Assembly (NCBI RefSeq): GCF_001690275.1
Contig: NZ_LZGW01000024.1
Location: forward strand, 1 to 39,134
Length of the DNA stretch: 39,134 bases
Direction of reading: 5' to 3'
DNA from: Gilliamella sp. WF3-4
GTDB taxonomy: Bacteria > Pseudomonadota > Gammaproteobacteria > Enterobacterales > Orbaceae
How positions within the stretch are numbered: the first letter of the stretch is position 1; every line of letters begins with the position of its first letter. Below are positions 1 to 39,134 of this stretch, piece by piece. The notes below the pieces were generated by a model. That model had not been told where the DNA came from, made no database searches, and saw only the letters and a program-made list of their open reading frames with translations. Made by a program: the position numbers and the translations under genes.

Positions 1-598
1 ATTTAGCCCAGTTGGTAAAGGTTTTTCCTGTAAATTCTGGCCCATTATCGACCCGTATTTTTAATGGATACCCATGATATTCGGCCAGTTTATCTAAGTA
101 ACGGGTAATCCTTCCTGCTGGTAAGCTTACTGCAATATCAATACCTAACGCCTCACGATTAAAGTCATCGATGACATTGAATGTTCTAAAGCGACGTTGA
201 TTACGGCTACTGTCACTCATAAAATCCATTGACCAACATTCACCTTGTTTATTGGGGACTAATAACCTTTCTGGGCATCGTGGAGGAATGCGTTTTTTAC
301 GCTTTACCCTGAGATTAAGCTTTAATTCACAATACACCCGATATATCCGTTTATGATTCCATTGATAGCCGAGCTTTCTGATACGATTAAAACATTTAGG
401 AAAGCCCCAGCGTAAATGCCTATCTGTGATAGCATTCAACACCGAAACAATCACTGAATCATCCTGTAACTTAGGTTGATAATAGTAAGCACAACGGCTT
501 AAGCCAACAATAGCACAACTCATAACAATAGTAACCGAATGATTTTGTTGTAGTTGCTGTGCCCACGTTTTACGTGACTTTGTGGGCACTAAAGCTTT
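1..598 (-). CDS. IS3-family transposase OrfB, C-terminus beyond the window
   Basis: This frame is open for about 199 codons and runs off the left edge. It starts in the -1 frame after the slippery site, with no ATG of its own, and reads KALVPTKSRKTWAQQL, then the HTH_21-like segment and the integrase core. Two catalytic acidic residues of the D,D(35)E triad are visible: Asp in WSMDFMSD (codon 224-226) and Asp in RVDNGPEF (codon 47-49), 59 residues apart. The Glu would lie outside the window. No stop or frameshift is seen in this part. Expression would need -1 frameshifting from OrfA, and OrfA is broken. Confidence 0.85.
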
Positions 599-828
599 TT
601 TATGATTTCTTCCTGAAGCTGGGATTTTAAGCTCAGTTCGGCAAACATCTGTTTAAGCTTACGGTTTTCCGCTTCCAGCTCCTTTAAGCGTTTGATATCC
701 GACGTTTCCATACCGCCGTATTTTTCTCGCCATTTATAAAAAGTTGAATTACCCATGTCCTATTTACGGCACAGCTCTTTAACGGGAATACCAACCTCTG
801 CTTCTTTTAAAATAGCTACGATAGTTAC
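589..828 (-). pseudogene. IS3-family OrfA (transposase DNA-binding subunit), broken
   Basis: The frame reads VTIVAILKEAEVGIPVKELCRK, then an in-frame TAG at 760-762, then DMGNSTFYKWREKYGG, METSDIKRLKELEAENRKL and a terminal helix ending at TAG 589-591. This is the helix-turn-helix plus leucine-zipper layout of IS3 OrfA. The stop replaces the residue normally found between CRK and GMGNSTFY, usually Tyr. The N-terminal ten or so residues and the ATG are absent, and an in-frame TAA lies at 835-837. The gene therefore has two independent lesions. Confidence 0.85.
595..601 (-). other. Programmed -1 frameshift heptamer A AAA AAG
   Basis: On the minus strand OrfA reads ATA AAA AAG CTT TAG. The heptamer A AAA AAG is in the correct phase (X XXY YYZ) for tandem slippage into the OrfB frame, and the OrfA stop lies one codon further on. 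This is the classical IS3-family control of OrfAB fusion synthesis. The signal is intact although OrfA is not. Confidence 0.8.
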
Positions 829-842
829 CCTATTTTAGGAGG

Positions 843-872
843 TAGTTATATATAGTTATATATAGTGATACT
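843..872. repeat. 10-bp tandem repeat at the IS boundary
   Basis: The unit TAGTTATATA occurs exactly at 843-852 and 853-862, and in degenerate form (TAGTGATACT) at 863-872. GGTAGT at 841-846 and ACTACC at 870-875 form a short inverted repeat flanking the array. It lies where OrfA similarity is lost. Confidence 0.7.
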
Positions 873-910
873 ACCATTCTATAAACTTTGATTAACATAG
901 AAACTCAAAA

Positions 911-1537
911 TCATTCTTTACATAGGTTTTCATTTATCTGCTTTAAAAAACATTGATATTCAAGCTCAATTTCTTTTTTGGCTTCTTGAGATAAAGTAGC
1001 CACATGAAATCGATGTAATGAACTATACAAGGCAAATAATATATTAATTGAGATGGAGGCTTTTTTTTGTTTTATCTTAAAATAAGCATCTAAATACCCT
1101 ACTTTTTTCAGTGTCTCAACATCTGTAATTCCTACACTACACAATAATCTTTCCAATGACAAAGTCATGTTTGGTAACTCTTTTATTCTTTTTGCCTTAA
1201 TTTCATTTTTTTCATATTGTTCTTTTTTAGTATAGGTGATCACCATTTTTACCATTGCTAACAATTTATCTTGATCTTTAAATAACTCATCACTAACTTT
1301 ATAATAATCAAGTAATTTTATTGACATCCCTGTTGTTATACTCAACGGTTGCATACCTAAATCGATAAAAAATGAGCGGTAATTGGAATGCCCCCTTAAA
1401 TAAAATTCTTTTCGAGTAATCCAACCAAACATGATATTTTTACTATTAACACTAAATCCACCAAAAAATGTTTTGAGTGAAATATCTTCAACGTCAGAAA
1501 GTTCTGTTAAAATTCGATTAGCAAATGTTGAGCACAT
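911..1537 (-). CDS. sxy: Sxy/TfoX competence regulator
   Basis: This is a 208-residue protein (E. coli Sxy has 209) with the TfoX N-terminal domain, including FGGFSVNSKNIMFGWI and EFYLRGH, and a TfoX C-terminal domain starting near ELPNMTLSLERLLCSVGI, which matches the RLKDLPNMSFHLETLLGEVGI region of E. coli Sxy. Sxy acts with cAMP-CRP to switch on DNA-uptake genes through CRP-S promoters. The ATG at 1535-1537 is preferred over an upstream in-frame TTG at 1562-1564, because it gives the family length and has a weak GGATGGGA-like Shine-Dalgarno. A CRP-S-like site lies about 105 bp upstream, suggesting autoregulation. The broken IS is immediately downstream, and no clear terminator is seen. Confidence 0.93.
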   Translation of the reverse strand: MCSTFANRILTELSDVEDISLKTFFGGFSVNSKNIMFGWITRKEFYLRGHSNYRSFFIDLGMQPLSITTGMSIKLLDYYKVSDELFKDQDKLLAMVKMVITYTKKEQYEKNEIKAKRIKELPNMTLSLERLLCSVGITDVETLKKVGYLDAYFKIKQKKASISINILFALYSSLHRFHVATLSQEAKKEIELEYQCFLKQINENLCKE

Positions 1538-1639
1538 AATTAATTCCCATCCAAACTTTATCAAGTAACTGAAATGACTTACTAATTAATCTAATTTATA
1601 GCTACTTTATATTCAAATGATTTCTAAATAAATTCATAA

Positions 1640-1661
1640 TTATGCGATCTGTATTCCATAT
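1640..1661 (-). promoter_or_regulatory. CRP-S-like site upstream of sxy
   Basis: The plus strand reads TGCGATCTGTATTCCA at 1643-1658 with AT-rich flanks. The left half TGCGATC is the hallmark of Sxy-dependent CRP-S sites (TGCGA-N6-TCGCA); the right half (TTCCA) is degraded. It lies in the 5' region of sxy and reads into it on the minus strand. E. coli sxy is known to be positively autoregulated through a CRP-S site, which makes the position meaningful. The assignment rests on motif reading only. Confidence 0.5.
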
Positions 1662-1854
1662 ATAAATATTAAATGCTTTATTACTTGATAAATTATATTT
1701 TTATAAAATTAAGTTAATTTTTGTTAAAAGTAATTAAGAAATAATAATTCTTAAAAAAAGAAAAATCGCTTTAACATTGTTATTCTGTTGTAATAATTAT
1801 ACAATCAAAGCCAGTTAACTGAATGGTATTCAATTTTTGTCAAATCGAATCAAC

Positions 1855-2478
1855 ATGATAAAAAACATCATTGCTTTATTTTTTATGTTTCACTCTTTTG
1901 TCGCCTTTGCCGATAAATTACCATTAATTGATTCATTCACCCCCTGCACTCCTGATTTTTTTCAACAGATTTATGCTAGCAAAGATGAATTAGAAAAATA
2001 TACAAACATTACACTTTTTAAGCAAAATCAAGCTTATATTCCCGTCGAAAATCGCTCTGATATAGCTAAAAACTTTGTTTATTTCAAAACACCCATGACT
2101 TATAAAAATTTAACAATCACAGGCTATTACGATAGTGCTATGGATCTTGGAAAAATAGGAAAATATTATTTCTGGGGATTTATTATCGATAATGAGATTA
2201 GCCAAATCAAAGAGACATTAAATTTCATAGATTGGAAAAAGATGGAAGAAGATGTGCTCTATATTGGAAACCCAATGATTCGTAGTATTAATGATGATAT
2301 CCAACTCTGGCATAAAAACACTGGCACCGTCGTTGGTGTAAAAACTATTCCTGCACCAGATACAACCGAAAAGCTATTATTGCTTGAAAAAGCGCCGAAT
2401 ATGACGCTTCTTATTTGTTCTATTCAAGGTGTTGTAACATCCGAATTACTTAAACAAGAACGACCTGATATTCAATAA
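1855..2478 (+). CDS. Secreted/periplasmic protein of unknown function
   Basis: I do not recognise this 207-residue protein. It begins MIKNIIALFFMFHSFVAFADK, a typical Sec signal peptide with likely cleavage after AFA (about residue 19), so the mature protein should be periplasmic or exported. The mature part is rich in aromatic and charged residues with no repeats. It has only two cysteines (in PCTP and LLICS), which could form a disulfide. The start is taken at the ATG at 1855 because it begins the signal peptide; a TTG lies six codons upstream. Shine-Dalgarno sequence is poor. It ends 6 bp before the stop of convergent glnB, with no obvious terminator. Function cannot be inferred from its neighbours. 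Confidence 0.75.
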   Translation: MIKNIIALFFMFHSFVAFADKLPLIDSFTPCTPDFFQQIYASKDELEKYTNITLFKQNQAYIPVENRSDIAKNFVYFKTPMTYKNLTITGYYDSAMDLGKIGKYYFWGFIIDNEISQIKETLNFIDWKKMEEDVLYIGNPMIRSINDDIQLWHKNTGTVVGVKTIPAPDTTEKLLLLEKAPNMTLLICSIQGVVTSELLKQERPDIQ

Positions 2479-2484
2479 TTAAAA

Positions 2485-4450
<1,966 letters not shown>

Positions 4451-4570
4451 ACAAAATTAAATACCACAAATCAAAATTGTTGATAAGTTTAAATGATTCT
4501 AAGTTGCGCTGCCACATTTTTATCGCTAACATGCAACAATAAATTGGCTTTCATTTTTCTGGATATTATT

Positions 4571-5650
4571 ATGCAAAAAATTCTAAATGTAGCATTAACT
4601 AAACGCAGCTACCCTATTACTATTGGTGAAAATCTACTTAATGAATTTGAGCATTTTAAACTTCAGACTGGTCAACGCGTACTTATTGCGACCAACGAAA
4701 CAATCGCCCCACTTTATTTACAAACATTAATTAACATGCTTGAAAAGCATGGTGTAAAGACCAGTTCAGTGATTGTGCCTGATGGTGAAAAATATAAAAC
4801 CATGGAAACTTGGAATACCATTTTAACAGCGTTGCTAGCCAATAATCACACTCGTAGCAGTATTGTTATTGCACTAGGCGGAGGTGTCATTGGTGATGTT
4901 ACTGGCTTTGCAGCCTCTGCTTACCAACGAGGCATTAAGTTTATCCAAGTACCAACCACCTTGCTATCACAGGTTGATTCATCGGTTGGGGGCAAAACAG
5001 CCATTAACCACCCACTGGGTAAAAATATGATAGGCGCATTTTATCAACCACAATCGGTTGTCATTGATATTAATTGTTTAAAAACATTGCCTCAACGAGA
5101 GCTTTCCGCAGGGCTGGCTGAGGTGATTAAATACGGTATTATTTTAGATGCTCAATTTTTTGCTTGGTTAGAAACCCATATCAACGATGTGCTAAACTTA
5201 GATGTTGATGCTACAAGTTACTGTATTTATCGTTGTTGCGAACTTAAAGCGCAAGTGGTCGCTGCCGACGAGACAGAACAAGGTATGCGCGCACTGTTAA
5301 ACCTTGGTCACACATATGGTCACGCTATTGAAGCAGAACTAGGGTATGGAAACTGGCTACATGGTGAAGCAGTCAGTGTTGGCATGTTAATGGCAGCGCA
5401 AACAGCCAAAAGATTAGGTAAATTAACAGATGCTGAAATAGATCGCATTAAAAACCTGTTAATAAGAGCAAAACTTCCTGTCGTAAGACCATCACAAATG
5501 TCTATTGAATCCTATCTTCCACATATGATGCGCGATAAAAAAGTGATCTCGGGACAGTTAAGGCTAGTTATACCAACTAAGATTGGCCATGCTGAAGTAA
5601 TCGATGGAATTGATAAAAACCTAGTTTTAGATTCTATTTCGAGCAGCTAG
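4571..5650 (+). CDS. aroB: 3-dehydroquinate synthase (AroB)
   Basis: A 359-residue enzyme (E. coli 362) converting DAHP to 3-dehydroquinate, the second shikimate step. NAD-binding and active-site segments are visible: [26 protein letters not shown] (about 103-116) and the [17 protein letters not shown] block. Likely zinc ligands are Glu184 (GLAEVIKYG), His247 ([11 protein letters not shown]) and His264 ([10 protein letters not shown]). The ATG at 4571 is used because similarity starts there; the frame extends 26 codons upstream with unrelated sequence. GGAT lies upstream as a weak ribosome binding site. aroK, the usual partner, is not adjacent. The gene diverges from nadE across about 120 bp. 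Confidence 0.97.
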
Positions 5651-5718
5651 CCTTATACTGATTAATTGAATACGTATCAATTTTTTACTGAAACATAGTC
5701 ATTACCTGAAATTGCTTT

Positions 5719-5750
5719 ACACAACTAAATAAGCAATTATTTAGTTGTGT
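5719..5750. repeat. Perfect 14-bp inverted repeat downstream of aroB
   Basis: ACACAACTAAATAA (5719-5732), loop GCAA, and TTATTTAGTTGTGT (5737-5750) form a perfect 14-bp stem with a GCAA tetraloop. It starts 68 bp after the aroB stop. No T-run follows on either strand, so it is not a canonical intrinsic terminator. It may stabilise the aroB 3' end. Confidence 0.7.
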
Positions 5751-5890
5751 TGATGAACAGACTTTAATATTACTAACAGGTGTTACATTCAATACATGAT
5801 TATCACTACCCTATCCTATGTAATGCTAAATAGCGATAATAAACTATTCCTTGAAAAAATTAGATAAACAAAAATGAACACCCCATCAGA

Positions 5891-5908
5891 TGTAAAAATA
5901 AGTTTACA
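5891..5908 (+). promoter_or_regulatory. TyrR-box-like site (distal)
   Basis: TGTAAAAATAAGTTTACA is an exact match to the TyrR consensus TGTAAA-N6-TTTACA. It lies about 207 bp before the aroF start. E. coli aroF likewise has an upstream third box. No tyrR gene is in the window, so TyrR is inferred. Confidence 0.65.
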
Positions 5909-6028
5909 ATTACACTTACTTTTATTTGATTGATTTCATATAAACTATTTTTTATTTTACTTTACATAATATAACCACAATAAATTTCCTTTATTCTAAG
6001 CAAACAATAAGAATTTTATTTACTATTA

Positions 6029-6046
6029 TGTAATTTTGTGTTTACA
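6029..6046 (+). promoter_or_regulatory. TyrR-box-like site (middle)
   Basis: TGTAATTTTGTGTTTACA matches TGTAAA-N6-TTTACA with one mismatch. Its start is 31 bp, about three helical turns, from the start of the next box, which would place two TyrR dimers on the same DNA face. Confidence 0.65.
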
Positions 6047-6059
6047 TACTAGTCGTCTA

Positions 6060-6077
6060 TGTAATTAATATTTTACA
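6060..6077 (+). promoter_or_regulatory. TyrR-box-like site (proximal)
   Basis: TGTAATTAATATTTTACA matches TGTAAA-N6-TTTACA with one mismatch. It ends 37 bp before the aroF ATG and probably overlaps the promoter or start of the transcript, a position suited to repression. Confidence 0.65.
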
Positions 6078-6114
6078 TATAAAATATTTGAATGGTTTTA
6101 ACAAGGAAAGCAAA

Positions 6115-7200
6115 ATGTTAAAAGATACGCTAAATAATGTCCGAATTAAAGATGAACACATGTTAATCACACCTGAAGAAATAAAACAGCTTTACCCGTT
6201 ATCCCACGATCTAGAAAACCAAATTGCCTTATCAAGACAAACTATCGTTGATATTTTAGAGCGTCGAGATCATCGATTGCTTATCGTATGTGGTCCTTGC
6301 TCTATTCATGATACTGAGGCAGCACTTGAATATGCACATAAATTAAAAAAGCTATCGGACGAAATGAAAGATAATTTATTTATCGTCATGCGTGTCTATT
6401 TTGAAAAACCTAGAACAACCGTGGGTTGGAAAGGTATGATTAACGATCCTCATATGGATAGTTCATTTGATATTGAACATGGATTAAAAAAAGCACGTAA
6501 ATTACTACTGGATATCACTAAAATTGGTTTACCAATTGCAACCGAAGCGTTAGATCCTAATACTCCGCAATATATTGGTGATTTAATTAGTTGGTCAGCA
6601 ATCGGTGCAAGAACAACCGAATCCCAAACGCATCGAGAAATGGCTTCAGGACTATCCATGCCGGTTGGTTTTAAAAATGGAACCGATGGGAGCTTAGATG
6701 TGGCAATTAATGCAATGAAATCTGCATCTATGGCGCACCGCTTTGTTGGTATTAATCAACAAGGGCAGGTTACAATATTACAAACTATGGGTAATCCGCA
6801 TGGTCATGTTATTTTACGTGGCGGTAAAACACCTAATTTTGATGCTGAAAATGTGGCAGTGTGTGAAACACAAATGAAAAAGGCAGGTTTATTACCTAAT
6901 TTAATGATTGACTGTAGCCATGCCAATTCTAATAAAGATTATCGTAACCAACCGATTGTTGCTGATACTATTATTGATCAAATCGAAAAAGGTAATAATT
7001 CCATTATTGGTGTGATGATTGAAAGTAATTTATTTGAAGGGAATCAACCGTCAGAACAACCTCAAGAAAACTTGAAATATGGTGTGTCTGTTACTGATGC
7101 TTGTATTAGTTGGGAAACAACTGAACAATTATTACAAAAAATGAATAACCAGTTAGCTAAGTCATTAACTCAAAGACAAAAACAATCAGCGCAAGCTTAA
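6115..7200 (+). CDS. aroF: DAHP synthase, tyrosine-sensitive type (AroF)
   Basis: A 361-residue class I DAHP synthase that condenses phosphoenolpyruvate and erythrose-4-phosphate, the first shikimate step. Conserved segments include VCGPCSIHD, RVYFEKPRTTVGWKG, INDPHMD, GARTTESQTHREMASGLS and DCSHANSNKDY. The N-terminus (MLKDTLNNVRIKDE) and the ATEALDPN, FVGINQQGQV and SSEQ-like segments match E. coli AroF much better than AroG or AroH, so tyrosine feedback is expected. The start is the ATG at 6115 with AAGGAAAG upstream; nine further codons upstream are not conserved. tyrA, its usual operon partner, is absent: a terminator follows directly. Three TyrR-like boxes precede it. Confidence 0.95.
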   Translation: MLKDTLNNVRIKDEHMLITPEEIKQLYPLSHDLENQIALSRQTIVDILERRDHRLLIVCGPCSIHDTEAALEYAHKLKKLSDEMKDNLFIVMRVYFEKPRTTVGWKGMINDPHMDSSFDIEHGLKKARKLLLDITKIGLPIATEALDPNTPQYIGDLISWSAIGARTTESQTHREMASGLSMPVGFKNGTDGSLDVAINAMKSASMAHRFVGINQQGQVTILQTMGNPHGHVILRGGKTPNFDAENVAVCETQMKKAGLLPNLMIDCSHANSNKDYRNQPIVADTIIDQIEKGNNSIIGVMIESNLFEGNQPSEQPQENLKYGVSVTDACISWETTEQLLQKMNNQLAKSLTQRQKQSAQA

Positions 7201-7226
7201 TCTTTGTAAACAACAATCATAAAAAA

Positions 7227-7257
7227 ATCGCCGATGTTATCATCGGCGATATTGTTT
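7227..7257. terminator. Bidirectional intrinsic terminator between aroF and purL
   Basis: ATCGCCGATG (7227-7236), loop TTAT, and CATCGGCGAT (7241-7250) make a perfect 10-bp GC-containing stem. It is followed by ATTGTTTTTA on the plus strand and by seven T on the minus strand. It sits between the two convergent stops and can serve both genes; the purL side is the stronger. Confidence 0.9.
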
Positions 7258-7273
7258 TTAGTGTGAACTGAAC

Positions 7274-10200
7274 TTACCCAAGTTGCTTACGCACATTACG
7301 GAACATTCGCATCCAAGGACTATCTTCGCCCCAGTTATCAGGATGCCATGAATTGGTCACAGTCCTAAATACTCGCTCGGGATGTGGCATCATAATGGTT
7401 ACACGTCCATCTTTGGATGTTACGGCAGTAATACCATTTGGCGAGCCATTTGGATTGGCAGGGTATTGTTGAGTTACTTTGCCAAAGTGGTCAATATAGC
7501 GTACTGCAATTAATCCAGAGGTTTCTAATTTGTGAAGATGACTATCATCGCAGACTTCAACACACCCTTCCCCGTGTGAAACCGCAATTGGCATATGTGA
7601 GCCATTCATATCAGTAAAGAATAATGAAGGACTAGGTTGAATTTGCACTAAACTAAAGCGCGCTTCAAAACGCTCGGATAAATTGCGTACAAAACGAGGC
7701 CACAAATCAGCGCCCGGAATTAAATCCTTTAAATTCGACATCATCTGACAACCGTTACAAACCCCTAGTGATAGGGTATCTTGACGATGGAAGAATTGCT
7801 CAAATTCATCACGTACTTTTTCGTTAAATAAAATTGATTTAGCCCAGCCTTCACCAGCCCCTAAAACATCACCATAAGAAAAACCGCCACAAGCCACCAG
7901 TGTATTAAATTGGCTAAGCGTAATGCGACCTGAAAGTAAATCTGTCATATGCACATCGACTGCTTCAAAGCCAGCCCTATCAAATGCAGCAGCCATTTCA
8001 ACATGAGAATTAACACCTTGCTCACGTAAAATTGCCACTTTCGGTTTGCTCCCTTTGGCTATATAAGGCGCGGCAATATCTTGCATTGGATCAAAGGTAA
8101 GCTTCACATTCAAGCCCGGATCGTCTTCATTCTGTTTAGCTTGATGTTCTTGATCTGCACATTCAGGATTATCTCGTAAGCGTTGCATCTGCCATGTCGT
8201 TTCTGCCCACCATGTTCTTAAAGTTGAACGTGATTCGCTGTATACCATCGAGGTATTATTACGCACAATGAATTGCTGACCAGCTTTAGCCGATCCTAAC
8301 TGATGAATAGCATGAGAAAGCCCAAACTGCTTAAAGCAATTCATGACTTCATCTAAATCACTACCACGAATTTGAATAACTGCACCTAGCTCCTCATTAA
8401 ATAAAGAAGCAATCACATCACGACCAAGGGAATGAATATCAACATCAATACCACAATGCCCAGCAAATGCCATTTCTGCCAAAGTAACCAATAGACCACC
8501 ATCGGAACGATCATGGTAAGCAAGTAAAGATTTTTGAGCTATTAACGTTTGGATAGCTTGATAAAAAGAAGCTAATTCTTTGGCATCGTGAACATCAGCC
8601 GTTCTTTGCCCTAGGTGACGATAAACTTGTGCTAATGCGGTTGCACCTAATGCTTGATGACCTTTTGATAAATCAACAAATAATAATAAATTATCTTCAT
8701 CTGTATCAAGTTGTGGTGTGACGGTTTTGCGCACATCTTCCACGCGAGCAAATGCAGAAATCACTAACGACAACGGTGAAGTTACCGTTTTTTGCTCACC
8801 ATCTTGTTGCCATGTGGTTTTCATTGACATGGAATCTTTACCAACTGGAATGGCTAAGCCTAATGCAGGGCATAACTCTTCACCAATAGCTTTAACTGCT
8901 TGGTAAAGACCAGCATCTTCGCCTGGGTGCCCAGCTGCTGCCATCCAGTTAGCCGAAAGCTTAATACGCTTAATATCACCAATGTTGGTCGCCGCAATAT
9001 TGGTAATTGCCTCACCAACAGCTAAACGTGCTGATGCGGCATAATTAAGTAAGGCTACTGGCGCTCGCTCACCCATTGACATGGCTTCACCATAATAGCT
9101 ATCAAAGCTTGCTGTTGTAACAGCACAATCGGCCACGGGTACTTGCCAAGGTCCAACCATTTGATCTCGAGCAACCATACCGCTTACAGAACGGTCACCA
9201 ATCGTAATTAAAAATGTTTTTTCCGCTACAACGGGCAAATGTAGCACACGCTTTACGGCATCATATAAATTAATATCCGATGTGGAAAAACGATCGCCTT
9301 CGGCTTGACTAGATTTCACCTCTCGTAACATTTTTGGTGTTTTTCCCAATAAAACATCTAACGGCAAAGCTATCGGGTTATTATTAAAATGTTCGTCATG
9401 TAAAATCACAGCTTTATTGACGGTTGCCTCACCAATAACGGCATAAGGTGCTCGTTCACGCTGACAGAGTTCATCAAACAGCGCTAATTTATCGGGATGA
9501 ATAGCAAGAACATAACGTTCTTGTGATTCATTACACCAAATTTCTAGCGGTGACATGCTGGGTTCATCGCTAAGTATTTTGCGGAGTTCAAATTGCCCCC
9601 CACAGCCACCATCACTAACCAGTTCGGGCATCGCATTAGATAAACCACCTGCGCCCACATCATGAATAAATAAGATAGGGTTATCTTCACCAAGTTGCCA
9701 ACAACGATCGATAACTTCCTGACAACGACGTTCCATTTCTGGGTTATCTCGCTGAACAGAAGCAAAATCAAGATCCGCATCCGACTGACCAGATGTCATT
9801 GATGAAGCTGCGCCACCACCAAGCCCAATATTCATAGCTGGGCCACCTAAAACAATCAATTTAGAGCCTGCTGGAAACTCACCTTTTTGAATATGTTCAT
9901 GGCGAATATTACCAATACCGCCTGCTAGCATAATAGGCTTATGATAACCGCGAAGCTCTTCACCATTATGGCTATTAACCTTTTCTTCATAGGTACGAAA
10001 ATACCCTAATAGAGCTGGTCGCCCAAATTCATTATTGAAAGCAGCGCCACCAAGCGGACCTTCCATCATAATATCAAACGCGCTAACAATACGATCAGGC
10101 TTACCAAAATCTTGTTCCCAAGGCTGTTCAAAATGAGGAATGCGTAAGTTAGAAACGGAAAATCCGACTAATCCTGCTTTGGGCTTAGCACCTCTTCCCG

Positions 10201-11176
10201 TTGCCCCTTCATCACGAATTTCGCCACCACTTCCCGTTGCAGCTCCTGGCCAAGGAGATATGGCTGTTGGGTGATTATGCGTTTCAACTTTCATTAAAAT
10301 ATCAGCAAATTCTTGATGATATCGATAAGTTTGATTGTCATTATCAGCAAAAAAACGTCCGACTTTAGATCCGTCCATAACCGCGGCATTATCTTTATAA
10401 GCGGATGACACATAATCTGGCGTATGTTCAAAAGTATTCTTTATCATCTTAAACAATGATTTGGGTTGCTTCACACCATCAATAATCCAGTCAGCATTAA
10501 AAATCTTATGACGACAATGTTCAGAGTTTGCTTGAGCAAACATATAAAGTTCAATATCCGTTGGATTACGGTTTAATTTTTGGAAATTCTCAACCAAATA
10601 ATCAATTTCATCTGGCGCTAAAGCCAGTCCTAATTTTAAATTAGCTTCCTCTAATGCTTGGTGACCCTGTCCTAATAAGTCAATTACGGTTACTGGTGCT
10701 GGTTTATCGGCTTTAAATAATTTTTCTGCTTGAGCAAAATCCGTAAATACCGTTTCCATCATGCGATCATGAATTAAGCTTTCAAAAGCGACTTGCTGTA
10801 CTTGAGTAAAAGGGCTACTCATTTCAACATAATACGCAATACCCCGCTCAATTCGATGAACCTGCGTTAACCCACAATTATGCGCGATATCGGTTGCTTT
10901 TGATGACCAAGGCGAAATCGTTCCGGCACGAGGCGTCACTAAAAAGAGTTGTCTTTGGGTTTTATGCTCACCATTTACTTGCGTTGATTTAGGACCATAT
11001 TGCAATAACTTATCAAGCGTCAACTGGTCATCACTCGTTAAATCTTTAAACAGATCAATAAAATGAATATATTGCGCGTCAATATTAATAACGGGGATGG
11101 ATTTTTCACGGCAAACAGATAGGATTTTACTTATACGAAATGCAGATAAAGCAGAAGAACCAGCTAAAATTTTCAT
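7274..11176 (-). CDS. purL: Phosphoribosylformylglycinamidine synthase (PurL)
   Basis: A 1300-residue single-chain FGAM synthase (E. coli 1295) catalysing step four of purine synthesis: FGAR + glutamine + ATP to FGAM. It contains an N-terminal domain ([15 protein letters not shown]), the ATP-binding synthase core ([39 protein letters not shown]) and a C-terminal class I glutaminase. The glutaminase triad is Cys1140 ([10 protein letters not shown]), His1265 and Glu1267 ([10 protein letters not shown]). The ATG at 11174-11176 is chosen over one nine codons upstream because it matches the family start and has AAGAG before it. No PurR-type operator was recognised upstream. It is monocistronic here and ends at the shared terminator. 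Confidence 0.98.
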
Positions 11177-11682
11177 GCTAATTACTCTTTTTAAGCTAAA
11201 CATAGGTAAAAATAGAACAACATTATAAAAGAAAGTGAACGGCGTGGCTATTTAAAACATTGATTTTACCAAAAAGATTCAGACAAATAGATGGTTAAGT
11301 ATAAAAAGAGGAGTTACTGGTGTATCTCAAGTCTAAATAAGCACAACCACTTTAGGATGTAATAAATGGTTAGCCATTGTGCAATTACTTTCCTTGCTCG
11401 TTATAAGTTGTTAATTTGAAGTTGATGTAATACATTATCTCCACCGGTAAAATGGTATAGTATCCTGAATATTTTTTACAAAAAATAAGTAAAACCCCCC
11501 ATTGTTTTGAACTTTGCAGCTCGATTAACGGCAAGGCGATTTAACAGAGATATTTATCTTAGTTTCTTTTAATTAAGTTTCTTTTAATTTTGACTAAACA
11601 ATCAATCCTAGATTGTCATACATATTATTTGATAGCCTCTGAAACAGCAAAAGATCTATCTATTTAAAAATAAAAAGAAAAA

Positions 11683-11698
11683 CTCGATCCAGATCACA
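11683..11698 (+). promoter_or_regulatory. CRP-like site upstream of gntK
   Basis: CTCGATCCAGATCACA fits TGTGA-N6-TCACA with a perfect right half and GA conserved in the left half; the flanks are A-rich. E. coli gluconate genes are CRP-activated, so the location is sensible. The left half is weak. Confidence 0.4.
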
Positions 11699-11736
11699 AA
11701 ATAAACTTTTTTAAATTGCAAAAAAAATCTTAATTT

Positions 11737-11756
11737 GTAACATGTTACCAGTAACA
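11737..11756 (+). promoter_or_regulatory. GntR-type operator with three alternating half-sites
   Basis: GTAACATGTTACCAGTAACA contains GTAACA, TGTTAC and GTAACA in series. The right-hand pair, TGTTAC-CA-GTAACA, resembles the E. coli GntR operator (ATGTTACC-GGTAACAT). The left-hand pair forms a 12-bp perfect palindrome. The site ends 21 bp before the gntK ATG, in a repression position. No gntR gene is in the window. Confidence 0.65.
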
Positions 11757-11777
11757 AAATAGGTGGAAGAGTTTACT

Positions 11778-12308
11778 ATGACAACACAAGATAAACCAAT
11801 TTTTGTATTAATGGGTGTGTCAGGTTGTGGTAAATCAGCGGTTGCCAAGCAAGTAGCTTATAACCTTGATGCGTCTTTTTTAGATGGCGATTTTTTGCAC
11901 CCTAAAGCCAATATTTTAAAAATGCGAAATGGCACACCATTAAACGATGAAGATCGAATGCCTTGGCTTAACCTAATTAGCAATGCCGCATTTGCAATGC
12001 GCAATGTTAATGATGTTTCAATTATTATCTGCTCAGCGTTAAAACGAAAATACCGAGATATTATTCGTGGTGAAAATAAAAACATTCACTTTATTTATCT
12101 AAAAGGAAGCTATGATGTCATTGCTAAGCGATTAGCTAAACGTAAAGGCCATTACCAAAAAAGCGGAATGCTACAATCACAATTTGACACGCTAGAAGAG
12201 CCAACGATTCATGAAAAAAATGTCTATACGGTTAACATTGAGCAACCATTAACTGATGTTGTCAATGATACAGAGCAAGTCATACGTTCAATATGTAACT
12301 GTGAATAA
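11778..12308 (+). CDS. gntK: Gluconokinase (GntK)
   Basis: A 176-residue kinase (E. coli GntK 175) phosphorylating D-gluconate to 6-phosphogluconate. The Walker A motif GVSGCGKS lies at 13-20. FLDGDFLHP, PLNDEDRMPWL and CSALKRKYRD are the family's substrate and lid segments. The start is the ATG at 11778, preceded by GGTGGAAGAG; a GTG five codons upstream lies inside that ribosome binding site and is rejected. edd follows 46 bp later on the same strand, so the two products act in sequence. The GntR-like operator directly upstream implies induction by gluconate. Confidence 0.97.
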   Translation: MTTQDKPIFVLMGVSGCGKSAVAKQVAYNLDASFLDGDFLHPKANILKMRNGTPLNDEDRMPWLNLISNAAFAMRNVNDVSIIICSALKRKYRDIIRGENKNIHFIYLKGSYDVIAKRLAKRKGHYQKSGMLQSQFDTLEEPTIHEKNVYTVNIEQPLTDVVNDTEQVIRSICNCE

Positions 12309-12354
12309 TATAAATAAAATTGAAAAGATAACAATGATAATTTAAGAGGTTAAT

Positions 12355-14160
12355 GTGAATCGCATCATTCAAGCTGTAACTCAACGTATTATTGAGCGTT
12401 CTAAAGCGACTCGCCAAGCTTATTTACAAAAAATAGAACACGCGATGAGTAAAAAAGTCACCCGCTCTAGTTTGCCATGCAGCAATTTAGCCCATGGTTT
12501 TGCGGCTTGTTGTATTGATGATAAAAACGATCTAAAAAACATCTTAAAAAGTAATATTGGCATTATTAATTCCTACAATGATATGCTTTCAGCACACAAG
12601 CCTTACGAATGCTATCCTGAACAAATACGCAAAGTACTTCACGAAGTTGGCGCTGTTGGTCAAATGGCTGGCGGCGTGCCGGCCATGTGCGATGGGGTAA
12701 CTCAAGGCGAACCTGGAATGGAATTATCATTAATGAGTCGTGATGTCATAGCCATGTCGGTAGCAATTGGGCTTTCACATAATATGTTTGATGGCGCACT
12801 ATACCTTGGCATTTGCGATAAAATCGTGCCTGGCTTATTGGTTGGTGCATTAACTTTTGGGCATTTACCTGCCATTTTTGTTCCTGCAGGACCAATGCCA
12901 TCAGGACTATCAAATAAAGAAAAAGTGCGTATCCGCCAACTTTATTCGGAAGGTAAAGCTTCGCGTGAAGATTTGCTTGAGTCCGAATCAGCCTCTTACC
13001 ATACTAGTGGCACTTGCACCTTTTATGGTACAGCCAATAGCAACCAAATGGTAATGGAATTAATGGGGTTACATTTACCAGGCGCGGCATTTGTTCATCC
13101 TGAAACAGCATTGCGTTTTGAGTTAACCAATGCTGCTGCTAAACAGATCACTCGCCTAACGAACCAATCGGGTAATTATATGCCCGTTGGTAAAATGGTT
13201 GACGAAAAAGTCATTATTAATGGTTTAGTGGCATTACTTGCCACTGGGGGATCAACCAATTTAACTATGCATATTGTAGCCATGGCTAAAGCTGCGGGAA
13301 TTATCATTAACTGGGATGATATTTCAGATCTATCCACCGTAGTCCCCTTAATTTGTCGAATTTACCCAAATGGACCTGCTGATATCAACTATTTTCAAGC
13401 TGCTGGAGGCACATCTTTATTGGTTCGCGAATTATTGGCAGGAGGTTTATTACACGAAGATGTACAAACCGTGGTAGGACATGGACTTAGCCGTTATACC
13501 CAAGAGCCGATTTTAGAAAATGGTCAACTCATTTTTCGCAACGGCCCAACAAAATCATTAGATGATAGCGTGATTGCCTCAATCCAAAAACCGTTTAATT
13601 CACATGGCGGATTAAAAGTGATGTCTGGCAATCTTGGCCGTGCAATAATGAAAACATCAGCAGTTGCGCCTGAACATCAAATTATTGAAGCACCTGCGGT
13701 CATTTTTAATAGCCAATATGATTTAGATGCTGAATATAAGGCCGGTAAGTTAGATAAAGACTGTGTGGTTGTTGTACGTTATCAAGGACCCAAAGCTATT
13801 GGTATGCCAGAATTGCACAAATTGATAACACCGCTAGGTGTGCTACAAGATAAAGGTTACAAAGTTGCATTATTAACTGACGGTCGATTATCGGGCGCAT
13901 CAGGAAAAGTTCCAGCAGCGATCCATGTTACCCCTGAAGCTTATGATGGCGGTTTACTTAGTAAAGTACAAAATGGCGACATGATCCGTGTAAATGGGCA
14001 AACAGGTGAAATAACTCTATTAGTTGACGAAGCTGAATTAGCTAAACGTACACCTTATCCTTTCGAATTAACCGATTCGCATCTTGGTTATGGAAGAGAA
14101 CTATTTACCATTATCAGAGAAAATTTAACTACCGCAGAAGAAGGTGCGGTTAGCTTTTAA
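12355..14160 (+). CDS. edd: 6-phosphogluconate dehydratase (Edd)
   Basis: A 601-residue IlvD/Edd-family dehydratase (E. coli 603) converting 6-phosphogluconate to KDPG in the Entner-Doudoroff pathway. Conserved blocks include [57 protein letters not shown] and [14 protein letters not shown]. Cysteines 112, 154 and 221 are in the positions expected to bind the Fe-S cluster. The start is a GTG with AAGAGG six bases upstream. It probably forms an operon with gntK. The usual partner eda (KDPG aldolase) does not follow: a hairpin and then convergent poxB come next, so eda must lie elsewhere or be replaced. Confidence 0.97.
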
Positions 14161-14169
14161 TATGCTTAA

Positions 14170-14190
14170 TCTGCCACATACAGTGGCAGA
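14170..14190 (+). terminator. Hairpin downstream of edd
   Basis: TCTGCCAC (14170-14177) and GTGGCAGA (14183-14190) form an 8-bp stem with a 5-nt loop, 9 bp after the edd stop. Only a short U-poor tail (AATCTTAAG) follows, so it is a weak intrinsic terminator or a 3'-end stabiliser. Confidence 0.5.
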
Positions 14191-14265
14191 AATCTTAAGA
14201 AAATAGACTAAAAATTAGGTATTAGCTGAAACTTCTTTATAAATAAATTTATCGGTATAAATAAA

Positions 14266-15987
14266 TTATTTCTTAATAAAATTATCTACCAATAAATTTA
14301 CCACGTCCCCCATTTTTCCATGTAATGAGGCTTTGACACCATAAAGTGCCATTCCCATTACTTGCGATGCGTGGATTTCAGGGGGCATAACAAGTTCATT
14401 AGCACTGGTTTTAACATCTAATAACGCTGGACCAGAGTGAGCTAAAAATGATTGCACAGCAGACTCAAGTAAATCAGAATCATCCACCCTGATAGAAAAA
14501 AGGCCAATTGAATCAGCAAGTTTTGCAAAATCAGGATTTTGTAAGTCAGTATAGTGATCAACTAACCCTTCCGATTTTTGCTCTAATTCAACAAAGTTGA
14601 GCGAGCTATTATTTAGTACAATAATTTTTATAGGTAACTGTTCTTGAATTGTGGTTAATAAATCGCCCAGCAACATACTTATACCGCCATCGCCTGACAA
14701 GGAGATCACTTGCCGATTTGGAAATGCTTTTTGTACCCCTAAAGCTTGTGGCATCGCATTAGCCATTGTGCCATGTTTTAAACTGATTACGGTGCGTCTT
14801 TTGCCATTGGTATTAAAATGGCGACAAGCCCAAACCATTGCCGAACCGACATCAGCACAAAGTACAGCATCATCAGTTGCATATTTATCAATAAGTTCAG
14901 TTAAATATTGAGGATGAATGGTTGAGCGAGAAGGAATCGTTTTTTTATTCAATTTTTTCATTGATTTGGTGTACAATTTTTGGCATAACCCTAAAAACTC
15001 ATCATCTTGTTTCTCATCAACTAAAGGTAGCAGTGTTGCCAAAGTCGGTTTACAACTCCCAACTACACCGATATCAACAGGATGCCGCCGTCCAAGGTGA
15101 GTTGCATCAATATCAACTTGAATAATAGCAGCCTTATCTGGGTAGAATTGTGACCATGCAAAATCAGCACCTAACATTAAAAGTACATCACACTCTTTTA
15201 TTGCGGTGGTTCCTGACTCAACGCCAAACATTCCTGTCATACCAACATTGTAAGGGTTATCATATTCAACAAAATCTTTAGCTCTCGAAGTATGTACAAT
15301 AGGCGATTTTAATTTATGAGCTAAAGCAATGAGCTCATCATGAGCTTCATAGACACCTTGACCTGCAAAAATAGTCACTTTATTATTTTTATTTAGCATA
15401 CTGGCAATTTTGCTAAGTTCTTGATCTGATGGACGAATAATAGGGTGAGGATGATAAATTTTACGGTGGCTATTATCCTCCACTTTCTCTAAACTCACAT
15501 TATACGGAATAACTAAAACGGCTACGCCTCGTTGGTTAATTGCTGTTTGAATGGCTGCTGTAGTGATTTCTCTTACTTGAGTAGGATCATTGATTTGCCG
15601 GCAAAATACAGAACAATTTTTATATAACGTTTCAAAATCAACTTCTTGTGGGAAATCTGTTCCTTGCTGTGAAGTAACAAGCTGGCTTGCTAACAAAATA
15701 ACAGGAACTCGATTGCGTTGTGCTTCATAAATACCATTAATAAAATGCAAACTGCCTGGCCCACAAGAGCCAGCACAAGCAGTGATTTGATCGGTCAAAT
15801 AAGCTTCAGCTCCTGCAGCAAAAGCACCAACTTCTTCATGACGAACATGCACCCACTGAATATCACTTCTTTTAATGGCTGAGGTGATGTGATTTAACGT
15901 ATCACCCACAATACCATAGCAATGTTTAACACCCGCCTCAGCTAAAATATCAACTATAATTTGTGCTACTGTTTTTTTTGATGACAT
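14266..15987 (-). CDS. poxB: Pyruvate dehydrogenase (quinone) / pyruvate oxidase (PoxB)
   Basis: A 573-residue ThDP- and FAD-dependent enzyme (E. coli PoxB 572) oxidising pyruvate to acetate and CO2 and passing electrons to quinone at the membrane. Visible are the catalytic RHEEVGAFAAGAEA (Glu51 or Glu52), AGSCGPGSLHFING, the central FAD-binding domain with EYDNPYNVGMTG, and the ThDP motif from GDG (432-434) to NN (459-460). The C-terminal MALYGVKASLHGKMGD segment corresponds to the lipid-binding tail of E. coli PoxB. The start is the ATG at 15987 with GAGGAGAG upstream. It diverges from yfbS and converges on edd. Related acetolactate synthases are less similar. Confidence 0.93.
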   Translation of the reverse strand: MSSKKTVAQIIVDILAEAGVKHCYGIVGDTLNHITSAIKRSDIQWVHVRHEEVGAFAAGAEAYLTDQITACAGSCGPGSLHFINGIYEAQRNRVPVILLASQLVTSQQGTDFPQEVDFETLYKNCSVFCRQINDPTQVREITTAAIQTAINQRGVAVLVIPYNVSLEKVEDNSHRKIYHPHPIIRPSDQELSKIASMLNKNNKVTIFAGQGVYEAHDELIALAHKLKSPIVHTSRAKDFVEYDNPYNVGMTGMFGVESGTTAIKECDVLLMLGADFAWSQFYPDKAAIIQVDIDATHLGRRHPVDIGVVGSCKPTLATLLPLVDEKQDDEFLGLCQKLYTKSMKKLNKKTIPSRSTIHPQYLTELIDKYATDDAVLCADVGSAMVWACRHFNTNGKRRTVISLKHGTMANAMPQALGVQKAFPNRQVISLSGDGGISMLLGDLLTTIQEQLPIKIIVLNNSSLNFVELEQKSEGLVDHYTDLQNPDFAKLADSIGLFSIRVDDSDLLESAVQSFLAHSGPALLDVKTSANELVMPPEIHASQVMGMALYGVKASLHGKMGDVVNLLVDNFIKK

Positions 15988-16248
15988 ACTCTCTCCTCAA
16001 AAGTTCGCTCAATGACTTACCTCATCCGTATAAATTACACCCACTTTGAAATAACGCGAATAGCCTTTAAAATAAACAGCAAGAAATGCTAAAAAACAAG
16101 CAATGAACAGAACGCTTATCTGCTTATTGCATAACAAACTTTGTGTGAAGATATTCCCTATTGCAATAAACCAAGGTATTATGTCGAAAATCTTCTCGAA
16201 ACAATAGAGTGATATTCCGTGGAACAATCGCCATCTGGACATAATTTA

Positions 16249-18126
16249 ATGTCATCGATTACAGCCTTTTTACCGAGCTCTTTTTCCCAATATTCGCCAC
16301 TGATTACTGTCTGCTTATTATTGTTTATTGCAATTATGCTATTCTCATTGAGCAAATTAAGAATGGACATTATTGCATTACTGACAATTACAGCCATTAC
16401 CATCACTGGCGTACTCACGCCATCAGAAGCATTAGCAGGCTTTAGTGATCCCAACATAATCCTAATTGCATTATTATTTATAATTGGAGAAAGCCTTGTA
16501 AGAACAGGTATCTCATACAAAATGAGCGAGTATATTCTTAAAATAGCAGGCAAAAACGATATCCGTATTATTATCTATATCATGTTAGGCGTTGCCTTGC
16601 TCGGCTCAGTAATGAGCTCAACAGGCGTTGTTGCTATTTTCATCCCTGTTGCTATCAGCATTGCTAATCACACTGGCATTCATGTAAAAAAATTAATGAT
16701 GCCACTTTGTATTGCTGCTTTAATTAGTGGCATGATGACTTTAGTGGCCACAGCCCCCAACCTAGTTGTCAACAGTGAACTGAGCCACTTTAAACTAACT
16801 GAATTTGGTTTTTTTTCAATTACACCAATTGGTTTAGGTGTTTTAGCAGTTGGGATCATTTACTGTGTATTAACTCGAAATTGGTTACTCTCAGCGGAAC
16901 AAGCCTCCCCCACCAATACCCAGCCACAAAGGCGAAAAATAACCGATTTAATTCGAGACTATAAATTAATTGGTCGTGCACACCGAGCACAGATACTTGC
17001 TGGCTCACCTTTTGTGGGGCGCACTATCGATGGTTTACATCTACGTAGTGAACACGGCGTAAATGTGATTGGTATTGAGCGCTGGCGAAAATTTCAAAAA
17101 GTACTAATCCCCGTTAATGGATCAACTGAATTTCGTGAAAATGACATTCTATTACTTGACATGTCGCATTCTGAAGCCGACTACCGCACTTTTTTAACCA
17201 CCAATCACCTTGAACCGAAAGTATTACGTGGCGAATATTTTTCAGAACAAGTTAAAGAAGTCGGCATGGCTGAAGTTGCACTCTTACCAGAATCAACATT
17301 ATGTGGTAAAACACTCAATGAAATTAATTTTAGGGGAAAATATTTCCTAACTGTCATTGGCATCTGGCGCAATCATGCCCCTGTTGAAACCAACAACTTA
17401 TTCCAAGAGCGCCTAGAAATGAGCGATACATTATTAGTGTGTGGTGACTGGGGATCGATCCAAAAACTACAAACACGAACAAGCGATTTTGTTGTATTAG
17501 ATTACCCATCAGATATTGATGATGTCGCACCAGCAAGTTCACAGGCATATGCAGCATTAATTAATTTAGCCATAATGATTCTATTCATGGTTACAGGTAT
17601 TGTACCAAATGTCGTAGCTGCACTCATTGCCTGCTTATTAATGGGTGCAACACGGTGCATTGACATGGCCAGCGCTTACCGATCAATCCACTGGCCAACA
17701 TTAATTTTAATCATTGGTATGATGCCCTTTGCACTAGCTCTCAATAAAACAGGAGGGATATCACTTATATCCGCATGGCTCGAAATCCACCTGCGCCATT
17801 TTGGTCCCTATATGGTACTAACATTTATTTTTTTATTATGCTCAACCATTGGCTTATTTATATCCAATACCGCAACAGCCATTTTAATTGCACCAATTGC
17901 TATTGATTTAGCATTAAAATTTGGCTATTCGCCGTACCCATTTGCTATGACGGTAGCCATTGCCACATCAGCGTCATTTATTACGCCAGTGTCTTCACCA
18001 ATTAAAACCATGGTAGTAGCACCTGGTGGCTATAGCTTTGGAGATTTTGTCAAAATTGGCGTGCCATTAACGTTTTTGGTGATGGCAGTTGATATTGCAC
18101 TAGTGCCAATATTCTTGCCATTTTAA
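16249..18126 (+). CDS. yfbS: SLC13/DASS-family anion transporter with two TrkA-C domains (YfbS-like)
   Basis: About 625 residues, nearly colinear with E. coli YfbS (610), an inner-membrane permease of the divalent anion:Na+ symporter family; the substrate is unknown. An N-terminal helix bundle holds MDIIALL, GFSDPNIILIALLFIIGE, SSTGVVAIFIPV and LVATAPNLVVNSEL. It is followed by two cytoplasmic TrkA-C-like regulatory domains (VIGIERWRKFQKVLIP and VIGIWRNHAPVETNN regions) and a second bundle with HWPTLILIIGMMPFAL, FISNTATAILIAPIAI and TPVSSPIKTMVV. The start is uncertain: a GTG at 16219 is also possible, but the ATG at 16249 fits the homologue better. It diverges from poxB across about 260 bp with no recognised operator. 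Confidence 0.9.
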   Translation: MSSITAFLPSSFSQYSPLITVCLLLFIAIMLFSLSKLRMDIIALLTITAITITGVLTPSEALAGFSDPNIILIALLFIIGESLVRTGISYKMSEYILKIAGKNDIRIIIYIMLGVALLGSVMSSTGVVAIFIPVAISIANHTGIHVKKLMMPLCIAALISGMMTLVATAPNLVVNSELSHFKLTEFGFFSITPIGLGVLAVGIIYCVLTRNWLLSAEQASPTNTQPQRRKITDLIRDYKLIGRAHRAQILAGSPFVGRTIDGLHLRSEHGVNVIGIERWRKFQKVLIPVNGSTEFRENDILLLDMSHSEADYRTFLTTNHLEPKVLRGEYFSEQVKEVGMAEVALLPESTLCGKTLNEINFRGKYFLTVIGIWRNHAPVETNNLFQERLEMSDTLLVCGDWGSIQKLQTRTSDFVVLDYPSDIDDVAPASSQAYAALINLAIMILFMVTGIVPNVVAALIACLLMGATRCIDMASAYRSIHWPTLILIIGMMPFALALNKTGGISLISAWLEIHLRHFGPYMVLTFIFLLCSTIGLFISNTATAILIAPIAIDLALKFGYSPYPFAMTVAIATSASFITPVSSPIKTMVVAPGGYSFGDFVKIGVPLTFLVMAVDIALVPIFLPF

Positions 18127-18291
18127 AACTGAACGATTTTTTATTAAAAGCAAATGTGATATATGGAGAGTATTTAGTGTTGCTTTGTTTCGAGTATTTT
18201 GAGATTTGCTGATATAATAAGATATTGATGAGGGCTTCAGAAACCATACTAGCTTTTAAAACAAAGCATTTTTACCCTCAAAAAAAGTCAG

Positions 18292-18319
18292 AAAAACCAT
18301 TGATTTTATTAAGGTTTTT
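18292..18319. terminator. Possible terminator between yfbS and ubiA
   Basis: AAAAACC (18292-18298) and GGTTTTT (18313-18319) can pair in the region where yfbS and ubiA converge, with an AT-rich 14-nt loop. The stem is short and A/T-dominated, so this is tentative. The rest of 18127-18380 shows nothing else I can support. Confidence 0.25.
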
Positions 18320-18380
18320 AAGTGGCTTATACTGCACTTGTTAACCTCTGTTCACGAGCGATCTAGTTTACAGCTCATTG

Positions 18381-19208
18381 TCAAACAAACAACAGACCTA
18401 AAAAAATAATAAAACCAACATAATTATTATTCATAAAGGCACTAAAACATTTGTTTCTATCTCGATTTTTTATTAGCCATTGTTGGTAAATAAATAGTCC
18501 TATAACCAATAATAAAGCCATATAAAACATCAGCGATAACTGATTGATTAAACCAATAAATAACAAGCCAATAACAGATATTATCTGTAATAATCCAATA
18601 ATTAATTTATCATAATTGCCAAATAAAATAGCCGTGGATTTGATGCCAATTTTTATATCATCATTACGATCTACCATCGCATATTGGGTATCGTAAGCAA
18701 TTGTCCAACAGATATTAGTCAAGAAAAGTATCCAGCACGTTAAGGGGAACTGTTCAATGGTTGCTGCATATACCATCGGAATACTCCAACTAAATGCGAT
18801 GCCTAAGGTGACTTGTGGTAAATGGGTGTAACGCTTCATGAAAGGGTAAATGAGTGCGGTAAGTAACGCAAAGCAAGCAATTAGCCATGACAGCTTATTT
18901 AAATTTAACAATAAACAAAGCGCTATCAGTAATAAGACCAATAGCGTCCATAGTGCGTTTTTTTCGGTTAAAGTACCACGAGCAAGGGGGCGGTTTTTTG
19001 TTCGCTCAACGTGTGCATCAAAATGGCGATCGGCATAATCATTCACGACACAACCTGCCGAGCGCATAACAAACACGCCAAGCACAAAAATAATAGTAAT
19101 ATAAGTAGATGGATGACCCGTAAGCCAAATAGCCCAAAGTGTGGGCCAGAGTAAAAGCAATGATCCAATTGGCTTATCCAATCGCATGAGTTGTAAATAA
19201 GCTAACAT
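18381..19208 (-). CDS. ubiA: 4-hydroxybenzoate octaprenyltransferase (UbiA)
   Basis: A 275-residue integral membrane prenyltransferase that attaches the polyprenyl tail to 4-hydroxybenzoate in ubiquinone synthesis. The first Asp-rich Mg2+-diphosphate motif is NDYADRHFD (56-64), followed by [10 protein letters not shown]. The second is [13 protein letters not shown] (172-184). Hydrophobic segments throughout fit the multi-helix fold. The length is slightly below the E. coli protein (290), mostly at the N-terminus. ubiC, the usual partner, is absent. A good sigma-70-like promoter precedes it. Confidence 0.96.
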
Positions 19209-19242
19209 TAATAATATCTATTCTAAATAAATCATAATAGCG

Positions 19243-19270
19243 ATTATACCGATTACGCTAAAAGCTGCAA
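19243..19270 (-). promoter_or_regulatory. Sigma-70-like promoter for ubiA
   Basis: On the minus strand TTGCAG (plus 19265-19270) and a perfect TATAAT (plus 19243-19248) are separated by 16 bp, reading into ubiA about 35 bp downstream. Confidence 0.5.
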
Positions 19271-19366
19271 TGTTACGGTATGGCAAGTTATACCCAATGA
19301 GTGATGCCAATGAATATTTGCCCCAAATAACCACATTAGATTGAATCGGTTTGCACAAGATGTTAA

Positions 19367-19924
19367 TCACAGCATGTGTAAATATTGCTCAGCAATTACC
19401 GCTAACGCTTGATAAAATGGGCTAATCTGGCTTTTCTGTAGCTTTTTTAAATAGGCTGATGACCAACTTAACAAATGTTCATCAATTAATTGTTTTGCTG
19501 TTACATGGTGATTATTTTCCAACAACATGGCGTATGCCATAAGCATTAATCCAAATTGATCTTCTGGCTCGTTTATTCCTGTATTGAGTTTTACCCCATG
19601 TTGTTGCAGAAATTGGCGATAGCTTTCTAGTGATTTTCCTAGCAATAGGTTTTCTTTATCCAAATAAAATGAACCCCACGGAGGTACAGGCATTGTTCCC
19701 TGTCCTTCAAATAATAGTGAAAATTGATAATTAAGGTCTGGATTATCAATTTGATTAACTAATATATGGCACTGCTCATAAATAAGGATAGAATCTTTCC
19801 ATGGAGCTAAATGGTTAATATGTAATAATGCCGGCGTTAATGATGCAGTAACTTTACTATTGGGTGGATAATAAAAAAACATACCAAGTAGTTTGGCTAA
19901 TGTGATAGAAACTAACTTATCCAA
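19367..19924 (-). CDS. dmsD: DmsD/TorD-family redox enzyme maturation chaperone
   Basis: A 185-residue all-alpha chaperone that inserts or proofreads molybdo-enzymes, normally by binding the Tat leader of DmsA. The C-terminal half closely matches E. coli DmsD: LLFEGQGTMPVPPWGSFYLD with PPWGS at 81-85, the EPEDQFG motif at 119-125 and SPFYQALAVIAEQ. A strong AAGGAGAT Shine-Dalgarno precedes the ATG. It follows dmsB after 81 bp, the place where dmsC would be expected. The client DmsA encoded next to it lacks a twin-arginine motif, so its role may be cofactor insertion rather than export quality control. Confidence 0.9.
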   Translation of the reverse strand: MDKLVSITLAKLLGMFFYYPPNSKVTASLTPALLHINHLAPWKDSILIYEQCHILVNQIDNPDLNYQFSLLFEGQGTMPVPPWGSFYLDKENLLLGKSLESYRQFLQQHGVKLNTGINEPEDQFGLMLMAYAMLLENNHHVTAKQLIDEHLLSWSSAYLKKLQKSQISPFYQALAVIAEQYLHML

Positions 19925-20005
19925 ATAAATATCTCCTTAGAACGATTCTATCAGTTAGTTACACTGATACCCCAAAAAAAACCCGTGGTAATTATGACAT
20001 ATTAC

Positions 20006-20620
20006 TTATACTTCTTCAGGATTAAGTATTTTACCTAAGGTATCGCCAGACATCTTAGCTTGTGCATGGGGTTTTATTACAATATTGGGCTTAGTGAGCT
20101 GTGAGCTTGGTAGTGGCGCAATATCGCATTGTTCGCCATAGTGCTGGCGTAGTGTTTCAATTTCATCAAAATCTAAAGCTCGCTGTGGGCATGACTCAAC
20201 ACAAACAGGCTTTAATCCCTCGACAACACGTTCATAACAACCATCACATTTTGACATGACCTTTTTTTGATAATCAAATTGTGGTGCTCCATATGGACAG
20301 TGGGTTTCACAATTTCGGCACCCCATGCAAATGTCTTGATTAACAACCACTAAGCCATCTTGTGAACGTTTATGCATTGCCCCCGTTGGGCAACTCTGCA
20401 CACAAGCAGGTTGTTCGCAATGATTACATGCGATAGACAAATAATAGGTAAAAGTATCATTTTGCCAAAGATTATCAACTAGCTGCCAACCACCACCACC
20501 ATATTCATAAACACGGCGAAAACGGACGCCTAAAGCACTATCTTTTTCATCTTTACAACTCACTTGGCAAGTTTTACAACCCGTGCATTTTGAAGAATCA
20601 ATATAAAATCCATATTGCAT
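20006..20620 (-). CDS. dmsB: DMSO reductase-type iron-sulfur subunit (DmsB)
   Basis: A 204-residue ferredoxin-like subunit (E. coli DmsB 205) carrying four [4Fe-4S] clusters that wire electrons to DmsA. Sixteen cysteines are in four groups: 12, 15, 18, 22; 65, 68, 73, 77; 98, 101, 104, 108; and 125, 128, 140, 144. The C-terminus (KPNIVIKPHA, LNPEEV) matches E. coli DmsB closely. The start follows AAAGGACGG by seven to eight bases, 21 bp after the dmsA stop, so translation is probably coupled. In the canonical complex DmsB docks on membrane DmsC; no dmsC follows here. Confidence 0.95.
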   Translation of the reverse strand: MQYGFYIDSSKCTGCKTCQVSCKDEKDSALGVRFRRVYEYGGGGWQLVDNLWQNDTFTYYLSIACNHCEQPACVQSCPTGAMHKRSQDGLVVVNQDICMGCRNCETHCPYGAPQFDYQKKVMSKCDGCYERVVEGLKPVCVESCPQRALDFDEIETLRQHYGEQCDIAPLPSSQLTKPNIVIKPHAQAKMSGDTLGKILNPEEV

Positions 20621-20641
20621 TTTTATTATCCGTCCTTTTAT

Positions 20642-23098
20642 TTATAACGCGAAACACGTATCCGATACCAGTTTGACATCAACCAAGTTGGTATGCTGTG
20701 GATTTGCTTTAGCAAGCACCGTTGGACGCAATGATGTTAAACGATTAATGCAACCGCCAATATCAATCCCTGCAGCATTATTTTTTGCCCACATTCCTTG
20801 GGGAATCGCAACAACACCAGGTAATATCCTTGGCGTAACTTTAGCGACAATATGCAACCGACCACGATCGTTATAAACTTCAACTAATTGTCCATGTTTT
20901 ATTTGCCGTTGTTCGGCATCAAATGGATTAATCCAAATACGGTTAGCGACAGCTTCACGCAATTGTGGCAAATTACTGTAAGTAGAATGGCATTGCCCTT
21001 TGGTATGAAATCCAATAAGTTGCAACGGATATTGTTGACGTTTAGATTTATCTTCACTGCCTTCAATCGCTGGTAAATAGGCAGGAATAGGATACAGCAC
21101 ATCTTGCGCATCAAGTTCCCATTCATTGGCAATGTTCGCTAACGTTTCTGAATAGATTTCTATTTTTCCTGACGGGGTAGTTAATGGATTTTTAATGGGA
21201 TCATCTCTAAAAGCTTTTAATCCAATTTGGCTAACACTATCGGCAAGTTTGCGATCGATAACCCCCATGCCATCAGTATCAGCAAAAGGCGGTAAATGCG
21301 GATCACGTTTTCGTAATTGTTCATAACAATACGCTACCCACTGCTCTTGAGTACGGCCTTGGGTAAATTGGTCTTTTACCCCCATTTTCTCAGACAATTC
21401 AGTTAATACATCATAAACAGGACGACTTTCCCAAAGCGGTTTAATAGCACTTTGCATACGGATAAGGTAACAATATGCCCCAGATGAATAAGAGTTATTA
21501 ATCAAGTCATTATTCTCAAACGATGACACGTCGGGTAATAATAAATCAGCATACTTAGCTGATGCTGTCATATGTGTATCCCAAACAAGAATAAATTCAC
21601 ATTTTGACTCATCTTGCAAAATCTGGTGAGTACGATTGAGATCTGAATGTTGATTTCCCAGTACATTACCCGCATAATTCCAGATAAATTTGATCCCCAC
21701 ATCCAATTTATCTTTATCTTTAAGGTAGGCATTTTTAGCAGTCATGCTTGGTCCATCTTCAATCGCTTTCGTCCACAAAAAGAAAGGAATACTGGTTTTT
21801 ATTGGATTAGGTAAATTAAAGTTAGGTATAGGATAAACAACGCTCCCGCCCCAAGTTCCAATGTTAGTGCCAGGTTTACCAAATTGCCCCGTAATAATTG
21901 GTAAGATCATAATGGTTCGCGCAGTATGTTCACCATTTTGCCAACGTTGCACACCATAACCTTGCGAAATCCAAGCAGCTTTAGCATCAACAATATCTAT
22001 TGCGAGTTTACGAATTTGTGTTGCTGAAATACCTGTTTTTTTGGCTGCCCATTCTGGTGTTTTAGGTGCTTTGTCATAGCCTAAACCTAAAAGGTAAGAT
22101 TTATAATCACTATAAGGCGGTGCACTATCAGGCAAAGAATCGGCATTCCACCCAATACAGTATTGATTAAGCATATCCTCATCAATACGATCTTGCTCAA
22201 GTAATGTATAGCCTATTGCCGCAACTAATGCCGCATCAGTACCGGGAATAATCGGGATCCACTCAGCATTATACGCAACGACACTTTCACTACGACGAGG
22301 ATCAATAATAATCACCCTTGCATGACTTTGCGCTAACGCATGAAAAAGCTCGGTAACTTGCCCACCGCCTGACATTCGAGTTTCGGCAATGTTATGTCCA
22401 AACATAACCACTAAATCAGAATGCTTGATCTGATCCAGTAAAGATTCTTTAGCATGACCAAACAAATAAGGCCGAATAGCTGAAATCTGCCCGCTTGAAT
22501 AATCACCATGGTAATTTAAATGACCACCAATGATACTTAAAAAACGCTTACATGCATTACGCCCTGAAAGATTAGCGCCCGTTGTTCCTGATCCATACTG
22601 ATAATAAATTGCTTCATTGCCATATTGATTAATCGTATATTTAAGTTTATTTGCAAGTAAATTAATCGCTTCATGCCAAGAAATACGTTTAAATTTACCT
22701 TCACCACGTTTACCAATTCGTAGCATTGGATACTTTAAGCGCGCAGGATCATAAGTTCGCCAACGAACTGCTCTACCGCGAAGGCAAGGGCGGATTTGAT
22801 GCAGACCAAAAACGGCATCATTAATGCCATCTTCTGAAGATATTTTAGTAATAATATCGTTTTTGACATGAACTTTTAAAGGACAACGACTACCACAGTT
22901 AACCAAACAAGCGCTATAAATAATCTTTTCTTTATGAATAGGGTGAGGATGAAAAACTGGGCTATGAGTAACTACGATGTCAGATTTGGCGTCGGTAAAG
23001 GGCAGTTGTATTTTACTGGTTATTGCTACTACGTCACTGATTGTTATTGTTTTTTGTGAAGAAGTGTATCGACTTATTTTATTTTTTAATTTACTCAC
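20642..23098 (-). CDS. dmsA: DMSO reductase-type molybdopterin catalytic subunit (DmsA/YnfE family), no Tat motif
   Basis: An 818-residue bis-MGD oxidoreductase. FS0 cluster cysteines are 64, 68, 72 and 105 (SACLVNCGSRCPL, RPCLRGR). The molybdenum-ligand region HGDYSSGQ is at about 197-204, with GETRMSGGG-like NIAETRMSGGG and the C-terminal cofactor domain (LIGFHTKGQCHSTYSN, GGCINRLTSLRPT). The nearest relatives are DmsA and YnfE/YnfF. The N-terminus is odd: MSKLKNKISRYTSSQKTITI has Arg-Tyr where DmsA has a twin arginine, and no typical hydrophobic Tat core follows. The GTG start has AGGGAAA upstream, and an in-frame stop just before it excludes a longer leader. Substrate (DMSO, TMAO, selenate or other) cannot be told. 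First gene of dmsABD. Confidence 0.93.
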   Translation of the reverse strand: MSKLKNKISRYTSSQKTITISDVVAITSKIQLPFTDAKSDIVVTHSPVFHPHPIHKEKIIYSACLVNCGSRCPLKVHVKNDIITKISSEDGINDAVFGLHQIRPCLRGRAVRWRTYDPARLKYPMLRIGKRGEGKFKRISWHEAINLLANKLKYTINQYGNEAIYYQYGSGTTGANLSGRNACKRFLSIIGGHLNYHGDYSSGQISAIRPYLFGHAKESLLDQIKHSDLVVMFGHNIAETRMSGGGQVTELFHALAQSHARVIIIDPRRSESVVAYNAEWIPIIPGTDAALVAAIGYTLLEQDRIDEDMLNQYCIGWNADSLPDSAPPYSDYKSYLLGLGYDKAPKTPEWAAKKTGISATQIRKLAIDIVDAKAAWISQGYGVQRWQNGEHTARTIMILPIITGQFGKPGTNIGTWGGSVVYPIPNFNLPNPIKTSIPFFLWTKAIEDGPSMTAKNAYLKDKDKLDVGIKFIWNYAGNVLGNQHSDLNRTHQILQDESKCEFILVWDTHMTASAKYADLLLPDVSSFENNDLINNSYSSGAYCYLIRMQSAIKPLWESRPVYDVLTELSEKMGVKDQFTQGRTQEQWVAYCYEQLRKRDPHLPPFADTDGMGVIDRKLADSVSQIGLKAFRDDPIKNPLTTPSGKIEIYSETLANIANEWELDAQDVLYPIPAYLPAIEGSEDKSKRQQYPLQLIGFHTKGQCHSTYSNLPQLREAVANRIWINPFDAEQRQIKHGQLVEVYNDRGRLHIVAKVTPRILPGVVAIPQGMWAKNNAAGIDIGGCINRLTSLRPTVLAKANPQHTNLVDVKLVSDTCFAL

Positions 23099-23310
23099 AT
23101 GTTTCCCTGATATTTATATGGGATCAGTTGATAATAATACTAAAAGGTGAATAAATAAACTAAAACTGAAATAAATTAGCCACTAATGTTTACTAGTATC
23201 GAGGTCACTGTCCATCTTTCTCAACAGTTTTTTTAAATATAATCCATTAATATGAAAGACTTTTATTATTCCTTTATAAAATAACAGATCTTATGTGTAG
23301 TTTACTAAAC

Positions 23311-23330
23311 TTGACGGCTCACGCCGTCAA
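23311..23330 (-). terminator. Hairpin downstream of the adhesin-like gene
   Basis: TTGACGGC (23311-23318), loop TCAC and GCCGTCAA (23323-23330) form a perfect 8-bp stem, 38 bp past the stop of the minus-strand gene at 23369. The following minus-strand tail (GTTTAGT) has a short T-run, so it is a plausible but weak intrinsic terminator that would separate this gene from dmsA. Confidence 0.6.
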
Positions 23331-23355
23331 TAGTGATGTTAATTTCAGCAACGTA

Positions 23356-23363
23356 CCCCCCCC
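23356..23363 (-). repeat. Homopolymer of eight G (minus strand) after the adhesin-like gene
   Basis: Eight consecutive C on the plus strand start 5 bp past the stop codon of the adhesin-like gene. Such a tract is rare in this AT-rich DNA and prone to slippage, but it lies outside the reading frame. Confidence 0.8.
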
Positions 23364-23368
23364 TCTTT

Positions 23369-24871
23369 TTAAGGCGTTACACATGCCGTTATAGCGTAAG
23401 CATAAGGGGCATTATTTAAACGAACACCTCCAGATGCATCAACACCAAACTTATCAGCAGCCCAATATTCACCATCGAGCCAATCGTTGCCTCTATCCGG
23501 CTCATCAGTAAAATCACCCCACTCATTAAATAACCCCCCTATCCACCTTTCACCACTTTTGTAGCTAACTTGGCGAAGGTTATAATTTCCTTGCCCTGGC
23601 ACCCCCCAATGCCAATCAGAGCTATTCGCATTGGTGTAGTCCCCAACACTCGGTATACGATAACGACTTCCTAAACTATCGCAGAATATTTGAGCTTCAT
23701 CATAAGAGCCGTCACCAGAATCATCTGGATTTGCTAGATACCAACGTTCTATCTTAAAGCTATACAATAACTGGCTGTGGTTACTGTCGGCGTAAAGTTT
23801 AAATAATGAGGGACTAAATTTCTTTTTATCCGAGGCTTTACTTGGCCCCTTTAACGTTATTTTTAACTCACTGTTTTCAGTGCTTAATAATAATGTCGCT
23901 GAGTTACTACCACTGACGGCTGAAACGGTTGTGCCATTAGCATCAATGACCTGTTCTGGCGTGACACCGCCTAACCCTAAATGAAAACTGAGCCCATTTG
24001 AACCCGTTGTCGGAAAGTTTTCCTCTGGAATATGACTATTTACCACCAGAAAACCTAACCCTCGTACCCAGTTTGGCCCCTCCCCACCACCATATCTAGC
24101 TGGTGGGCTTGCATAACAAGTGCGCACTCCATTTTTCGCTTTTAAATAGTAAGTTTGACTCACATGATCGAAATCCCTTGCCTTTGGTATGCCATATTGA
24201 GTTGACAGTTGAGCATCATCTATGGAAAGTGTTAACACATACAAAGAGCAAAGGTCTAATTTATCTGTAGAATGGCTCTTAACGATACGGGTAAGATAAT
24301 CACTATTTCGATCATACAAAAAAGCATCTAAAGTACCTGTTATATTGCCATAACTATCCCCATCATCATCCAACAAATTATTGCCACCGATTATCTTGCT
24401 TAATTCAATAACTGAATAATTGTCCATCTTGGGAATGGGGACTAATGTTTGAATACCATCAAACGAATCTGCATTACTCGGCAACTCAATTGTATAATAA
24501 TTATCCACAGCCTTAGCATTTGGATAGAAATTTGACTCCCCATTTTTAGGCACATACTCACGCCCATCGGATAGTCTGATGCCTAATAGCGCTTGAATAT
24601 TGCCTTTGGTGACACCACCATCAAAAGTAAGATAGGGAGCGCTCCCATGTATCACTTGTGTTGTTGTGGCTGATAATGCACTGGCATAATGAATATGGCA
24701 CGTAATTAAAAATAGGCTTAATATAAAATGACGCAATATCGCCTTTACGTTATAACAATACGATTTAAGTAAAACACATACAGAAGAAAATGTTGAAACA
24801 AAAAATAAAATAACAAGATACTGATAATTATAGCTTGACTGCCACCGCTGGTAAGTGATTATTTTTAACAT
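23369..24871 (-). CDS. Secreted adhesin-like protein with lectin-like C-terminal domain
   Basis: This 500-residue protein is not assigned to a named family. The N-terminus has two hydrophobic segments, about 18-36 (YLVILFFVSTFSSVCVLL) and 44-65 (ILRHFILSLFLITCHIHYASA), the second ending in a plausible signal-peptidase site. The middle is Ig-like in texture, with an FPTTGSNGLSFHL motif that recalls repeats of large DUF823-type adhesins. The last 110 or so residues (DEAQIFCDSLGSRYRIPSV, ERWIGGLFNEWG, EYWAADKFG, ITACVTP) look like the C-type-lectin-like or DUF1566-like cap of such surface proteins. A strong GGAAGG Shine-Dalgarno supports the ATG at 24871. A surface or secreted binding role is inference. 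Confidence 0.6.
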   Translation of the reverse strand: MLKIITYQRWQSSYNYQYLVILFFVSTFSSVCVLLKSYCYNVKAILRHFILSLFLITCHIHYASALSATTTQVIHGSAPYLTFDGGVTKGNIQALLGIRLSDGREYVPKNGESNFYPNAKAVDNYYTIELPSNADSFDGIQTLVPIPKMDNYSVIELSKIIGGNNLLDDDGDSYGNITGTLDAFLYDRNSDYLTRIVKSHSTDKLDLCSLYVLTLSIDDAQLSTQYGIPKARDFDHVSQTYYLKAKNGVRTCYASPPARYGGGEGPNWVRGLGFLVVNSHIPEENFPTTGSNGLSFHLGLGGVTPEQVIDANGTTVSAVSGSNSATLLLSTENSELKITLKGPSKASDKKKFSPSLFKLYADSNHSQLLYSFKIERWYLANPDDSGDGSYDEAQIFCDSLGSRYRIPSVGDYTNANSSDWHWGVPGQGNYNLRQVSYKSGERWIGGLFNEWGDFTDEPDRGNDWLDGEYWAADKFGVDASGGVRLNNAPYAYAITACVTP

Positions 24872-25099
24872 TTTTATTTCCTTCCCATATATTCATATTA
24901 GTATTTTATTAACAATCATTGATATTAACGCCTCAAACTTGTGCCATTAAATAATGATAGTTAAATTGGATTATAAATGCTTTTGTCTATTTTATTAGCA
25001 ATATTTTTCTTATTTATTAATAAATTTTATAACTTAACGTTGTCTATTTAAGTTTATTAGATTTGATGATGATTTGATTAACTACCTTTACCATTGACC

Positions 25100-25129
25100 T
25101 TGGTCTTATTTATGAAAGGTTGTTATAAT
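25100..25129 (+). promoter_or_regulatory. Probable promoter for parE
   Basis: A perfect -10 TATAAT at 25124-25129 is preceded, after 18 bp, by a poor -35 TTGGTC (25100-25105). The expected transcript start is about 25 bp before the parE ATG. Confidence 0.45.
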
Positions 25130-25160
25130 AAGCCCATTTATTCGGATAAATAGAAACATT

Positions 25161-27050
25161 ATGCCACAACCCACTTATAACGCCGTTGATATTGAAGTAT
25201 TAAAAGGCCTTGATCCTGTTCGCCATCGCCCTGGAATGTACACTGACACAAGTCGTCCAAATCATTTAGGGCAAGAAGTCATTGATAATAGTGTTGATGA
25301 AGCGATCGCTGGCCATGCTCGTAAAATCAAAGTGACACTTTATGAAGATAACTCATTAGAAGTTATCGACGATGGTCGAGGTATGCCTGTTGATATTCAC
25401 CCAGAAGAAGGCGTGCCAGCCGTTGAGCTATTACTTTGTCGTTTACACGCTGGTGGTAAATTTTCTAACAAGAATTACCAATTTTCGGGCGGTTTACACG
25501 GTGTCGGCATTTCAGTTGTCAATGCATTATCAAAACGCGTTGATGTTACTGTTCATCGTGACGGGCAAGTGTATGAAATCGCGTTTGAAAATGGCAACAA
25601 AGTTGAGGATCTACACGTTACTGGCACTTGTGGGCGCCGTAATACAGGCACCAAAGTCCATTTTTGGCCAGACGAAAAATATTTTGATTCACCAAGATTT
25701 TCTGTTCCTCGATTGTCTCATTTATTAAAAGCCAAAGCAGTGCTTTGCCCAGGGCTTGAAATTATCTTTAAAGATAAAATTAACAATACTGAGCAACGTT
25801 GGTGTTATCAAGACGGTCTAAAAGACTATTTAATGGAATCTGTTAGTGGTTACTCACTATTACCCGATACCCCCTTTACTGGCAACCATATTGGTGAAAC
25901 GGAAGCGGTAGAATGGGCGCTACTTTGGTTACCCGAAGGTGGCGATCTATTGACCGAAAGTTACGTTAACTTAATCCCAACCGTTCAAGGCGGTACACAT
26001 GTTAATGGTTTACGCCAAGGATTGTTAGATGCTATGCGTGAGTTTTGTGAATTCCGCAATTTATTACCACGAGGCTTAAAATTAACCGCCGATGATATTT
26101 GGGAACGTTGTGCTTATGTGATTTCGGTCAAAATGCAAGAGCCACAATTTGCAGGTCAAACTAAAGAGCGCTTATCTTCACGGCAATGTGCGGCTTTTGT
26201 TTCGGCTATTGTGAAAGATGCATTTAGTCTTTGGCTAAATCAAAATGTACAATTAGCCGAATTACTAGCCGAAATGGTCATTTCGAGTGCGCAAAAACGT
26301 TTAAAGGCATCTAAAAAAGTCATCCGCAAAAAATTGACCAGTGGCCCTGCTTTACCGGGTAAATTGGCGGATTGTTCATCTCAAGATTTAAGCCGTACTG
26401 AGCTTTTTTTAGTGGAAGGAGATTCTGCTGGTGGTTCAGCCAAACAAGCTCGAGACCGTGAATACCAAGCCATTATGCCACTTAAAGGTAAGATTTTAAA
26501 TACTTGGGAAGTATCATCTGATGAAGTATTAGGGTCACAAGAAATCCATGATATTTCGGTTGCTATCGGTATTGATCCTGACAGCGATGATTTGAGCCAG
26601 CTACGTTATGGCAAAATCTGTATTTTAGCCGATGCTGACTCTGATGGATTACACATTGCCACCTTGCTTTGTGCTTTATTTGTTCGTCATTTCCGCGCTA
26701 TGGTTGAACATGGGCATGTCTTTGTTGCGATGCCACCACTTTATCGCATTGATTTGGGTAAAGAAGTTTATTACGCGCTTGATGAAGAAGAAAAAGAAGG
26801 TATTTTAGAGCAACTTAAACGCAAAAAAGGTAAGCCAAATGTACAACGTTTTAAAGGTTTAGGGGAAATGAACCCTCTGCAACTACGAGAAACGACAATG
26901 GATCCAAATACACGCCGTTTAGTACAGTTATCGCTTGATGATACAGAGCAGACTATGGCATTAATGGACATGTTACTTGCCAAAAAGCGCTCAGAAGATC
27001 GCCGAGAATGGTTACAAGAGAAAGGCGATCAAGTTGAACTTGATGTCTAA
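25161..27050 (+). CDS. parE: DNA topoisomerase IV subunit B (ParE)
   Basis: A 629-residue GHKL ATPase subunit (E. coli 630) that powers decatenation of daughter chromosomes with ParC. ATPase motifs are QEVIDNSVDEA, IDDGRGMPVD, GGLHGVGISVVNALS and QTKERLSS. The TOPRIM domain shows LFLVEGDSAGGSAKQARDR, PLKGKILN and ILADADSDGLHI, with the quinolone-region EGDSAGG intact. It has no GyrB-type C-terminal insert. It starts at 25161 by homology (MPQPTYNAVDIEVL); the ribosome binding site is weak. parC follows 27 bp later. Confidence 0.98.
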   Translation: MPQPTYNAVDIEVLKGLDPVRHRPGMYTDTSRPNHLGQEVIDNSVDEAIAGHARKIKVTLYEDNSLEVIDDGRGMPVDIHPEEGVPAVELLLCRLHAGGKFSNKNYQFSGGLHGVGISVVNALSKRVDVTVHRDGQVYEIAFENGNKVEDLHVTGTCGRRNTGTKVHFWPDEKYFDSPRFSVPRLSHLLKAKAVLCPGLEIIFKDKINNTEQRWCYQDGLKDYLMESVSGYSLLPDTPFTGNHIGETEAVEWALLWLPEGGDLLTESYVNLIPTVQGGTHVNGLRQGLLDAMREFCEFRNLLPRGLKLTADDIWERCAYVISVKMQEPQFAGQTKERLSSRQCAAFVSAIVKDAFSLWLNQNVQLAELLAEMVISSAQKRLKASKKVIRKKLTSGPALPGKLADCSSQDLSRTELFLVEGDSAGGSAKQARDREYQAIMPLKGKILNTWEVSSDEVLGSQEIHDISVAIGIDPDSDDLSQLRYGKICILADADSDGLHIATLLCALFVRHFRAMVEHGHVFVAMPPLYRIDLGKEVYYALDEEEKEGILEQLKRKKGKPNVQRFKGLGEMNPLQLRETTMDPNTRRLVQLSLDDTEQTMALMDMLLAKKRSEDRREWLQEKGDQVELDV

Positions 27051-27077
27051 TATAAAGAATGATTTAGAGGAACAATA

Positions 27078-29306
27078 ATGAGTGAGATAACTCATGACGG
27101 AGTAGAAATCCAGTCACTACGAACATTTACCGAAAGTGCCTATCTGAACTACTCGATGTATGTCATTATGGATCGTGCATTGCCATTTATTGGTGACGGT
27201 TTGAAACCCGTGCAACGACGCATTGTTTATGCCATGTCCGAATTAGGGCTTAATGCACAAGCTAAATTCAAAAAATCAGCACGCACCGTTGGGGATGTGC
27301 TTGGTAAATATCATCCACACGGCGATAGCGCATGTTATGAAGCCATGGTACTTATGGCACAACCCTTCTCTTATCGTTATCCATTGGTTGATGGACAAGG
27401 TAACTGGGGGGCACCTGATGATCCCAAATCATTTGCTGCCATGCGCTATACTGAATCGCGTTTATCTAAATATGCTGAATTATTATTAGGTGAATTAGGC
27501 CAAGGAACTGTTGATTATACCCCCAATTTTGATGGTACCTTGCAAGAACCTAAAATGTTACCAGCTAGATTGCCAAATATCTTATTAAATGGCACAACAG
27601 GTATTGCCGTAGGGATGGCAACGGATATTCCGCCACATAATATTCGTGAAGTTGCCAATGCGGCTATTATGCTTGCTGATAATCCTAATGCGACCCTTAG
27701 TGAAGTGATGGCTCACATACCAGGGCCTGATTTCCCAACCGATGCTGAGATTATTACTTCATCAGAAGACATTGCAAAAATCTACAAAACAGGACGCGGG
27801 TCAATTCGCATGCGTGCTGTTTGGAAAAAAGAAGATGGTGATATTGTCATTACTGATCTACCTCATCAAGTTTCAGGGGCTAAAATCTTAGAACAAATTG
27901 CCTCGCAAATGCGTGCCAAAAAACTGCCTTTAATTGAAGATTTAAGAGATGAGTCCGATCATGAAAACCCAACGCGCCTAGTGATTGTGCCTCGTTCAAA
28001 TCGGGTGGATTTAGAGCAAGTGATGAATCATCTATTTGCAACAACCGATCTCGAAAAAAGCTACCGCGTTAATATGAACATGATTGGGCTAGATAATCGC
28101 CCATCAGTAAAAGGATTAGTTGAGATTCTTACTGAATGGCTAGAGTATCGTAAAAATACTGTTACGCGTCGCTTAAATTATCGTTTAGATAAAATATTAA
28201 AAAGACTGCACATTCTTGATGGTTTATTGATTGCATTTTTGAATATTGACGAAGTGATTGAAATTATTCGCCATGAAGATGAGCCTAAAAAAGAGCTGAT
28301 TAACCGTTTTGCCTTAACCGACATTCAAGCCGAGGCAATTTTAGAACTAAAACTACGCCAATTAGCCAAACTTGAAGAAGTGCGCATTAAAGGCGAACAG
28401 AGTGATCTTGCAAAAGAGCGCGATCACTTGCAAGCCTTGTTATCTTCGCCTAAAAAACTGAGCAACCTTATCAAAAAAGAGTTACAAGAAGATGCCGAAA
28501 AATATGGTGACAAACGTCGCTCACCCATGGTTCAACGTAGTGAAGCAAAAGCAATGAGTGAGCAAGAATTAACACCATCAGAGTCTGTTACCGTGATTTT
28601 ATCCGAAATGGGCTGGGTAAGAACGGCAAAAGGTCACGATATCGATCCTGCTGGTTTAAGCTATAAAGCAGGTGATAATTTTAAAGCAGCCGCTAAAGGT
28701 AAAAGCAATCAACCCGTTATCTTTTTCGATTCAACCGGTCGCAGTTACGCTATCGAGCCAAACACATTACCATCGGCTAGAAGCCAAGGTGAACCATTAA
28801 CGGGCAAATTAGCGCTCCCCGCTAACGCAACGGTTGAACATGTACTGATGAGTCAAGAGGATAATCAAAAATTATTACTTGCTTCAAGCGCTGGATATGG
28901 CTTTATTTGTAAATTTAGTGATTTAGTTGCTCGTAATCGTAATGGTAAGGCGATTATCAATTTACCGAAAGAGGCAAAAATACTTGCACCAATTGAAATT
29001 ACATCTGAAGATAGCTTACTATTATCTATTACTCAAGCTGGGCGAATGCTTATCTTTCCTGTAAAAGATCTACCTGAACTGGCTAAAGGCAAAGGGAATA
29101 AAATTGTATCTCTTGCAGGTGCTGATGATAGCCTTGCTTATCTACTATTAATTACACCAGAAACATCGATAACCTTATATGTCGGTAAACGCAAACTTAC
29201 GTTAAACCCTGTTGATTTACAAAAATTTAGGGCTGAACGTGCACGTAAAGGAAGCACCTTACCACGGGGTTTACAAAAAATAGATCGAATTGAGGTGAAC
29301 AAATAA
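27078..29306 (+). CDS. parC: DNA topoisomerase IV subunit A (ParC)
   Basis: A 742-residue breakage-reunion subunit (E. coli 752). The catalytic tyrosine is Tyr124 ([10 protein letters not shown]). In the quinolone-resistance region, [15 protein letters not shown], Ser84 and Glu88 (E. coli Ser80 and Glu84) are wild type. The C-terminal half has the beta-pinwheel blades. The offset of four residues comes from a slightly longer N-terminus. AGAGGA lies ahead of the ATG. It overlaps djlA by one base (TAATG), so the run parE-parC-djlA-trkH is likely one operon. Confidence 0.98.
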
Positions 29307-30169
29307 TGTCTTTTATCTGGGCAATAATTACCGGCTTTGTATTAAGCCTTATATTAAAAACGGGGTGGGGCTTTATACTAGGGCTATTTGTTGGACCAAT
29401 GCTTTACCAAACTTTTTGTAATAAATTAACCGAACAAAAAACCAAAGCAAATCCAGAACTTTACTTAACGGTGGTTTTTGAAGTGCTAGGCCATTTAAGT
29501 AAAGCGAAAGGCGTTGTCACACAAGATGATATAAATCTTGCAAGCCAATTTATGGATAGGCTACAACTTAATAGTAGCAGCCGAAAACTTGCCCAAGACT
29601 CATTTAATCGTGGCAAGGCCAGTAATTACCCGCTACGATCACGCCTTCAAGAGCTTTACACTCAATACCGTTTTAGACGCAACGTATTAAATATTTTTTG
29701 TGAACAGTTGATTCAAGCAGCATTAGTCGATGGTGTGTTGGATGATAAAGAACAACAAATCCTGTTGATAGTGGCAGATGAATTAAATATTTCTCACCAA
29801 AAAATGACACTATATATCCAAATGATGATGGGCAGTTACCATTTCCACCAAAATAATTACAGCTACCAACAAAATCAACGTAGCCAGCACCAATATGATC
29901 AATATCAACGCAATAATAATAACTATGGCGGTTACCAAAATCGCTCATCACAATCAGATCTACAAAATGCTTACAAAATATTAGGCGTTAAATCTACAGA
30001 CGAAATTCCCGAAATCAAAAGGGCTTATCGAAAATTAATGAATGAACATCATCCCGATAAATTAGTTTCAAAGGGCTTACCTAAAGAGATGCTAGAAGCA
30101 GCTAAAAAACGTGCGCAAGAAATCCAAGCCGCTTATGATCTTATCAAAACGTCTCGTGGTTTTAAATAG
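29306..30169 (+). CDS. djlA: Membrane-anchored DnaJ-like co-chaperone DjlA
   Basis: A 287-residue type III membrane J-protein (E. coli 271) that stimulates DnaK at the inner membrane. Residues about 3-33 form a hydrophobic glycine-containing anchor. A TerB-like domain covers about 50-175 (FEVLGHLSKAKGVVTQ, ALVDGVLDDKE), and a C-terminal J-domain has HPD at 249-251 (MNEHHPDKLVSKGLP). The linker at about 178-215 is unusually rich in Gln, Asn and Tyr. The start codon overlaps the parC stop, with GAGGTG upstream, so translation is coupled. In E. coli djlA sits elsewhere (next to lptD), so the parC linkage is different. Confidence 0.95.
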   Translation: MSFIWAIITGFVLSLILKTGWGFILGLFVGPMLYQTFCNKLTEQKTKANPELYLTVVFEVLGHLSKAKGVVTQDDINLASQFMDRLQLNSSSRKLAQDSFNRGKASNYPLRSRLQELYTQYRFRRNVLNIFCEQLIQAALVDGVLDDKEQQILLIVADELNISHQKMTLYIQMMMGSYHFHQNNYSYQQNQRSQHQYDQYQRNNNNYGGYQNRSSQSDLQNAYKILGVKSTDEIPEIKRAYRKLMNEHHPDKLVSKGLPKEMLEAAKKRAQEIQAAYDLIKTSRGFK

Positions 30170-30180
30170 AGACGTTTATC

Positions 30181-31629
30181 ATGATGCATTGGCGTTCAAT
30201 CCTGCGAATTATCGGGTTATTAATTGCCCTGTTATCGGTATTTATGTTGCTACCAGCACTTGTTGCTTTAATCTATCGTGATGGTGCTGGTGCCATCTTT
30301 GTGCGATCGTTTTTTGCCGCATTGATATTAGGCTGTTTATTATGGCTACCAAATCGCCACCATCGCCATGAACTGAGCACGCGTGAAGGCTTTTTTATCG
30401 TCGTACTATTTTGGGTGGTGTTAGGTACAATCGGCGCATTTCCGTTTATTTTTGACACACATATTAATTTAAATTTAACTAACGCCTTTTTTGAATCATT
30501 CTCAAGCCTAACAACAACTGGCGCAACAACCATCGTTAAATTAGATCACCTACCTAAAGCCCTGCTTTTTTATCGGCAATTACTACAATGGCTTGGTGGT
30601 ATGGGGATTATCGTTTTAGCTGTCGCCATTTTACCATTATTGGGCGTTGGGGGAATGCAACTTTACCGAGCAGAGATTCCCGGTCCACAAAAAGATAGCA
30701 AAATGCGCCCTCGTATTGCCGAAACGGCTAAAACACTTTGGTCAATTTATATTTTACTGACCACGCTTTGTGCTGTTTGTTTATGGGCAGCTGGAATGAA
30801 TGCCTTTGATGCCATTTCACATAGCTTTTCAACAATATCGATGGGTGGATTTTCAACGCATGACAATAACCTTGCTTATTTTAATAGTGCTGCAATCAAT
30901 TACATTATCACCCTGTTTTTAATCTTATCGGGTTGTAACTTTGCTCTACATTTTGCCGCATTAAATGGGTTTTCTATTAAGGTTTACTGGCGAGATCAAG
31001 AATTTAGAACGTTCATCTTTATTCTCGTTGTGCTAATTGCAATCTGTGCATTTGGTATTTATTTTTACCAATCAGAGCGAAAACTCAGTATAGATAAGAT
31101 AGTATTACAAGTTGTATCGATAGTTGCCACCGTTGGTTTTACTGTGGATGATATCAATACATGGCCATCATCATTACCCATCTTTTTGTTATGTGCATCA
31201 TTTATTGGTGGCTGTGCAGGTTCAACAGGTGGTGGTCTAAAAGTGGTTCGCGTACTACTTTTATTTATGCAAGGATCCCGCGAACTTAAACGCTTAATTC
31301 ACCCCAATGCCATCTATACTTTAAAATTAAATAATCGAGTGGTTCCAGAACGAATTATCGAAGCAGTTTGGGGCTTTTTTTCGGCCTATACCTTAGTGTT
31401 TTTAGTTAGCCTATTTATTATTATGGCAACAAGTATTGATGCCACTGACTCTTTTTATATTGTGGCCTCATCACTCAATAACTTAGGTGTTGGTCTCGGT
31501 AGCGTCAGTGATAACTTTGCTAACGTCAGTAATATCGTTAAATGGGTGATGGTGGTTGATATGTTATTTGGCCGATTAGAAATATTTACTTTATTAGTTT
31601 TATTCACCCCAACGTTTTGGCGAAGCTGA
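30181..31629 (+). CDS. trkH: Trk system potassium uptake protein TrkH
   Basis: A 482-residue K+ channel-like transporter (E. coli TrkH 483). The four selectivity-filter loops are recognisable: SLTTTGATT, ISMGGFST, VATVGFT and LNNLGVGLG. The GGCAGSTGGGLKVVR segment just after the third repeat and the C-terminal FGRLEIFTLLVLFTPTFWR are typical. TrkH works with cytoplasmic TrkA, which is not in the window. It starts at ATG 30181 (a second ATG follows directly) 11 bp after djlA. E. coli trkH is followed by hemG, which is missing here. Confidence 0.96.
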   Translation: MMHWRSILRIIGLLIALLSVFMLLPALVALIYRDGAGAIFVRSFFAALILGCLLWLPNRHHRHELSTREGFFIVVLFWVVLGTIGAFPFIFDTHINLNLTNAFFESFSSLTTTGATTIVKLDHLPKALLFYRQLLQWLGGMGIIVLAVAILPLLGVGGMQLYRAEIPGPQKDSKMRPRIAETAKTLWSIYILLTTLCAVCLWAAGMNAFDAISHSFSTISMGGFSTHDNNLAYFNSAAINYIITLFLILSGCNFALHFAALNGFSIKVYWRDQEFRTFIFILVVLIAICAFGIYFYQSERKLSIDKIVLQVVSIVATVGFTVDDINTWPSSLPIFLLCASFIGGCAGSTGGGLKVVRVLLLFMQGSRELKRLIHPNAIYTLKLNNRVVPERIIEAVWGFFSAYTLVFLVSLFIIMATSIDATDSFYIVASSLNNLGVGLGSVSDNFANVSNIVKWVMVVDMLFGRLEIFTLLVLFTPTFWRS

Positions 31630-31770
31630 TTTTATACTAAAACACATGCTTTCCTAAAAGTTTTTGACAAAATACACAAATTTACAAATATTTTATTGAT
31701 TATTTAGCCAATTACAGACAGAATTACTGGGCAGCATGTGCTGTATTTATTAGAGGTAATCACCTGACAT

Positions 31771-33345
31771 ATGGAATGGATCATGGATCCTACAATCTGG
31801 ATTGGCTTATCCACTCTGGTTGTACTTGAAATCGTCCTTGGTATTGATAACATTGTTTTTATTGCCATTCTTGCCGAGAAACTTCCACCCCATCAACGAG
31901 ACAAAGCCCGCATTACAGGCCTTGCCTTTGCATTAATTACCCGAGTGTTATTATTAATGTTCACGGGTTGGTTAGTTACACTCACTACACCATTATTTTC
32001 AATATCTGGAATCAACTTTAATGCACGCCAACTGATTATGTTAATCGGGGGGATATTTTTACTATTTAAAGCCACAATGGAGCTCAATGAGCGCCTTGAA
32101 GGTGCGTCACACGAAGATGGAAAACCGAAAAAAACTTCTCACTTTTGGACTGTTGTAGCCCAAATAGTCGTACTTGATGCGGTGTTCTCACTTGATTCGG
32201 TGATTACCGCTGTGGGAATGGTTGAACATATTCCTGTGATGATTATTGCTGTTTGCATCGCCATTGGCATTATGATGGTGGCAAGTAAACCATTGGCTAA
32301 TTTTGTCAACGCTCACCCAACGATTGTCATTCTCTGCTTGAGCTTTTTATTAATGATTGGCTTTAGCCTAGTTGCCGAAGGTTTTGGTTTTATGATTCCA
32401 AAAGGTTACCTATATGCCGCAATTGGATTCTCAATTATGATTGAGTTTTTCAACCAATTAGCTATTTTTAACCGGCGCAAAGCATTAAATAAAAAACCAT
32501 TACGTGAACGCACTGCCGAAGCAATTTTACACCTATTAAAAGGTGATGCAGAAGAAGATCCCGATACCCACACCATTGATGTGGTGTCAGATGCCAATAA
32601 AAAAGTCTCGGTATTTAATCATCAAGAACTAAGCATGGTTGAGCGAGTGCTTGGCCTAGCGCAACGTTCCGTCAGTAGTATCATGACATCTAGGCTTGAT
32701 GTTGATATGGTTAATATTAATGATAATCGAGATGTCATCATAAAAGAAATCTTTGATAATCCTCATTCACGCTTAGTAGTCACGGATAATGACTCGATTG
32801 ATGAACCATTAGGCATCATCCAAGTTAATGATCTTTTAAAAGACATACTCCAAAGCGAAAAGCCAATCGATATTCATTCGCTTATCAAACAACCGTTGAT
32901 CTTCCCTGAAACGGTATCGTTACTGGTTGCCTTAGAACAATTTAAAAAAGCCAAAACCCATTTTGCCTTTGTGGTTGATGAGTTTGGTTCAATGCAAGGG
33001 GTTGTTTCGGTAACCGATATTATCGAAACCATTGCCGGCGATTTCCCAACGGAAGAAGAGGAAATTGATGCTAAACATGATATTCAATGTTTAGATGATA
33101 ACAGCTGGATTGCTAACGGCTATATTCCTGTTGAAGAGCTAGTACGCTTTGTCCCTATTCCTATTGATGATAAGCGTGAATATCATACTTTGGCAGGACT
33201 ATTAATGGAAAAAGCACAACATTTACTCAATGTTGGCGAAACCATTCAAATTGGCGATTATTTATTTGAAGTAGCCGAAATAGAAAGCCACAGAATTTTG
33301 AAAGTAAAAATTACGTTAAATAAACTCAATTCTGGTGCATTGTAA
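31771..33345 (+). CDS. yoaE: TerC-family membrane protein with CBS pair and CorC/HlyC domain (YoaE-like)
   Basis: A 524-residue protein close to E. coli YoaE (518) in order and sequence. An N-terminal TerC domain of about 230 residues with seven or so membrane segments ([58 protein letters not shown]) is followed by two CBS repeats (about 300-425) and a C-terminal CorC_HlyC domain. TerC relatives export metals such as Mn2+; the function of YoaE itself is not settled. The start MEWIMDP parallels E. coli MEFLMDP. It follows trkH after 141 bp, which contain a small palindrome (CAGCATGTGCTG) and no clear promoter. Confidence 0.9.
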
Positions 33346-33413
33346 TACAGTATAGCCAGAATAACGCTTGACCAAAATAAATAACTGGCAATAATAATGC
33401 GGTAACACCTCTG

Positions 33414-33446
33414 AAGATGTGGAGCTACAACTCCTCATCTTTTTTA
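33414..33446 (+). terminator. Intrinsic terminator after yoaE
   Basis: AAGATG-T-GGAG (33414-33424), loop CTACAA and CTCC-T-CATCTT (33431-33441) form a 10-bp stem with one T-T mismatch, followed by a T-rich tail (TTTTTATTTTT). Confidence 0.85.
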
Positions 33447-33524
33447 TTTTTACTTTTTGGTAAAAAAGCTAGCACTGTTTATCAACATTTATGATTACTT
33501 ATCAATCCAATTAGGCCTGAACTT

Positions 33525-34835
33525 ATGAATTCAATATTCGAAAAACTGTTTCAATTGAAAGAAAAAAAAACAACTATCGGTACGGAAATAATTGCAGGAT
33601 GTACAACCTTCCTTACTATGGTGTATATCATCTTTGTTAATCCATCCATTTTATCGGCAACAGGTATGGATACCTCCGCAGTATTTGTTTTAACTTGTGT
33701 GGTTACTGCCTTTGCATCTATTTTAATGGGTTTGTTTGCTAATTTACCCATTGCATTAGCACCCGCAATGGGGCTGAATGTCTTCTTTGCCTATGGCATG
33801 TGTGGTGCCATGGGCTACTCTTGGCAAGTCGGTATGGGTGCCATATTTTGGGGCTCGCTCGTCTTTTTCGCTTTATCCCTATTTAAAGTTCGCCACTGGC
33901 TAATTGAACATATTCCACAATGTTTACGTATAGGTATCAGTGCGGGTATTGGGCTATTTATTGCCTTTATGGGCTTTCAAAATATGGGCATTGTAGTCGC
34001 ATCGCCTTCTACCCTATTAACCATGGGCAATATCTTATCGCTTAAAGTATTATTGGGATCACTGGGTTTTTTCATCATTATTATTTTAGCGGCACGTAAC
34101 TTTCATGCTGCGGTATTAATTTCGATTTTAGTTGTGACATTACTGGCACTATGGCTCGATCCTAATATTAATTATCAAGGTATTGTGTCCATGCCACCAA
34201 GTGTTAGTAGCGTTGTTGGCCATGTTGATCTCGCTGGCTCACTTAATATTGGCATTATGGGAGTTATTTTTTCAGTCATGATTGTCAGCCTATTCGATTC
34301 ATCTGGCACCATATTGGCTTTAACCGATAAAGCAGGAATTAGTGATGAGAAAGGCCGTTTTCCTAAAATGCGCCAAGCACTATTAATCGATAGCTTTAGT
34401 TCATCGCTAGGTGGATTATTCGGCACATCATCGGTATTAACCTATATCGAAAGTTCAGCAGGCATTTCTGTTGGTGGGCGCACAGGCTTAACGGCAGTTG
34501 TTGTTGGCGTGTTATTTTTAATTGTGACTTTTTTATCGCCACTGGCCCATTTAGTGCCAACTTATGCCACATCTGGGGCGCTTATTTTTGTTGGCATTTT
34601 AATGGTTTCAAGCTTAGTTAAAGTTAAGTGGTCTGATTTAACCGAGGCAACACCAGCATTTATTACCGCAATCATGATGCCTTTTGCCTTTGCTATTACA
34701 GAAGGCGTTGCGCTAGGTTTTATCTCTTACGTAGTGCTAAAAACCTTTACAGGTAAGTTTAAAGAGCTCAATCTTTGCGTAATTATTTTTGCGTTACTAT
34801 TTGCTTTAAAATTTATCTTTATCGATCACCATTAA
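33525..34835 (+). CDS. adeP: Adenine permease (AdeP/PurP), NCS2 family
   Basis: A 436-residue AzgA-type proton:purine symporter, aligned nearly end to end with E. coli AdeP (PurP): TEIIAGCTTFLTMVYIIFVNPSIL, LPIALAPAMGLNVFFAY, LFDSSGTILALTDKAG, SSVLTYIESSAGISVGGRTGLTAVV and MMPFAFAITEGVALGFISY. About 12 membrane segments are expected. The substrate call (adenine, rather than hypoxanthine/guanine as for GhxP) rests on closer similarity to AdeP. The N-terminus is shorter than in E. coli. It is monocistronic, between terminators. No purine riboswitch was recognised in the 5' region. Confidence 0.9.
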   Translation: MNSIFEKLFQLKEKKTTIGTEIIAGCTTFLTMVYIIFVNPSILSATGMDTSAVFVLTCVVTAFASILMGLFANLPIALAPAMGLNVFFAYGMCGAMGYSWQVGMGAIFWGSLVFFALSLFKVRHWLIEHIPQCLRIGISAGIGLFIAFMGFQNMGIVVASPSTLLTMGNILSLKVLLGSLGFFIIIILAARNFHAAVLISILVVTLLALWLDPNINYQGIVSMPPSVSSVVGHVDLAGSLNIGIMGVIFSVMIVSLFDSSGTILALTDKAGISDEKGRFPKMRQALLIDSFSSSLGGLFGTSSVLTYIESSAGISVGGRTGLTAVVVGVLFLIVTFLSPLAHLVPTYATSGALIFVGILMVSSLVKVKWSDLTEATPAFITAIMMPFAFAITEGVALGFISYVVLKTFTGKFKELNLCVIIFALLFALKFIFIDHH

Positions 34836-34840
34836 AACAA

Positions 34841-34867
34841 TTCCCCATTGTGACTTACAATGGGGAA
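34841..34867 (+). terminator. Intrinsic terminator after adeP
   Basis: TTCCCCATTGT (34841-34851), loop GACTT and ACAATGGGGAA (34857-34867) form a perfect 11-bp stem, followed after AAGCA-type bases by TTTTT (TAAGCATTTTTC). Confidence 0.85.
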
Positions 34868-34891
34868 TAAGCATTTTTCAAAACGGCTAAT

Positions 34892-34911
34892 ACAGATATT
34901 GATCTGTTTTT
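34892..34911 (+). terminator. Second terminator-like hairpin before the str operon
   Basis: ACAGAT (34892-34897), loop ATTG and ATCTGT (34902-34907) precede a T-run. Outer AAGCA (34869-34873) and TGCTT (34911-34915) could extend it. It is probably a back-up terminator insulating the str operon. Confidence 0.5.
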
Positions 34912-35015
34912 GCTTATGAATATCAGTATAAAAATACTACCCTCTTTTCATTAAAAAAACGATGACCTTCAACAAGAATTAAACTCTAGATCAAACACTT
35001 AATATTAGCAAAAAC

Positions 35016-35044
35016 TTGACATTATATCTTCTGGGGTCTAGAAT
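35016..35044 (+). promoter_or_regulatory. Strong sigma-70 promoter of the str operon
   Basis: A perfect -35 TTGACA (35016-35021), a 17-bp spacer and -10 TAGAAT (35039-35044) lie about 100 bp upstream of rpsL. GGGTC (35034-35038) and GACCC (35050-35054) flank the -10, just before the expected start, as a short inverted repeat. The near-consensus elements fit a highly expressed ribosomal operon. Confidence 0.8.
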
Positions 35045-35128
35045 CTTGCGACCCAAAACTTATATACATAGGTTTTGGTCTACAGTTATTAATTACGTAT
35101 CTAAAAAGCAATTTTAAATTTATTTTAA

Positions 35129-35521
<393 letters not shown>

Positions 35522-35525
35522 TGGA

Positions 35526-36092
<567 letters not shown>

Positions 36093-36200
36093 TCAAGTTA
36101 TTTACACAAATAACTTGAATTAAGACTGATTGTCCTTATCTGCTTTCAGTCTACTTAAATGATATTTTGTTAAGCAAACGATTCTAAATAGAGGATTAAT

Positions 36201-38303
36201 ATGGCTCGTACAACCCCCATAGCACGTTACCGTAATATTGGTATCAGTGCGCATATTGACGCAGGTAAAACAACAACAACTGAACGTATTTTGTTTTACA
36301 CTGGCGTAAGTCACAAAATTGGTGAAGTTCATGATGGCGCAGCGACCATGGACTGGATGGAACAAGAACAAGAACGTGGTATTACTATCACATCTGCAGC
36401 AACAACTGCATTCTGGTCTGGTATGGGTCAACAATTTGAACCACACCGCATCAACATTATCGACACCCCGGGACACGTTGACTTCACAATCGAAGTTGAG
36501 CGTTCTATGCGTGTACTTGATGGTGCAGTTATGGTTTATTGTGCTGTAGGCGGTGTTCAACCACAATCAGAAACAGTATGGCGCCAAGCAAATAAATATA
36601 AAGTTCCACGTATCGCATTTGTAAACAAAATGGACCGTATGGGTGCTAATTTCTTACGTGTTGTTGATCAAATCAAAACCCGTTTAGCCGCCGTTCCTGT
36701 TCCTTTAGTTTTACCAATCGGTGCAGAAGAAGCATTTACTGGTGTGGTTGATTTACTTAAACGTAAAGCAATCAACTGGAATGATGCCGACCAAGGCGTA
36801 ACATTCACTTACGAAGATGTACCAGCAGATATGGTTGAGCAAGTTGAAGAATGGCGCTCATTCTTAATAGAAACTGCTGCTGAAGCAAGTGAAGAGTTAA
36901 TGGAAAAATACCTTGGTGGTGAAGAGTTAACTGAAGAAGAAGTCAAAGCAGCACTACGTGAGCGCGTGCTTGCTAACGAAATCATCTTAGTAACTTGTGG
37001 TAGTGCCTTTAAAAATAAAGGTGTTCAATTTATGCTTGATGCCGTTATTGAATATTTACCAGCACCAACCGATGTACCAGCAATCAAAGGTGAATTACAA
37101 AATGGTGAAGCTGCGGAACGTCATTCAAGTGATGATGAACCATTCTCATCATTAGCATTCAAAATTGCAACTGACCCATTTGTTGGTAACTTAACATTCT
37201 TCCGTGTTTACTCAGGTGTTGTTAACTCTGGTGATACCGTTCTTAACTCAGTTAAAGATAAAAAAGAACGTTTTGGTCGTATCGTTCAGATGCACGCTAA
37301 CAAACGTGAAGAAATCAAAGAAGTTCGCGCAGGTGACATTGCAGCAGCTATCGGTCTTAAAGATGTGACTACTGGTGATACACTTTGTGCTGAAAGCGCA
37401 CCAATCATTCTTGAAAGAATGGAGTTCCCAGAGCCAGTAATCTCGGTTGCTGTTGAACCAAAAACAAAAGCTGACCAAGAAAAAATGGGACTTGCTTTAG
37501 GTCGATTAGCGCAAGAAGATCCTTCATTCCGTGTTCACACTGACGAAGAATCAGGTCAAACTATTATTTCTGGTATGGGTGAGCTTCACTTAGAAATCAT
37601 CGTTGACCGTATGAAACGTGAATTTAAAGTGGAAGCAAATGTTGGTAAACCACAAGTTGCTTACCGTGAAACAATTCGCAATGAAGTAGAACAAGAAGGT
37701 AAATTTGTTCGCCAATCTGGTGGTCGTGGTCAATATGGTCATGTATGGTTAAAAATCAAGCCATTAGAAGCAGGCGGCGAAGGCTACAAATTCAACAACG
37801 AAATTGTTGGTGGTGTGGTTCCTAAAGAATACATCCCTGCAGTTGATAAAGGCTGTCAAGAACAAATGAAAAACGGTGTTCTTGCTGGTTACCCAATTGT
37901 TGATGTTGAAGTCACTATCTTTGATGGTTCTTACCATGATGTCGACTCATCAGAAATGGCATTTAAAATTGCTGGTTCAATGGCATTTAAAGACGGCTTT
38001 ATGAAAGCAAAACCAGTGCTTTTAGAACCGATTATGAAAGTAGAAGTTGAAACTCCTGAAGATTATATGGGTGATGTTATCGGTGACTTAAACCGTCGTC
38101 GCGGTATGATCGAAGGAATGGAAGATACTGCAACTGGTAAAACAGTAAAAGCACAAGTTCCACTTTCAGAAATGTTTGGTTATGCAACAGACCTACGTTC
38201 ACAAACACAAGGTCGTGCTTCTTACTCTATGGAGTTCTTGAAGTACAATGAAGCACCAACAAATATTGCAACAGCAATTATTGAAGCTCGTAAAGCGAAA
38301 TAA
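36201..38303 (+). CDS. fusA: Elongation factor G
   Basis: A 700-residue translocation GTPase (E. coli EF-G 704). G1 AHIDAGKT (18-25), G3 DTPGH (88-92) and G4 NKMD (142-145) are intact, followed by the G' insert, the domain II-V regions and a C-terminus with [18 protein letters not shown] precedes the ATG. The 108-bp gap after rpsG has no terminator, so it is co-transcribed. Only one fusA-type gene is present here. Confidence 0.99.
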
Positions 38304-38326
38304 TTATTTATCTAAATAAAGTAACG

Positions 38327-38350
38327 CTTCCCTTAATAACATAAGGGAAG
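38327..38350 (+). other. Intercistronic hairpin between fusA and tuf
   Basis: CTTCCCTTA (38327-38335) and TAAGGGAAG (38342-38350) form a perfect 9-bp stem with a 6-nt loop. No T-run follows (TGATTTAATAAAGG), so it is more likely an mRNA processing or stability element, or a weak attenuator, than a terminator. Confidence 0.55.
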
Positions 38351-38361
38351 TGATTTAATAA

Positions 38362-39134
<773 letters not shown>

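Follow-up and report, generated by a model that had tools for sequence, protein, structure and literature searches.

Enzymes of the DmsABC type normally lie outside the inner membrane and are supplied by a membrane electron carrier. In respiratory molybdoenzymes such as NarG, remnant Tat leaders are taken as a sign of an ancient move from the outside to the inside. NarGH retains its membrane anchor, NarI, and its quinol supply, and Shewanella-type DmsEFAB comprises DmsAB without DmsC, exported, fed by multihaem cytochromes and with the leader kept. Passages in PMC10609526 (citing Ize et al. 2009 in its reference list) describe the remnant Tat signal of NarG as being read by NarJ, and parts of PMC12096835 list the cytoplasmic biotin sulfoxide reductase BisC among the Dor/Tor-type enzymes. 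Sections of PMC4464133 report dms loci without dmsC from other phyla, in species carrying multiple dmsD/dms loci in trans, and suggest that they represent soluble variants or leftovers of lateral transfer.

We analysed a window of 39,134 nucleotides from the draft genome (61 contigs, rated 100% complete) of a bee gut Gilliamella (G000), whose dms locus is the sole intact copy found by genome search. The catalytic subunit DmsA (20642..23098, minus strand; 818 residues, GTG start) carries the Mo-bisPGD cofactor and belongs to the DmsA/YnfE subfamily (1110.7 bits on TIGR02166, cut-off 777.7), with homologues of 75-87% identity within the genus; at 388.6 bits on TIGR00509 it stays below the cut-off of the bisC family model (1017.55). 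The four-cluster Fe-S subunit DmsB (20006..20620, minus strand; 204 residues) scores 250 bits on TIGR02951 (cut-off 214.1) and has all 16 group cysteines (12/15/18/22, 65/68/73/77, 98/101/104/108 and 125/128/140/144), plus an extra one at 165. DmsD (19367..19924, minus strand; 185 residues, with a TTG start common among relatives) is a maturation chaperone of the DmsD/TorD fold family (67.5 bits on PF02613, cut-off 22.2) that stays below the NF008632 DmsD equivalog cut-off (143.9 bits vs 162); by sequence it matches the solved DmsD chains 3cw0, 3efp and 3u41 (~5e-25) and 1s9u (1.7e-30), the latter being Salmonella DmsD according to a passage in PMC10609526. No DmsABC was among the solved structures matched by sequence, and the dms operon holds no electron-donor gene.

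The gene families, cluster cysteines and gene order are those of E. coli-type DmsABC with DmsD, and sister species carry a full dmsABCD with a Tat leader; unlike DmsABC, however, this locus lacks DmsC and the twin arginine, residues of the third cysteine group of DmsB are changed, and menA is lost in three of the four genomes of this kind. With NarGHI it shares a bis-PGD enzyme, a TorD-family chaperone and a former Tat leader lingering on a presumably non-exported enzyme, but it has lost the anchor, and the change is recent enough that the genus still includes intact relatives. It may work like BisC, a bis-PGD S-oxide reductase that lacks a Tat leader and resides in the cytoplasm, although BisC is listed with the Dor/Tor type and our enzyme pairs a DmsA with a four-cluster DmsB; it resembles DmsEFAB in having DmsAB without DmsC, but DmsEFAB is exported and retains its leader. 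Unlike the loci in PMC4464133, it is the only intact copy found, and loss of the leader, the deletion scar, the selection regime and loss of menA are all documented for it.

We consider it probable (about 0.75) that this locus descends from a Tat-exported, quinol-fed DmsABC-type respiratory complex which, once deprived of its quinol supply, became a soluble DmsAB enzyme reducing S-/N-oxides in the cytoplasm. The export tag, the anchor and usually the carrier gene have gone in a few bee-gut bacteria while the catalytic core was preserved, which makes this probably an internal enzyme. The same kind of outside-to-inside move seems to have occurred here within one genus, and since the states before and after live side by side, its order and cost are directly testable.

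Export leader and membrane anchor

Alignment with 33 other genomes reveals an eroded Tat leader in dmsA (codons 1-34; 22997..23098, minus strand). It reads SRYTSSQKTITISDVVAITSKIQLPF, compared with SRRDFLQKSLTIGGVAALTxNxQLPFAYA in relatives: the arginine pair and the following DFL are lost, and an Asp now sits within the h-region where GG used to be. The Ser-Arg-Tyr that the initial annotation had noticed at the twin-arginine site is confirmed, with Arg-Tyr at codons 10-11 (23066..23071, minus strand) and SRY where relatives carry SRR. All 33 dmsC-bearing Orbaceae genomes whose leader could be read, 29 of them Gilliamella, have the pair, and all four dmsC-less Gilliamella (G000, G008, G019 and G025) have lost it, the three besides ours showing KC, KC and QG; G032 and G034, where dmsC or the leader lies off the contig, were excluded from this count. 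The frame opens only 5 codons upstream of the GTG, which leaves no room for a longer leader. The GTG start, correctly recorded at the outset, is shared by the RR-bearing relatives G018, G021, G023 and G024 and was rejected as a lesion or sign of decay. The claim that a clear hydrophobic leader is lacking stood only in part: by a crude Kyte-Doolittle 15-residue maximum our leader scores 1.21, within the 1.05-1.50 of the 33 dmsC-bearing genomes, and the damage lies in the residues named above, while the other three dmsC-less leaders (0.80, 0.82 and 0.98) fall under that range. By leader comparison the enzyme lacks an export signal, as a BisC-like cytoplasmic reductase would. Continued export, through a degenerate signal or that of a partner, could draw on this hydrophobicity and on the one arginine kept in SRY, but is highly improbable given the KC, KC and QG of the other leaders, the near-neutral statistics of all four, and the canonical RR leader that formate dehydrogenase retains in our genome, where TatC is also encoded. 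Upstream of dmsA, the best matches to FNR boxes carry 2-3 mismatches in every genome scanned. A Gilliamella-like DmsA from JGI (P0018), available as sequence without gene context, is also devoid of the RR.

The order dmsA-dmsB-dmsD without dmsC, with an 81-bp gap, was likewise upheld when dmsB-dmsD gaps were compared across 8 genomes. The gap (19925..20005, minus strand) is a deletion scar, in which a decayed remnant of the dmsC start is fused directly to the ribosome-binding site and start of dmsD. A search of the whole genome for other anchors returned no match to PF04976 (DmsC) or PF03916 (NrfD) at E <= 0.001. DmsAB might still be membrane-bound through an anchor encoded elsewhere, for which FdnI-type or unknown proteins beyond these two families could serve; we regard this as very unlikely in a genome rated complete that matches neither family, all the more because loss of the export leader would put DmsAB on the opposite side from the known periplasm-facing anchors. 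Loss of the anchor alone would not retain the enzyme inside, as DmsAB is translocated even without DmsC according to passages in PMC10609526.

One deletion junction is common to G000, G008 and G025 and a different one is found in G019, which is similar to its own sisters G023 and G024 in leader, scar and dmsD; the two junctions point to at least two losses of dmsC. In all four genomes the frames of dmsA, dmsB and dmsD are unbroken. A sequencing or assembly error, conceivable in a draft of 61 contigs, has a negligible probability and was rejected: three further assemblies show the same state, two of which also share the junction, and the substitutions are in frame and spread across the leader. 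Tat-bearing relatives, which the initial annotation had thought would expose a local lesion or error, do exist, and their leaders are similar in length, but the loss is recurrent and accompanies that of dmsC. Outside the genus, Ferrimonas L105 (44% identical) has an RR leader without a recognised dmsC.

Selection on the retained genes

Mature DmsA is under strong purifying selection. On three long branches its omega is 0.059 (G000), 0.070 (G008) and 0.040 (G019), against a background of 0.044-0.045, and neutrality is rejected with p of 2e-44, 4e-26 and 1e-27, respectively; over the four dmsC-less genomes it is slightly raised (0.056 vs 0.044, p 0.048). The leader looks relaxed in these genomes (0.448 vs 0.141, p 6e-4; p 0.085 against an omega of 1), with 0.433 in G000, and the flanking ubiA, parE and parC are unshifted (p 0.82, 0.49 and 0.54). 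DmsB has an omega of 0.104 in dmsC-less and 0.038 in dmsC-bearing lineages, and DmsD looks relaxed (0.334 vs 0.131), with the dmsC-bearing control branch G007 reaching about as high a value (0.321). Other control branches also deviate, namely G023 (0.478, p 0.054) and G015 (0.400) in the leader, G004 in DmsA (0.070) and DmsB (0.145), G007 in parE and G021 in parC.

Some decay would yield the same pattern of raised DmsB and DmsD and slightly raised DmsA values. Together with the relaxed leader and the remnants to which dmsC and menA are already reduced, this would suit a locus whose quinol supply failed, whose dmsC and leader went first and whose dmsAB is merely not yet broken. We consider such ongoing decay unlikely: mature DmsA is nearly as constrained on long branches as in dmsC-bearing genomes, all three remaining frames are intact in every case whereas dmsC and menA decayed, and, by simple arithmetic, a G000 branch neutral for about a third of its length, as the omega of its leader suggests, would give a mature omega near 0.36. 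The initial view of a soluble, cytoplasmic enzyme still in use is instead supported, both by this constraint and by the coincidence of leader and dmsC loss (4 of 4, with no exception among 33). The accompanying proposal that DmsD was kept for cofactor insertion fits, though it has to accommodate the apparent relaxation of DmsD.

Menaquinone supply

The link to menA, like the recombination and the DmsB change described below, goes beyond the initial annotation. Parts of PMC11325843 report menA in 86 of 95 Gilliamella genomes with no other menaquinone gene, and propose a different role or no function for it; in its main text, neither "dmso" nor "dimethyl" occurs. In our set, menA is found in 31 of 35 Gilliamella, while menB, and menD above cut-off, are absent from all 35. 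It is missing in G000, G008, G019 and G036, the last of which (81% complete) also lacks the neighbouring rraA, so that its menA is probably lost in an assembly gap and the genome was set aside as a dmsC-bearing exception. The other three retain rraA and, beside it, a C-terminal menA remnant only, which in G000 is weak (E 0.038) but at the syntenic site; our genome accordingly lacks the menaquinone supply of a DmsABC system, and the strain may take up ready-made menaquinone. As G008 and G019 carry almost identical menA scars, a clearly independent loss in these two was not upheld, and with the recombined DmsB of G019 it follows that several of the losses are not independent. The link is not absolute, since G025 has neither dmsC nor RR and still has menA.

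In Orbus-type genomes, menA is found 175-203 bp upstream of dmsA and on the same strand in four of four cases. This adjacency and the joint loss of menA and dmsC point to DHNA scavenging in the service of DmsABC as the role of menA, a possible answer to the question raised in PMC11325843. In ordinary Gilliamella, MenA would convert scavenged DHNA into (demethyl)menaquinone, whose electrons DmsC would pass to periplasmic DmsAB. Once this chain was lost, DmsAB would have been retained inside the cell. Cofactor loading would there fall to DmsD or proceed independently of the leader, and electrons would enter via DmsB from a soluble donor (ferredoxin, flavodoxin or an NAD(P)H-dependent reductase). 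Its likely job would be cytoplasmic S- or N-oxide reduction, of methionine sulfoxide, biotin sulfoxide or similar compounds.

The third cysteine group of DmsB and recombination

Within the third cysteine group of DmsB, which is presumably positioned next to DmsC, our protein has N103, T106 and H107 (residues 103-107; 20300..20314, minus strand) where dmsC-bearing Gilliamella have Y, M and R. These positions are invariant in 27 of 27 dmsC-bearing Gilliamella and altered in all four dmsC-less ones. A tentative joint reading would be a recent, repeated natural conversion of an exported, quinol-fed enzyme into a cytosolic one, with electron entry re-cut for a new soluble donor, in which the leader-minus end of DmsA, the DmsB segment with Y103x/M106T/R107H and the dmsC deletion are modules swapped by recombination among bee-gut Gilliamella, and the orphan menA of the genus chiefly serves DmsABC from scavenged DHNA.

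In G019, the first 120 or so codons of dmsB and the 3' end of dmsA are like those of G008 and G025 and were probably imported; independent convergence of M106T/R107H in this genome was therefore rejected. Because of this import, a control with 3000 random sets, which were unmatched for relatedness, is no proof of independent convergence. G025 and G021 are 97-100% identical across the middle of the operon; they diverge in the leader and in patches lying between mid-dmsB and the start of dmsD, dmsC included, and there G025 is most similar to G008 (alignment columns 0-1950, far upstream of dmsA, are non-homologous and were ignored). Judged from this mosaic, the leader and the dmsB-to-dmsD-start patches, along with dmsC, were exchanged in two near-identical operons, and the middle was not.

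The locus and its genome

The genes dmsA (20642-23098, 818 aa), dmsB (20006-20620, 204 aa) and dmsD (19367-19924, 185 aa) lie in this order on the reverse strand and are followed by ubiA, with what we take to be parE and parC on the opposite side of the cluster. Family assignment is secure for DmsA and DmsB; DmsD falls short of its equivalog cut-off but clearly matches PF02613 and DmsD chains of solved structure. Searches of the whole genome (2.85 Mb, 61 contigs, completeness rated 100%) with the DmsC and NrfD families gave no match, which bears out the initial annotation of a reductase without its anchor. TatC is present, and the only other DmsA-like enzyme found by the DmsA search is encoded by a gene set on contig C3 (L158, 5356-10101), presumably a formate dehydrogenase, as judged by likeness; it has no internal stop codons and carries a canonical twin-arginine (RR) leader (MLFNRRQFFK), so that Tat signals are still maintained in this genome.

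Among 120 genomes drawn from the order, DmsA is above cut-off in 22 and DmsC is found in 17 of these; the others are WF3-4 and four members of one other family (f4), whose enzymes we guess to be of the Shewanella-like DmsEFAB type.

Elsewhere in the WF3-4 genome, a decayed duplicate of the 5' part of dmsA with identical Arg-Tyr codons lies at the end of contig C37 (L157, about 6781-6965), flanked by two inverted stretches that, by eye, we take to resemble IS3-type transposase genes. In the window, a 500-aa protein without Pfam or NCBIfam matches is encoded between dmsA and parE (23369-24871), the DNA further upstream of dmsA is non-homologous among the close relatives compared, and a CitMHS/DASS-type transporter with TrkA_C domains (16219-18126) adjoins ubiA.

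Leader and anchor across relatives

DmsC is present in 30 of 35 genomes of Gilliamella, a genus of bee gut symbionts. Leader and dmsC state could both be read in 33 of these and in 4 Orbus-type genomes, where RR is found in 33/33 dmsC-bearing genomes and is absent from 4/4 dmsC-less ones, namely WF3-4 (with SRY), App6-5, Pas-s25 and G. bombicola R-53248 (Fisher p 1.5e-5, kinship ignored). The missing twin arginine recorded in the initial annotation thus stands on comparison with relatives' leaders. Two genomes were left out, G032 (67% complete, contig ending within dmsA, RR present, DmsC not found) and G034 (dmsC present, leader off the contig), while G029 was scored by its RR-bearing dmsA copy, which adjoins a dmsB with a broken reading frame and a dmsC that is split; its second dmsA copy is broken and has an intact dmsC beside it.

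In the best 120 of 4593 DmsA relatives (clusters at 90% identity, which may hide variants), RR is absent from 5; three of these have start positions within the protein, and App6-5 and P0018, a JGI-source DmsA, account for the other two. P0018 is 78% identical and carries a different leader lesion (TPSDCLQKS), which may represent a third loss. When 74 named dms loci were scored for leader and dmsC, an RR-less leader stood beside dmsC in three, two with the dmsA match split across two frames (L093, L113) and one a decayed second copy (L117); the remaining three RR-less loci are those of App6-5, Pas-s25 and G. bombicola. Among distant relatives, RR does occur where no dmsC is recognised: a Ferrimonas locus (L105, 44% identical) has RR, dmsB and dmsD and no dmsC match. 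Two dms clusters damaged in complementary ways are found in Orbaceae bacterium ESL0721 (L155, about 6057-9863, the same as L117, and L144, about 6408-10341): in one, dmsA is broken and dmsB and dmsC are matched over their full length; in the other, dmsA is complete and carries RR, the dmsB frame is broken and dmsC is split.

Deletion and recombination in the operon

The dmsB-dmsD gap measures 81 bp in WF3-4, 82 in App6-5, 81 in Pas-s25 and 127 in G. bombicola; in the four relatives with dmsC used for comparison it spans 883-953 bp. WF3-4, App6-5 and Pas-s25 have a deletion junction in common, at which a decayed dmsC start abuts the dmsD ribosome-binding site; the G. bombicola scar keeps a longer dmsC start and differs at its right end, which matches its sisters G023 and G024. 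The four are non-monophyletic on both the flanking-gene tree, where the position of App6-5 rests on ubiA alone, and the tree of mature dmsA plus dmsB; each tree has 4 state changes, 4 and 3 of them, respectively, being required by starred branches. dmsC was probably deleted more than once.

In almost every window from the mature dmsA start to mid-dmsB, and again from dmsD into ubiA, Pas-s25 shares 97-100% identity with G. mensalis (RR, dmsC and menA present). Identity falls to 81-89% in the leader; the two also diverge in a patch around dmsB codons 89-108, more mildly in another towards the end of dmsB, and from the scar to the dmsD start. In the leader and these patches Pas-s25 is nearest App6-5, between the dmsB patches it is nearer G. 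mensalis, and about 2.5 kb in the middle of the operon is unaffected by exchange. Pas-s25 is probably the recipient, since both genomes carry menA, although the direction may have been reversed, with G. mensalis receiving. In G. bombicola, the 3' end of dmsA and the first 120 or so codons of dmsB seem to be imported from an App6-5-like donor, and the leader, scar and dmsD resemble its sisters' versions. Modules of the operon are evidently moved by recombination.

Menaquinone, selection and a possible cytoplasmic role

menA is found in 31/35 Gilliamella genomes. It is missing from WF3-4, App6-5 and G. bombicola, and from G036 (81% complete), where the neighbouring rraA is also missing and the absence is therefore probably an assembly gap. 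In the first three the neighbourhood is intact and just a C-terminal piece of menA is left (residues 246-300 in App6-5, 244-300 in G. bombicola and, weakly, 265-300 in WF3-4, E 0.038). Among 30 near-complete genomes, 26 have both dmsC and menA, 3 have neither, one (Pas-s25) has menA without dmsC and none has dmsC without menA (p 0.001, uncorrected). In 4/4 Orbus-type genomes menA and dmsA share a strand, with menA placed 175-203 bp upstream. menB, and menD above cut-off, were found in 0/35 Gilliamella, in agreement with a report giving menA in 86/95 genomes and no other menaquinone genes (PMC11325843); Lactiplantibacillus plantarum makes menaquinone from external DHNA (PMC10746273). We infer that menA in Gilliamella serves DmsABC. 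Between Pas-s25 and G. mensalis, menA differs by 5 nonsynonymous and 7 synonymous codons, compared with a total of 6 and 51 for seven neighbours (p 0.018), a hint of early relaxation in the former.

Leader loss and dmsC loss recur together. E. coli DmsAB is exported even without DmsC (PMC10609526), so that keeping the enzyme inside required a separate leader loss. The simplest account would be a respiratory enzyme deprived of its quinol supply and then retained for a cytoplasmic job, with a putative location, donor and substrate. The nearest precedent is NarG, whose remnant Tat peptide is read by NarJ (PMC10609526). dms operons without dmsC have been noted before, with soluble forms or transfer remnants suggested (PMC4464133); a literature search on Gilliamella DMSO reductase and dmsA found no paper on this case, and within it we know of no previous report.

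By its codons, the DmsAB enzyme is still under selection. In codon models (G028, G029 and G040 omitted; trees imperfect through recombination), omega of mature DmsA is 0.059 in WF3-4, 0.070 in App6-5 and 0.040 in G. bombicola over a background of 0.044-0.045, and neutrality is rejected in each (p 2e-44, 4e-26 and 1e-27); the Pas-s25 branch (0.117, p against 1 0.012) is too short to be very informative. For the four jointly, mature DmsA is slightly higher than background (0.056 vs 0.044, p 0.048), the leader reaches 0.448 vs 0.141 (p 6e-4) and is indistinguishable from 1 (p 0.085), and DmsB (0.104 vs 0.038, p 3e-5) and DmsD (0.334 vs 0.131, p 6e-6) are raised. The control genes ubiA, parE and parC show no shift (p 0.82, 0.49 and 0.54), the last two fitted without App6-5, whose contig lacks them. 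However, some dmsC-bearing branches deviate too: the leader in G023 (0.478, p 0.054) and G015 (0.400), DmsA (0.070) and DmsB (0.145) in G004, DmsD in G007 (0.321), parE in G007 and parC in G. mensalis.

DmsB residues 103, 106 and 107 fall within the third cysteine group (98/101/104/108), which, going by E. coli work, we take to ligate the cluster nearest DmsC, and may mark a putative entry site region. They are Y, M and R in 27/27 dmsC-bearing Gilliamella examined; in the four dmsC-less genomes, 103 is N, H, H or R, 106 is T and 107 is H. The motif is found in 63 named loci with dmsC, which overlap the former set; in these, Y and R are invariant and the middle residue is M (46) or L (17). DmsA residues 749 and 798 are changed in WF3-4, App6-5 and G. 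bombicola and unchanged in Pas-s25, 798 being a weak marker because Ala or Gly also occurs there in G028 and G040.
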